Positions 1 to 49,530 of a DNA stretch of 49,530 bases are shown here, piece by piece; position 1 is the stretch's first letter, and each line of letters begins with the position of its first letter. Where the stretch lies: contig JAGWLB010000002.1 in NCBI GenBank assembly GCA_028865035.1, forward strand, positions 1-49,530. Direction: 5' to 3'. Position numbers and translations under genes: made by a program. The notes below the pieces were generated by a model. The model was not told the DNA's origin and did not search any database. It worked only from the letters and a program-made list of their open reading frames with translations. The DNA comes from Patescibacteria group bacterium. GTDB taxonomy: Bacteria; Patescibacteriota; Minisyncoccia; Phycocordibacterales; UBA9973.

Positions 1-2
1 TT

Positions 3-80
3 CAGGGAGTTCTTAAATATAAAGGTTTAACTGCTATTAATAACAACCCATATCATTTGGAAGTTACAAACATTTTATAG
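3..80 (+). CDS. C-terminal fragment of an unidentified protein (5' end outside window)
   Basis: The frame beginning at base 3 is open from the window edge to a TAG at 78-80 and gives 25 residues ending in NPYHLEVTNIL. The other two forward frames stop within the first 30 bases. This is probably the tail of a gene that starts upstream of the window. The composition (YKGLTAINNN) resembles real protein, but it is too short to assign a family, and it could be chance given the low GC content. A 100-base AT-rich gap follows before the next gene. Confidence 0.4.
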   Translation, partial: QGVLKYKGLTAINNNPYHLEVTNIL

Positions 81-180
81 TTTTTAAAATTGCACCCCTT
101 ATAGTTTTTCAAACGTATATATAAGTATACAGATAATATCGTATTCTGTAAGATTTATTATTTAAAACAAAATTATATAT

Positions 181-969
181 ATGAATATTAAAAAATATTT
201 TTACGCCATTATTGCTCTAACCTTATTAGGTACAATGGCAACAGTGGTTCCAGTTTTTGCTGAATCAAATAACGATCAATCGACTCAGCTAAACAATTGG
301 GGTAATCGCGGTTTTATGGGTTTTATGCATGGTCATAGGGAAGGACCAGCTGTTATTGGTACGGTTTCTGCCATAAATGGTAATACTATTACAGTTAATG
401 GCAAACAGGGATTTGGTACAAATGCAGTTGCCTCAACTTTTACAGTTGATGCCACAAATGCAAGAATTACGAAAGGCAATGTTGTCGGCACCATATCGAG
501 TATCATTGTAGGTGACACAATTGTGGTTCACGGTACAATAAGTGGTACGAATGTTACAGCTACAAATATCCATGACGGTATAGTTGTACGTAATGATAAT
601 GATGCAGCTAATACTATAAAGCAAGGAATACCAGCGATAATGGGTAATGGGGAACCAGTTGTTGCAGGTAATGTTTCAGCTATTAGTGGTTCAACAATAA
701 CTATTACAAACAAGAGTAATGTTAGTTATACCGTTGATGCTACAAATGCAAAAATAACACAAGGTCCTAACATTATACTTATATCAAACATTGCTGTCGG
801 CGATACTCTCATCGTCCAAGGTACTGTAAATGGTAATTCTATAGTTGCTACAAGTGTTGTTGATCAAAATAGACCTGTAAATACTTCCATACCTACAAAT
901 GCTGAACAACCACATAGAGGATTCTTCGGTTCTATAGGCTTGTTCTTTATGCATATGTTTGGTTTCTAA
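181..969 (+). CDS. Secreted protein with two DUF5666 domains
   Basis: This 262-aa protein has an N-terminal signal peptide (hydrophobic residues about 9-26, probable cleavage after VFA at about residue 27). The mature part contains two copies of the DUF5666 pattern at about residues 56-135 and 160-235: GTVSAINGNTITV, then a VDATNA-x-ITKG segment, then VGDTIVVHGTISG and a closing ATNIHDG. DUF5666 is a small beta-rich (OB-like) domain of unknown function, common in exported bacterial proteins and frequent in Patescibacteria. A short tail (GFFGSIGLFFMHMFGF) is hydrophobic and might touch the membrane. The gene is monocistronic with a terminator right behind it. A paralogue lies at 3021-3677 on the other strand. 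There is no Shine-Dalgarno before the ATG. The biological role is unknown. Confidence 0.8.
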   Translation: MNIKKYFYAIIALTLLGTMATVVPVFAESNNDQSTQLNNWGNRGFMGFMHGHREGPAVIGTVSAINGNTITVNGKQGFGTNAVASTFTVDATNARITKGNVVGTISSIIVGDTIVVHGTISGTNVTATNIHDGIVVRNDNDAANTIKQGIPAIMGNGEPVVAGNVSAISGSTITITNKSNVSYTVDATNAKITQGPNIILISNIAVGDTLIVQGTVNGNSIVATSVVDQNRPVNTSIPTNAEQPHRGFFGSIGLFFMHMFGF

Positions 970-982
970 TTAAAAGTTAATT

Positions 983-1017
983 AAAAAATCTCAGCACTAG
1001 AATTGCTGAGATTTTTT
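983..1017. terminator. Bidirectional intrinsic terminator
   Basis: A 10-bp perfect stem, AATCTCAGCA (987-996) with TGCTGAGATT (1004-1013), is flanked by an A-run on the left and a T-run on the right. It can therefore terminate both the rightward DUF5666 gene ending at 969 and the leftward small membrane protein gene ending at 1041. Confidence 0.8.
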
Positions 1018-1040
1018 AATTTTTAATATAATCTAAATTA

Positions 1041-1361
1041 TTATTTCGTTGGTGTAGAAGTTATACTGTTTAAGTCAAATCCATTATTATAATTATCATA
1101 CCCGTTCATCATACCAAAACCGTATCTGCCCCCTGTGTGTTCATATCCTCTGATTGATCCAGTGATTTCACCCAACTTGAATCCACACCAGAAAATAAGT
1201 ATGACAATAATAATCTTAAGAATTGCTTTAATCATAAAGTAGTATTTACCTCCATGACAGCCACACATACCCATATGGTGCATGTTATGACAGTTCTTGT
1301 TATCGCAACATGAATGCTTGTGTTCACTACTTTCTACTTGTGTTTTTTCTTGATTTTCCAT
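1041..1361 (-). CDS. Small His/Cys-rich single-pass membrane protein
   Basis: This 106-aa protein has no signal peptide. Residues about 14-38 are packed with potential metal ligands (HKHSCCDNKNCHNMHHMGMC, then GCHGG). One transmembrane helix follows (about 43-64, MIKAILKIIIVILIFWCGF), and then a Gly/Tyr/Asn-rich tail. Because the ligand-rich part precedes the helix, it is probably cytoplasmic (N-in) with the tail outside, but the topology is inferred. The ligand set (Cys, His and Met) suggests binding of Cu, Zn or Ni. No known family is recognised. The gene stands alone between two terminated neighbours. It could be a metal buffer or sensor; function is not established. Confidence 0.65.
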   Translation of the reverse strand: MENQEKTQVESSEHKHSCCDNKNCHNMHHMGMCGCHGGKYYFMIKAILKIIIVILIFWCGFKLGEITGSIRGYEHTGGRYGFGMMNGYDNYNNGFDLNSITSTPTK

Positions 1362-1495
1362 AAAAAAGATACTTTAAATTAATTATTAATATGACCTTTC
1401 TGTGTATATAATACACCTTATTTGAAATAAAACTAAATAGCTAGAATTTTTTACTCTTTCCATTTATCAAAAAACAATGTAAAGTAAGTATTTGT

Positions 1496-2968
1496 ATGAC
1501 ACATGGAGAAATAATTATACGTTTTGAAAAAGTTTCATTCGAATATGGTCATAATAAACACATTTTAGATAATGTGGATTTTTCTATACGAAGAGGTATG
1601 AAGGTTGCTATTATGGGACAGAATGGTGCAGGTAAAAGTACTATTTTTTCTCTAATTACATCTTCGAACATTCCGGAAGAAGGTAAAATACATTTAGCCC
1701 AACGTACGACTATTGCTTTATCGCGCCAAGTCATTCCTCGCGATGAACTCGATATAACTGTTCGAGATTTTTTCCAGAAATGTTTCAAAGAAAAAGTTTA
1801 TGATATTGACCCTAAAATAGATCAGGTTCTTGAAGTTGTGAATTTAAAGGGGCACGATAAAGTTCACGAGAGAACTATTAAATCTTTTTCCGGTGGCCAA
1901 CAAGCTCGTCTGCTTTTAGCCTCAGCTTTAATTCAAGAACCCGATATATTACTATTAGATGAGCCGACAAATAATCTCGATAAAGCTGGGATTTCCCACT
2001 TGACTGATTTCTTAGTTAAATACAAAAAAACGGTAATTGTTATTTCACATGATGCTAAATTTCTAAATGCTTTTACTGACGCCGTATTATACCTTGATGT
2101 TTATACTCGTAAGATCGAGCAATATGTTGGTGACTATAATGATGTGAAAGATCAGATAGAAGCCCGTATGGACCGTGAAAATCGTAAGAATGCACTCCTG
2201 TCTAAAGAAATTCAAGCCAAGAAAGATCAAGCAAACGCTTTTGCGATGAAAGGTGGTAATTTGCGTGCTGTTGCAAAGCGAATGAGAGACTTAGCAGAAG
2301 ATTTAGAAGAACAGAAAGTAGACGTAAGGAAAGAAGATAAAACTATTCGCGCATTTACTATACCTTCTCAGCCAGATCAGATTGGTGATATTGTTACTTT
2401 TTCTTCTGTTAGTATTCTTAAAAATGGTAAACCCAAAAAAGTAAAAGTAAATATAAAACTTAGGAAAAATAAACATCTCTTGCTTTCCGGTCCAAATGGT
2501 ATTGGTAAAAGCACATTACTGGAGTCTTTAGCTAGCGGTAAGTCTACGGATGCTGTTATAGCTCCTGGTGTCCGTGTTGGTTATTATAGGCAAGATTTTT
2601 CAACTCTTAATTTTAACGATACGGTTTACGAGTCACTTGCTGAAGTATCTAGAAAAGTAAGCGGTAGGGTAGATGAAGAGAAAATCCGTGCTACAGCTGC
2701 AGGTTTTCTGATTACTGGTGATATGGTCCATACGAAAATAGGTAGTTTGTCTGAAGGTCAGAAAGGTCTTGTGGCCTTTGCACGGTTAGTGATAGAGCAA
2801 CCAGGTTTTCTAATTTTAGATGAACCAACAAATCATATTAATTTTCGCCACTTACCAGTTATAGCCAAGGCACTAGATCAATATACTGGAGCAATGGTTT
2901 TGGTTTCTCACGTGCCAGAATTTGTATCACAAATTCGTATAGATGAAATACTTGATTTAGATAAATAA
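1496..2968 (+). CDS. ABC-F family ATPase (ribosome-associated type)
   Basis: This 490-aa protein has two fused ABC ATPase domains and no membrane segments, the hallmark of ABC-F proteins. These act on the ribosome (EttA-, Uup- or antibiotic-protection-like) rather than in transport. Domain 1 (about 5-220) has Walker A GQNGAGKST, signature SFSGGQQAR and Walker B LLLDEPTNNLD. A charged helical linker (about 225-285, rich in R/K/E) joins to domain 2 (about 300-488), with Walker A GPNGIGKST, signature LSEGQKG and Walker B LILDEPTNH. The second signature deviates slightly from LSGGQ, and the D-loop there is NHINF. The exact subfamily cannot be told by eye. The ATG at 1496 has no Shine-Dalgarno. 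The gene is single and followed by a strong terminator. Confidence 0.9.
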   Translation: MTHGEIIIRFEKVSFEYGHNKHILDNVDFSIRRGMKVAIMGQNGAGKSTIFSLITSSNIPEEGKIHLAQRTTIALSRQVIPRDELDITVRDFFQKCFKEKVYDIDPKIDQVLEVVNLKGHDKVHERTIKSFSGGQQARLLLASALIQEPDILLLDEPTNNLDKAGISHLTDFLVKYKKTVIVISHDAKFLNAFTDAVLYLDVYTRKIEQYVGDYNDVKDQIEARMDRENRKNALLSKEIQAKKDQANAFAMKGGNLRAVAKRMRDLAEDLEEQKVDVRKEDKTIRAFTIPSQPDQIGDIVTFSSVSILKNGKPKKVKVNIKLRKNKHLLLSGPNGIGKSTLLESLASGKSTDAVIAPGVRVGYYRQDFSTLNFNDTVYESLAEVSRKVSGRVDEEKIRATAAGFLITGDMVHTKIGSLSEGQKGLVAFARLVIEQPGFLILDEPTNHINFRHLPVIAKALDQYTGAMVLVSHVPEFVSQIRIDEILDLDK

Positions 2969-2970
2969 TT

Positions 2971-3002
2971 AAAAAGTCATCAGTATATACTGATGACTTT
3001 TT
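2971..3002. terminator. 32-bp perfect palindrome, bidirectional terminator
   Basis: Bases 2971-2986 (AAAAAGTCATCAGTAT) are the exact reverse complement of 2987-3002. The A-run/T-run ends make it an intrinsic terminator on both strands. It separates the convergent ABC-F gene and DUF5666 gene. Confidence 0.85.
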
Positions 3003-3020
3003 AAGATAGAGATTTAAATT

Positions 3021-3677
3021 TTATTTTTTTCGAATTTTTCTCAATGGAATTTTACCGTCTAATATCGTTTTCGCAATGACACTAGAACCATTCACTGTTC
3101 CCCTCACCATCACTGTGTCTCCATTTAGGATGTCTCCTATATGTGCGTTGATTGCGGGGGAACCCTTCTCAATTTTAGCAGAAGATATATCTACATTATA
3201 AACAATATTATTCTTGGTAGTTACTGAAATTGTTGTACCATTTACTGAGCTAACAATACCTATAACACCAGGAAAGTTTTTGTGACTTTTTTTACTAACA
3301 ATTGTTTTACCATCAAATATTGTCGTAGCTAAGACATTATTACCTGTTATTGTACCTTGGGCCATAATAGTATCGCCAACTAAAATATCGGAAACTTTAA
3401 TTATTGTGTTTCTATTTTTTAATATTTTTGCTGTGCTTGCATCAATAGTATAATTAATATTGTTTTTACTATTTATAACTATAATAGAATTATTAATTGA
3501 TGTTACAATCCCCATTACACTCGGGGCATGTTTAAGATAATTTTTTATCTGTCTTTGGCTTGATTTCCATGATGATTGTGATGTTTGACTATCTGCAAAG
3601 GCGATTCCATTAAAGCCAAGCGCAGAAGCTGTAAACATAACAGTAGCTAAAGCCATAATTGTTGATTTTTTTGTCAT
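3021..3677 (-). CDS. Secreted protein with two DUF5666 domains (paralogue of 181-969)
   Basis: This 218-aa protein has a signal peptide (hydrophobic about 7-27, likely cleavage after AFA) and two DUF5666 repeats at about 50-128 and 135-208. Each shows GIVTSINNSIIVI or GIVSSVNGTTISV, then a YTIDASTAKI-type segment, then VGDTIMAQGTITG or NGDTVMVRGTVNG. The C terminus is very basic (IPLRKIRKK), unlike the paralogue, so the two proteins probably differ in what they bind or where they sit. It has the same domain order as the protein at 181-969, so the pair arose by duplication, but they are well diverged. The function of DUF5666 is unknown. Confidence 0.8.
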   Translation of the reverse strand: MTKKSTIMALATVMFTASALGFNGIAFADSQTSQSSWKSSQRQIKNYLKHAPSVMGIVTSINNSIIVINSKNNINYTIDASTAKILKNRNTIIKVSDILVGDTIMAQGTITGNNVLATTIFDGKTIVSKKSHKNFPGVIGIVSSVNGTTISVTTKNNIVYNVDISSAKIEKGSPAINAHIGDILNGDTVMVRGTVNGSSVIAKTILDGKIPLRKIRKK

Positions 3678-3781
3678 TTCTATATTTTAACCTCACATTA
3701 ACTTATAAAATTCAGACCTATGTATGTATACGTCTTAAGTTATTTAAAGGTTGCAAAATATAAATTAAACTAATTTTCTTC

Positions 3782-3834
3782 AACATAGTCAAACAAAAAT
3801 ACCCGAAGAAAGGGTATTTTTGTTTGACTATGTT
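3782..3834. terminator. Terminator made of a 23-bp perfect inverted repeat
   Basis: The left arm at 3782-3804 (AACATAGTCAAACAAAAATA plus CCC) matches exactly the reverse complement of 3812-3834, with a 7-base loop GAAGAAA. The inner part, AAATACCC/GGGTATTT followed by TTTTG, works as an intrinsic terminator in both directions. The arms extend far beyond what termination needs. It sits just after the stop of the vWA gene (3836). Confidence 0.75.
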
Positions 3835-3835
3835 A

Positions 3836-5581
3836 TTAATTTTTCCTATCAACTGTATAACGTGCACCTGGTATAGTTGCAGTATTAGAATTTTTTGTAT
3901 AATCTGGTCCGATATGAACAATATTCTGCTTCTGGGTAATATTATCAAAATCACTAATATTTATTTCATTGGCACTATTTAGACTGTTCGCAAAACTAGT
4001 GATTCCAGCTCTAGTTTCATTAATTTCCTTTTGACTAGCACCACTTTCTATCTGTTGTTTTAATACATCTTTAAAAACTTCAAGCTGTTTTAAATTGAAA
4101 GCTATTTGCTCCTTTTGGTTGTCTTCTTTAAATTTTTGATTAAAAGCAGTTTGTATATCATCAAGTGAAAGTTTATAGATTTTATCTCCTACCATAATTG
4201 TAAATTTAAGAGTAACACCTTTCTCTTTAGATAACTTTTCTAATGTATCTAACTTCTCTTGAGAAACATGCTGCAACTGTTCATCTGTTATAATAAAAGC
4301 AATAGCATTCTCATCCGTACCCTTTTCCATTTTAAGTGCGTTAATAGTGTTGTCTATGACTAGCTCTTCGTCTTCATTAGTAAATTTAATATTTTCGATA
4401 ATCTTTGCAGCCTCCGTAAGATTATTTGCTTCTAAAGCTGTATCGATTTTGTTTGTAAAACCAAAGACTTTTACGTCAATGTTATTGTCAGTATTGTTTT
4501 TAACCAAACTGTCAATTAGCATTTTTTTATGGTTTTCCATTGATGGACTTTTATCTACAAGTAACAGTGCCTTTTTATACCCACTAATTTCAAAAATATT
4601 CCCACTATTTTCTTTGCTTATATTTTGTTTTTCTTTTTTCAAAGAAACTAATTCTAGATTTACAAAACGCATTTTTTGGAAAATTTCTAGCATTTTTGTG
4701 GGATCAGTTTGTGCTTCAGACCATTCTTGTTCAGTCGCAACAGTATGATAATCAACAACTCCACTCTCAGGAATGTTAAATTTTAAATGACTAAATTTCT
4801 CAATAACTTCTTTGATTTGATTTGAATCCAGGTCAGATTTTGAGAAATCGTATTTGCTAGCGTCATCTTTTATTGTTTCTTGGGCTGCAATCGCTCTTTC
4901 TCTACTTAACTGAGGATTACCACCTGGGAATGTATTCGTATGGCGTGGATCTGAACTTACATTAAGTTGAGGTGTTGACTCAATAAACATATCAACATTT
5001 TCTTTATTAAGGCTAGCTATATATTCAGAAATCAGTTTTGAGATTTGGTTTTTATTTTCTATAGAAATATCTGCTTTATCTGTTTCAAAATAGTTAGCAA
5101 TTTTAATAATTGTTTTCTCTTTTGTTACCTGTTCTACACTTTCCATTTTCTTTGCATTATTTAGTGCGGTATTTGAGAAAATATTTTCAGCACTTTGAGT
5201 ATTTTGTGCTTGGCTTGTTCCTAAAGCAAAGAGACTAGCTCCTAAGGCTAATTTATTCTTGTTTCCACTGAAGAAATTTTTAATAGAGTTTAAAATGCCT
5301 TTCTTTTTTGTTTCACTGACTATTTTCTTATCTTCTTGTTTAGTTGATTCTGTTTTGTCTTTACTTATTTCTTCTTCTGGTGGATAAGTACTCAAAAGCT
5401 TGTCTCTGGTCTCCTTGATATTATTTTCGTTACTTGATGAATCAGAAACATTACTTTTCTCAGGGGTAGATATACTTTCTTTTTTAGGAATTGATTCTTT
5501 TAAGAATTCATTAACTTTATTAAATCTTTCTTTATTGTAATCTATATTTCCTGCGCCGTCTCTAATTGATCTTTTTTCCAT
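3836..5581 (-). CDS. Large protein with OmpA-like and von Willebrand factor A-like domains
   Basis: This 581-aa protein has four visible parts. The first is a charged low-complexity N terminus (1-100, rich in K/E/S). The second is a short hydrophobic stretch (about 110-125, LALGASLFALGTSQA) that could anchor it in the membrane. The third (about 150-240) resembles an OmpA-family peptidoglycan-binding domain: a run ending in PQLSRERAIAAQE matches the LS-x-x-RA-x-A motif. The fourth (about 335-475) resembles vWA, with a MIDAS-like DKSPS (Asp343, Ser345, Ser347) at the end of a hydrophobic strand LLLVD. A polar helical tail follows. A plausible reading is an envelope-tethered metal-dependent adhesion or scaffold protein. 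The OmpA-like call is weaker than the vWA call. The start codon lies next to a palindrome (5587-5619) that may control it. Confidence 0.65.
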   Translation of the reverse strand: MEKRSIRDGAGNIDYNKERFNKVNEFLKESIPKKESISTPEKSNVSDSSSNENNIKETRDKLLSTYPPEEEISKDKTESTKQEDKKIVSETKKKGILNSIKNFFSGNKNKLALGASLFALGTSQAQNTQSAENIFSNTALNNAKKMESVEQVTKEKTIIKIANYFETDKADISIENKNQISKLISEYIASLNKENVDMFIESTPQLNVSSDPRHTNTFPGGNPQLSRERAIAAQETIKDDASKYDFSKSDLDSNQIKEVIEKFSHLKFNIPESGVVDYHTVATEQEWSEAQTDPTKMLEIFQKMRFVNLELVSLKKEKQNISKENSGNIFEISGYKKALLLVDKSPSMENHKKMLIDSLVKNNTDNNIDVKVFGFTNKIDTALEANNLTEAAKIIENIKFTNEDEELVIDNTINALKMEKGTDENAIAFIITDEQLQHVSQEKLDTLEKLSKEKGVTLKFTIMVGDKIYKLSLDDIQTAFNQKFKEDNQKEQIAFNLKQLEVFKDVLKQQIESGASQKEINETRAGITSFANSLNSANEINISDFDNITQKQNIVHIGPDYTKNSNTATIPGARYTVDRKN

Positions 5582-5586
5582 ATTTT

Positions 5587-5623
5587 ATAGCTGTATTAAT
5601 ATGCGATTAATACAGCTATTATA
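5587..5623 (-). promoter_or_regulatory. Promoter -10 plus 14-bp perfect inverted repeat (candidate operator) of the vWA gene
   Basis: ATAGCTGTATTAAT (5587-5600) and its exact reverse complement (5606-5619) are separated by ATGCG. On the minus strand a consensus TATAAT lies at 5623-5618, so transcription should start near 5611, inside the repeat. The repeat ends only 6 bases before the vWA start codon. There is no T-run, so it is not a terminator for either strand. It is best read as a repressor operator, or as a hairpin at the very 5' end of the mRNA. The binding protein is unknown. Confidence 0.5.
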
Positions 5624-5660
5624 GCAAAATATGGGTATTATTGTAATATATCCTTTGTGT

Positions 5661-5666
5661 TATACT
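5661..5666 (+). promoter_or_regulatory. -10 box for the adenosyltransferase gene
   Basis: TATACT is preceded by TTGTGT and lies 16 bases upstream of the ATG at 5683. No good -35 is visible (weak TTATTG at 5638-5643, 17-base spacing). The predicted 5' UTR is only about 10 nt, with no Shine-Dalgarno. Confidence 0.35.
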
Positions 5667-5682
5667 TGTACAGACAATAATT

Positions 5683-6297
5683 ATGAAGAAAGAAAAAAAG
5701 ATAGATAAAAAAGCAAATAATATACTCTATACAGGTTATGGAGATAAGGGGACCACAACGCTTTTTGGCTGTAAGCAGGAAAGGGTCTCTAAGAGTGCAA
5801 ATATTATCGAAGCTCTAGGGTCCCTTGATGAGCTGAATGCTTATCTTGGTGTTGTTAAAGTTCACGCAGGTACCGATAATCTTTGTGTAAAAGTTGGAGC
5901 AAAGAAAGTCGCATACATCGATATTTTAGGCGATATACAACAAGTTCTTTTTGTTATCCAAGCAGAGCTTGCGGGTTCTAAGATGACAGTTAGTAAAAAG
6001 TCAGTTATTAAAATAGAAAATATTATACATAAGATTAGTGATCTTTTACCGCCGATAACTTCTTTTACAATTTCAGGTGGCAGTCTAGCTAGCGCCGAGC
6101 TTGATGTCGCAAGAACGCTAGCACGCAGAGCAGAACGCAGAGTTGTTTCTGTTTCTAATGAAAAGATTCGAATCATTGGAACTGAAACTATATCTTATTT
6201 AAATCGTTTATCAAGTATACTTTTTGCATTATCAAGATATGCTAATCATCTATACTCAATAGATGAAGATCATCCTAATTATTTAAAAAACAAATGA
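5683..6297 (+). CDS. PduO-type corrinoid (cob(I)alamin) adenosyltransferase
   Basis: This 204-aa protein matches the PduO/MMAB fold family, which transfers the adenosyl group of ATP to cob(I)alamin to make coenzyme B12. The ATP-binding N-terminal motif TGYGDKGTTTLFG (about 18-30), ALGSLDELNAYLG (about 45-57), the Phe-containing SFTISGGS, the arginine-rich ARTLARRAERRVV (about 147-159) and YLNRLSSILFALSRYAN (about 174-190) are all present, so the active site appears intact. It overlaps the next gene (riboflavin kinase) by 4 bases (ATGA), which indicates translational coupling. B12 enzymes are rare in Patescibacteria and none is seen in the window, so the physiological client is unclear. Confidence 0.85.
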   Translation: MKKEKKIDKKANNILYTGYGDKGTTTLFGCKQERVSKSANIIEALGSLDELNAYLGVVKVHAGTDNLCVKVGAKKVAYIDILGDIQQVLFVIQAELAGSKMTVSKKSVIKIENIIHKISDLLPPITSFTISGGSLASAELDVARTLARRAERRVVSVSNEKIRIIGTETISYLNRLSSILFALSRYANHLYSIDEDHPNYLKNK

Positions 6298-6665
6298 TAT
6301 TCTCTTCAAAACAAATTAAAGGACAGGGTAGAGGTCATAAAATTGGTTTTCCTACCATTAATCTTACTATTCCAGATGATTTATTATTAGATGAAGGCAT
6401 TTATGCCGTATGGATAGATATAAACAACAAGACTTACAAAGGAGCATTACATTATGGACCAATCCCTACTTTCTCTCAAAAAGATAAAACACTCGAAGTA
6501 TATCTTCTTGATGTCACAGATATTGATGTTCCCGATACTCAAGATATATCAATTGAAGTAGACGTAGTTTCTTACTTACGAGACATACAAGAGTTTGCCA
6601 ATACTGAAGATTTAGCTTTGCAAATAGATGCAGATATAAAAAAAGTTCGATCAATTCTGAAATAA
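6294..6665 (+). CDS. Stand-alone riboflavin kinase
   Basis: This 123-aa protein corresponds to the C-terminal flavokinase half of bifunctional RibF; the FAD synthetase half is absent. It shows the family signature GQGRGHKIGFPTINL (about 10-24), with the PTxN motif that binds ATP/Mg, then EGIYAVWIDI, a YKGALHYGPIPTF segment and EVYLLDV. The predicted reaction is riboflavin + ATP to FMN + ADP. The start codon ATG overlaps the stop of the upstream adenosyltransferase (ATGA), so the two are made together. Because free or protein-bound reduced flavin can supply the electron for Co(II) to Co(I) reduction, coupling FMN synthesis to a corrinoid adenosyltransferase is chemically sensible; this link is an inference. 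Confidence 0.85.
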   Translation: MIFSSKQIKGQGRGHKIGFPTINLTIPDDLLLDEGIYAVWIDINNKTYKGALHYGPIPTFSQKDKTLEVYLLDVTDIDVPDTQDISIEVDVVSYLRDIQEFANTEDLALQIDADIKKVRSILK

Positions 6666-6692
6666 AACTTTTTTAAAAATACTATTTAGTAG

Positions 6693-6698
6693 TATACT
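6693..6698 (+). promoter_or_regulatory. -10 box before the GT2/DedA/PAP2 gene group
   Basis: TATACT lies 27 bases upstream of the GTG start at 6726, in a 60-base intergenic gap. No convincing -35 is visible. It is the only gap in the 6.7-8.8 kb run large enough for a promoter, so it probably serves that whole group. Confidence 0.35.
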
Positions 6699-6725
6699 GG
6701 GTTTGTAAATTAACTATATATTTTT

Positions 6726-7448
6726 GTGACTAAACCAACTATAAGCCTTATAATCCCAGCATACAACGAAGAAAAATATATCGGAGAATGCTTAGAGTAT
6801 ATTACCAAGAATTCAAATGGTAAATTTTTTGAGATTATTGTAGTTAGTAATGCTAGTACAGATAGGACTGTAGAGGTAGCAAGTAAATATCCTGGGGTAA
6901 AAGTGGTGAATGAGAACCGAAAAGGAGTTATGTGGGCACGTGAAAGGGGAAGGCTTGAAGCGAAAGGAGAAATACTTGCATTTATAGATGCCGATAATCA
7001 TATGCCAAGTGGCTGGATAGAAAAGATTGAAAAAGAATTTTCAAACAACGATAAACTTGTCTGTCTAAGTGGTCCATATATATATTATGATATACCTAAG
7101 TGGCAAACTTTTTTAGTTGCTGTATATTGGTATGTTTTTACTTTTCCGATATATCTTATTTTAAGATATATAGTAGTCGGAGGTAATTTTGCTATTAAGA
7201 AAGATACTCTAGAAAAAATGAATGGCTTCGATACTTCTATAGATTTCTATGGAGACGACACAAGTATCGCCCGTAGCGCTCATAACTTTGGTACTGTTTT
7301 ATTTAGAACTAATTTTTTTATGTATGCCTCAGGCAGAAGGTTCTCTAAAAAAGGTCTTTTTCTAACAGGTCTTATTTATGCCGTTAATTTCTTTTCACAA
7401 GTGTTTATGAAGAAATCTGTAACTAGCACACACGAAGATATAAGATAA
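6726..7448 (+). CDS. Family 2 glycosyltransferase, membrane-associated
   Basis: This 240-aa protein starts with GTG. A GT-A nucleotide-binding fold is evident: SLIIPAYNEEKYIGECL (about 6-22), VVSNASTDRT, and the metal-binding DxD as IDADN (about 87-91). The acceptor-side motif is weaker (FYGDDTSIARSA). Two hydrophobic stretches (about 132-155, WYVFTFPIYLILRYIVVGG) and a hydrophobic C-terminal part suggest membrane attachment. It probably transfers a sugar to a lipid carrier or an envelope glycan; donor and acceptor cannot be read from the sequence. It is followed after 5 bases by DedA, then another GT2 and a PAP2 phosphatase, which supports a role in the lipid-linked sugar cycle. Confidence 0.85.
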   Translation: MTKPTISLIIPAYNEEKYIGECLEYITKNSNGKFFEIIVVSNASTDRTVEVASKYPGVKVVNENRKGVMWARERGRLEAKGEILAFIDADNHMPSGWIEKIEKEFSNNDKLVCLSGPYIYYDIPKWQTFLVAVYWYVFTFPIYLILRYIVVGGNFAIKKDTLEKMNGFDTSIDFYGDDTSIARSAHNFGTVLFRTNFFMYASGRRFSKKGLFLTGLIYAVNFFSQVFMKKSVTSTHEDIR

Positions 7449-7453
7449 ATATC

Positions 7454-8053
7454 ATGCATCCAACAATATTAATACATAATCTCATAGACTTTCTTTATAC
7501 TTTTAAATATTTCGTACTATTTATAAGTACTATTATTGAAGGCCCTATTATTATGATTGCTTCTGGTTTTCTGATACACACAGGATTTTTAGATTTATTC
7601 CCGAGTTTTATTGCAATAATGTTTGGAGACCTAGTAGGGGATGTAGTATGGTATGGTATAGGATATTATTTTGCTGGTCCAGTTCTAGAAAAGCATGGAC
7701 ACTTTATGAGTATTACTCCTCAACTATTTGAAAAATCAAAAGAACTTTTCCATAAATATCACACTAAAATATTATTGATCTCTAAAGTTACTATGGGTTT
7801 TGGAATGGCATTAGCTATTCTTGTAGCAGCAGGAGCAACAAAAGTTTCCTTTAAAAAATATATGTTTCTAAACACTGCAGGTGAAATCCTTTTCGTAAGT
7901 TGGATGCTGGCTATTGGATATTTCTTCGGTCATGTATATGTTTCAGTTCCGCCTAGTTTGAAGATCGCATTTATCGTGTTCTGGATAATATTTATAATAA
8001 TTTTTATTAAAAAGTCTTCAAAATATATGAAGAATAAGATAACCAATAACTAA
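7454..8053 (+). CDS. DedA family membrane protein
   Basis: This 199-aa integral membrane protein of the DedA/SNARE-associated (VTT) family has about five hydrophobic segments. It carries the early acidic motif STIIEGPIIMIASGFL (about 24-39), a re-entrant FGDLVGDVVWYGIGYYFA (about 55-72) and KVTMGFGMALAILVAAGA (about 112-129). Family members flip undecaprenyl phosphate or phospholipids and support envelope integrity. The usual arginine in the second conserved segment is replaced (KVTMGFG). Its neighbours on both sides are glycosyltransferases, and a PAP2 phosphatase lies two genes on. Recycling of a polyprenyl phosphate carrier is therefore the likeliest job, although this is inferred from context. 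Confidence 0.85.
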   Translation: MHPTILIHNLIDFLYTFKYFVLFISTIIEGPIIMIASGFLIHTGFLDLFPSFIAIMFGDLVGDVVWYGIGYYFAGPVLEKHGHFMSITPQLFEKSKELFHKYHTKILLISKVTMGFGMALAILVAAGATKVSFKKYMFLNTAGEILFVSWMLAIGYFFGHVYVSVPPSLKIAFIVFWIIFIIIFIKKSSKYMKNKITNN

Positions 8054-8056
8054 TAT

Positions 8057-8776
8057 ATGATTTCATTCATAATTCCAACCAAAAACGAAGAGAAAATAAT
8101 AGAGAAAACATTAAAATGCCTCTCAGGGTATTCTGGTCCACATGAAATAATTCTTGGTGATGGTAATAGTACCGATAATACTATATCGATAGCGAAAAAA
8201 TATACCAATCTTATCGCTTCACACCAAGGAACTAATAGACCAACAATTGCTTCTGGGCGCAATGACGGTGCATCATTAGCACACGGAGAGTATCTTTTAT
8301 TTTTAGATGCAGATATGTTTATATACGATATTGATTCATTTTTCGAGAAGGCACTGGCGTGTTTTACTAAAGATCCCGATATGGTAGCTATGACAGTGAG
8401 ACTTCAACTTTTCCCTGAAATGGCAACCAGAGCAGATAATGCAGTTTTCGGCTTTATGAATTTTCTACATAGAGTATATAACAACTATTTACATACAGGA
8501 GCTTCGCCTGGTGAATTCCAAATGATAAGAACAGAAGCATTTAAAAAAGTCGGAGGATTTAACCCTACTCTTGTTGCTGGAGAGGATTACGATATGTTCA
8601 GAAGACTTCGAAAAATAGGAAGGACTTACTTTAATAATCATCTCACAGCTTTTCATACTGGTAGACGTGCGCATGTTGTCGGCTGGCCAAAACTTTTAAC
8701 TCAGTGGTTTATGAATAATATATCAGCTACATTTTTTAAGAAGGCAGCTAGCGATGAATGGAAGGAGATTAGATAA
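8057..8776 (+). CDS. Family 2 glycosyltransferase
   Basis: This 239-aa GT-A fold enzyme has MISFIIPTKNEEKIIEKTL at the N terminus, LGDGNSTDNT, the metal-binding LFLDADMF (about 90-97) and a catalytic-region acidic motif GEDYDMFRRL (about 177-186), typical of inverting GT2 enzymes. It is more soluble than the GT2 at 6726, with only one amphipathic hydrophobic region near residues 125-140. The product is probably part of an envelope glycan or glycolipid. It is 3 bases downstream of DedA and clearly in the same transcription unit. No donor specificity can be read. Confidence 0.87.
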   Translation: MISFIIPTKNEEKIIEKTLKCLSGYSGPHEIILGDGNSTDNTISIAKKYTNLIASHQGTNRPTIASGRNDGASLAHGEYLLFLDADMFIYDIDSFFEKALACFTKDPDMVAMTVRLQLFPEMATRADNAVFGFMNFLHRVYNNYLHTGASPGEFQMIRTEAFKKVGGFNPTLVAGEDYDMFRRLRKIGRTYFNNHLTAFHTGRRAHVVGWPKLLTQWFMNNISATFFKKAASDEWKEIR

Positions 8777-8817
8777 TATACTTTTTATTATAATGGGTGT
8801 ATGATATAGAATATTGT

Positions 8818-9459
8818 ATGAAGACACTGTTGCAAAGTTATAAATTACATTTTACAAATAAAAGATTTATTATATCCTTAATCATTGGTTTAGCACTGTT
8901 GGTTATTAGTTTGGTTATAAATTTCTACGCAGGGATGTATGCGACTGAAAGTGCTGGTAATCCAGTCCCTGATATAATTTTAAGTAATATTAGAGTTTAT
9001 GATGTCGATGCTATATTTATTTATGGGCCTGTAGTTTTCTGGTCATTTGTCTTATTAGTTTGTTTGCTTAAACCCCAGAAATTACCTTTTACATTGAAAA
9101 GTATAGCCCTTTTTACTATTATACGTTCTGTTTTTGTATCCCTTACTCACATAGGACCATTTCCAACTCAAGTAGTTATGGATACGACAAGCCATCTGAT
9201 GCAAAACTTTATTTTCGGAGGAGATTTATTCTTCTCAGGACATACTGGCTTGCCATTCTTAATGGCATTACTATTTTGGAATAATACATTTTTGCGATGG
9301 CTCTTTGTTGCCTCGTCTGTTATGTTCGGAGTAGTTGTGTTGCTGGCTCACTTGCATTACTCTATAGATGTTTTAGCTGCTTTCTTCATAACATATACTA
9401 TATATAAGATTGCAATAGTTTTCTTCAGAAAGGATCATGAATTGTTTTTAAGTGAATAA
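8818..9459 (+). CDS. PAP2-like membrane phosphatase (PAP2_C / sphingomyelin-synthase-like type)
   Basis: Read from the ATG at 8818 the protein is 213 aa; an in-frame GTG at 8797 would add 7 residues (MYDIEYC) that do not look native. It has about six transmembrane segments. The PAP2 core is FFSGHTGLPF (about 139-148) and HLHYSIDVLAAFF (about 180-192), giving the catalytic SGHT...HxxxD arrangement. An upstream arginine segment (FTIIRSVFVSLTHIGPFP) matches the PAP2_C subtype found in sphingomyelin synthases. In this context it may dephosphorylate polyprenyl or lipid phosphates. A TATAAT at 8789-8794 could give it its own promoter. Confidence 0.75.
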   Translation: MKTLLQSYKLHFTNKRFIISLIIGLALLVISLVINFYAGMYATESAGNPVPDIILSNIRVYDVDAIFIYGPVVFWSFVLLVCLLKPQKLPFTLKSIALFTIIRSVFVSLTHIGPFPTQVVMDTTSHLMQNFIFGGDLFFSGHTGLPFLMALLFWNNTFLRWLFVASSVMFGVVVLLAHLHYSIDVLAAFFITYTIYKIAIVFFRKDHELFLSE

Positions 9460-9460
9460 T

Positions 9461-10087
9461 ATGGAAACATCGAGTCATCACGAAAAAGAATTAGTTTTAG
9501 CTCAAATATTATATTTGTATGTCATACCGACGCTTCTTTTGTATTATAAATTAATACCTGATAGATATGATTATATCGTATTGTTTATTGTAGCTCTATT
9601 AATGTATGGCATCATAAAGAGAGCTCATTGGAGTTATCTAGACTTAGGTATCAGAAAAGATTTTTTGAAGGATATTATCCCTTATACTATATTTACTATT
9701 GCTGGAGTTGGTTTTATTGTTTGGATTTCAAAGATTATCCCTGATTCAAATAATAAGCCACTTTACGAATGGTGGGAAAATGCTAGATTTTTATTACTTT
9801 TTATACCGATAAGTGTTTTGCAAGAAGTTATTTTCCGAGGCATTTTAATGAAGCTTCTTTTACAAGCTTTTTCTAACCCTATTTTTATTATTGTTCTAAA
9901 TGCTTCAGTATTTGCTTTAATACATATTATTTATCTTAATAGTACTTTAATATTGCCTTTGACTTTTACTGCTGGCATTGGTTTTGCTTGGATGTATTAT
10001 AGATATCCTAATCTGATTCTAATATCGATATCTCATACTATTTTGAATTTTACAGCTATGATACTGGGGTTTTTCATCTTGAGATAG
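9461..10087 (+). CDS. CPBP family intramembrane metalloprotease-like protein
   Basis: From ATG 9461 this is 208 aa; a GTG at 9452 overlapping the previous stop is an alternative. It is polytopic, with about six hydrophobic segments. Motif 1, normally EExxxR, reads QEVIFRG (about 124-130): the first glutamate, which activates water in Rce1, is glutamine. Motif 2, FALIH, and motif 3, SHTILN, keep their histidines. The family (Abi/CAAX protease and bacteriocin-processing) includes both proteases and non-proteolytic members, and the substitution leaves activity uncertain. It follows the PAP2 gene without a gap, so it belongs to the same envelope cluster. Confidence 0.75.
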   Translation: METSSHHEKELVLAQILYLYVIPTLLLYYKLIPDRYDYIVLFIVALLMYGIIKRAHWSYLDLGIRKDFLKDIIPYTIFTIAGVGFIVWISKIIPDSNNKPLYEWWENARFLLLFIPISVLQEVIFRGILMKLLLQAFSNPIFIIVLNASVFALIHIIYLNSTLILPLTFTAGIGFAWMYYRYPNLILISISHTILNFTAMILGFFILR

Positions 10088-10095
10088 CATTATTA

Positions 10096-10138
10096 TTGAC
10101 AACATAGCTTATTTGTCTAAAATAAATAATGTTATAAT
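10096..10138 (+). promoter_or_regulatory. Promoter region of the HtrA gene
   Basis: A perfect TTGACA lies at 10096-10101 with TAAAAT at 10118-10123 (16-base spacing). A separate consensus TATAAT lies at 10133-10138, 16 bases before the ATG at 10155. Either or both could be used; the first gives a UTR of about 25 nt and the second about 10 nt. Two overlapping promoters would suit a stress protease, but this is not proven. Confidence 0.5.
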
Positions 10139-10154
10139 AGTTTGCGTATAAATT

Positions 10155-11495
10155 ATGGAAAATTCAAATTTAGATTTAAAAAAAATCAAAGAAATGTTTA
10201 AAGATCCCGTTGTAAGAACAGTTGTTGTTAGCTTTCTTACTATAGTTATTACTTTAGGTATTGCTGCTGGTTTTGCTTGGTACTATCGTGCCCAGATTTT
10301 TAAATTACTCGCAGGACAGAATAATATGAATCCTAAACCTGTAACTCCTGCGGTAGTAATAGGAGACAATAGTAAATTAAATAGCGCTCCAGTTACTCCC
10401 AGTACTCCTGTTGCTCCACCACCAGCTCCTGTTCAAGAAGAGGATACTGTAGTGAGTGCCGTAAAAAAAGCTAAGCCTGCTGTGGTTTCCATTCTAATAA
10501 GTAAAGAGGTTCCTAAGTATGACGTTTCTTATAATAATCAGAGTGTAACTGATCCATCTGGTAACCCATTACCAGGAGTATTTTTACAGACACCAGTATA
10601 TAAACAGGTTGGCACAGAATTACAACAAATCGGTAGTGGTTCAGGTTTCTTGATATCATCTGATGGTTTAATTGTTACAAACAGGCATGTCGTTGAGGAT
10701 AAGACTGCTATTTATAATGTTCTTTTGAACAATGGAAAGAAATATACAGCGACAGTTTTAGCTCGTGATGGTGTACTTGATGTAGCTCTTATTAAAATTA
10801 ATGCAACCGGTTTACCATATCTTGATTTAGCTAACTCAGATACTCTAGATGTAGGGCAGAGTGTTATTGCTATCGGTAATGCCCTTGGTCAATTTGAAAA
10901 CACTGTTTCTGTTGGTGTTGTGTCAGGTCTATCTCGATCGATAGTAGCTGGTGATACTTTCGGACAATCAGAAATACTAGATAAAGTTATACAGACTGAT
11001 GCTGCTATTAATCCTGGTAATTCTGGTGGCCCACTACTTAATCTGAAAGGACAAGTTGTTGGCATTAATGTAGCTGTTGTACAAGGTTCTTCAAATGTAG
11101 GATTTGCTTTGCCTATTAATAGTGTAAAAAGTGCAATTAATTCTGTTATAAAAACTGGTAAAATTATACGACCATATATAGGTGTAAGATATGTAAAAAT
11201 TACTCCTGAATTAAAAGTCCAAGATAATCTGTCTGTTGACTATGGTATCTTGATAGAGAAAGGACAGACAGCAGCAGATCTTGCTGTTATACCGGGGTCA
11301 CCGGCAGATAAAGCAGGTATTGTGGAGAATGATATTATTCTTTCTGTTGATGGAATAAAAATTGATCAGAATCAAGATTTCTCATCATATATTCGTAATA
11401 AAAAAGTAGGAGATATTGTTACCCTAGAAGTTCTATCAAAAGGAGTAAAAAGAACAGTTACTCTTGCTCTACAAGCTGCTCCAGATAACTTATAA
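10155..11495 (+). CDS. Membrane-anchored HtrA/DegP-like serine protease with PDZ domain
   Basis: This 446-aa protein has a transmembrane anchor (about 21-43) and a Pro-rich linker (about 55-98). The trypsin-like domain (about 100-330) has the complete triad His178 (TNRHVVED), Asp209 (LDVALIKI) and Ser290 (GNSGGPLL). One PDZ domain follows (about 340-440, RPYIGVRYVKI to TVTLAL). The family degrades misfolded proteins outside the cytoplasmic membrane. The length and the single PDZ resemble Gram-positive HtrA. It has no close operon partner: it is preceded by its own promoter and followed by another (11520). A truncated, triad-less relative is encoded at 45388-46038. Confidence 0.93.
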   Translation: MENSNLDLKKIKEMFKDPVVRTVVVSFLTIVITLGIAAGFAWYYRAQIFKLLAGQNNMNPKPVTPAVVIGDNSKLNSAPVTPSTPVAPPPAPVQEEDTVVSAVKKAKPAVVSILISKEVPKYDVSYNNQSVTDPSGNPLPGVFLQTPVYKQVGTELQQIGSGSGFLISSDGLIVTNRHVVEDKTAIYNVLLNNGKKYTATVLARDGVLDVALIKINATGLPYLDLANSDTLDVGQSVIAIGNALGQFENTVSVGVVSGLSRSIVAGDTFGQSEILDKVIQTDAAINPGNSGGPLLNLKGQVVGINVAVVQGSSNVGFALPINSVKSAINSVIKTGKIIRPYIGVRYVKITPELKVQDNLSVDYGILIEKGQTAADLAVIPGSPADKAGIVENDIILSVDGIKIDQNQDFSSYIRNKKVGDIVTLEVLSKGVKRTVTLALQAAPDNL

Positions 11496-11519
11496 TTAGC
11501 TTATTTTTAATCGATAGCA

Positions 11520-11525
11520 TATAAT
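11520..11525 (+). promoter_or_regulatory. -10 box giving a predicted leaderless dCMP deaminase mRNA
   Basis: TATAAT ends 6 bases before the ATG at 11532, so the expected start of transcription coincides with the start codon. No -35 match is visible. The upstream HtrA stop is at 11495. Confidence 0.5.
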
Positions 11526-11531
11526 TACTTT

Positions 11532-12029
11532 ATGTCAGCCCAAGAAGAAAACACATTTAGCAGACCATCTTGGGATCAATATTTTATCCAAATGGCGGAT
11601 ATGATTGGTTCTCGTGGTACTTGCGATCGTGGCAGATCAGGTTGTGTTATTACTTTAAATAAAAGAATTGTCTCAACAGGTTATGTTGGTTCTCCTGTAG
11701 GGCTTCCTCATTGTGACGAAGTCGGACATGAAATGCATACAGTTACACAAGAAGATGGTACAGTTTCGCGACATTGTATTCGTACTGCGCATGCAGAACA
11801 GAATGCAATAAATAATGCTGCACGAGTCGGATCTAAAATCGAAGGAGGAACAATGTATTGCAAAATGATACCGTGCTATAAATGTGGACAGAGTATTATA
11901 AATTCAGGTATTGTTCGTGTTATTGCACTAAAAGATTATCATGGTGCATCTAGAACGAAAGAAATTTTTAAACAAGCTGGCATTGAATATGAAATTCTGG
12001 GTGAAATGGAAGTTTATAAAGATATGTAG
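11532..12029 (+). CDS. dCMP deaminase (ComEB-like)
   Basis: This 165-aa zinc cytidine-deaminase-fold enzyme has the first zinc ligand and catalytic Glu in RTAHAEQNAI (about 83-92) and the paired cysteines in MIPCYKCGQSI (about 111-121). An additional Cys/His set, as in dCMP deaminases, includes TCDRGRSGCVI and LPHCDEVGHEMH. The reaction is dCMP to dUMP, feeding thymidylate synthase. The likely allosteric effectors (dCTP/dTTP) are known for the family but not readable here. It is the first gene of the dTTP-synthesis region and is followed 9 bases later by a MazG-like pyrophosphohydrolase. Confidence 0.92.
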   Translation: MSAQEENTFSRPSWDQYFIQMADMIGSRGTCDRGRSGCVITLNKRIVSTGYVGSPVGLPHCDEVGHEMHTVTQEDGTVSRHCIRTAHAEQNAINNAARVGSKIEGGTMYCKMIPCYKCGQSIINSGIVRVIALKDYHGASRTKEIFKQAGIEYEILGEMEVYKDM

Positions 12030-12038
12030 CTAAAACCT

Positions 12039-12368
12039 ATGGCCAACTTAAAAGATTTACAAAAAGAAGTAATGCGCAACAAACTAGAGAAGGGTTTTAA
12101 TACTACAGATATTGCTCTTGAGTTTTGTCGTGCGCATGAAGAACTTTCTGAGGCATTTTCAAAATATAATAAAAATCAGGAAGGAGTAGCTGAAGAATTA
12201 GCAGATGTTGCAATATTCTTATTGGGTATGTGTGAAATGCTTGATTATGATTTGGAGTACGAATTAGCCAGAAAGATAGAAGTAAATAAAAATCGTAAAT
12301 ACATAAAATCTAAATCACCAAATGGCAAAGATATATTCATAAGAGTAAAAACAGATATTGATCCATAA
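12039..12368 (+). CDS. MazG-like nucleotide pyrophosphohydrolase
   Basis: This 109-aa all-alpha NTP-PPase has the two acidic metal-binding motifs of the MazG superfamily: HEELSEAF (about 33-40) and EELADVAIFLLG (about 51-62), i.e. ExxE followed by ExxD. The substrate is probably a (d)NTP hydrolysed to (d)NMP and pyrophosphate. Placed directly after dCMP deaminase, it could turn dCTP into dCMP or clean up non-canonical dNTPs; this is inferred from position. The stop is followed directly by the shared terminator with folA. Confidence 0.82.
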   Translation: MANLKDLQKEVMRNKLEKGFNTTDIALEFCRAHEELSEAFSKYNKNQEGVAEELADVAIFLLGMCEMLDYDLEYELARKIEVNKNRKYIKSKSPNGKDIFIRVKTDIDP

Positions 12369-12370
12369 AA

Positions 12371-12395
12371 AATCCACTTAGACTAAGTGGATTTT
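12371..12395. terminator. Bidirectional terminator overlapping the folA stop codon
   Basis: AATCCACTTA (12371-12380) pairs with TAAGTGGATT (12384-12393) around a 3-base loop GAC, with A-run and T-run flanks. The TAG stop of the leftward DHFR gene (12385-12383) lies inside the hairpin, so the two convergent genes share one very compact terminator. Confidence 0.8.
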
Positions 12396-12904
12396 TTATA
12401 TTCTACAAAAGAGTAGGGGATATTATTATTTTCATCTACGTTGTAATCTTCTCGTGATGTTTCTCGCCAAATATTTTTATCTATAACAGGGAAAATAGTA
12501 TCTCCTTCAAAATTTTTATGGACTTCTGTGATGTATAGTTTGTTTGCTTTATCGAAAGCTTGTTTGTATATCTCTCCACCACCAATAATAAAGATTTCTA
12601 ATTCATCTTGATTCTCCTCAAATTCTCTACCTTGCTCAAGTGTAGCTAAACGAAGTGCTTTTTCGAGTGAATTCACAACATCAATGCCTTCATGCGTATA
12701 ATTTATATCACGAGTGATTACTATATTTTTTCTATTTGGTAATGGCTTACCTATTGATTCAAAAGTTTTACGACCCATAATAACAGTGTGCCCTCTAGTG
12801 ATTTCTCTAAAATGCTTCATATCCTCAGATAAATTCCAGAGTAAAGTATTACCTCCACCAATGACATTATTATCTGAAACTGCGGCTATGATTGATATGA
12901 TCAT
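12383..12904 (-). CDS. folA: Dihydrofolate reductase
   Basis: This 173-aa protein has the classic DHFR pattern: IISIIAAVSDNNVIGGGNTLLWNLSEDMKHF is the N-terminal strand and substrate helix, with the catalytic acid in the SEDMKHF segment (about 26-32). HTVIMGRKTFESIG (about 39-52) and PLPNRKNIVITRD follow, and IFIIGGGEIYKQA (about 108-120) is the NADPH GG motif. It regenerates tetrahydrofolate from the dihydrofolate made by ThyA. It lies 3 bases after thyA in the same transcription unit, the classical thyA-folA arrangement. The gene ends within the bidirectional terminator. Confidence 0.95.
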   Translation of the reverse strand: MIISIIAAVSDNNVIGGGNTLLWNLSEDMKHFREITRGHTVIMGRKTFESIGKPLPNRKNIVITRDINYTHEGIDVVNSLEKALRLATLEQGREFEENQDELEIFIIGGGEIYKQAFDKANKLYITEVHKNFEGDTIFPVIDKNIWRETSREDYNVDENNNIPYSFVEYKKST

Positions 12905-12907
12905 AAG

Positions 12908-13849
12908 TTAAACAGCAATGGGAGCCTTAATTGCATCATGTGGATTGTAATCGACGAGCTCAAAATCTTCAATTGTAAAATCTTCAATTTCTTTTTTATT
13001 AGGGTTTATTTTCATGGTTGGCATCGGACGAATATCATTTATACGAGACAGTTGAATATCAGCTTGCTCTAGGTGGTTGAGATATAAATGAGTGTCACCA
13101 CCAGTCCAAACAAATTCTCCAAGTGCAAGACCAGTAATTTGAGCAATAATCATTGTTAATAGTGCATATGAAGCAATATTAAAAGGAACTCCTAAGAAAG
13201 TATCGCAACTGCGCTGATATAGTTGGCAGGACAATTTGTTGTCTGCCACATAGAACTGAAACAAGCAGTGGCATGGTGGTAACCCAGCTTTTGCCATCTC
13301 TTCAATATCAGCCACGTTCCAAGCTGAGACTATCATTCTTCTTGAGTCTGGAGATTTTTTAATTTGTTCTATGACATTTTTTAATTGATCAATATGCTTA
13401 CCGTCAGGTGTTGGCCAATTACGCCATTGATAACCATAAATAGGACCTAAGTTGCCATATTCTTTTGCGAAAGAATCATCAGTTTTTATTTTTTCAATAA
13501 ATTCTTTTATACCACTTTTCCATTCGTCGCTACCAGTTTTTGGTACTGTAATATTGTTTTTAATTAGATAAGCTTTATATGGCCATTCGTCCCAGATATG
13601 GACATTATTTAGAGCTAGATATTTAAGATTTGTATCTCCACGAAGAAACCAAAGTAATTCATGAATAATAGCCTTGATTGGTAATTTTTTAGTAGTTAGG
13701 AGTGGAAAGCCCTTAGATAAATCAAAACGCATTTGGTGCCCCAAGATAGAAATAGTACCTGTTCCTGTACGATCAGTTTTTTTGATACCTTCGTTTTTAA
13801 TTCTTTTAATTAAATCTAGGTATATTAGATCTACATGATGCTCTTTCAT
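12908..13849 (-). CDS. thyA: Thymidylate synthase (folate-dependent)
   Basis: This 313-aa protein is of the longer type (as in Lactobacillus) rather than the 264-aa E. coli form. Diagnostic segments are [19 protein letters not shown] near the N terminus, the active-site cysteine in [12 protein letters not shown] (about 193-204), the arginines in [13 protein letters not shown], and [19 protein letters not shown] (about 214-232), which binds dUMP phosphate. It converts dUMP plus methylene-THF to dTMP plus DHF, and is transcribed with folA. A strong promoter ends 6 bases before the ATG, so the mRNA is probably leaderless. It is divergent from glyA, which supplies the methylene-THF. Confidence 0.96.
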
Positions 13850-13855
13850 AGATCC

Positions 13856-13883
13856 ATTATACAGTTTTTTATTTCTTGTTCAA
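13856..13883 (-). promoter_or_regulatory. Promoter of thyA-folA, predicted leaderless
   Basis: On the minus strand TTGAAC (13883-13878), a 16-base spacer and TATAAT (13861-13856) are followed by 6 bases and then the thyA ATG (13849). The expected transcription start is at or next to the A of the start codon. It overlaps the spacer region of the divergent glyA promoter. Confidence 0.6.
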
Positions 13884-13885
13884 CG

Positions 13886-13894
13886 TGTTAAAAT
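13886..13894 (+). promoter_or_regulatory. Extended -10 promoter of glyA
   Basis: TGT-TAAAAT is an extended (TGn) -10 element 30 bases upstream of the glyA ATG (13925). No -35 resembling the consensus is seen, which fits an extended -10 promoter. It is back-to-back with the thyA promoter, so expression of the two may be mutually linked. Confidence 0.4.
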
Positions 13895-13924
13895 CAGGGT
13901 ATTACCAATAGCTATTAAATACCA

Positions 13925-15103
13925 ATGAAAGACAAACAAATCGAGAAATTAATCAAGGCCGAAGAGAAACGTCAAAAAAGTGTCATAAATTTAATAGCAT
14001 CTGAAAACTATGTTTCTGATGATGTCTTGAAAGCTCTTGGTTCAAAGCTAACAAACAAATATGCTGAAGGTTATCCAGGACGCAGGTATTATGGAGGTAA
14101 CGAGATTATTGATAAAGTAGAGACTCTTTGTATCAATCGAGCTTTGAAGCTTTTCAAATTAAAAAAGGAGAATTGGCATGTAAATGTCCAACTTCTTTCC
14201 GGAAGTCCAGCGAACTTTGCTCTGTATTCTGCGCTTGTACCAATCGGTGGAAAAATAATGGGCATGAAGCTTACTTCTGGAGGGCATCTTACCCACGGGC
14301 ATCCGCTTTCTATGACCGGTAAACTTTGGAAGCCTATTCAATTTGAACTTGATCCTAAAACTGAAGTTATAGATTACAAAGCAATTGAAGCCATAGCGAT
14401 GGTTGAGCGACCAGATATTATCGTCTGTGGGTTTACGGCTTATCCTAGGGTCGTTGATTTTAAAAAGTTTCGTGAGATTGCAAATAAATGCGGAGCTATA
14501 CTTCATGTCGATATGTCCCATTTTGCTGGGCTTGTAGCTGGAGGAGCCTATCCATCACCATTTCCATATGCTGACTCAGTTATGACTACTACCCACAAAT
14601 CTCTTCGTGGTCCTCGCCAAGCAATTCTTTTTGTTAAAAAGGACGAAAGAGGATTTGATAAGAAATTGGACAAGATGGTTATTCCTGGGCTCTTTGGTGG
14701 ACCACACGAGAATAATATTGCAGGAGTGGCTGTTGCTCTCAAGGAAGCAGATACACCAGCCTTTAAGAAGTACGCCAAGCAAGTCATTAAAAATGCAGAG
14801 ACACTTGCAAATGAATTAAAAAAGTTAGGATGGCACATCATATCAGGAGGGACTGATTCGCATCTTATTCTTATGGATACGTGGATGGATGGCAAGGGTA
14901 TTTCTGGCAAGGAAGCAGGTATAAGGTTAGAAAAAGCCAAGATTATCGTGAATATGAATACTATTCCTGGTGATACTCGCTCTGTCATGGACCCTTCTGG
15001 TATTCGCCTTGGCACTTGCGCTGAGACGACAATCGGCAAGAAAGAAAAAGATATGATCAATATTGCAAAGAAAATTGATAAAGTTTTGAGAGGTAAAAAA
15101 TAA
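13925..15103 (+). CDS. glyA: Serine hydroxymethyltransferase
   Basis: This 392-aa PLP enzyme is slightly shorter than the E. coli protein (417). It shows NLIASENYVSDDV near the N terminus, the YAEGYPGRRYYGG motif (about 43-55), SGSPANFALYSAL, GGHLTHGHPL (about 120-129), and the PLP lysine in TTTHKSLRGPR (about 220-230). It converts serine and THF to glycine and 5,10-methylene-THF, the one-carbon donor for ThyA encoded divergently. It leads a rightward unit with the NUDIX and Tmk genes; the next start is 1 base after its stop. No Shine-Dalgarno is present. Confidence 0.95.
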   Translation: MKDKQIEKLIKAEEKRQKSVINLIASENYVSDDVLKALGSKLTNKYAEGYPGRRYYGGNEIIDKVETLCINRALKLFKLKKENWHVNVQLLSGSPANFALYSALVPIGGKIMGMKLTSGGHLTHGHPLSMTGKLWKPIQFELDPKTEVIDYKAIEAIAMVERPDIIVCGFTAYPRVVDFKKFREIANKCGAILHVDMSHFAGLVAGGAYPSPFPYADSVMTTTHKSLRGPRQAILFVKKDERGFDKKLDKMVIPGLFGGPHENNIAGVAVALKEADTPAFKKYAKQVIKNAETLANELKKLGWHIISGGTDSHLILMDTWMDGKGISGKEAGIRLEKAKIIVNMNTIPGDTRSVMDPSGIRLGTCAETTIGKKEKDMINIAKKIDKVLRGKK

Positions 15104-15104
15104 T

Positions 15105-15536
15105 ATGAATGAAGAAAAAAAACCAAAAGTAGATGTAGGGATAGGAGTAATGATTTTTAAAGATGGAAAAATTCTTTTAGGTAAAAGAATGGGCTCTCAT
15201 GGTGCAGGAGACTATGCTTTTACCGGTGGACACCTTGAGTATATGGAGTCATTTGAAGAGTGTGCACGTAGGGAGACTATGGAAGAAGCTGGCATAAATA
15301 TTAAAAATATAAAATTCTTGTCTCTAGGTAATATTGATGATTACGCACCTAGGCATTATGTGGGTATTGGTTTGACTGCTGAGTGGGAAAGTGGGGAACC
15401 AAAAGTTCTTGAAGTAGATAAGCGTGAGAGTTGGGATTGGTACGATTTAGATAATTTGCCCCAGCCACTATTTTTTCCAGCACAGCTAATGATAGATGCT
15501 TATAAAGAAGGAAAAATTTATTATGACAAAAAATAA
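15105..15536 (+). CDS. NUDIX hydrolase, NUDT15/MutT-like
   Basis: This 143-aa protein has a complete NUDIX box, GHLEYMESFEECARRETMEE followed by AG (about 42-63), matching Gx5Ex7REUxEExGU. Surrounding residues (VGIGVMIFKDGKILLGKRMG, GAGDYAFTGGHLE, and a late ESWDWYDLDNLPQPLFF) strongly resemble NUDT15-type nucleotide pyrophosphatases. These hydrolyse modified or excess dNTPs to the monophosphates. It is 1 base from glyA and its 3' end overlaps tmk by 14 bases, so it belongs to the thymidylate unit. Probable role: pool sanitation or dNTP to dNMP conversion. Substrate not known. Confidence 0.85.
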   Translation: MNEEKKPKVDVGIGVMIFKDGKILLGKRMGSHGAGDYAFTGGHLEYMESFEECARRETMEEAGINIKNIKFLSLGNIDDYAPRHYVGIGLTAEWESGEPKVLEVDKRESWDWYDLDNLPQPLFFPAQLMIDAYKEGKIYYDKK

Positions 15537-16218
15537 AAAAGGAAAACTGATAGTTATTGATGGCACAGATGGTAGTGGCAAGGCGACACAAGTAGCGCTC
15601 TTGATGAAGCGTTTAAAAAAAGATGGGTATACAGTAAAAATGGTGGATTTCCCAGAATACTATAAAAATTTCTTTGGTAAATTTATCGGACATTGTCTGA
15701 CTGAGCAGTATTATAATTGGACAAATGTTCACCCCAAGATAGCTTCCATTGCCTATGCTGCAGATCGATGGGAATCTTCTAAAAATATTCGTAAATGGAT
15801 CGATAAAGGTTATATGGTAATTGCAAATCGTTATGTATCTGCAAATCAAATTCACCAAGGAGGGAAGATAAAGAATGCAAAAAAGCGCCAAGCATTTATC
15901 GAGTGGCTCGATGAAATGGAATATAAGGTTTTTAAAATCCCAAGACCGGATCTTACTATGTACTTATCCGTCCCTATTGGAATTGTTGAGCGCTTGATGA
16001 AAGAAAGAAATAAAAAGTCTGTCCGCAATTACGCTGGGAAAAAGAAAGATGTACATGAAGTTGATAAAGATTTCCAAAAGAATTCTATCGCAAGTGCCTT
16101 ATGGCTCGTGAAAAACTTGAAAAATTTTACAAAGATAGATTGTGCACCGAAAGGAGAGCTTTTGCCAAGAGAAGTTATTCACGAAGAAATTTATAAAAAA
16201 GTTAAAAAATTGTTATAA
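15523..16218 (+). CDS. tmk: Thymidylate kinase
   Basis: From ATG 15523 the protein is 231 aa (an in-frame ATG at 15496 lies inside the NUDIX gene and adds 9 unlikely residues). P-loop GTDGSGKATQVALL is at about 13-26, the dTMP-binding arginine region is AADRWESSKNI (about 81-91), and the DRY-like motif is NRYVSANQIHQGGK (about 103-116), where the usual Asp is Asn. A LID-like basic segment is KERNKKSVRNYAGKKKD. The enzyme phosphorylates dTMP to dTDP. The protein is longer than E. coli Tmk (213) and eukaryote/archaea-like in the DRW motif. Translational coupling to the NUDIX gene is likely because of the overlap. Confidence 0.88.
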   Translation: MTKNKKGKLIVIDGTDGSGKATQVALLMKRLKKDGYTVKMVDFPEYYKNFFGKFIGHCLTEQYYNWTNVHPKIASIAYAADRWESSKNIRKWIDKGYMVIANRYVSANQIHQGGKIKNAKKRQAFIEWLDEMEYKVFKIPRPDLTMYLSVPIGIVERLMKERNKKSVRNYAGKKKDVHEVDKDFQKNSIASALWLVKNLKNFTKIDCAPKGELLPREVIHEEIYKKVKKLL

Positions 16219-16224
16219 AAATAT

Positions 16225-16476
16225 ATGATCATAGACGTAAGAACAAAAGGTGAATATGAAGAAGGGCATATAAAGGATGCAAAACTTTTCGATATTATGG
16301 AAATGATGAATGGTCACTTTCCTGATGTGCCTAAAAATGAAAATATAATTGTGTATTGTGAATCTGGTAATCGCTCAATGATAGCCAAGTCTATGATGGA
16401 AAATAATGGTTTTACCAATATAGCTGATGGAGGCAGTATACAAAATATGGTATCTTGCGGTTATACACTTGCATAA
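16225..16476 (+). CDS. Single-domain rhodanese-like protein
   Basis: This 83-aa protein begins directly with the rhodanese CH2A-like motif IIDVRTKGEYEEGHIKDA (about 2-19) and has the active-site loop VYCESGNRSMIA (about 48-59), with the catalytic cysteine in a CxxGxR setting. These proteins carry persulfide sulfur from donors to acceptors. It is 6 bases behind tmk and ends the unit at a terminator. A cysteine desulfurase, a possible sulfur source, is at 44111. The specific acceptor is unknown; its presence in a nucleotide cluster may only reflect shared transcription. Confidence 0.87.
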   Translation: MIIDVRTKGEYEEGHIKDAKLFDIMEMMNGHFPDVPKNENIIVYCESGNRSMIAKSMMENNGFTNIADGGSIQNMVSCGYTLA

Positions 16477-16482
16477 TATAAA

Positions 16483-16516
16483 AATAGTTACATTTATTTT
16501 AATGTAACTATTTTTT
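16483..16516. terminator. Bidirectional intrinsic terminator
   Basis: AATAGTTACATT (16483-16494) pairs perfectly with AATGTAACTATT (16501-16512) around a 6-base loop, with A-run on the left and T6 on the right. It lies between the convergent rhodanese and DUF1599 genes. Confidence 0.8.
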
Positions 16517-16522
16517 AATGAA

Positions 16523-17062
16523 TTATTTGGACTTTAAAATAATTGATGCAAAGATAGCATAGTTTATTATCTCAATCAATTTTTTAACTGCAACATCACC
16601 CAATTGACGATTTTCATTCATCCTTTTTAAAATTAGAATGTTTTGTAAAATTAAATCATTTAAGGATTCGGGATTCATAATTTCGAGCATGCTTATGCTG
16701 TTATCAATATTACATTGCATATCTTTTTGTGCAAAGTATAGTGACTTTTCGTAAAGATTGATTGCTTCATCGATTTCTATATCGATTGAAGTTACTGCAC
16801 CCTTCGTAAACTGTATGATGCCCATTGCACCATAATTCACTATACCTATAAACTCATTTGGTATATCATCACCAACGCCATTTATCTTTTGGGTACCCCT
16901 TTCCGTAATTGTCCTTATTCTTTTTGCTTTAATATAGAGCTGATCAAGCACAGATATCGGTCGATAAACTCTCCAATTTACGCCATAATCGTGAGATTTC
17001 TTTTTGAATATTCTATGAGCCATCATTATGATGGTGTCATAGTCAGATAACATCTTATTCAT
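16523..17062 (-). CDS. DUF1599 (nucleotide-modification-associated, Nmad1-like) protein
   Basis: This 179-aa protein has an N-terminal unit with KKSHDYGVNWRVYRPISVLD (about 20-39), QLYIKAKRIRTI and EFIGIVNYGAMGIIQF (about 70-85), which match DUF1599 well. The family normally has two such repeats. Here the second (about 95-175) keeps SLNDLILQNILILKRM and EIINYAIFASIIL but has lost the HDYG-x-W part, so one half is degenerate. DUF1599 is all-alpha, resembles dUTPase/MazG-like folds in its acidic/KHDYG motifs, and is common in Bacteroidota and phages near nucleotide-modification genes. Here it sits divergently 42 bases from dut and beside tmk. Function unproven; a nucleotide-processing role is suggested by context. 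Confidence 0.72.
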   Translation of the reverse strand: MNKMLSDYDTIIMMAHRIFKKKSHDYGVNWRVYRPISVLDQLYIKAKRIRTITERGTQKINGVGDDIPNEFIGIVNYGAMGIIQFTKGAVTSIDIEIDEAINLYEKSLYFAQKDMQCNIDNSISMLEIMNPESLNDLILQNILILKRMNENRQLGDVAVKKLIEIINYAIFASIILKSK

Positions 17063-17090
17063 AATGGTTAGTTTTTATTTTTGTTTAAGT

Positions 17091-17096
17091 TATAAT
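17091..17096 (+). promoter_or_regulatory. -10 box of dut-argS
   Basis: TATAAT ends 7 bases before the ATG at 17104, predicting a leaderless mRNA. The 42-base divergent gap also holds an ATTATA-overlapping TATTAT for the opposite DUF1599 gene (about 17099-17094 on the minus strand). Confidence 0.5.
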
Positions 17097-17103
17097 ACAA
17101 ATT

Positions 17104-17526
17104 ATGAAAATCAAAGTCAAACGGCTCAAAGACAGTGCAAAGCTACCCACATATGCACATCCAGGAGATGTAGGTATGGATATGTATGCTATGGAGACGG
17201 TGACCATAGAGCCGATGGGGCATTACAGATTTTGGCATGGATTTGCCCTTGAGTTTCCGACTGGTTATGTAGCGACAGTTAAAGATAAGTCTAGTATTTC
17301 CAAAGCGGGCCTGCATACTATGGGTGGAGTTTTTGATGCTGGATATAGAGGTGAATACAATACTCATCTTGTGAATTTGAGCGGTAAACCGTACACTGTA
17401 GAAGAGGGGGATAAAGTAGCTCAACTTATCATTCACCCTGTAATTATTGCTGATATTGAAGAAGCAAGTGAATTGAGCGAAACAGAAAGGGGAGATAAAG
17501 GTTTTGGAAGTACTGGAAAGAAATAA
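17104..17526 (+). CDS. dut: dUTP diphosphatase (dUTPase)
   Basis: This 140-aa protein has all five motifs of trimeric dUTPases: HPGDVGMDMYA (about 18-28), KDKSSISKAGL (about 60-70), GVFDAGYRGEY (about 76-86), GDKVAQLII (about 101-109) and RGDKGFGSTGKK at the very C terminus (the flexible arm). It hydrolyses dUTP to dUMP and PPi, keeping uracil out of DNA and giving ThyA its substrate. Two bases separate it from argS. In motif 3 the usual Asp pattern (ID-x-DYRG) is FDAGYRG, still with the catalytic Asp. Confidence 0.92.
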   Translation: MKIKVKRLKDSAKLPTYAHPGDVGMDMYAMETVTIEPMGHYRFWHGFALEFPTGYVATVKDKSSISKAGLHTMGGVFDAGYRGEYNTHLVNLSGKPYTVEEGDKVAQLIIHPVIIADIEEASELSETERGDKGFGSTGKK

Positions 17527-17527
17527 T

Positions 17528-19255
17528 ATGAAAGAAAAATTAGAGAATTTAATTAAAGAAGCATTAAAAAATCTTGGAGTAGAAGATTGTGATTTTGTTA
17601 TAGAGCACCCAGATGATTTAAAGAATGGTGATTATTCTACAAATGTAGCTATGGTTTGCGCAAAGGAGCAAAAAACTAACCCAAAAGAATTAGCAGAAAA
17701 AATAAAGATTGAACTTGAAAAAGACTTACCAAAAGAAATTGAAAAAATTGAAGTTGCAGGTGCTGGGTTTATAAATTTTTATTTGTCTCGTGAATTTTTT
17801 GTAGATTCAGTAAAGGAAATTTTAAAATTAAAAGAAGATTGGGGTAAGAACAATCTAAGTGAAGGCAAAAAAGTCATGGTTGAATACACCGACCCAAATC
17901 CTTTCAAACCTTTTCATATCGGTCACTTGATGACAAATGCTATAGGTGAGTCTATCTCTCGAATATTTGAATTCTCGGGAGCTGGTGTGATTCGTGCAAA
18001 TTATCAAGGTGATGTCGGCCCCCATGTCGCCAAGGCTATATATGGGATTATGTGGCTTGTTCCAAACGAAGAATCAAGAACTAAAATGGCGACCATTGAA
18101 CCGGCATCAGATCTTGCCCTATGGATTGGTGAATGCTACGCCAAAGGTGCGAAAGTTTATGAAGAAGATCCGAGTGTTAAAATCCAAATCGATGAAATAA
18201 ATAAAAAGATTTACGACAGAAGTGATCATGAAATAAATAAGATATATGATTGGGGTAGAGAAGTCACCCTCAAGGCTTTTGAAGAAATATATAAAATTCT
18301 TGGAACACATTTTAATTATTATTTTTTTGAAAGTGTTATGGCTCCGATCGGCGAGAAAATTGTTCGTGAAAATGTCGGAGCTGTTTTCAACGAGAGTGAT
18401 GGTGCAATAGTTTTCCATGGAGAGAATTATGATCCAAAGCTTCACACCAGGGTTTTTATAAATTCAAAAGGTTTACCAACTTACGAGACAAAAGAAATAG
18501 GTTTGACTATAACCAAATTTGAAAAAGCAAATCCTGACACATCTATTGTCGTGACGGCTATTGAGCAAGCCGAATATATGAAGGTTGTAGCGAAGGCTAT
18601 CTCGCTTATTCACCCAGACTATGAAAAAAGGATGGAGCATATCACTCATGGGATGATGAAGTTTTCATCTGGCAAGATGTCTTCTAGAAAGGGTAATGTC
18701 ATCACTGGTGAGTCCTTAATCCGTGATTCCATGAGTTTGGTTCATGAGAAAGTTGCCGAAAGAGAATTGACTACAAATGAAAAAGATTCTATTGCTCAGG
18801 TTGTAGGAGTTGGAGCTGTAAAATATTCAATATTAAAATCATCGCTCGGGAGTGATATCGTTTATGATTTTGAGAAATCAATTTCATTTGATGGAGATTC
18901 TGGTCCATATCTACAGTACACAGCAGTTCGTGCGAATGCACTTCTAAAGAAAGCAGAATCTGAAGGTCTAAGTGCAGGGTACAAAGATATACCGACTGAC
19001 ATTACAAATCTTGAACATTTACTATATCAATTTCCAGAAGTTGTAGCTCATTCATATGAACTTCTTGAGCCACATCATATAGCCACGTACCTCACGGAGC
19101 TTGCAAGTGCATTTAATACTTTCTATGGTGATACATTGATTGTGAATAAAAATGATAAGCATGCACCTTATCGTGTCGCTCTTGTAGAAGCCTTCTATCA
19201 AACTATGAAAAATGGTCTCTGGTTGCTTGGCATAGAGACTCCTGAGAAGATGTAA
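17528..19255 (+). CDS. argS: Arginyl-tRNA synthetase
   Basis: From ATG 17528 this is 575 aa; an upstream in-frame ATG (17504) lies inside dut and is rejected. N-terminal Add-1 domain (about 1-90), class I catalytic domain with EYTDPNPFKPFHIGHLMTNA (HIGH at about 130-133), the KMSKS-equivalent GKMSSRKGNVITGE (about 382-395), and a C-terminal DALR anticodon-binding helical domain with DGDSGPYLQYTAVRANAL. The length is close to the E. coli enzyme (577). It is probably co-transcribed with dut. A 334-base gap holding the T-box of ileS follows. Confidence 0.96.
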   Translation: MKEKLENLIKEALKNLGVEDCDFVIEHPDDLKNGDYSTNVAMVCAKEQKTNPKELAEKIKIELEKDLPKEIEKIEVAGAGFINFYLSREFFVDSVKEILKLKEDWGKNNLSEGKKVMVEYTDPNPFKPFHIGHLMTNAIGESISRIFEFSGAGVIRANYQGDVGPHVAKAIYGIMWLVPNEESRTKMATIEPASDLALWIGECYAKGAKVYEEDPSVKIQIDEINKKIYDRSDHEINKIYDWGREVTLKAFEEIYKILGTHFNYYFFESVMAPIGEKIVRENVGAVFNESDGAIVFHGENYDPKLHTRVFINSKGLPTYETKEIGLTITKFEKANPDTSIVVTAIEQAEYMKVVAKAISLIHPDYEKRMEHITHGMMKFSSGKMSSRKGNVITGESLIRDSMSLVHEKVAERELTTNEKDSIAQVVGVGAVKYSILKSSLGSDIVYDFEKSISFDGDSGPYLQYTAVRANALLKKAESEGLSAGYKDIPTDITNLEHLLYQFPEVVAHSYELLEPHHIATYLTELASAFNTFYGDTLIVNKNDKHAPYRVALVEAFYQTMKNGLWLLGIETPEKM

Positions 19256-19258
19256 AAG

Positions 19259-19287
19259 TTGCAAAATTAGCTTTTTGCTTGTATTCT
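19259..19287 (+). promoter_or_regulatory. Promoter of the ileS T-box leader
   Basis: TTGCAA (19259-19264), 17 bases, then TATTCT (19282-19287). Transcription should start at about 19294, immediately before the short Stem I. The -10 lies in the left arm of an 11-bp inverted repeat (TGTATTCTATA at 19280-19290, matching TATAGAATACA at 19479-19489) that brackets the riboswitch. Confidence 0.45.
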
Positions 19288-19322
19288 ATATACATATGCA
19301 TTGATGAGGCTATCACCTCGGA

Positions 19323-19342
19323 GCCTGCCTGCGCAGGCAGGC
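19323..19342. repeat. 20-bp GC-rich perfect palindrome inside the T-box leader
   Basis: GCCTGCCTGCGCAGGCAGGC is its own reverse complement and is 80 percent GC in a region of about one third GC. It occupies the place between the specifier hairpin and the antiterminator where Stem II/III normally lie. It could be a functional stem or an inserted REP-like element. No second copy was noticed in the window. Confidence 0.75.
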
Positions 19343-19412
19343 ATTGGGAAGAAACCCTTTTGGGAAGTAGAGCCCTATAAAATGAGAAGTAAGCAAGGTG
19401 GTACCACGAGAG

Positions 19413-19470
19413 AAACTCGTCCTTGTATAGCAATTTAAAATTGTTGTACGAGGACGAGTTTTTATTTTTT
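19413..19470 (+). terminator. Conditional terminator of the ileS T-box
   Basis: An 11-bp outer stem (19413-19423 with 19451-19461) is extended by an inner imperfect helix around TTTAAA and followed by TTTTATTTTTT. Its 5' arm is shared with the antiterminator (CTCGTCCTT), as required for the riboswitch decision. Confidence 0.85.
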
Positions 19471-19589
19471 AAAAAACTTATAGAATACATACTACACGAT
19501 TCGCATTCTAGCCTGAAAAACTTTTAAATAACTGTTGGTAGCGCAGATCGTTACATATGTATTCTCTAAATGTTCTAATCATATACTTT

Positions 19590-22500
19590 ATGGATAATGA
19601 AAAAGAAAAATCAATAGCAGCGCAGAGAGAAGAAAAGATTTTGGAATTCTGGCAGGAGAGTAATGCCTTTCAAAAAACTTTAGAAAAAGATTCTCCAAAA
19701 GGTGAATTTGTTTTCTACGAAGGTCCACCGACTGCTAATGGCAAGCCAGGTATTCACCACTTGGAGGCACGAGCTTTCAAAGATGCTATTCCTAGATACA
19801 AGACGATGCAAGGATTTCATGTTCGCCGTAAGGGTGGCTGGGATACGCACGGTCTACCTGTAGAACTCCAAGTTGAGAAAAAGCTAGGATTAAACTCAAA
19901 GAAAGCTATCGAGGAGTATGGCGTCGCTAAATTTAATAAAGAATGTAAAGAAAGCGTTTGGGAATATTTAGATATTTGGAATAAATTCACAAAGCGTATT
20001 GGCTACTGGGTAGATGAAGATCATCCGTATGTGACTTACCATAATGATTATATTGAATCTGTATGGAATGTATTAAAGTCTGTGGATGACAAGAAGCTTT
20101 TGTATAAAGATTACAAAGTTCTACCTTGGTGTGCCCGTTGTGGGACAGCTCTTTCTTCGCACGAGCTCGCACAAGGTTACCAAGATGATAAAGATTTGTC
20201 TGTAACGGCAAAGTTTAAAGTCATAGGACAAGATAATACATATATTTTAGCGTGGACGACAACACCTTGGACTCTACCAGGGAATGTCGCTTTGGCTGTG
20301 GGTAAAGATATTGAATATGTAAAGGTAAAAGTTGGGAATGAGTTTTTAATTGTTGCAAAAGAAAGATTAGCTACTATTTTTTCAGAACCACAAGATGTTG
20401 CAGAAGATTTTAAAGGGAAAGATCTAGTTGGCCTAGAGTATGAACCTTTATTCAGTGAATTAAAAACCCATATGCAAAATTCTGAAATTAGAAAAGAAGA
20501 GTTTTCTAATTGGAAAAATGGATGGAAAGTTTACGCTGCAGATTTTGTAAACACTGAAGACGGTACAGGTATAGTCCATACTGCCGTGATGTACGGACAA
20601 GACGACTTTGAGCTTGGGACAAAAGAAAATTTGCCTAAGTTGCATACAGTTAATGAATCAGGTTATTTTATTACTGATGTAAGTCCAGATTTCCTTTCTC
20701 AAGAAGGGCGATTTGTAAAAGATGAAGATGTCGCAGTTGATATTATCAAAGACCTAGCTCATAGAGGATTACTTTTCAAGAAAGAAAAGTACGAGCACTC
20801 ATACCCACACTGTTGGCGTTGCAAGACACCGCTCATATACTATGCACGTGATTCTTGGTATATACGGATGTCAGATGAGAAAATAAAAACTCAACTTATA
20901 AATGAAAATAAAACTATCAATTGGGAACCATCTTATATTCGTGATGGAAGGTTTGGCGAGTGGCTCAAAGATATTAAAGATTGGGCTATATCTCGCGAGC
21001 GTTACTGGGGGACACCTCTTCCAATATGGCAGAATAAAAATGGTGGATTTGAAGTTATAGGGAGTCTTGATGAATTAAAAAAGAAAACAAAAAAATCTGG
21101 TAACACTTACTTTTTAATGCGTCACGGCCAGACTGATAATAATCTAAAAAATCTTGTCAGCACTGTTATAAACAGTGGGAGCCATCTTACAGATGAAGGT
21201 AAAAAGGAGAATGCCAAGCAAGCAGAGCGTTTAATAAAAGAAAAAATTGATCTTATTATCACATCTCCGTTTAATCGCACAAAAGAAACAGCTGAAATAG
21301 TAAAAAATGTTCTCGGTTTATCTGATGAACAAGTGATAATAGATAATCGACTTCATGAGATGTCCATACCTATGTATGAAGGGAAGACCTGGGATGAATA
21401 TCATAACGATTATCCAAAGACAGTAGAGAATTTTCATAAGGCACCCGAAGGTAATGAATCGTATGCAGATGTAAAACGTCGCACTATGGATTTCTTGTTT
21501 GATATAGAAGAAAAATATCAGAATAAAAAGATACTTATTATTACCCACGGTGGTCCTGCTTGGCTTATGGTAGCAGGGGCAGGTATGTTAGATGATAATG
21601 CAACATTAGATATTATCCTTCATAAAAAAGATTTTCATTATTTAAACAATTCTGAAATCTTAGAATTACCTTTTACTCCTTTCCCTCACGATGAGAATTA
21701 TGAGCTGGATTTCCATAAGCCATACATAGATGAAGTAAAACTTATTTCTGATGATGGAGAGGAACTAATAAGAACAAAAGAAGTAATGGATGTCTGGTTT
21801 GATTCTGGATCAATGCCTTTTGCCCAAGATCACTATCCGTTTGAGAATAAAGAATGGATTGATACCAAAGGTTTCCCCGCTGATTTTATCTCTGAGGCGA
21901 TAGATCAGACTCGTGGATGGTTCTACACACTTCACGCTATTGGTATTTTGACTGGGAGAGGTAAAGCCTATAAGAACGTTATATGCCTAGGTCATATTCT
22001 AGATGACAAAGGGAAAAAGATGTCCAAGTCACTTGGCAATATTGTCGACCCGTGGCAGATGATGGATAAATACGGAGTCGATACTCTTCGCCTCTGGATG
22101 TACTCAGTAAATCAGCCAGGTGAGTCAAAGAACTTTGACGAGAAGACTGTGTCCGAACTTAATAATAAAGTTTTTAATTTACTTTACAATGTCCTTGCTT
22201 TTTATGAGCTATACAGAGATCCAAAATTGGAAATATTGGAATATAAAAAGTCTGAAAATATTTTGGACCAGTGGATTATTGCTCGCTTGAATCAGATAGT
22301 AGAAAGTATGACAAATAATCTTGATAATTATAGACTTCTAGAGCCTGTGCGAGAACTCCGTGACTTTATAGATGACCTTTCTACTTGGTATGTACGCCGT
22401 TCACGTGAGCGTTTGAAAGATAATGATGCAGATGCAAAGCAGACTTTGTATTTTGTACTAAAAACACTCTCGAAAATAATGGCACCATTTGCACCATTTG

Positions 22501-23081
22501 CTTCAGAAGATATTTGGCAGAAATTAAAAAATAAAGATGACGTGGAAAGTGTTCACTTGAGTGAATGGCCAACAATAAATAATGCAGATAATGTTGATAT
22601 CTCAGTTAGTCTTTTGATTGAAATGAAAGCATTGAGGGAACTTGTGACTCTTTCTCTCGAGCAAAGACAAAAATCAGGTATAAAAGTTCGACAACCACTT
22701 AAATCAGTAACGCTCAAAAATCATTTTTCAAGTGATGAATTTATTGAAATTCTGAAAGACGAATTAAATATAAAAGAAGTTTTATATTCTGACGATCAGA
22801 GCGGTGTTGTTACTCTCGATACACATATTACAGAAGAACTCAGATCTGAAGGTCAGTACCGTGAACTTGTTCGCGCTATCCAAGATATGCGTAAAAAGGC
22901 AGGATTGAATCCAAATGATACAGTAAGTCTGACTGTAGAAACCAATGTAGAAGGCCAAGAATTTTTAAACAAATGGCAAAAAGATTTACTGAAAACTGTA
23001 GGAGCAAAAGAAATAAAAATCGCAGAGAATTCTGGTACAGAAATAAAAATCGACGAATTATCATTTAAAATTAGTTTCTAA
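19590..23081 (+). CDS. ileS: Isoleucyl-tRNA synthetase with an internal histidine phosphatase domain
   Basis: The start is ATG 19590 (MDNEKEKS); an in-frame ATG at 19557 would add 11 odd residues. The 1163-aa protein has EGPPTANGKPGIHHL (HIGH equivalent, residues 44-58), an editing domain with TTTPWTLPGN and GTGIVH, KMSKS at 810-814, and an anticodon domain with an ADDLSTWYVRRSRERL-like segment. It aminoacylates tRNA-Ile. Uniquely, about residues 504-700 (21099-21689) form a full histidine phosphatase (phosphoglycerate-mutase-like) domain: FLMRHGQTDNN with His512, SPFNRTKETAE, LHEMSIPMYEG and ITHGG with His653. It is inserted between GSLDELKKK and DFHKPYIDEV of the catalytic domain. Reading frame is continuous on both sides, so it is not an assembly join by appearance. 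Expression is controlled by the upstream T-box. Confidence 0.95.
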   Translation: MDNEKEKSIAAQREEKILEFWQESNAFQKTLEKDSPKGEFVFYEGPPTANGKPGIHHLEARAFKDAIPRYKTMQGFHVRRKGGWDTHGLPVELQVEKKLGLNSKKAIEEYGVAKFNKECKESVWEYLDIWNKFTKRIGYWVDEDHPYVTYHNDYIESVWNVLKSVDDKKLLYKDYKVLPWCARCGTALSSHELAQGYQDDKDLSVTAKFKVIGQDNTYILAWTTTPWTLPGNVALAVGKDIEYVKVKVGNEFLIVAKERLATIFSEPQDVAEDFKGKDLVGLEYEPLFSELKTHMQNSEIRKEEFSNWKNGWKVYAADFVNTEDGTGIVHTAVMYGQDDFELGTKENLPKLHTVNESGYFITDVSPDFLSQEGRFVKDEDVAVDIIKDLAHRGLLFKKEKYEHSYPHCWRCKTPLIYYARDSWYIRMSDEKIKTQLINENKTINWEPSYIRDGRFGEWLKDIKDWAISRERYWGTPLPIWQNKNGGFEVIGSLDELKKKTKKSGNTYFLMRHGQTDNNLKNLVSTVINSGSHLTDEGKKENAKQAERLIKEKIDLIITSPFNRTKETAEIVKNVLGLSDEQVIIDNRLHEMSIPMYEGKTWDEYHNDYPKTVENFHKAPEGNESYADVKRRTMDFLFDIEEKYQNKKILIITHGGPAWLMVAGAGMLDDNATLDIILHKKDFHYLNNSEILELPFTPFPHDENYELDFHKPYIDEVKLISDDGEELIRTKEVMDVWFDSGSMPFAQDHYPFENKEWIDTKGFPADFISEAIDQTRGWFYTLHAIGILTGRGKAYKNVICLGHILDDKGKKMSKSLGNIVDPWQMMDKYGVDTLRLWMYSVNQPGESKNFDEKTVSELNNKVFNLLYNVLAFYELYRDPKLEILEYKKSENILDQWIIARLNQIVESMTNNLDNYRLLEPVRELRDFIDDLSTWYVRRSRERLKDNDADAKQTLYFVLKTLSKIMAPFAPFASEDIWQKLKNKDDVESVHLSEWPTINNADNVDISVSLLIEMKALRELVTLSLEQRQKSGIKVRQPLKSVTLKNHFSSDEFIEILKDELNIKEVLYSDDQSGVVTLDTHITEELRSEGQYRELVRAIQDMRKKAGLNPNDTVSLTVETNVEGQEFLNKWQKDLLKTVGAKEIKIAENSGTEIKIDELSFKISF

Positions 23082-23089
23082 TAGTTACA

Positions 23090-23713
23090 ATGTCACAAAG
23101 TAAAAAATTAGTCCTATTTGATTTTGATGGAGTCCTAGTAAATACATTTGATTCCACTTTTCGTATAAGTAAGATAAAAAATAAAGATCTGACTTGGGAG
23201 AGATTTAAAGATTTTCAAAATGGAAATTTCCATGATAATTTACAAAAAGATGTTAAAAAAAACAATTTTGTTATTATAGATAATTTTTATGATCACTATA
23301 AAAAAGATCTGAATGATTTAACTATTGAAGATATTTTACACGAAGCTATAACATTTTTAGCCAAAGACAATTTTCTTGTCATTGTTTCCTCTACCAGGAG
23401 TGACATAATAAATGATTTTCTTGAAAAAGAAAATCTGCTTTCGTTTTTTAACGAGACTCTAGGACATGAGGTTCACACGAGTAAGGTATTTAAGATAAAG
23501 CATGCTTTAGAAAAGTATGGTGTATCACCAAGTGATACTGTTTTTATCACTGATACATTAGGGGATATAAAGGAAGCCAATGAGTGTGATGTCCCTTCTA
23601 TTGCTGTTACCTGGGGGTTGCACAAGCGTGAAAATTTACAGAAAGGTAATCCTATAGCTATTATTGATAATCCACAAGATTTGGTTACTGTTGTTGAAAA
23701 TGTGTTAAAATAG
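23090..23713 (+). CDS. HAD-superfamily hydrolase (phosphoglycolate-phosphatase-like)
   Basis: This 207-aa protein has HAD motif I LFDFDGVLVNT (about 9-19, nucleophile and acid Asp), motif II VSSTRSD (Ser/Thr, about 99-105), motif III Lys around HTSKVFKIKHAL, and motif IV FITDTLGDIKEA (about 151-162). The cap region (about 20-85) is helical, as in subfamily I. It probably dephosphorylates a small metabolite; the substrate cannot be told. It starts 8 bases after ileS and could share its T-box-controlled transcript, and it precedes a metallo-hydrolase. Confidence 0.87.
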   Translation: MSQSKKLVLFDFDGVLVNTFDSTFRISKIKNKDLTWERFKDFQNGNFHDNLQKDVKKNNFVIIDNFYDHYKKDLNDLTIEDILHEAITFLAKDNFLVIVSSTRSDIINDFLEKENLLSFFNETLGHEVHTSKVFKIKHALEKYGVSPSDTVFITDTLGDIKEANECDVPSIAVTWGLHKRENLQKGNPIAIIDNPQDLVTVVENVLK

Positions 23714-23717
23714 AAGG

Positions 23718-24356
23718 ATGAAGATAAAGAAATTAGGACACTGTTGCTTAATTGTTGAACCAAAGGATGATATACGTATTATGACCGATCCTGGATCTTT
23801 TTCTACAACTCAAACACAAGAAAAAGATATATCGGCTGTGGTTATTACTCACGAGCATGCTGATCATTTACATATAGATTCTTTGAAAAAAGTTTTAGAA
23901 AATAATCCAAATGCAATCGTAATCACAAATACAGCTGTAGGTAAACTTTTGAAAGAAGTTGATATTCCGTTTATCAAAGTAGAAGAAGGGGAATCGTACG
24001 ATTTAGATGGAATCCAAATTTCAGGATTTGGTAATACTCATGCTGAGATTTATGGTGACTATGGTCAAGTTCAAAATACTGGTTATATGATAGATAATCT
24101 ATGTTACCCAGGAGATGCTTTTCATATGCCGAATATAGATGTAGATATTTTAGCATTACCAGTAGCTGGACCTTGGATGCGAATAAAAGATGCTATAGAT
24201 TATGGAAAGAAAGTTAAGCCAAGAATTGCATTTCCTGTGCACGACGCTATCTTATCAGAGGTGGCGACATTTGTTCCAAAGATAACTGGATATTTTCTCA
24301 GAGAAGATGGTATTGAGTTTAAAATTTTAGAAATAGGAAAAGAGGAAGAAGTATAA
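23718..24356 (+). CDS. Metallo-beta-lactamase-fold hydrolase (UPF0173/UlaG-like)
   Basis: This 212-aa protein begins with the fold's typical strand IKKLGHCCLIVEP, then IMTDPGSF, the zinc motif ITHEHADHL (about 44-52), FGNTHAE (about 95-101), YPGDAFH (about 117-123) and a final FPVHDA (about 171-176). It belongs to the L-ascorbate-6-phosphate lactonase-like/UPF0173 group, metal-dependent hydrolases of uncertain substrate. A TAAAAT (23706-23711) ends 6 bases before the ATG, so it may also have its own leaderless promoter inside the end of the HAD gene. It overlaps recO by one base. Confidence 0.85.
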   Translation: MKIKKLGHCCLIVEPKDDIRIMTDPGSFSTTQTQEKDISAVVITHEHADHLHIDSLKKVLENNPNAIVITNTAVGKLLKEVDIPFIKVEEGESYDLDGIQISGFGNTHAEIYGDYGQVQNTGYMIDNLCYPGDAFHMPNIDVDILALPVAGPWMRIKDAIDYGKKVKPRIAFPVHDAILSEVATFVPKITGYFLREDGIEFKILEIGKEEEV

Positions 24357-24940
24357 TGCACCATATTTATCATACACATGGATTTATAGTTTCATCTAGG
24401 AATATAGGCGAAGCGAATAAAATGCTATCTATATACACAAAAGAGATGGGCTTAATCCATGCATCTTGCCAAGGTATTAGGCTTCATAAATCCAAACTAC
24501 GCTTTGCTTTGCAAGATTTTTCTTATGCTAAAATAGATTTAGTACGTGGACGGGAGATTTGGAGAGTGACTTCAGCTACAAATATTACTTCATTTCCATA
24601 CGCTAGATCTAATCTGCAGTCAATGCTTTTAATAGCGAGAGTAAGTAAACTTATTGAAAGGCTATGTGATGGAGAAGAAGAAAGCGGAAAAATTTTCGAT
24701 GACCTTATTCAAGCCTTATATATGCTCGATGATATGTCTTTGTCTGATTCTACTCGTGAAGCATTAGAGTTACACCTTGTCCTTCGTACGATGAATTCTC
24801 TTGGTTATATAGGAGAATCAACAATGCTTTCTCAATATTTATCAACTCCATTTGATAAAATAAAAATAGAAAATTTATTGAATGAACGTAGGTCTATTAT
24901 CTCTCATATAAACAAGGCTTTAAATGAAAGCCAACTATAA
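24356..24940 (+). CDS. recO: DNA repair protein RecO, short form without zinc finger
   Basis: This 194-aa protein has the N-terminal OB fold of RecO: YHTHGFIVSSRNIGEANKML (about 5-24), YTKEMGLIHASCQGIRLHKS and LRFALQDFSYAKIDLVRGRE. A helical part (about 90-190) follows. RecO loads RecA on SSB-coated DNA with RecR. Typical proteins are about 240 aa and carry a four-cysteine zinc finger; here only one cysteine pair-like position exists and the zinc finger is missing, a reduction frequent in small genomes. The ATG overlaps the stop of the metallo-hydrolase. Confidence 0.85.
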   Translation: MHHIYHTHGFIVSSRNIGEANKMLSIYTKEMGLIHASCQGIRLHKSKLRFALQDFSYAKIDLVRGREIWRVTSATNITSFPYARSNLQSMLLIARVSKLIERLCDGEEESGKIFDDLIQALYMLDDMSLSDSTREALELHLVLRTMNSLGYIGESTMLSQYLSTPFDKIKIENLLNERRSIISHINKALNESQL

Positions 24941-24947
24941 ATTCTTA

Positions 24948-24956
24948 TGATATAAT
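24948..24956 (+). promoter_or_regulatory. Extended -10 promoter of the repeat membrane protein gene
   Basis: TGA-TATAAT is a perfect extended -10 ending 9 bases before the ATG at 24966. The predicted 5' UTR is 0-3 nt. No -35 is visible. Confidence 0.5.
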
Positions 24957-24965
24957 ACTTTCTAT

Positions 24966-26867
24966 ATGCTAGAGAATGACAATAATAAAATAGAAGATAT
25001 TAAACGTCGCTTGTATGATCCCAATGATACAACTCCAAGTCATCCTAAAGAAGGAGTTCTACACCCTATAGTACATAATGTTCCTTCAAGTTGGCATACA
25101 GACACGAAAACTGAGGAAAGTTCACAAAATTATAATATGAAAAAACCACCTATGTCTCCATTTAAGAAGTTCTTTATAGTAGCGTTTGTGTTTTTTATCG
25201 GAGCTGCCGCTTACTCTACTTATACATTCATTCGTGGAGGTTCATCTATATCAAATGATAAAATAGATATTACAGTTCTTGGTAGTGCTTTCACTAAAGG
25301 AGGTGAAGAATTACCACTTCAGATAGAAATCAATAATCGTAATAACGCTGACTTAGAGTTAGCTGATCTTGTGGTTGAATATCCTAAAGGAGCTAGTGAT
25401 AATGCGTACGATGTTGTGCGTTTACCTAGAGATATTATAGGTACGATAAAAAAAGGTAGTAGTATTACTCGCAATGTGAAAGTTACACTTTTTGGTGACG
25501 AGAAATCAATTCGTAATGTAAAAATAAGTTTGGAGTATCACCCAGGAAATTCAAATGCAATTTTTACAAAAGAGAAAGATTACCCAGTAACTATCAGTAC
25601 TGCTCCTCTTTCCCTTGTTGTTGATGCTCCAGATACAGCTACTTCTAATCAGGAAATATCGTTTAAAGTTACAGCAACATTAAACACAACATTACCAGAT
25701 AAATCTACAATGCTTCAGATATCTTATCCGAATAATTTCGTTTTTGATAGTGCTACACCTACACCTACTCTTGGTAATTCTCTTTGGAATCTATCTTCAC
25801 TGACTCAAACAAATCCAGTTACTATCAATGTAAAAGGGCGATTAATAGGTCAAGATAAAGATGAACAAGTATTCCACGTTTATGCTGGCACTACAAGTAT
25901 TACTGATCAATCGGTTGTGAATGTCGTTTATAATTCTTTATTAAAATCTATCATAATCACCAAGCCATTCTTGGAAGCTCATATTCTAATAAATAATCAG
26001 GATTTACCAAGCTACACTGCAAGAGGAGGTCAAACAGTGAATGCACAAGTAACTTGGGTAAATAATTTACCAACTAGAATTACTGACGCACAGATTATCG
26101 TAAATTTGTCAGGTAATGCTTTCGATAAATCTACGGTTAATCCACTTGAAGGATTTTATGATTCGGTAAATAGTCAGATTGTTTGGGACAAGAATTCGGT
26201 ACCAGATCTAGCTTCCATAGAACCAGGAGCTACAGGATCAGTATCTTTTAGCTTTAAATCTCTATCTTTGATTGGTTTAAGCAATATGATAAGAGACCCT
26301 CAGATTTCACTCGATGTTAGCATTAAAGGAAGTCAACCTTCTGATGGATCAACCTTAAACGAAGTAAATAATTTTGATCAGAAAATAATAAAAATATTAT
26401 CTGATTTCCAAATAGCAGCGTCTGCAATATTTAACTCTGGTTCTATGCCACCAAAAGCTGAAACGGAGACAAAGTACACTGTAACTTGGACACTTGCAAA
26501 TTCTGCTAACGATGTAAGCCAAGGACAAGCCGTCGCAGTACTACCTATATATATAAAGTGGATAGGTCCAGTAACTGGAACAAATGAGAATATCAGCTAC
26601 GACGACACAACTCGTGAAGTAGTATGGAATATTGGAGATGTAAGAGCTAATACTGGCGGGAATTTAAATAGAGAAGTATCATTTATTTTGTCTATTACTC
26701 CATCGACTTCACAGGTCGGTAGTGTACCTCAGCTTATGAAGGGTATTACATTAACAGGTCAAGATACTTATGCAGATACACTTCTAAAAAGTACATATCC
26801 GCCTATAACAACTCAAATAACAAATGATCCAAATTACAAAAATGGAGATGAGGTAGTAACACAATAA
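24966..26867 (+). CDS. Large membrane-anchored extracellular protein with Ig/DUF11-like repeats
   Basis: This 633-aa protein has a charged cytoplasmic N terminus (1-64) and one transmembrane helix (about 65-88, FFIVAFVFFIGAAAYSTY). Outside there are about four beta-sandwich-like segments. Each has hydrophobic/polar alternation and phrases typical of DUF11/CARDB-type domains: LPLQIEINNRNNADLELADL, QEISFKVTATLNTTLPDKS, NAQVTWVNNLPTRITDAQI, TKYTVTWTLANSANDVSQGQ. The structure predicts a long stalk on the cell surface. Proteins of this shape are common in Parcubacteria, next to housekeeping genes; a role in surface structure or host contact is plausible but unproven. No enzymatic motif is visible. 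Confidence 0.72.
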   Translation: MLENDNNKIEDIKRRLYDPNDTTPSHPKEGVLHPIVHNVPSSWHTDTKTEESSQNYNMKKPPMSPFKKFFIVAFVFFIGAAAYSTYTFIRGGSSISNDKIDITVLGSAFTKGGEELPLQIEINNRNNADLELADLVVEYPKGASDNAYDVVRLPRDIIGTIKKGSSITRNVKVTLFGDEKSIRNVKISLEYHPGNSNAIFTKEKDYPVTISTAPLSLVVDAPDTATSNQEISFKVTATLNTTLPDKSTMLQISYPNNFVFDSATPTPTLGNSLWNLSSLTQTNPVTINVKGRLIGQDKDEQVFHVYAGTTSITDQSVVNVVYNSLLKSIIITKPFLEAHILINNQDLPSYTARGGQTVNAQVTWVNNLPTRITDAQIIVNLSGNAFDKSTVNPLEGFYDSVNSQIVWDKNSVPDLASIEPGATGSVSFSFKSLSLIGLSNMIRDPQISLDVSIKGSQPSDGSTLNEVNNFDQKIIKILSDFQIAASAIFNSGSMPPKAETETKYTVTWTLANSANDVSQGQAVAVLPIYIKWIGPVTGTNENISYDDTTREVVWNIGDVRANTGGNLNREVSFILSITPSTSQVGSVPQLMKGITLTGQDTYADTLLKSTYPPITTQITNDPNYKNGDEVVTQ

Positions 26868-26901
26868 TTAATAATTAACTCTGCTTGACCAGATAAATAA
26901 A

Positions 26902-28200
26902 ATGGAAAACGAAAATAAAAATTTAATGGAGAAAATAATATCACTTTCAAAAAGGCGTGGTTTTATTTATCAAGGATCTGAAGTATATGGAGGACTAGCA
27001 GGCACCTGGGATTACGGTCCACTAGGAGTAGCTCTTAAGAATAATATTAAAAATCTTTGGTGGAAAATGTTTGTAGATTCTAGAGAAGATATGTATGGTA
27101 TTGATGCAGCTATCTTGATGAATTCTGAAGTTTGGAAATCTAGTGGCCACGTCGATACTTTCACCGATCCGCTTGTAGAATGTACTAAGTGTAAAAGACG
27201 TTTTAGGGAAGATCAACTTAAAGAAAAAGATGTCTGTGATGATTGCGGTGGTAAGACTGGTGAAGCTCGACAATTCAATATGATGTTTGCCACACAAATA
27301 GGTGCCGTAGAAGATTCGTCGGCGACTGTGTATTTAAGACCAGAGACAGCTCAAGGAATGTTTGTAAATTTTAAAAATGTTGTCGATTCGTTCCATCCCA
27401 AATTACCATTTGGTCTTGCTCAAATAGGTAAAGCTTTTCGTAATGAAATTACACCTCGAGACTTTATTTTTCGGGTGCGTGAATTTGAGCAGATGGAGAT
27501 AGAATATTTTTTAAAACCAGCAGATTGGGAAAAGTATTTCGAATATTTCCGTGGGGAAATGCTTCAATGGATGGAGATCATAGGTATAGATATGAATCAT
27601 GTTCACGAACTTGAAGTTGGAGATGGGGATAGGGCTCACTATTCAGCGAGGACTGTTGATTTCGAATTTGATTTTCCTTTTGGAAGAAAAGAATTATATG
27701 GTTTAGCATATAGAACAGATTTTGATTTAAAGAATCATGGACTCACTTACCAAGATGAGGATACTAACGAAAAGATAACTCCGCACGTTATAGAGCCATC
27801 TTTTGGACTTGATCGTACCGTTTTAGCGCTTATGGCAAGTGCTTATACAGAAGACACAAACGGGGAAGAAGTAAGGCCTTATCTAGCATTTAAACCATCT
27901 GTGTCGCCTGTAATCTGCGCTGTTTCACCTTTACTGAAGAATAAGCCAGAGTTGCGTGAATATGCTCATATTGTCTATCGTATGCTCAAGGATGAATTTG
28001 GTCGGGTTATGTGGGATGATAATGGTAATATAGGTAAGCGTTACCGCAGACAAGATGAGATAGGCACTCCTTGGTGTATCGTTGTAGATTTCGATACTCT
28101 AACTGATGATTCTGTTACTATTCGTGACCGTGATACAGGTATGCAAGAGAGAATAAAAAAAGAAGATATTGTGGATTATATAAAAGATAAGTTGAATTAA
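26902..28200 (+). CDS. glyQS: Glycyl-tRNA synthetase (alpha2 type)
   Basis: This 432-aa class II enzyme of the homodimeric type carries GGLAGTWDYGPLGVALKNNI (about 28-47), a zinc-binding-like CTKCKRRF and CDDCGG pair, motif 2 region FRNEITPRDFIFRVREFEQMEIEYF (about 181-205) and motif 3 EPSFGLDRTVLAL (about 300-312). A C-terminal anticodon-binding domain follows. It charges tRNA-Gly. It is somewhat short compared with Thermus GlyRS (about 500), lacking extra insertions. The gene lies 34 bases after the repeat protein and 4 bases before the M16 peptidase, so these genes likely form a unit. Confidence 0.95.
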   Translation: MENENKNLMEKIISLSKRRGFIYQGSEVYGGLAGTWDYGPLGVALKNNIKNLWWKMFVDSREDMYGIDAAILMNSEVWKSSGHVDTFTDPLVECTKCKRRFREDQLKEKDVCDDCGGKTGEARQFNMMFATQIGAVEDSSATVYLRPETAQGMFVNFKNVVDSFHPKLPFGLAQIGKAFRNEITPRDFIFRVREFEQMEIEYFLKPADWEKYFEYFRGEMLQWMEIIGIDMNHVHELEVGDGDRAHYSARTVDFEFDFPFGRKELYGLAYRTDFDLKNHGLTYQDEDTNEKITPHVIEPSFGLDRTVLALMASAYTEDTNGEEVRPYLAFKPSVSPVICAVSPLLKNKPELREYAHIVYRMLKDEFGRVMWDDNGNIGKRYRRQDEIGTPWCIVVDFDTLTDDSVTIRDRDTGMQERIKKEDIVDYIKDKLN

Positions 28201-28204
28201 GATT

Positions 28205-29476
28205 ATGCAAAAACCAATTAAAAAGACATTAAAAAATGGCTTGAGAGTTGTGACTGTGCCGATGAAAGACAATCCCACAGTCACTGTGCTGGTCCTTGTA
28301 GGTACAGGAAGTAATTATGAAACTAAAAAGATTAATGGCATCTCCCACTTTCTAGAACATATGTGTTTCAAGGGTACCATTAGAAGACCTCAAGCCAAAA
28401 CGATATCACACGAGCTTGATGCTCTGGGGGCAGAATATAATGCTTTCACCGACCATGAGATGACTGGTTACTATGCTAAGTCTGATGCAAAGAATTTCAG
28501 TAAAATTTTTGATGTGATTTCTGATATATATTTAAATTCAACATTTCCAGAAACAGAGATGCAAAAAGAGAAAGGAGTAATAGTAGAAGAGATAAATATG
28601 TACGAAGATATGCCAGCTCGTCATGTTCAAGATTTATTCCAAGAAGTGCTTTATGATGATCAGCCAGCTGGTTGGAATATAGCTGGAACGAAAGAAAATG
28701 TTATGAATATGACTCGTGATGATTTTGTTAAGTATAACAAGACTCACTATGTTGCTGAGAATACCGTTATTGTTGTTGCTGGTAGCATAACTCCAAACGA
28801 AGTCTACAAAGAAGTATCAAAGCATTTTACGAATGTGTACGCAAGTAAAAAAGTAAATAAAGTTAAAACAGTAGACAAGCAAAAAAAGCAAAATATATTA
28901 ATTAAGTATAAAGAAACAGATCAGACACACTTTGTTTTAGGAGTCAGAACTTTTCCTTTAAAAGACCCTAGAAATGTTACGTTATCTGTACTCTCTGCAA
29001 TCCTAGGTGCAGGTATGAGCTCACGGCTTTTTATAAAGTTACGTGAAGAGATGGGGGTAGCTTACTATGTACGTGCATATAATGATCCATCACTTGACCA
29101 CGGCTCTTTTCAGATTTCAGCAGGTGTTAATAATTCTAGAACAGAAGAAGTTATTAAAGAAATATTACAGGAATGTAATTTTCTCACAAAAGAATTAGTG
29201 TCAGACAAAGAACTTAATAAAGTTAAATCGCTATTGATAGGGAATATGAAGCTATCACTAGAGGCCACAGATGACATAGCTAGCTTTTATGGATCTCAAG
29301 AATTAATGCGTAAAGAAATACAAACTTTAAATGAAAAAATAAACCGTATTAATAAAGTTACAGCAAACGATATTTTAAAAATGGCAAAAATAATATTCAA
29401 GACAGATCATTTAAACCTTGCTATAATTGGCCCAATTAAAGAAAATAAACAATTAAAGAATATTTTGAAATTCTAG
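28205..29476 (+). CDS. M16 family zinc metallopeptidase
   Basis: This 423-aa protein has the inverted zinc motif HFLEHMCFKGT (about 48-58; HxxEH) and the downstream glutamate ligand in VIVEEINMYEDMPARHV (about 121-137). The second half (about 180-420) is the inactive M16_C-like domain, with LSVLSAILGAGMSSRLFIKL RE-type pattern. There is no signal peptide, so it is cytoplasmic. It resembles the processing-peptidase/PqqL-like family that degrades peptides, including signal or presequence peptides. It lies directly behind glyQS and ends 33 bases before the AI-2E transporter, which has its own -10. Confidence 0.92.
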   Translation: MQKPIKKTLKNGLRVVTVPMKDNPTVTVLVLVGTGSNYETKKINGISHFLEHMCFKGTIRRPQAKTISHELDALGAEYNAFTDHEMTGYYAKSDAKNFSKIFDVISDIYLNSTFPETEMQKEKGVIVEEINMYEDMPARHVQDLFQEVLYDDQPAGWNIAGTKENVMNMTRDDFVKYNKTHYVAENTVIVVAGSITPNEVYKEVSKHFTNVYASKKVNKVKTVDKQKKQNILIKYKETDQTHFVLGVRTFPLKDPRNVTLSVLSAILGAGMSSRLFIKLREEMGVAYYVRAYNDPSLDHGSFQISAGVNNSRTEEVIKEILQECNFLTKELVSDKELNKVKSLLIGNMKLSLEATDDIASFYGSQELMRKEIQTLNEKINRINKVTANDILKMAKIIFKTDHLNLAIIGPIKENKQLKNILKF

Positions 29477-29493
29477 TATCATTCTTTTTACTG

Positions 29494-29502
29494 TGGTATT
29501 AT
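29494..29502 (+). promoter_or_regulatory. Extended -10 promoter of the AI-2E/PerM gene
   Basis: TGG-TATTAT ends 6 bases before the ATG at 29509, predicting a leaderless mRNA. No -35. Confidence 0.45.
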
Positions 29503-29508
29503 AGTGGT

Positions 29509-30576
29509 ATGAAAGAGAATTCAAAGAGCCTAAATGTTACAATCTCCACCGGTACTCTCCTTAAAATATTAATCATAGGGACATTGGTTTTTGCTTTAAT
29601 CAAGCTTATAAATATAGTTCTCATTGTTCTAACTGCCATTGTAATAGCCTCCTTTATAGAATCAGCTGTTAATAAACTGAAGCGTTATATTAAGAATCGT
29701 ACTCTTTCTGTTTTCCTTATCTATATTGTTACCATATCTATATTTGTATGGCTTTTTTCAGTTTTCATACCTGTTTTTATTCAAGAGATGTCTTTATTGG
29801 TAAGCGCTCTTGGTCAATATATTCCTGATAATAGTATTCTAAATACTTTCCAAGCAAATACTATTTCTGGAGCTAAGGGTGTAGTGACAACTATTTCTCA
29901 TAATGCTTCATTAGTCGATGTGATAAAAAGTACTCAGAATCTTGTTTCAACACTTTCTGGAGGATTCTTCGATATCTTCGGTCAAGCTTTCGGTGGAGCA
30001 TTGAACCTCATACTCATTATGATTATTTCTTTCTATTTATCGATCAAAGAAAAAGGTATAGAAAATTTCTTGAGAATAATTACACCCAATGATAGTGAGA
30101 ATTACATTATTGGTCTTTGGCAAAGGACTGAACGCAAAATAGGTTTATGGATTCAAGGACAAGTATTACTCGGGCTTATAATTGGCGTTCTTACATATCT
30201 TGGTCTTACACTTTTAGGTGTTCAATATTCTTTTGTTCTTGCTTTAATAACTGCTGTATTCGAGTTAATACCATTTGGCATATTTATTTCTGTTATTCCC
30301 GCTGTTTTGTTTAGTTATCTTGGTGGTGGAGTATCACTTTCTCTTATGACTTTTGGTTTGTACTTTATACTTCATCAATTTGAGAACTATCTAATATATC
30401 CACTCATTATAAAAAAGGTTATCGGTATACCACCACTAGTTGTTATCTTATCTATTCTTATAGGTGCGGATTTGGCTGGATTATGGGGAGTAATACTAGC
30501 TATACCTATGGCAGTGTTATTACTAGAATTCTATAATGATGTAGAAAAAAAGAAAGCCCTTACTCGATTACAGTAA
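29509..30576 (+). CDS. AI-2E family (PerM-type) transporter
   Basis: This 355-aa membrane protein has about eight hydrophobic helices: N-terminal pair (about 17-48), about 58-80, 150-175, and a C-terminal group (about 210-345). Family motifs include LIIGVLTYLGLTLLGVQYSFVLALI and a late HQFENYLIYPLIIKKVIGIPPLVVILSILIG (about 290-320), with the G-x-x-x-G-L-W-G motif ADLAGLWGVILAIP. The family is a putative exporter/permease that in some bacteria moves autoinducer-2 or acts in envelope or Na+ transport; substrate here is unknown. It is followed after 1 base by metG. Confidence 0.85.
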   Translation: MKENSKSLNVTISTGTLLKILIIGTLVFALIKLINIVLIVLTAIVIASFIESAVNKLKRYIKNRTLSVFLIYIVTISIFVWLFSVFIPVFIQEMSLLVSALGQYIPDNSILNTFQANTISGAKGVVTTISHNASLVDVIKSTQNLVSTLSGGFFDIFGQAFGGALNLILIMIISFYLSIKEKGIENFLRIITPNDSENYIIGLWQRTERKIGLWIQGQVLLGLIIGVLTYLGLTLLGVQYSFVLALITAVFELIPFGIFISVIPAVLFSYLGGGVSLSLMTFGLYFILHQFENYLIYPLIIKKVIGIPPLVVILSILIGADLAGLWGVILAIPMAVLLLEFYNDVEKKKALTRLQ

Positions 30577-30577
30577 T

Positions 30578-32056
30578 ATGTCCAAGTCATTTTATATAAC
30601 AACAACATTACCTTATGTGAATGCTGACCCACACGTCGGATTTGCTATGGAGATAATACGTGCAGATGTGATTGCTCGATCGAAAAAGTTAGAAGGTTAC
30701 GATGTCTTTTTTAATACTGGTACAGATGAGCATGGCCAGAAACTTTTTGATGCAGCCAAGAGAGAAAGTAAAAATGTACAAGATTATGTCGACGGTTTTG
30801 CAGAGCGATTTCGTGGATTGAAAGATTTACTCGATATATCAGATGATGTGCATTTTGTTCGCACGACTGATGACCATCATATACTAGCATGTCAGGAATT
30901 TTGGAAAAGATGTAGTGAGAGAGGTTATATTTATAAAAAAGTATACCAAGCAAAGTATTGTGTGGGTTGTGAACTTTATAAAACCGATTCTGAGCTTAAT
31001 GATAAAGGCGAGTGCCCGATACATCCCGGTAAGCCTGTGGAATTAATTGATGAAGAAAATTATTTTTTCAAATTTGGAGCATTTCAGCAACCACTACTAG
31101 ATTTTTATGAAAAAAATCCAAACTTTGTTATTCCAGATTTTCGTTTTAATGAGATTAAATCTTTTGTATCTTCTGGATTAGAAGATTTTTCAATATCTCG
31201 ACTTGCTTCAAAGATGTCGTGGGGTATTCCAGTGCCAGGTGATCCAGGTCATGTTATGTATGTATGGTTCGACGCATTGGTGAACTATATATCGACACTT
31301 GGCTGGCCAGAGAATGAAAAACAGTTTAATGAATTTTGGGTGAATGGTACTCCGACTCAGTATTGTGGTAAAGATAATCTTCGTCAGCAATCCGCAATGT
31401 GGCAAGCAATGCTTATGGCTGCTGGGTTACCCAACTCTCACCAGATAATTATCAATGGTTTTCTAACTGGCGATAAAGGTATTAAGATGTCAAAGTCTAT
31501 TGGTAATGTTGTAAACCCATACGATGTTGTGAAGGAGTATGGCACAGACGCTCTTCGTTACTTCCTACTCCGCGAAGTATCAGCTTTTGAAGATAGTCCT
31601 TTTACTATGGAGCGCTTTAAAGAAGCGTATAATTCTGGACTAGCAAATGGTATAGGTAATCTGGTTTCAAGAATAATGAAGATGGCAGAAGATAATTTAC
31701 CTGAACCAATATCTGAAGAAATACCTAACCATATAACCAAATATATAACTGAAAAAATGGGAGTACCTATAAGATTGTATACAGACGCCCTTGAATGTTT
31801 TGATATAAATATGGCTTTTAATATAATTGTCACTCAGATTGCTATGATTGATAAATCTATTCAAGATAATAAACCTTTTTCTTTGGTAAAAACAAACAAA
31901 GAGAAAGGAATGGAAGAGATTATTAAATTAGTAAATCAGCTCGGTGTTATTGCTTATTTATTGAACCCTTTATTACCAGAGACTTCTAAAAAAATTCAAG
32001 AATTAATTCGTGATAATAAAAAACCAGAGACTCCATTATTTTTACGCAAAGATTAA
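30578..32056 (+). CDS. metG: Methionyl-tRNA synthetase
   Basis: This 492-aa class I enzyme has TTTLPYVNADPHVGFAMEII (HIGH equivalent HVGF, about 18-21), NTGTDEHGQK, a zinc knuckle with cysteines CVGCELY and ECPIHPGKP (about 128-152), WFDALVNYIS, and KMSKS at GIKMSKSIGNVVNPYD (about 308-312). The anticodon-binding helical domain (about 345-485) is present, but the C-terminal dimerisation/tRNA-binding extension is absent. It supplies Met-tRNA for initiation and elongation. It is close-packed between the AI-2E gene and a small ART-like gene (6-base gap). Confidence 0.96.
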   Translation: MSKSFYITTTLPYVNADPHVGFAMEIIRADVIARSKKLEGYDVFFNTGTDEHGQKLFDAAKRESKNVQDYVDGFAERFRGLKDLLDISDDVHFVRTTDDHHILACQEFWKRCSERGYIYKKVYQAKYCVGCELYKTDSELNDKGECPIHPGKPVELIDEENYFFKFGAFQQPLLDFYEKNPNFVIPDFRFNEIKSFVSSGLEDFSISRLASKMSWGIPVPGDPGHVMYVWFDALVNYISTLGWPENEKQFNEFWVNGTPTQYCGKDNLRQQSAMWQAMLMAAGLPNSHQIIINGFLTGDKGIKMSKSIGNVVNPYDVVKEYGTDALRYFLLREVSAFEDSPFTMERFKEAYNSGLANGIGNLVSRIMKMAEDNLPEPISEEIPNHITKYITEKMGVPIRLYTDALECFDINMAFNIIVTQIAMIDKSIQDNKPFSLVKTNKEKGMEEIIKLVNQLGVIAYLLNPLLPETSKKIQELIRDNKKPETPLFLRKD

Positions 32057-32062
32057 ATAAAA

Positions 32063-32440
32063 ATGGAAGAATTTAAACCAAAAGAAAATATTCCAGAAAA
32101 GACTCCGCCAGTTAAAGATAATTATATCCGATTATATAGAGGAGAAACTAGTTCACCCTTAGATTCACCAGCACCAGATTGGTTAAAAGAGCAACCAGAA
32201 ATTCAAAACAGACCAGATGGTTCTTTTTTTACCGATTCCTTAGAAGATGCTAAACATTATAATAAAGAATTTGGCGTGGGTGATGGAAACATTACTTACA
32301 TAGATATATATGCGGATAAATTAGAACAATATAGAGCGTCTAATAATAGAGGAAAAGAATTTTCAGCACGAGGAATGGCTGAAAAAGAATTTTTCTTGTC
32401 GAATGAACTTTCTAAAATGAGACAAAAATTTATAGAATAA
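32063..32440 (+). CDS. Small protein with ADP-ribosyltransferase-like pattern
   Basis: This 125-aa soluble protein has no signal peptide. Three segments match the R-S-E signature of ART-fold enzymes in order and spacing: YIRLYRGET (about 21-29, Arg of strand 1), DGSFFTDSLEDAKHYNKEF (about 52-70, the [F/Y]-[S/T] segment followed by an A-x-x-Y helix) and MAEKEFFLSNEL (about 109-120, ExE-like). An alternative is that it is an unrelated small domain of unknown function. It is located between metG and tatD with gaps of 3-6 bases, so it is co-transcribed with housekeeping genes and has no visible antitoxin neighbour. That argues for a cellular modifying role rather than a classic toxin. Function is not proven. 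Confidence 0.45.
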   Translation: MEEFKPKENIPEKTPPVKDNYIRLYRGETSSPLDSPAPDWLKEQPEIQNRPDGSFFTDSLEDAKHYNKEFGVGDGNITYIDIYADKLEQYRASNNRGKEFSARGMAEKEFFLSNELSKMRQKFIE

Positions 32441-32443
32441 TTT

Positions 32444-33286
32444 ATGATGCCTAAATACATAGATATACATTCTCATGTAAACTTTAAAGCCTTCGACGAA
32501 GATCGGGACGAAGTTATTAATCGTGCCTTAGATAATGATACTTGGGTTATAAATGTTGGAACACAGATAGATACATCTAAAAAAGCTGTAGAAATTGCAA
32601 ATAAATACAGTGAAGGTGTCTATGCTATTATAGGTCTTCATCCTATTCATACTGGAGCATCATATCACGACGAAAAGGAGTTAGGGGAAGGTGGTAAAGA
32701 ATTCACTTCAAGAGGAGAAGTTTTCGACAAGGGTAAATATCTAGAACTTTTACGTGATCCGAAAGTTGTCGGTATTGGCGAATGCGGGTTAGATTATTTC
32801 AGATGCACAGAAGAATCAATTGAGAAACAAAAGCAAGCATTCATAGATCAGATAGAAGTTGCTAATGAAGTAGGTAAGCCACTAATGCTACATATCCGTA
32901 ATAACCCCACTGATAATAATCTAGATGCTTACGTAGATGCCCTTAAAATATTAAAACAGTATTCAAAAGTTAAAGGTGATGTACACTTTTTTGCGGGGGG
33001 TTTAAAAACTGCGAAAGATTTTTTGGATTTTGGATTTACTTTATCTTTCACAGGAGTTATAACATTTACTCACGATTACGATGATGTAGTCCGGCAAACT
33101 CCACTCGATATGATTATGTCAGAAACAGATTCTCCTTATGTTACACCCATACCACATAGAGGCAAGCGTAATGAACCAGTGTATGTATCAGAAGTCGCAA
33201 AAAAAATCGCTGAAATTAAAGGATTAACAGAGGAAGAAGTAGCAAAAGCCATTATAGCAAATGCAAAACGTGTTTTTGACATTTAG
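32444..33286 (+). CDS. tatD: TatD family metal-dependent DNase/hydrolase
   Basis: This 280-aa TIM-barrel enzyme has the metal motif YIDIHSHVNF (about 5-14, HxH), GLHPIHTG, the metal glutamate in IGECGLDYF (about 110-118), the His in PLMLHIRN (about 145-152), VHFFAGG and the final aspartate in SETDSPYVTP (about 223-232). The family has 3'-5' exonuclease and other phosphohydrolase activity used in DNA repair. Either ATG (32444 or 32447) could start it. A promoter for the next gene begins inside its last codons. Confidence 0.92.
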   Translation: MMPKYIDIHSHVNFKAFDEDRDEVINRALDNDTWVINVGTQIDTSKKAVEIANKYSEGVYAIIGLHPIHTGASYHDEKELGEGGKEFTSRGEVFDKGKYLELLRDPKVVGIGECGLDYFRCTEESIEKQKQAFIDQIEVANEVGKPLMLHIRNNPTDNNLDAYVDALKILKQYSKVKGDVHFFAGGLKTAKDFLDFGFTLSFTGVITFTHDYDDVVRQTPLDMIMSETDSPYVTPIPHRGKRNEPVYVSEVAKKIAEIKGLTEEEVAKAIIANAKRVFDI

Positions 33287-33304
33287 TCTTATATTTGTTA
33301 ATAT
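33276..33304 (+). promoter_or_regulatory. Strong promoter of rpsF-ssb-rpsR
   Basis: TTGACA (33276-33281), exactly 17 bases, then TAATAT (33299-33304). It begins within the last codons of tatD. The expected transcription start is about 33311, giving a 98-nt leader, much longer than for other genes here. Confidence 0.65.
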
Positions 33305-33311
33305 ATTTCCA

Positions 33312-33400
33312 CATCTTATTTGTTCCAGTCTTATAACTGGCACACATCGGTCCATAGTAAGATGATATTAAAAGTAATAATTATCACGTATTTATACGTG
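33312..33400 (+). promoter_or_regulatory. Structured 5' leader of the rpsF-ssb-rpsR operon
   Basis: CATCTTATT (33312-33320) pairs with ATAGTAAGATG (9 bp, up to 33364, one G-U pair). It encloses a hairpin CCAGT(33325-33329)/ACTGG(33336-33340) and an unpaired CACACATCGGTCC segment. A second hairpin, CACGTAT/ATACGTG (33385-33391 with 33394-33400), lies 8 bases before the ATG. Many S6 operons are autoregulated by the S6:S18 complex binding their leader; this leader is a candidate for that, but the known motif was not clearly matched. Confidence 0.45.
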
Positions 33401-33408
33401 AATTAGTA

Positions 33409-33909
33409 ATGGCAAAAGCAAAAGTAAGTGTCGATATTGATGAAAATATCGAAGAAGAAGTTAAAGGTAGTGTCTACGAAGTGGGTTACATTATTGTTCC
33501 TACTATAGCTGAAGAGAATTTAGGAGAAGAAGTTACTTTGTTTAAAGATATGTTCACTGAACAAGGAGCAACATTTATATCAGACGAGTATCCTAAAATG
33601 ATGGAACTTGCTTATGAAATGTCGCGTTCAATCGCAAACAAAAAACAAAAGTTCTCATATGGTTACTTCGGTTGGGTAAAGTTTGAGTGTTCTACAGCTC
33701 AAGCTCGTATTATAAAAGATCTTCTAGATAAGAATGAAAAATTAGTTCGTTATCTTATGATCAAAACTGTTCGTGAAAGTACTCTATCTCCAAAGCGTCC
33801 TTACAAAACAGAAGGTGTAAAGCGTCGAAGCACTACTCACAAAGTAGAAGAAACAGGTCCAATAAATGAAGAGACTATAGATAAGGAAATCGATGCACTT
33901 ATAGTATAA
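33409..33909 (+). CDS. rpsF: 30S ribosomal protein S6
   Basis: This 166-aa protein has the S6 ferredoxin-like core at about 20-120: YEVGYIIVPTIAEENLGEE, then FISDEYPKMMELAYEM, KFSYGYFGWVKFECS and DLLDKNEKLVRYLMIKTV. An N-terminal extension (MAKAKVSVDIDENIEEEVKG) and a basic then acidic C-terminal tail (about 122-166) make it longer than E. coli S6 (131-135). S6 binds 16S rRNA with S18 in the platform. First gene of the conserved rpsF-ssb-rpsR operon, behind a strong promoter and structured leader. No Shine-Dalgarno. Confidence 0.9.
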   Translation: MAKAKVSVDIDENIEEEVKGSVYEVGYIIVPTIAEENLGEEVTLFKDMFTEQGATFISDEYPKMMELAYEMSRSIANKKQKFSYGYFGWVKFECSTAQARIIKDLLDKNEKLVRYLMIKTVRESTLSPKRPYKTEGVKRRSTTHKVEETGPINEETIDKEIDALIV

Positions 33910-33943
33910 TAAATATATTAATAACTAAATCGTACTCATTACT

Positions 33944-34405
33944 ATGTATCTAAATAAAGCATTTATAATAGGAAATCTTACTCGTGACCCAGAACTAAAA
34001 GCTATTCCATCTGGAATTAAAGTTTGCAGTTTCTCTGTTGCAACAAATAGAGTTTGGAAAGATAAAAATGGCGCTCGTCAAGAAGCTGCAGATTATCATA
34101 ATATTGTAGTTTTCGGTCGCCAAGCAGAAACGGTCGCTCAATATATGAAGAAGGGTAGTCAAGTTATGATAGAAGGACGTATGCAGACAAGATCATGGGA
34201 TGACGCGACTACAAATACTAAGAAGTATCGCACTGAAGTTATCGCTGATCGTGTACAGTTCGGTTCATCCGGTCCAGGTAAATCAGGTGGAGCATCTGAA
34301 TCTTCTGTAAAAAGTTCATCTAGTAATCAATCTGAAGATGATAGTAGCCTAGACACTATTGAGTATCCTGATGAACAGATAAATGCGGAAGATATACCAT
34401 TTTAA
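33944..34405 (+). CDS. ssb: Single-stranded DNA-binding protein
   Basis: This 153-aa protein has the SSB OB fold: MYLNKAFIIGNLTRDPELKA (1-20), PSGIKVCSFSVATNRVWKD, EAADYHNIVVFGRQAETVAQ (about 47-66), YMKKGSQVMIEGRMQTRSW and a TEVIADRVQFGSS ending. A Ser/Gly-rich linker leads to the acidic tip AEDIPF, the conserved docking tail for RecO, helicases and other partners. It coats single-stranded DNA. Middle gene of the ribosomal operon, 34 bases after rpsF. Confidence 0.95.
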   Translation: MYLNKAFIIGNLTRDPELKAIPSGIKVCSFSVATNRVWKDKNGARQEAADYHNIVVFGRQAETVAQYMKKGSQVMIEGRMQTRSWDDATTNTKKYRTEVIADRVQFGSSGPGKSGGASESSVKSSSSNQSEDDSSLDTIEYPDEQINAEDIPF

Positions 34406-34430
34406 AAATTACAATTAAGAATTAAGAATT

Positions 34431-34631
34431 ATGAAACAAGATTATTTCTCATTAAATAACATTAAACATATAGACTACAAAGATGTAGAATTACTTCGTA
34501 GATTTATAACACCTAGCGCTCGTATGATAGCTCGTCATCGCACAGATGTCACTGCTAAGAATCAACGTAAGCTTGCTATAGCTATCAAGCGTGCCCGCTT
34601 TATGGGGTTACTACCTTATATTGCAAAATAA
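34431..34631 (+). CDS. rpsR: 30S ribosomal protein S18
   Basis: This 66-aa protein shows the S18 core HIDYKDVELLRRFITPSARM (about 13-32), then ARHRTDVTAKNQRKLAIAIKRARFMGLLPY. It binds 16S rRNA beside S6. It has normal length for a shortened CPR-type S18 and no zinc-ribbon cysteines at the N terminus. Last gene of the operon; a terminator follows after 10 bases. Confidence 0.95.
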   Translation: MKQDYFSLNNIKHIDYKDVELLRRFITPSARMIARHRTDVTAKNQRKLAIAIKRARFMGLLPYIAK

Positions 34632-34641
34632 CATATATAAT

Positions 34642-34675
34642 AAAAACCTCTTTACTACATAGCAAAGGGGTTTTT
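34642..34675. terminator. Intrinsic terminator after rpsR
   Basis: AAAAACCTCTTT pairs with AAAGGGGTTTTT (one T-G pair) around a loop ACTACATAGC; the T-run ends the right arm. It closes the rpsF-ssb-rpsR operon. Confidence 0.8.
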
Positions 34676-34702
34676 GTTATATATTGACACAGAGGGTACA
34701 AC

Positions 34703-34731
34703 TTGACTTTTTTATAAAAATGTGATAGAGT
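34703..34731 (+). promoter_or_regulatory. Promoter of the orphan lipoprotein
   Basis: TTGACT (34703-34708), exactly 17 bases, TAGAGT (34726-34731), with a TG one base before the -10 (extended). A second TTGACA lies at 34684-34689. The 5' UTR would be about 30 nt and is A-rich just before the ATG. Confidence 0.5.
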
Positions 34732-34768
34732 TTGAAAAAACAATATTTCGTTATTAAAAAATTCAAAA

Positions 34769-35275
34769 ATGAAAAAATTATTATTGTATTTACTTGTAAT
34801 TTTTGCAGCCGTTAGTTGTAAGAAGGAAATTTTTGTTGTGAACCCAGTTCACAATTTCACGGTAAAAACTGATTCACCTCCGAGTGATCTGTTTGCTAGC
34901 AATAATATTCCTTACGGCCAAGTAAGGAGTTGCCTATTAAATCGTGAGACTTTTGACTTTGCTATAAACCAGGGCTACAATTGTAATCAACAGTATAATA
35001 GCCAAAACGGTCAATGGACCGCATACGATTGCGGATATTGGCATTTGGTTTCGGCCACTCCGTACTGGGGGCAGATTATAAAAAATGGAGATACTACGAC
35101 TTATGTAGGCACTGGAGTGTTATGGTGTGCTATAAGCGAGAGTAACTGGTCTATTGCCGGGGATCTAATAAGGTCAAATGGTCAGGCTCTGGCCGATATA
35201 AATTGGTGGGGTAATACCTATCAATTAAATCCGTTTGGCATAAATTATACACTCCAAAACGTTAGGGTAAAATAA
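34769..35275 (+). CDS. Orphan lipoprotein, probably horizontally acquired
   Basis: This 168-aa protein has a short lipoprotein signal (MKKLLLYLLVIFAAVSC) with the lipid cysteine at residue 17. The mature part has alternating W/Y/G/N (e.g. NGQWTAYDCGYWHLVSATPY at about 84-103) and four further cysteines (in RSCLLN, GYNCNQQ, YDCGYW and LWCAIS), which may form disulfides. It has no recognised domain. By eye the gene is richer in GC than its neighbours, with runs such as tactgggggcag, and its codon use differs. The lipobox and A-rich start region are reminiscent of Bacteroidota lipoproteins. It stands alone between terminators, consistent with a cargo gene. Function unknown. Confidence 0.7.
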   Translation: MKKLLLYLLVIFAAVSCKKEIFVVNPVHNFTVKTDSPPSDLFASNNIPYGQVRSCLLNRETFDFAINQGYNCNQQYNSQNGQWTAYDCGYWHLVSATPYWGQIIKNGDTTTYVGTGVLWCAISESNWSIAGDLIRSNGQALADINWWGNTYQLNPFGINYTLQNVRVK

Positions 35276-35292
35276 TTTTTTTAATTGATTTA

Positions 35293-35326
35293 AAATACCT
35301 AGGAACAAAACTAGGTATTTTTTTAT
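35293..35326. terminator. Bidirectional terminator between lipoprotein and pseudouridine synthase genes
   Basis: AAATACCTAG (35293-35302) pairs with CTAGGTATTT (35311-35320) around an 8-base loop, followed by T-run into the RluB-like stop region (35323). Confidence 0.8.
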
Positions 35327-36027
35327 ACCAAGTTTAGGGATTCAAGTAAGGTTTTTAGCTTGTCACCCTTAATTTCTTCAAAAGCTCCAAGTGGGATTTT
35401 TTCTAATTCGATATTCATAATCCGAATACGCTTCAGATCTACCACAGTGTGGTGAAGAGCTTCACACATACGGCGGATTTGGCGTTTCTTACCTTCAGTA
35501 AGAATGATATGAAAAGTGTTCTTATTCTTACGCCATACTTTGCATTTCTGGCTAATAAACCCATCAAAATGAACACCATTACCAAGAAGCTCTACAAATT
35601 TATCAGAGAATGCTGGATCAACTTTTACTACATATTCTTTCTCGTGAACATATTTTGGTGATAATAACCGGTCGGTAATACGACCATCGTTAGTCATTAA
35701 TATTAATCCATGAGAATCTTTATCGAGTCTACCAATGGGGAATACTTTTACAGGAAATCTAGTTGTTTGAAGTATATCTTTACTACCAAGGTCAGGATTA
35801 GTTGATATACCAGTAGCTTTATTATACGCATAATAAACATAGTTATCTTTAGGTGTTTTGCCACTTACTACAACTTTATCTCCATCTTGTACCTTATCGC
35901 CAAGTACAGCCTTACGACCATTAATAGTCACATAACCTTTTTTAATAAGATTATCTGCTCCTGTCCGTGTAGCGTAATTATTAAGTGCTAGATATCTATT
36001 TATTCTAATTGGATATTCTATTTTCAT
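35323..36027 (-). CDS. rRNA pseudouridine synthase, RsuA/RluB/RluF family
   Basis: This 234-aa protein has an N-terminal S4 RNA-binding domain (about 1-55, IRINRYLALNNYATRTGADNLI and GYVTINGRKAVLGDKV) and a catalytic domain with the active-site Asp in PIGRLDKDSHGLILMTNDG (about 97-115). Later RNA-contact segments are EKEYVVKVDP and LTEGKKRQIRRMCEALHHTV. It isomerises uridine to pseudouridine in rRNA (16S or 23S position not decidable). Its ATG overlaps the end of the MFS gene by 23 bases, so it is the last gene of the leftward secG-less unit SBP-RNaseJ-MFS. Confidence 0.92.
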   Translation of the reverse strand: MKIEYPIRINRYLALNNYATRTGADNLIKKGYVTINGRKAVLGDKVQDGDKVVVSGKTPKDNYVYYAYNKATGISTNPDLGSKDILQTTRFPVKVFPIGRLDKDSHGLILMTNDGRITDRLLSPKYVHEKEYVVKVDPAFSDKFVELLGNGVHFDGFISQKCKVWRKNKNTFHIILTEGKKRQIRRMCEALHHTVVDLKRIRIMNIELEKIPLGAFEEIKGDKLKTLLESLNLV

Positions 36028-37195
36028 GATTGTGTTTTAAGTGTGATATATAATAAAATCCTGTCAGTAAAATTATACTAAGTACAATATATAAATATTT
36101 AAATGGGATAAACATAAAACTTAATGTAGCAAAAACTGGAGCTATGATATAAGCAACTGGTGCCATATCTCTATATAGTCCAAGCAGGTGAGTGTCTTCT
36201 TCTCCTACATGAGTAAAGAAATATATTTCTGATGTTGCTTGAGTGATACTTGCACCGACACGCGTCATAAAAAGTATTAATGCCCATAAGGCAACATTTT
36301 TAGTAGATATAAAAGGTATTATGAATGTGAAGATCGACATAATTGCGAAACCCCAATACAAGAAGGTTCTCTTTTTAATATGATATTTGTCAATTAAAAT
36401 TCCTACTGGTAAAGAAAACATTACAAACGGTGCAAGCATAATTGTAAACATAACACCTATCTGATCCCAACCGAAGCCCATATGCCTATAAAGGTACAAT
36501 GGTGTATATATAACCATCCAAACAAAAAAGAATTGCAGAATAAAGTTAATTATTGTTATCGCAAGCATATGTTTATTTTTCTTTAAATATACATATGTAT
36601 CTAAAAATGGTTTTCTGACATATTTTTTATCTTTAAAATCTTTTATAAAGAACAGCAAACCCAAGGTCATTAGAATAACGGTTATTAACGCCACTATATA
36701 AATAGTTGTATACCCACCTTCTTGAGTGATTAAAATGGCAGTAATAAGAGGTGATAGCATCCAAGCTATATTTACGATAGTAAGGTAAATTCCACGATTT
36801 TTGCCTATAGTTAAAGGATTACCAAAATGTTCTATGAATATATCTATACATAAAAATACTAAAGTATTGGTAGTTAATATAGATACAAAAGATAATGCAA
36901 TAAGTTTTGGACTAGCTGATGTTATAAGGACACCAAGAGAAAGCATATTTATAAAAAGTAACCAAAGTATAAATTTGCGATTCCCAAAATGTTTTAAAAG
37001 TCTAGTGCTTTGCGAAAGTATTACTACTGTAATAATAGAAGCAATAGTATACAAGAGACCAACATATTGTTCTGATATAATTTTTGTTAGAAATGTCGAA
37101 TTTATATATGCAGATATAGAAATATGCAAAGTAAATAAGAACGACAAAATATATATGCGGTTAATTTTATTGATTTTCATTTTAACACTAAACAC
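36005..37195 (-). CDS. Major facilitator superfamily transporter
   Basis: This 396-aa polytopic protein has twelve predicted hydrophobic helices, in two halves around a central basic loop (about 185-200, IKDFKDKKYVRKPFLDTYVY). There are MFS-type loop motifs such as the RLLKHFGNRKF stretch (loop 2-3, about 64-74) and a GILIDKYHIKKRT stretch (loop 8-9). It has no close match that reveals a substrate. It is probably a small-molecule exporter or uptake system. Its start overlaps the RNase J stop by 8 bases and its end overlaps the RluB-like start by 23 bases, so it is translated in a coupled unit. Confidence 0.85.
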   Translation of the reverse strand: MFSVKMKINKINRIYILSFLFTLHISISAYINSTFLTKIISEQYVGLLYTIASIITVVILSQSTRLLKHFGNRKFILWLLFINMLSLGVLITSASPKLIALSFVSILTTNTLVFLCIDIFIEHFGNPLTIGKNRGIYLTIVNIAWMLSPLITAILITQEGGYTTIYIVALITVILMTLGLLFFIKDFKDKKYVRKPFLDTYVYLKKNKHMLAITIINFILQFFFVWMVIYTPLYLYRHMGFGWDQIGVMFTIMLAPFVMFSLPVGILIDKYHIKKRTFLYWGFAIMSIFTFIIPFISTKNVALWALILFMTRVGASITQATSEIYFFTHVGEEDTHLLGLYRDMAPVAYIIAPVFATLSFMFIPFKYLYIVLSIILLTGFYYISHLKHNHENRISN

Positions 37196-39167
37196 TCAAT
37201 AGTACCGGGATAACAAGTGGTCTTTTTGCAGTGTTTTGGAAAAGGAATTTTGAAATATTATCACCAAGATTTGTTTTTATAATATCAAAATTTATAGGAT
37301 TCATTCCACGTGTATTATCTTCAATAGTTTTCTTGATTATTAATCTTACCTGATGAAGTAGTTCTTGATTCTCTTTAAGGTATATAAATCCGCGTGATAT
37401 TATATCTGGAGATTTACGTAGTTTGCCTGTTAGAGAATCTATAGTAGCTATAAGTACGAACATACCATCTTGAGCAAGCATCTGACGGTCACGAATAACG
37501 ACTTCTTGTTCATCGCCAACAGAAAAACCATCAACCATCATAGGATTAGAAGGTGCTTTTTCTTTGCGAACACCTATTTTTGTACCTTCATCTGTGATCT
37601 CGATGATAGAACCATTATCTGGGACAACAATGTTTTCTTCGGACATACCAAGTGACATTGCTATCTCTTTATGTTTTACAAGCATCGAATGCCATCCGTG
37701 TATAGGAATAAAGAATTTAGGATGAGTTTTACGATGAAGCCACTTTATATCTTCTTGGTTACCGTGACCTGTGGCGTGTATTGTTTCTTCGCTAGTCCTA
37801 TAACTAATTATTTTTACTCCATGACGCGATAGATTATCCTTCAGATGTTGAACTGATATTTCATTACCAGGAACAATAGACGCAGATAGAATAACCGTGT
37901 CTCCAGCACGAAGAGTGAATTTCTTGTGTGTCTTATTTGCAGCCCTGTTAAGAGAAGCAAATTCTTCACCCTGAGCTCCAGTCATCAAGACTATAACTTT
38001 ATTCGGAGGATAATTATCTATATCTTCTACTGGGATAATCGTACCTTTTTTAGGTTTAAATAGTCCTGCCTCTTCGCAGACTTCCATATTTGTTTTTAAG
38101 GATCTACCGTCTAGCACAATTTTCTTACCTAAGCCTTCAGCAATAGATACTATTTTTACGAGTCTAGTAATATGAGAAGCAAAAGCAGCAATAATTATAC
38201 GCCCTGTGCCTTGTTTGATAAGTTTTTCTAATCCTTCGTGGACTTTCACTTCAGGTACAGAATAGCCTTCGTTCTCTATATTTGTTGAATCAGTTAAAAG
38301 TAATAATACTTTTTCTTTGTCAAAAAAAGCATATTCTTTTTCTTCACTTTCGGAAACTTTACCGTCTATCTGGTCTAGTTTATAGTCTCCAGGAGTAACG
38401 ATTGATCCATATGGAGTTTCTACGATGATACCCATTGAGTCTGGTACTGTATGAGTCACACCAAAAAATCTAATTCGCATATCGCCGACTGTTACAACCG
38501 AATCTTTTTCGACAACTTTTACATTTAGAGGAGGTAAGTGAACAAATTCTTCTTGTCTTTTTTTCATAAGCAAGATAGAAAGATTTCTGGAATATAAAGG
38601 TGGATTTCCTATACGGCTCATAACTAGTGGAATACCACCTATATGGTCAAGGTGACCATGGGTCACAAACATACCTCTTATTTTATCTTTACGTTCTTCT
38701 AAATAGGTTGTGTTTGGAATAATATAATCAATTCCAGGAGTATCCTCAGTTTTAAATTGCATACCTGCGTCTATGACTATTATGTCATTGCCTATTTCTA
38801 TAGCAGTCATATTTTTCCCTATCTCTTCAACTCCGCCAAGAGGAATAATACGTATAACTCCAGGAGCAGGTGGGGGAATAGATAAAGTTTTCTTTTTCTT
38901 AGTTAAAGATGTATCTGTCGTTTTTGTTTGAGCTTGAGCACTTGGGCGTCTCCCACCTTTATTACTGCCATACTGATAACTACCACGGCTAGTTTTGTTA
39001 GGATTAGAAGCATTTTTGTTGTATGTTCCTGGAGTGTGTTTGACTTGTTTGCTTAATGTTCTTTGTTGTGGTTTGTGAAATGATCGTTGTAAATTATGTT
39101 TACTACTTTGGGGAGTGCTACTACTTTTTGGTTTTTGATTTCCTGATGTTTGTGGTGTTTCATTCAT
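37188..39167 (-). CDS. rnj: Ribonuclease J with long basic N-terminal extension
   Basis: From ATG 39167 the protein is 659 aa; an upstream in-frame ATG (39215) lies inside the previous gene. Residues 1-95 are a low-complexity K/Q/S/T/G-rich tail, unlike the approx. 555-aa Bacillus enzyme. The metallo-beta-lactamase/beta-CASP core starts with VIRIIPLGGVEEIGKNMTAI, has the zinc motif THGHLDHIGG (about 167-176), PGDYKLDQ and a HATGHGNQEDI segment. The C-terminal RNase J domain ends in RPLVIPVLLSV. The enzyme is a 5'-3' exo- and endoribonuclease for mRNA decay and rRNA processing. The extension may bind RNA or partner proteins. It is transcribed with the peptide-binding protein (4-base gap). Confidence 0.93.
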   Translation of the reverse strand: MNETPQTSGNQKPKSSSTPQSSKHNLQRSFHKPQQRTLSKQVKHTPGTYNKNASNPNKTSRGSYQYGSNKGGRRPSAQAQTKTTDTSLTKKKKTLSIPPPAPGVIRIIPLGGVEEIGKNMTAIEIGNDIIVIDAGMQFKTEDTPGIDYIIPNTTYLEERKDKIRGMFVTHGHLDHIGGIPLVMSRIGNPPLYSRNLSILLMKKRQEEFVHLPPLNVKVVEKDSVVTVGDMRIRFFGVTHTVPDSMGIIVETPYGSIVTPGDYKLDQIDGKVSESEEKEYAFFDKEKVLLLLTDSTNIENEGYSVPEVKVHEGLEKLIKQGTGRIIIAAFASHITRLVKIVSIAEGLGKKIVLDGRSLKTNMEVCEEAGLFKPKKGTIIPVEDIDNYPPNKVIVLMTGAQGEEFASLNRAANKTHKKFTLRAGDTVILSASIVPGNEISVQHLKDNLSRHGVKIISYRTSEETIHATGHGNQEDIKWLHRKTHPKFFIPIHGWHSMLVKHKEIAMSLGMSEENIVVPDNGSIIEITDEGTKIGVRKEKAPSNPMMVDGFSVGDEQEVVIRDRQMLAQDGMFVLIATIDSLTGKLRKSPDIISRGFIYLKENQELLHQVRLIIKKTIEDNTRGMNPINFDIIKTNLGDNISKFLFQNTAKRPLVIPVLLSV

Positions 39168-39171
39168 AAAT

Positions 39172-40974
39172 TTATTGTTTAGTAAAAATTTTCCATACAT
39201 GATCTGTGTTAGCATACCAACTGTATACTAATGAAAAACGATCTGAAGGAGTTGTTAATGTGTCTAATTTTAAGTTATTTAAGGTTGGTAATGTTGCATA
39301 TAAATATTTAGGTGAGTAGATAAGTAATGCAGGTATATTTTTATCAAATTCTTTCATTAAAGTGCCATACTGTACAATGCGTTGATTAGGATCTAATGTT
39401 TTCTCGGCTAATTCTAGAATCCCATCCACATTTTTATTACTATACATTGCTATATTCAAACCAGGGTCAACTTTCTGAGAAGAGTGCCAGAAAGAAAATA
39501 AATCTGATTCATGGTTTATAATTTGTCCGAAAAATAATGCCTCATAGTTACGTGTACGAATTAATTGGTTAAGTTGCCCCGATTCGTATATCTTTATATT
39601 CACTTGTGCACCAATCTTTTCTAACTGATCTTTAATTAATGATGCTGCGTTTTTTAATTCTGGAGTATCTCCAGTTGTGATTGAAAAGATAAGTTTTACT
39701 ACTGGACCATTGTTCACTGTTGATGTTCTTGTGACTGTTTTACCACCAACTCTGACATTTTTTGTTACTGTTGTTGTGCCTCCTTTTGCTCTTATACCAT
39801 CAGCTCCTAGTGTCCATCCTGCCTTGTCTAAGATGCTACGAGCCTCATCTAAAGATGCATTTTTGTAATCATTAATTGACTGATCGTGAAGGATAAATTC
39901 TGGAATTGGATTATGAACCAAAGTACCGTATCCGTATAGAATATTATTTATTAACTCTTGTCGGTCTAGTGCTTTGTCAAATGCATTTACGACTGATGAA
40001 TCACTAAATATTTTATTATTAGCACTATTGAAAAATATTCCAAATATTCTAGGTAGTGTAGCTGTGTGGATAATATAGCCATTATTTTTTACCGTATCTG
40101 CATTTTCTGGAGAAATTCCACCGGCTTGATCTATCGTGTGTGATGACAATGCTTTTATTAAATCACTTTCATTATTATAAAAAATTATATTGATATATTT
40201 TATATGTGGTTCACCAAGAATAAAATTGTTGAAGCGTTCTAACGAATATTGTGTAGGAACTCCTTCGCTATTTTTTGAAACTGATTTAACTTTATATGGT
40301 CCTGAACCAATTGGTTTAATATTCAGAGTTGATAATCCAAATTCGGCAGGGTTAATATTTTTCCAAATATGCATAGGCATTATACCGATCGTAGTATTAT
40401 CCATAAATGATATGTAGGGTTGCTTTAAAGTGAATACGACAGTGCTATCATCTTTTTTACTAACACTAATACCATCCCAGCTTGCTTTATGAGGACTTTT
40501 TGTTAATGGATCATTTATCTGATTTATTGTATATACCACATCATCAGCAGTAACTTTAGAACCATCTTGGAATTTTGCATTCTTTTTTATGACAAAAGTA
40601 TAAGTCATACCATCTGGTGATACCGTATACGATTCTGCTAAATCAGGTATAAGAGTACCGTCTGGTAATTTCCTCATTAATCCACTGTAAACTAGAGAAG
40701 TAAGGTCTTTGTCAGCATCAGACAAAGAAAGAACAGGATTTACTAAAGTGGGCATCCCTACAATTCCTTCAGTAATAGTACCGCCATTAGTTGGTATATC
40801 AACCATAAAGGCCGAATTAACTTTTCCCACAAGAATAACAGTAGCAATAAGAGCTACAGCAAAACTTGCTATAAATATTGTGAATTCCTTTTTAGTAAAT
40901 GATGCAATTGCATCAATAAGTTCTTGTTTTTTGGGAACACGGAGCTCTTTTATAAAGGTTAGAAAATTACGCAT
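39172..40974 (-). CDS. Membrane-anchored peptide-binding protein (SBP_bac_5, OppA/DppA family)
   Basis: This 600-aa protein has an uncleaved-looking N-terminal transmembrane segment (about 31-50) rather than a lipoprotein signal. The solute-binding core starts with TITEGIVGMPTLVNPVLSLSDADKDL and has LAESYTVSPDGMTYTFVIKKNAKFQDGSKVTADDVVYTI (about 125-160), a classical family-5 region. A Thr/Val-rich insert (TTTVTKNVRVGGKTVTRTST, about 403-422) is unusual. These proteins capture peptides for ABC permeases. No permease or ATPase is nearby, as is often seen in Parcubacteria. It could bind peptides for an unlinked transporter or act as a surface receptor. Leads the unit with rnj. Confidence 0.9.
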   Translation of the reverse strand: MRNFLTFIKELRVPKKQELIDAIASFTKKEFTIFIASFAVALIATVILVGKVNSAFMVDIPTNGGTITEGIVGMPTLVNPVLSLSDADKDLTSLVYSGLMRKLPDGTLIPDLAESYTVSPDGMTYTFVIKKNAKFQDGSKVTADDVVYTINQINDPLTKSPHKASWDGISVSKKDDSTVVFTLKQPYISFMDNTTIGIMPMHIWKNINPAEFGLSTLNIKPIGSGPYKVKSVSKNSEGVPTQYSLERFNNFILGEPHIKYINIIFYNNESDLIKALSSHTIDQAGGISPENADTVKNNGYIIHTATLPRIFGIFFNSANNKIFSDSSVVNAFDKALDRQELINNILYGYGTLVHNPIPEFILHDQSINDYKNASLDEARSILDKAGWTLGADGIRAKGGTTTVTKNVRVGGKTVTRTSTVNNGPVVKLIFSITTGDTPELKNAASLIKDQLEKIGAQVNIKIYESGQLNQLIRTRNYEALFFGQIINHESDLFSFWHSSQKVDPGLNIAMYSNKNVDGILELAEKTLDPNQRIVQYGTLMKEFDKNIPALLIYSPKYLYATLPTLNNLKLDTLTTPSDRFSLVYSWYANTDHVWKIFTKQ

Positions 40975-41041
40975 AGAACGTATTAAATATGAGAACTTAA
41001 ATTAAAATTAATTAGTATGTATAGATATTTATTTTATATAT

Positions 41042-41275
41042 CTATTTAACGAGTATTGCTATAAATGCTGACACAGCAAAAAGAATCCCAACTACAATAG
41101 TTACTATAAATAGGAACTTTTCAAAACCACGTCGTGTATGATACAGGCCTCCACCGTCTCCTCCTCCTAGTACTCCACCAACATCTGAGCCAGATTGTTG
41201 AAGCAATATGGTAACAACCAAAATGATAGACAGTATAATCTGTATATAAGGTAGCATAGTAGCGATAATCGTCAT
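41042..41275 (-). CDS. secG: Preprotein translocase subunit SecG
   Basis: This 77-aa protein has two transmembrane helices (about 8-25, 51-75) with the conserved segment ILLQQSGSDVGGVLGGGDGGG in the loop between them and the FEKFL start of helix 2, as in SecG. It stabilises SecYE and assists SecA-driven export. It is on the same strand as the tRNAs upstream and the SBP gene downstream. On the minus strand two TATAGx boxes precede the ATG by less than 16 bases (TATAGTAGTATAGC), suggesting a very short leader. Confidence 0.92.
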   Translation of the reverse strand: MTIIATMLPYIQIILSIILVVTILLQQSGSDVGGVLGGGDGGGLYHTRRGFEKFLFIVTIVVGILFAVSAFIAILVK

Positions 41276-41360
41276 ATTGCTATACTACTATATTGATAAC
41301 AGGAATGCAAATAGAACTAATATCATTATTTATTAAGGTTTGTTGAGTATGTTAATTAGG

Positions 41361-41404
41361 CACAAATGAAAAAACACTAAATATTTAGTGTTTTTTCATT
41401 TGTG
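41361..41404. terminator. 44-bp perfect palindrome, terminator of the tRNA transcript
   Basis: CACAAATGAAAAAACACTAA plus AT is mirrored exactly by its reverse complement (22+22 bases, no loop). It begins at the 3' end of tRNA-Leu on the minus strand and includes an AAAAAA/TTTTTT pair, so it can terminate in both directions. It separates the tRNAs from secG. Confidence 0.75.
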
Positions 41405-41484
41405 CCCAGGAGAGGACTTGAACCTCCAAGGATTGCTCCACTAGTTCCTAAGACTAGCGCGTATACCAATTCCGCCACCTGGGC
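41403..41484 (-). tRNA. tRNA-Leu (anticodon TAG)
   Basis: On the minus strand the RNA starts GCCCAGGTGGCGGAATTGG and ends in CCTGGGC plus discriminator A. The acceptor stem (7 bp), D-loop (GGCGGAATTGGTATACGCG), anticodon stem CTAGT/ACTAG with loop CTTAGGA, a variable arm and T-loop GGTTCAAGTCC are all visible. The anticodon TAG reads CTN leucine codons. The 3' CCA is not encoded (next bases are CAAA). Confidence 0.9.
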
Positions 41485-41642
41485 ATATTTTGTTTTGAAA
41501 CGAAGGGAGGGAATCTCGCCCTACGGTCGCGGGTACTTTTCTAATTTTTTAAACAAAATAAAGAAAAGTCTTTCGATTCCCGACGAAACCAAAGCAGTTT
41601 GGTTTCTCCCACGCTGAAGAAAAACTGCGTTTTTCTTCATGG

Positions 41643-41714
41643 AGGCGTGGGCGGGAATCGAACCCGCGAATGGCGGTTTTGCAGACCGCAGCGTTACCAC
41701 TTCGCCACCACGCC
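41643..41714 (-). tRNA. tRNA-Cys (anticodon GCA)
   Basis: On the minus strand the RNA reads GGCGTGGTGGCGAAGTGG at its 5' end and CCACGCC plus discriminator T at its 3' end. The anticodon stem GCGGT/ACCGC holds the loop CTGCAAA (anticodon GCA) and the T-arm is GCGGGTTCGATTCCCGC. U73 is a known cysteine identity base. Bases CCA (41642-41640) follow, so the 3' CCA appears to be encoded here, unlike in tRNA-Leu. The 155 bases between the two tRNAs hold nothing recognisable. Confidence 0.92.
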
Positions 41715-41737
41715 ATATTCTCTCGCGCATACATATC

Positions 41738-42064
41738 CTAGCTTTTCGAGAGCAATTCGTCAATTTTTTGCCGATTTTTCTCACCTTCATCTATCTCTAC
41801 ATCAAGAAATGGAATTGGGTTAATTCTCAATCCTTTGGTTATGTGTTTACGTAATTCACCGAGATTACGCTTTATAAAACCATAAGCTGCTTTTTCTTTT
41901 TCTCTAGGTAAGACGCTGATCATAATGGTAGCGCGTTTATTATCAGAAGATAAAATTACTCGAGTAACCGTAATCATTGAAGTTACTCCTGATTCACGTT
42001 CTATGAACATTGCAGCAAGTTCTCTTATATGATTTGTTATTTTTTCTGATCGGAATTGTGACAT
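41738..42064 (-). CDS. rbfA: Ribosome-binding factor A
   Basis: This 108-aa KH-like RbfA protein has SEKITNHIRELAAMFIERES, then ITVTRVILSSDNKRATIMISVLP and a late GLRINPIPFLDVEIDEGEKN (about 79-98). It binds the 30S subunit during maturation of 16S rRNA (helix 1). It starts 1 base after infB, the classic infB-rbfA order, and lies upstream of the tRNAs on the same strand. Confidence 0.92.
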   Translation of the reverse strand: MSQFRSEKITNHIRELAAMFIERESGVTSMITVTRVILSSDNKRATIMISVLPREKEKAAYGFIKRNLGELRKHITKGLRINPIPFLDVEIDEGEKNRQKIDELLSKS

Positions 42065-42065
42065 T

Positions 42066-43574
42066 TTATTTTATTACAGTTATAAAAGCTTCAAGGACAT
42101 CGCCTGCTGATATATCTATCTTGGTTTCTATTAACACTCCACAATCGGTATCTTCTAATACCTCTTTTGTTTTTATTTTATTTAGTTGTAATCCGACAAT
42201 TTTACCACGGCCTATTTCAAAATCTCTTCGAATGATACGAACATTCGCACCATCGCTGATACGACCAGTAGTTACTTTTCCACCTATTACTTGTCTCTCT
42301 TTTGTTTCACCAAATGTTTTTAGAACCTTTAATGTACCTGTGACTTCTATTGTTTCTTGTCGTGGTCTTCTTTCTTCTACTATTTCTTTTAACCAATCTA
42401 TTAATTTGTAAATAATATCAAATGTTTGAATGTTTGCATTTAATGATTCATTAATATCACGTGCGCTGTTGTCTATCTTGACATTAAAGCCTATGATAAT
42501 TGTTTCTTTGTTAATATTTGCCATTTTAATATCTGATTCACTTATTGCTCCAACACCAGAGCTAATAATTTTAAAAGATATTTCTTGATTGTTTAATTTA
42601 TCAATTTCTTTTTCTAAAGCCTCCATAGTACCAGCTACATCAGTCTTTATTATTAACGGTACTATTTTACTAGCATTAACTTCATTGTTGATTGAGTTAT
42701 CGATAGTCTTTTCATTTTTTATTTTTTTAACATATTCCTCTGCTTCTTTTTTTGTTTTGAATGATTGAAAAACCATTCCAACTTCTGGCATAGATTCAAA
42801 TCCAACAAGTCTAATAGGGGAAGAAAAAGAAGCTTCTTTAATGGGCTTGCCTAGGAAATTTTCTAAAATACGTGTAGTAACTATAGATTCACCACATGCT
42901 ATAAACATTCCAGATTTAAGTTTACCGTTCTTGATAATTGCTGTGGCAGAAATACCGCGTTTTGGTTCACGATTAGCTTCAATAACTATCCCGCTTGCAT
43001 TCTGTTCTATATCTCCTGTAAACATTTGCATATCAGCAACTAGCAGAATAATATCAAGAAGTTCTGATACACCAGTACCTTCTTTTGCAGAAATAGGAAC
43101 ATATGGTATATCGCCACCCATACCTTCAAGATATATTCCTTTTTCAACAAGATCATTCTTTACTTTTTCAATATTTGCATTTGGTCTATCTATTTTATTT
43201 ATTGCTACTATGTAAGGAGTTTTACTATCAATAATAGTATTATAAGCTTCGAGTGTCTGTGCCTTGACTCCATCTTCAGCTGACACAACAAGAATAGCGA
43301 TATCTGCCACCATTGCTCCTCGGGCACGCATTTTAGAGAAAGCCTCGTGTCCTGGTGTATCAAGAAAAGTTATTAATCTGTCAGTACCTTCTTCGTCTTT
43401 GTGCTTAACTTCATAGGCACTGATATGCTGAGTAATACCTCCATGTTCACTATCAACTATATTTGATTTCCTTATATAATCTAAAAGCGTAGATTTTCCA
43501 TGATCAACATGCCCCATAACAACCACAACAGGCGGACGCGAAACTATATTCGAATTTTTATTTTCTGTAGTCAT
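42066..43574 (-). CDS. infB: Translation initiation factor IF-2 (short form)
   Basis: This 502-aa protein starts almost directly with the G domain: [20 protein letters not shown] (G1, about 17-36), [12 protein letters not shown] (G2), [13 protein letters not shown] (G3, about 70-82), AINKIDRP (G4, about 125-132) and PISAKEGTG (G5). Domains II, III and the C-terminal C1/C2 (ending in [19 protein letters not shown]) follow. The N-terminal domains of E. coli IF-2 (890 aa) are missing, as is usual in CPR. It positions fMet-tRNA on the 30S subunit, and with most start codons lacking Shine-Dalgarno it must work on leaderless or short-leader mRNAs. Confidence 0.96.
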
Positions 43575-43588
43575 TATAATTAATATTA

Positions 43589-44032
43589 CTATTTTGATTT
43601 TTCTAGCACCTCCTTTTCTTCTATAGTGAGTTCAAATTCTGACTTACCGTTTGTTATAGGTTTTGCAAAAATGCTCATCCGGTCTCGTGCGTATAGACTA
43701 GAAACTATTACACCGTTACCTTCATCATTTAAGAATGACATTGCAAAACTTTGATTACTTCCAGCATCTATGAATGGATTGAAACGCACAGTCTGTATAT
43801 TGCGAATTGATTGTCCTAGCCTCTTGTCTACCAAAACTAAATGATCGTTTAGTTTTACTTGAGTATCTTTCAGGTTTTGTACTTTATCAGATATATCGAT
43901 CATAAGTCCTTCAAGACTCTCTGCCTTTTTACCAGCAAAGAATTTACGAAGCCTACGTTCTATCATTATCATCCATACTAAAAGAACAATAATTAGACCG
44001 CCTAGTACATAAATCAATATATTTATAGCCAT
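43589..44032 (-). CDS. DUF4446 membrane-anchored protein
   Basis: This 147-aa protein has one N-terminal transmembrane helix (about 3-22), a short coiled-coil region (about 30-75, SLEGLMIDISDKVQNLKDTQ) and the DUF4446 core: VRFNPFIDAGSNQSFAMSFL (about 83-102), NGVIVSSLYARDRMSIFAKPI (about 106-126) and a closing LTIEEKEVLEKS. DUF4446 is widespread in Firmicutes and CPR; function unknown. It lies immediately upstream of infB. A TATACT on the minus strand ends about 11 bases before the ATG, so it probably starts the infB-rbfA-tRNA unit with a very short leader. Confidence 0.85.
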   Translation of the reverse strand: MAINILIYVLGGLIIVLLVWMIMIERRLRKFFAGKKAESLEGLMIDISDKVQNLKDTQVKLNDHLVLVDKRLGQSIRNIQTVRFNPFIDAGSNQSFAMSFLNDEGNGVIVSSLYARDRMSIFAKPITNGKSEFELTIEEKEVLEKSK

Positions 44033-44076
44033 ATCTTAAAAGAGTATATACGAATTCATATTATTTTACAATGTTG

Positions 44077-44085
44077 TGATATAGT
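44077..44085 (+). promoter_or_regulatory. Extended -10 promoter of the cysteine desulfurase gene
   Basis: TGA-TATAGT (44077-44085), 25 bases upstream of the ATG at 44111. It is in the 78-base gap divergent with DUF4446, where the opposite-strand TATACT lies at 44049-44044. Confidence 0.4.
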
Positions 44086-44110
44086 AATTACATCAAATAA
44101 AAATAGATGT

Positions 44111-45358
44111 ATGAAAAAAAATTCAAATAAAATTATATATTTTGACTACGCTAGTGCTACTCCTATAGATAAAAAAGTATCAAAATTGATAACTTTATAT
44201 AATAATAAATATTTTGCTAATCCCAGTTCTATACATAAGAGTGGCATAGTAATCAGGCAGATTATAGAGAACGCCCGGTTAAAAATTTCAAAATTATTAT
44301 ATGCACACCCAGACGAGATAATTTTTACTGGTAGTGGTACACAGAGCGATGCATTGGCTGTGTTAGGAATTATAAATTATTGGAAATTAAAAATTGGAAA
44401 TAATAAAGAAGGGAAAGTTCCACATATTATAACGACTACTATTGAACACCCAGCAGTATTAGAGAATTGCCGTAAATTAGAAAAGAATGGTTATGCAGAA
44501 GTGACTTACATATCACCAGATAGTGAAGGTGTTATTAATGTAAATGAAATTAAAGAAGCTCTAAAAGAAAATACCGTTTTAATATCGGTTATGTATGCGA
44601 ACAATGAGATTGGTACGGTCCAGCCTATTCGTGATATAGCTAAAGCTATAAGACATTTCAGGAAAAGTAGAAAATCAGAAAATCAATTTTATTTTCCAGT
44701 TTTACATAGCGATGCTTGTCAGGCAATGAATTATCTTGAAGTAGAAAATATTGAAAAATTAGGGGTAGATTTATTAACATTCAATGGTTCAAAGATATAC
44801 GGCCCGAAAGGTGTTGGTATTCTATTTAAAAAAAGAGGAGTTACGATAGAACCTTTTTATGAAGGAGGTGGACAAGAATTTGGTTTAAATTCTGGAACCG
44901 AAAATGCTTCTCTGATTGCGGCTACTGCATTAGCATTAGAGCAAACAATAAAAATAAAGGCAAAAGAATCTTTACGATTAATATCATTGCGAGATTATGG
45001 AATAAAAAAGCTCTTAGAATTATCAAATATATATGGTTATAAAATAATATTAAATGGTAGCGCAGAAAATCGCTTGCCGAATAATATAAATATTTCTATT
45101 TTAGGTATTTCTAGCGAACTTCTTGTTATCGAGCTTGATGCGCAAGGTATAGAAGTATCTGCGAAAAGTGCTTGTAAAAGTGATGAACCAGATGAGTCGT
45201 ATGTCATTACTGCTTTACGTAAAGCACAAAATACGGTCTCAAATACTACCGATGGATCCATTCGTATTTCACTAGGAAGACAAACTACAAAAAAAGATAT
45301 TGATTATTTGGTACTATCACTGAAAGATATTTTAACTAAATATATTAGGTGGAAATAG
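44111..45358 (+). CDS. Cysteine desulfurase (NifS/IscS-like)
   Basis: This 415-aa fold-type I PLP enzyme has YFDYASATPIDKKVSKL near the N terminus, NPSSIHKSG, FTGSGTQSDALAV (about 76-88), TTTIEHPAVLENC, NNEIGTVQPI, HSDACQA and the PLP lysine in FNGSKIYGPKGVGILFKKRG (about 225-244; the usual AHK is GSK). The active-site cysteine is in SAKSACKSDEPDESYVI (about 354-370). It takes sulfur from cysteine as persulfide for Fe-S or tRNA thiolation. No IscU/SufU or tRNA-thiolase gene is in the window; the rhodanese at 16225 could be an acceptor, but this is speculative. The gene is alone with its own promoter. Confidence 0.92.
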   Translation: MKKNSNKIIYFDYASATPIDKKVSKLITLYNNKYFANPSSIHKSGIVIRQIIENARLKISKLLYAHPDEIIFTGSGTQSDALAVLGIINYWKLKIGNNKEGKVPHIITTTIEHPAVLENCRKLEKNGYAEVTYISPDSEGVINVNEIKEALKENTVLISVMYANNEIGTVQPIRDIAKAIRHFRKSRKSENQFYFPVLHSDACQAMNYLEVENIEKLGVDLLTFNGSKIYGPKGVGILFKKRGVTIEPFYEGGGQEFGLNSGTENASLIAATALALEQTIKIKAKESLRLISLRDYGIKKLLELSNIYGYKIILNGSAENRLPNNINISILGISSELLVIELDAQGIEVSAKSACKSDEPDESYVITALRKAQNTVSNTTDGSIRISLGRQTTKKDIDYLVLSLKDILTKYIRWK

Positions 45359-45370
45359 GATTGACGGCTA

Positions 45371-45379
45371 TGGTATACT
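45371..45379 (+). promoter_or_regulatory. Extended -10 promoter of the pseudo-HtrA gene
   Basis: TGG-TATACT (45371-45379) ends 8 bases before the ATG at 45388, predicting a leader of 0-2 nt. No -35 matches at the proper distance. It starts transcription across the pseudo-HtrA and possibly the Hsp100 gene (22-base gap). Confidence 0.45.
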
Positions 45380-45387
45380 AGCTAAAT

Positions 45388-46038
45388 ATGGATATTAAAG
45401 AATTAAATAAAACCCAACTTATATTACTTACACTTCTTATTACATTTGTAGTTTCTGTAGCTACGGGTATTGTGACAGTATCACTGATGCAAAAGATGCC
45501 TAAAAGTGTTCCTCAAACTATTAATAATGTCATTCAACGAACGATAGAGAAGGTAACAACAATTCCTGCTCCTATCACTAATAATAATTCGACACCACCA
45601 GATACAAAAAGTACACTACCGTTTGGCGATGGTAATGTGGTAGTTTCTATTTATCCTGCTGATGAAGTTACCATACCAACAGATACAACAACGACTACAT
45701 CTACTGACTCAACAACTACAAAAACATCTGCAAACACCGATTCGAAAAATGTAACAGATACAACTAAAACTACAATAGAAAAGCCTAAAGCTCTTGGTAA
45801 GGGAATTATTATTTCAGATGTTGGATTAATTTTAGTAGATTCTACAATATTAACAGATAAAGATTTATATAAAGTTATATTGAATAATGTTGATTTCGAC
45901 GCCACTGTTATAGAAAGATTTTCAAATGGATTTGCTATATTAAAAATTAGCCAAAAGAATACAAATCCTACCCAGACACCAGTTGTAAATCCAGCAACTG
46001 GTAACACTACTACGCCAGCAGTTGACAATAATCAATAA
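45388..46038 (+). CDS. Membrane-anchored degenerate HtrA-like protein (no catalytic triad)
   Basis: This 216-aa protein has a transmembrane helix (about 11-34) and a Thr/Ser/Pro-rich linker (about 60-130, with a TTTTTSTDSTTTK run). Residues about 137-187 align with the first barrel of HtrA (10155 gene): GKGIIISDVGLILVDSTIL corresponds to GSGFLISSDGLIVTNRHVV, and YKVILNNVDFDATVIERFSN to YNVLLNNGKKYTATVLARDG. The catalytic His is replaced (DSTIL), the Asp position reads NGFAILKI, and the second barrel with Ser and the PDZ are missing. It is therefore not a protease. It could be a regulatory or scaffolding relic. It sits 21 bases upstream of the Clp/Hsp100 gene, probably on one transcript. Confidence 0.7.
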   Translation: MDIKELNKTQLILLTLLITFVVSVATGIVTVSLMQKMPKSVPQTINNVIQRTIEKVTTIPAPITNNNSTPPDTKSTLPFGDGNVVVSIYPADEVTIPTDTTTTTSTDSTTTKTSANTDSKNVTDTTKTTIEKPKALGKGIIISDVGLILVDSTILTDKDLYKVILNNVDFDATVIERFSNGFAILKISQKNTNPTQTPVVNPATGNTTTPAVDNNQ

Positions 46039-46059
46039 TCATTTTATGATGTAACAAGT

Positions 46060-48759
46060 ATGCCACCATTCAATCATTTTACAACTAAAGCAAAAGAAGC
46101 AATTCGTAAAGCGCACGAATTGGCCATTGAACGTGGTCAAAACCATGTTAATTCACTTCATTTATTGACAGCACTCCTTATACAAGAAGATTCGTTAATA
46201 ATATCTATTCTAGACAAGATGGATATTGATACATTATTAATGACAGATAATCTTATCGAAATGATTGAGTTTCCAGAGAGCAGAAACACAATCTCGCCAT
46301 CATATCAACTATATCTGACTCCAGATTTAGCCCAAGTAATAGAGAATTCAAGTAAAGTCGCAAGTAGCATTAAAGATGAATTTGTTTCTACTGAGCATTT
46401 GTTTGTCTCCTTACTTGAAACACCAGGTGAAGCTAGAGAGCTTCTTGGTCGTTTCAAAATTGATAAAGATCAAGTGCTAAGAGTTCTTGAAGTTCTCAGA
46501 AGTGAAAATGTAAATGAATCGAGCGTCACAAAGAAACCTAAACTCTTAGTCAAATTCACTCGTAATCTTACGGATCTTGCACGGTTAGATAAACTAGATC
46601 CAGTTATTGGTCGCGATACAGAAATTATGCGTATGATGCAAATTCTTTCTCGTCGTACCAAGAATAACCCTATTCTTATAGGAGAAGCTGGCACTGGTAA
46701 AACAGCTGTGGCTGAAGCGCTTGCGCAAAGAATAGCAAAAAATGATGTACCAGAAAGTTTGCGTGATAAAGAGGTAGTTTCTCTTGATTTAGGCTTGCTT
46801 TTATCAGGAACAAAATACCGAGGAGAATTTGAAGAAAGATTACGTGGAATAATGAAAGAAATAGAAAAGTCAGAAGGTAAAATAATCCTATTTATAGATG
46901 AGATTCATACTATTGTTGGTGCTGGTTCTGCTGAAGGTTCACTTGATGCTTCAAATATGCTTAAACCTGCACTTGCAAGAGGGGAACTTCGTGCAATAGG
47001 TGCGACAACTTTGAAAGAATACCAGAAACATATCGAAAAAGATCCAGCATTGGCTCGTCGTTTCCAACCTGTATTTATAGATGAACCAAGTGCAGAAGAT
47101 GCTATTGCAATATTACGTGGACTAAAAGAGAAATATGAACTTTTTCACGGTGTGCGTATTACTGACGATGCGATTATTGCTGCTGTAAATCTCAGCACTC
47201 GATATATTACAAATAGATATTTGCCCGATAAGGCAGTAGATCTGATAGACGAAGCTGCTTCAGCCTTAAGACTCGCACTTGAGAATAAACCTCAAGTATT
47301 AGAAGATGCTCATCGTAAGATTATGCGTTTCGAAATTGAAAAAGAGGCATTAATGAAAGAAATATCTAGAGTATCTAATAAATCTGAAGATGTAAAGAAT
47401 GCTAAAATACGTGTTCGTGACATAGATAAAGAGATTAGTAATTTGAAAGAAAAAACTCGTGAACTTGAACTTAAATGGAAAAATGAAAAAGAAACAGTGG
47501 TTAGTATAAGAGCTATCAAGAAAGAGCTCGAATCATTACGATTAGAAGGTGAAAATGCAGAAATGCGTGCTGACCTTGCTCGTGCAGCTGAGATTCGCTA
47601 TGGTCAAATACCCGAATTACAAAGTAGGCTTGAAACAAAAGTTGCACGCTTAAAGAAACTTCAAAAATTTAGAAGAATACTTAAAGAAGATATTACCGCC
47701 GAGGATATAGCTCATGTTGTATCTCGTTGGACTGGTATCCCTCTTGTAAAAATGTTGGAAGAAGAGCGCGAGAAACTCGCCCATATGGAAGATGAACTTC
47801 GCAAGCGTGTCATCGGCCAAGATATTGCAATAAAGAAGATTGCGGATGTTGTGAGGAGATCTCGTGCCGGTATATCTGATCCAAACAAACCTATTGGTTC
47901 ATTTATTTTCTTGGGTCCAACAGGTGTTGGTAAAACGGAACTAACAAAATCTTTAGCACAATTTATGTTCAACGATGATAAAGCACTTATACGTGTAGAT
48001 ATGAGTGAATATATGGAGAGACATAGCGTGTCTAAGCTTATCGGTTCACCACCAGGGTATGTAGGGTATGAGGAATCTGGTAACTTGACTGAATCTGTCC
48101 GGCATAGACCTTACTCGGTTATATTGTTTGACGAGATAGAGAAGGCTCACCCTGAAGTTTTCAATGTACTGCTTCAAGTTCTTGATGAAGGTAGATTAAC
48201 AGACGCAAAAGGACGCATCGTGAACTTTAAAAATACTGTAATTATTCTTACTTCAAATATTGGTTCACATCTTATAGAAAAAATGGAATCACTTGGTTTT
48301 ACAAATAATTCCAAGAAAGATGAATATACTGAAACAAAAGAAAAAGTTCTATCAAGCCTTAAAGATCATTTCCGACCTGAATTTTTGAATCGATTAGACG
48401 ATATTATCGTATTTGATATTTTATCTGAAGATGTTATTCGCCATATAGTTGACTTGAAGATTCAAGTTATACGAGAGCGATTGCTAGCAAAAGATATTGA
48501 GCTAAATATTTCACCAGATGCTCTGACTTACCTAGCAAAAGAAGGTTACAACCCTCACTATGGAGCAAGACCTTTGGGGCGATTAATTCAAGATAAGATT
48601 CTTAATCCTGTGGCGTCATTTATTATTTCTAAAGGAGTTAAGAAAGGGGATATAGTCTACGTCACAATGAAAGATAATGAAATCGTAGTTGAGATGAAGA
48701 AAAAGAAAATCAAATCAAACTTCAAAGTTGCTAAACCATCTCCTTATAATAATAAATAA
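46060..48759 (+). CDS. Clp/Hsp100 ATPase with ClpB-type middle domain and ClpC-type LGF loop
   Basis: This 899-aa protein has a double Clp_N domain (1-150), AAA1 with GEAGTGKT (208-215) and [14 protein letters not shown], then a long coiled-coil middle domain (about 408-545, including the ClpB hallmark [18 protein letters not shown]). AAA2 has GPTGVGKT (619-626) and [20 protein letters not shown], and a C-terminal small domain with [15 protein letters not shown]. Full-length middle domains are found in ClpB disaggregases; ClpC and ClpA have short ones or none. Yet residues 745-747 read LGF within [20 protein letters not shown], matching the VGF loop by which ClpC binds ClpP and absent in ClpB. 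It may combine disaggregation with delivery to ClpP. No clpP is in the window. Confidence 0.88.
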
Positions 48760-48761
48760 AA

Positions 48762-48791
48762 AATAACCCGGACTTAAAAAGTCGGGTTATT
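48762..48791. terminator. Bidirectional terminator after the Hsp100 gene
   Basis: AATAACCC-(G)-GACTT pairs with AAGTC-GGGTTATT (48762-48775 with 48779-48791), with one bulged G and a 3-base loop. It follows the stop codon by 2 bases and ends at the convergent lipoprotein region. Confidence 0.75.
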
Positions 48792-48820
48792 TGCTTTGTG
48801 TTTTCAAAAATCAAAATTAA

Positions 48821-49495
48821 TTAATCTTTTTCAGTGTCTATCTCTTCCTCTTCTCCGAAGATTATGTTGATGTCACCGGAATGTGAATTGCTTCCAATGT
48901 TTTCAACATGGATTAATGGTGCTTTTACACCGTTAATCCTAATTGAAATACCATCAGCTTCTACAGTACCTCCACCACCAGCGCTTACTGCGGTTACGAG
49001 ATTTGTTAAAGCATTTATCTGTTCTGCGTCTACGCTTACAGTATCGCTATGGTTATTAGAGTGTTCTACTTTTTCTCTATAACCTTTTAAAAAATAATAT
49101 AATGATATAGCTCCTAGCAAAACAAGTAAAATCCAAGGCAACCAAAATTTTAATCCACTGCAGGAAGTCTCTGTTTTTAAATCAGGAGCATAACCTGCTG
49201 GATAATAGTACCATCCTTTAGCAGAAAGCGAGTCCGCCAATATCGTAATGGTGTGATGACTTTTTAGAAAGATAGTACTATCTTTCCAGCCAGTAATTTT
49301 GTTGTATACCGATTTTCCACCGGCACACAAATTTATTGCAGATTGTACAGGCACCTTTACGAGAATGCTTGTATCACAATCACTACTGATTGTATAATTT
49401 TTTGCAATTGGTTGTTGCATTTCTGTGGCTGTGTTACTACAACCTACAAAAAATATGGCAGTTATTGCCAACAAAGAGAACAATAGTTTTTTCAT
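48821..49495 (-). CDS. Orphan lipoprotein with a second transmembrane segment
   Basis: This 224-aa protein has a lipoprotein signal (LLAITAIFFVGC, lipid cysteine at about 19), an outer part of about 95 residues with cysteines (SDCDTS, NLCAGGK, TSCSGLK), and a transmembrane helix at about 117-136 (FWLPWILLVLLGAISLYYFL). The cytoplasmic-side tail has a Gly-rich segment AGGGGTVEADGISIRINGVK and an acidic end EEEEIDTEKD. The lipid anchor plus a second membrane span is odd. No family is recognised. It is alone, convergent with the Hsp100 gene, and has an intermediate GC level; like the lipoprotein at 34769 it may be acquired. The final 35 bases of the window show only an AT-rich upstream region. 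Confidence 0.65.
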   Translation of the reverse strand: MKKLLFSLLAITAIFFVGCSNTATEMQQPIAKNYTISSDCDTSILVKVPVQSAINLCAGGKSVYNKITGWKDSTIFLKSHHTITILADSLSAKGWYYYPAGYAPDLKTETSCSGLKFWLPWILLVLLGAISLYYFLKGYREKVEHSNNHSDTVSVDAEQINALTNLVTAVSAGGGGTVEADGISIRINGVKAPLIHVENIGSNSHSGDINIIFGEEEEIDTEKD

Positions 49496-49530
49496 TTTAC
49501 GATTTTTTTTGATTTTAGAAAATATTTTAA

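Follow-up and report, generated by a model that had tools for sequence, protein, structure and literature searches.

A probable minimal, transcription-terminating isoleucine T-box riboswitch upstream of ileS in a Patescibacteria genome

Results

Identification of the ileS leader

A 49,530-nt stretch from a Patescibacteria genome (hereafter the window) was analysed, and the leader of its ileS gene is very probably a minimal transcription-terminating isoleucine T-box riboswitch that senses tRNA-Ile. We take this as the default reading because of the anatomy of the leader, the co-evolution of its helices, the fit of codon and bulge to the tRNA, and the two mutually exclusive folds; tRNA binding, the sensing of charging and the regulation itself are predicted from sequence comparison. 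The leader is located at 19293–19470 on the plus strand, in the intergenic region between argS, which ends at 19255, and ileS, which starts at 19590. An RF00230 search found only this T-box in the 735-kb genome. The match (19292–19427) extended over the whole model with 49.4 bits and an E-value of 5.2e-10. This covariance-model check had been proposed together with the sequence-only reading of the region as an ileS T-box in a Patescibacteria-like genome, and that reading is borne out by the match and by the comparative support described below, with every part it had named lying within a few bases. The score is below the RF00230 gathering score of 93 bits, which is a database cut-off and not a biological trait, and therefore the leader is absent from a standard gathering-level Rfam scan. 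Three of the five control genomes with a T-box match likewise score under this cut-off, and a 2025 survey found it too stringent for T-boxes (PMC12452182).

The ileS gene (19590–23081, plus strand) encodes an isoleucyl-tRNA synthetase (PF00133, E 1.5e-115) carrying a histidine phosphatase domain insert, as had been noticed earlier, at residues 508–671 (window 21111–21602; PF00300, E 8.9e-35). The insert is found in the IleS of 41 relatives, with the RHG motif present in 41/41 of these and the second histidine in every one covering that region; because both are kept, the insert is probably catalytically active. Upstream of the leader, the -10 box TATTCT (19282–19287, plus strand) is placed 16 nt before Stem I, and a TAnnnT sequence occurs at the identical spacing in 35 of 52 relatives, so that ileS probably has its own transcription start. 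A possible -35 box, TTGCAA (19259–19264, plus strand), was recognised in the sequence, separated from the -10 box by 17 nt; it is under the threshold of the consensus scan, and similar TTGCA boxes were also seen in relatives. The promoter proposed earlier is thus supported by the -10 box at its fixed spacing, but not by the consensus scan, which gave nothing above threshold at the leader.

Anatomy of the leader

Stem I (19298–19324, plus strand) is only 27 nt long and consists of a GC/GC base, a kink-turn-like UGA/GGA element, the upper helix GAGG/CCUC and the 6-nt loop CUAUCA. Its pairs covary in an alignment of 28 compact leaders, and both helices were also recovered by RNAalifold from 15 compact relatives. 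It had been described as a hairpin of about 5 bp; the ultrashort length was correct, and the upper helix has 4 bp above the kink-turn-like base. The isoleucine codon AUC, followed by A, occupies 19312–19314 (plus strand) in the hairpin GAGG-CUAUCA-CCUC, as expected from the specifier hairpin with ATC recognised before, and the family's ileS leaders likewise carry AUC.

Stem II (19346–19375, plus strand), delineated by covariation and RNAalifold, is composed of the basal GGG/CCC and inner CCC/GGG helices with an S-turn between GAA (19351–19353) and AGUA (19366–19369). Its outer basal pair covaries from G-C to A-U in relatives, and the S-turn letters are nearly invariant among the 28 compact leaders. 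For the segment 3′ of Stem II (19376–19393, plus strand), RNAalifold found no conserved pair in the 15 compact leaders. The leader as a whole folds better than 200 of 200 shuffled sequences, with a z value of -7.5.

An 18-nt palindrome, CCTGCCTGCGCAGGCAGG, lies between Stem I and Stem II at 19324–19341 (no strand assigned), outside the conserved T-box, and widens the gap between the two stems. Eleven copies were found in the genome at one mismatch or less, and none for the reversed control, while nearly all relatives are without it at the corresponding site. This palindrome, at 19324–19341 and at 10 other sites in the genome, is an inserted dispersed repeat. The Rfam alignment placed it as Stem II, an assignment ruled out by relatives without the palindrome, in which Stem II is formed at UUGGGAAGAAA...AGUAGAACCC. 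A diverged insert is present at the equivalent place in the sister leader L021, and another within the Stem I loop of L085. Since the leaders of the window, L021 and L085 all carry inserts, the T-box core evidently tolerates them.

Mutually exclusive antiterminator and terminator

The antiterminator (19394–19425, plus strand; -10.5 kcal/mol), assigned from covariation and the Rfam alignment, contains the T-box AAGGUGGUACCACG (19395–19408, plus strand), whose UGGU at 19399–19402 is predicted to pair with the ACCA end of tRNA-Ile. The competing intrinsic terminator (19415–19470, plus strand), also detected by a terminator scan, is a hairpin of 20 or more base pairs (19415–19459; -29.4 kcal/mol) followed by a U tract. 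The two structures overlap at 19415–19425 and are therefore mutually exclusive, and the difference in their stabilities means that the default state is off in the window. The T-box, antiterminator and competing terminator pointed out in the sequence-only reading were thus all present.

The alignment of 28 compact leaders was used for covariation. The helices of the antiterminator state had 94.2% of their cells paired, with both sides changed in 10 of 20 pairs, and their covariation score was reached by 0 of 500 shuffles. When the partners were slid by 1–3 columns as a control, 35–52% were paired. The terminator helix was 96.1% paired, with changes on both sides in 12 of 20 pairs. Three-way changes preserving both folds were also observed: C-G-C to U-A-U (5 sequences), A-U-A to G-C-G (2) and A/G-U-A to G-C-G (3), where the counts are of sequences and not of independent events. 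Complementarity of the two arms among relatives, on which the earlier proposal had been staked, is thereby documented by compensatory changes in both. By an automatic check, 44 of 49 compact leaders have the competing hairpin and its U tract; visual inspection showed it, with one mismatch, in three of the remaining five.

Specificity of codon, bulge and tRNA

T-box leaders were also found upstream of ileS in relatives; of the family leaders retrieved, 67 precede ileS and others aspS and thrS. The specifiers in the Stem I loop are AUC followed by A or G for ileS, GAC or AAC followed by A for aspS, and ACC followed by A for thrS. All of those observed end in C, as required by the C rule for T-box specifier codons (PMC7583486). 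The automatic count of codon hairpins missed six ileS leaders with inserts or odd spacing; for those of the six whose sequence was displayed, AUC was checked visually. The fourth base of the UGGN bulge is U in 67/67 ileS leaders, C in 9/12 aspS leaders and A in all recognised thrS leaders. The discriminator bases in the window's genome are A73 for tRNA-Ile(GAU), G73 for the Asp and Asn tRNAs and U73 for tRNA-Thr; the codon AUC, the bulge UGGU and A73 are therefore mutually consistent in this genome. Because codon, bulge and discriminator agree across the three tRNA families Ile, Asp and Thr, the comparison provides strong evidence that these leaders do sense tRNA.

Several leaders with other specifiers were observed. 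In L013, L017 and L023, aspartyl-tRNA synthetase-like genes follow an ultrashort T-box with AAC (Asn), and their relatives have GAC (Asp). These three leaders carry UGGU, and the tRNA-Asn recovered from two of the genomes has G73; a G-U pair would be needed there. The gene may perhaps be a non-discriminating AspRS under the control of tRNA-Asn. Ultrashort T-box-like leaders with ACC in the loop CUACCA and with terminators precede thrS (L102, L114, L118–L120 and L281), and similar ones with GGC and terminators precede glyS-looking genes elsewhere in the class (L278, L279 and L284). Outside the family, L128 is an ultrashort leader with AAG in its loop before a lysS-like gene.

Leaders with and without the IIA/B module

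A module of about 19 nt of the IIA/B type, such as CGGGUAAGCCCGUUAUAGC, follows Stem II in 23 of the 67 family ileS leaders; in L007 it was aligned by Rfam to stem IIA/B with the F-box. The other 44, including that of the window, are without it, and Stem II is joined directly to AAAUGAGAAG. In many relatives this reduced switch is present but unannotated. The Rfam alignment could not place stem IIA/B in the compact leader L064, and in the genus of the window 19/19 leaders lack the module. Stem III is also missing from the window and, by a rough count, from many compact leaders; counted through the antiterminator, compact relatives measure only about 115–140 nt. The anatomy proposed earlier was thus nearly all right, but had missed the absence of IIA/B and Stem III and the nature of the palindrome as an inserted repeat. 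On a quick tree of 61 IleS proteins, 10 changes in the presence of IIA/B are needed, at least seven of them forced by well-supported branches, with loss and regain indistinguishable. Leaders bearing the pseudoknot also occur outside the family, so the state without it may be derived.

Two deeply split IleS lineages, of the FYDGPPFATG and FYEGPPTANG types (L090, L096, L106, L110 and L111 versus L060, L072 and L100), are found under nearly identical compact T-boxes within one genus, as if the gene had been replaced beneath a kept leader.

The compact form is unexpected because, according to a review, transcriptional T-boxes generally require a long Stem I with a tRNA-elbow-binding motif, and because deletion of IIA/B from the Nocardia farcinica ileS T-box reportedly lowered tRNA binding about 1,200-fold; an ultrashort Stem I has so far been described for translational T-boxes. 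Loss of the pseudoknot and Stem III, elements needed in other T-boxes, together with a dispersed repeat inside the leader, could be viewed as erosion of a decayed T-box that no longer senses tRNA and now acts as a constitutive attenuator. We consider this unlikely. The compact leaders themselves retain the S-turn, the specifier, the T-box bulge and the two exclusive helices, with compensatory changes, and the occurrence of the compact form in 44/67 family leaders and its repeated changes on the tree look more like a tolerated state than one decayed copy. Ultrashort Stem I being typical of translational T-boxes, a dual or translational switch that also gates ribosome access was considered as well. 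It is very improbable, since the platform is an intrinsic terminator whose U tract lies about 120 nt upstream of the ileS start (19590); no ribosome site overlaps the switch, and no Shine-Dalgarno-type sequestration was found. The earlier proposal of an ultrashort Stem I linked to a transcriptional terminator is therefore confirmed in both respects. An ordinary intrinsic terminator with a chance T-box-like stretch, for which the strong terminator and the argS end just upstream might speak, is ruled out for practical purposes by the RF00230 E-value over the full model and by covariation, and is further contradicted by the -10 box at fixed spacing downstream of argS, the conservation of the ileS leader across much of the family, and the match of codon and discriminator across three tRNA families.

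Distribution in Patescibacteria

A model, R1, was built from compact leaders. The window scored 150.6 bits with it, a value that is not independent, as the window's own leader is in the training set. R1 was positive in 85 of 147 family genomes, and RF00230 at E 0.001 matched 84 of the 147, with none above the gathering cut-off. Across the class, R1 matched in 36/384 genomes; those matches examined included ultrashort leaders before ileS, aspS, thrS and probably glyS, most of the ileS ones having the IIA/B module. Of 380 genomes sampled evenly across the phylum, 126 matched RF00230 at E 1e-4, 13 of them above the gathering cut-off, and 5/14 control genomes had a T-box match. In one genome (G018), the near-identical ileS-type leaders L019 and L061 were found on different contigs, possibly by duplication or as an assembly effect.

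All genome contigs were scanned with a narrow pattern, one that would miss other phyla, and 45 loci were obtained. On inspection, the 13 from Firmicutes and Mollicutes combine a long Stem I with a canonical F-box, and the named ultrashort loci belong to Candidatus Nomurabacteria, Paceibacterota and Zambryskibacteria, a result that assigns the window to this group. A recent single transfer from Firmicutes was rejected on this difference, the ultrashort loci all coming from Patescibacteria-type or unnamed records. With T-boxes in 126/380 genomes of the phylum, an isolated recent transfer is not indicated. Thus, of the transfer or ancient presence suggested in the sequence-only reading, a single recent transfer is argued against, T-boxes of several specificities being common in the phylum. 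TBDB drew its class I sequences largely from Rfam and comparable resources, and it applied its class II model to Actinobacteria and to truncated class I matches (PMC7778990). Because of this sourcing and narrow scope, Patescibacteria-type T-boxes are probably under-represented there. No paper describing T-boxes in Patescibacteria or candidate phyla was found in a search covering mainly open-access literature.

Discussion

For the tRNA-Ile-sensing switch, we propose the following mechanism. The anticodon of uncharged tRNA-Ile(GAU) would base-pair with the AUC of the Stem I loop, forming a duplex braced by the S-turn of Stem II. The free ACCA end would pair with UGGU in the antiterminator bulge and hold the antiterminator, so that the polymerase would read on into ileS. 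Charged tRNA would be unable to make the bulge contact; the stronger terminator would then form and transcription would stop. Stable binding without the tip of Stem I, IIA/B and Stem III may be achieved by positioning through the purine linker AAAUGAGAAG, or low affinity may suffice. Given the long-Stem-I rule and the cost of IIA/B deletion, a working switch of the compact form should not be taken for granted, but every part for codon, anticodon and acceptor-end contact is retained in it.

The leader combines features of known systems. It shares the ultrashort Stem I with AUC, the kink-turn, the Stem II S-turn and the ileS target with the class II translational T-boxes of Nocardia farcinica and Mycobacterium tuberculosis, but it has a transcription terminator in place of a Shine-Dalgarno sequestrator and lacks IIA/B and Stem III. 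With the class I transcriptional T-boxes of Firmicutes (RF00230), it has in common the antiterminator/terminator logic, the T-box sequence and the specifier rule, whereas the apical elbow-binding motif of Stem I, IIA/B and Stem III are absent. The glyQS T-boxes likewise do without IIA/B; they also lack Stem II and have a long Stem I, and the window shows the reverse. A further comparison is with ultrashort leaders of the family such as L007, L009 and L065, which share Stem I, Stem II, the antiterminator, the terminator and ileS, but keep a CGGGUAAGCCCGUUAUAGC-like IIA/B and F-box module.

It is likely that these leaders represent a third working T-box architecture, a transcription-terminating one built from a Stem I of 27 nt, an S-turn-bearing Stem II and the antiterminator, which lacks the elbow contact, IIA/B and Stem III and arose repeatedly in Patescibacteria; if so, none of these missing elements would be indispensable for co-transcriptional tRNA sensing. 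Two working rules, the long Stem I for transcriptional T-boxes and IIA/B for ultrashort ones, both drawn from few models, would be contradicted. Relatives that differ just in the IIA/B module offer a natural experiment on the role of the pseudoknot, and the compact aptamer offers itself for structural work. As to the organism, ilvD was not found in the window's genome, and isoleucine is therefore probably supplied from outside the cell, so that sensing the external supply would make sense. The bacterium, a very small member of the Candidatus Nomurabacteria group, is probably host-dependent. The leader points to control by tRNA charging in streamlined, probably host-dependent bacteria that have no isoleucine synthesis of their own.
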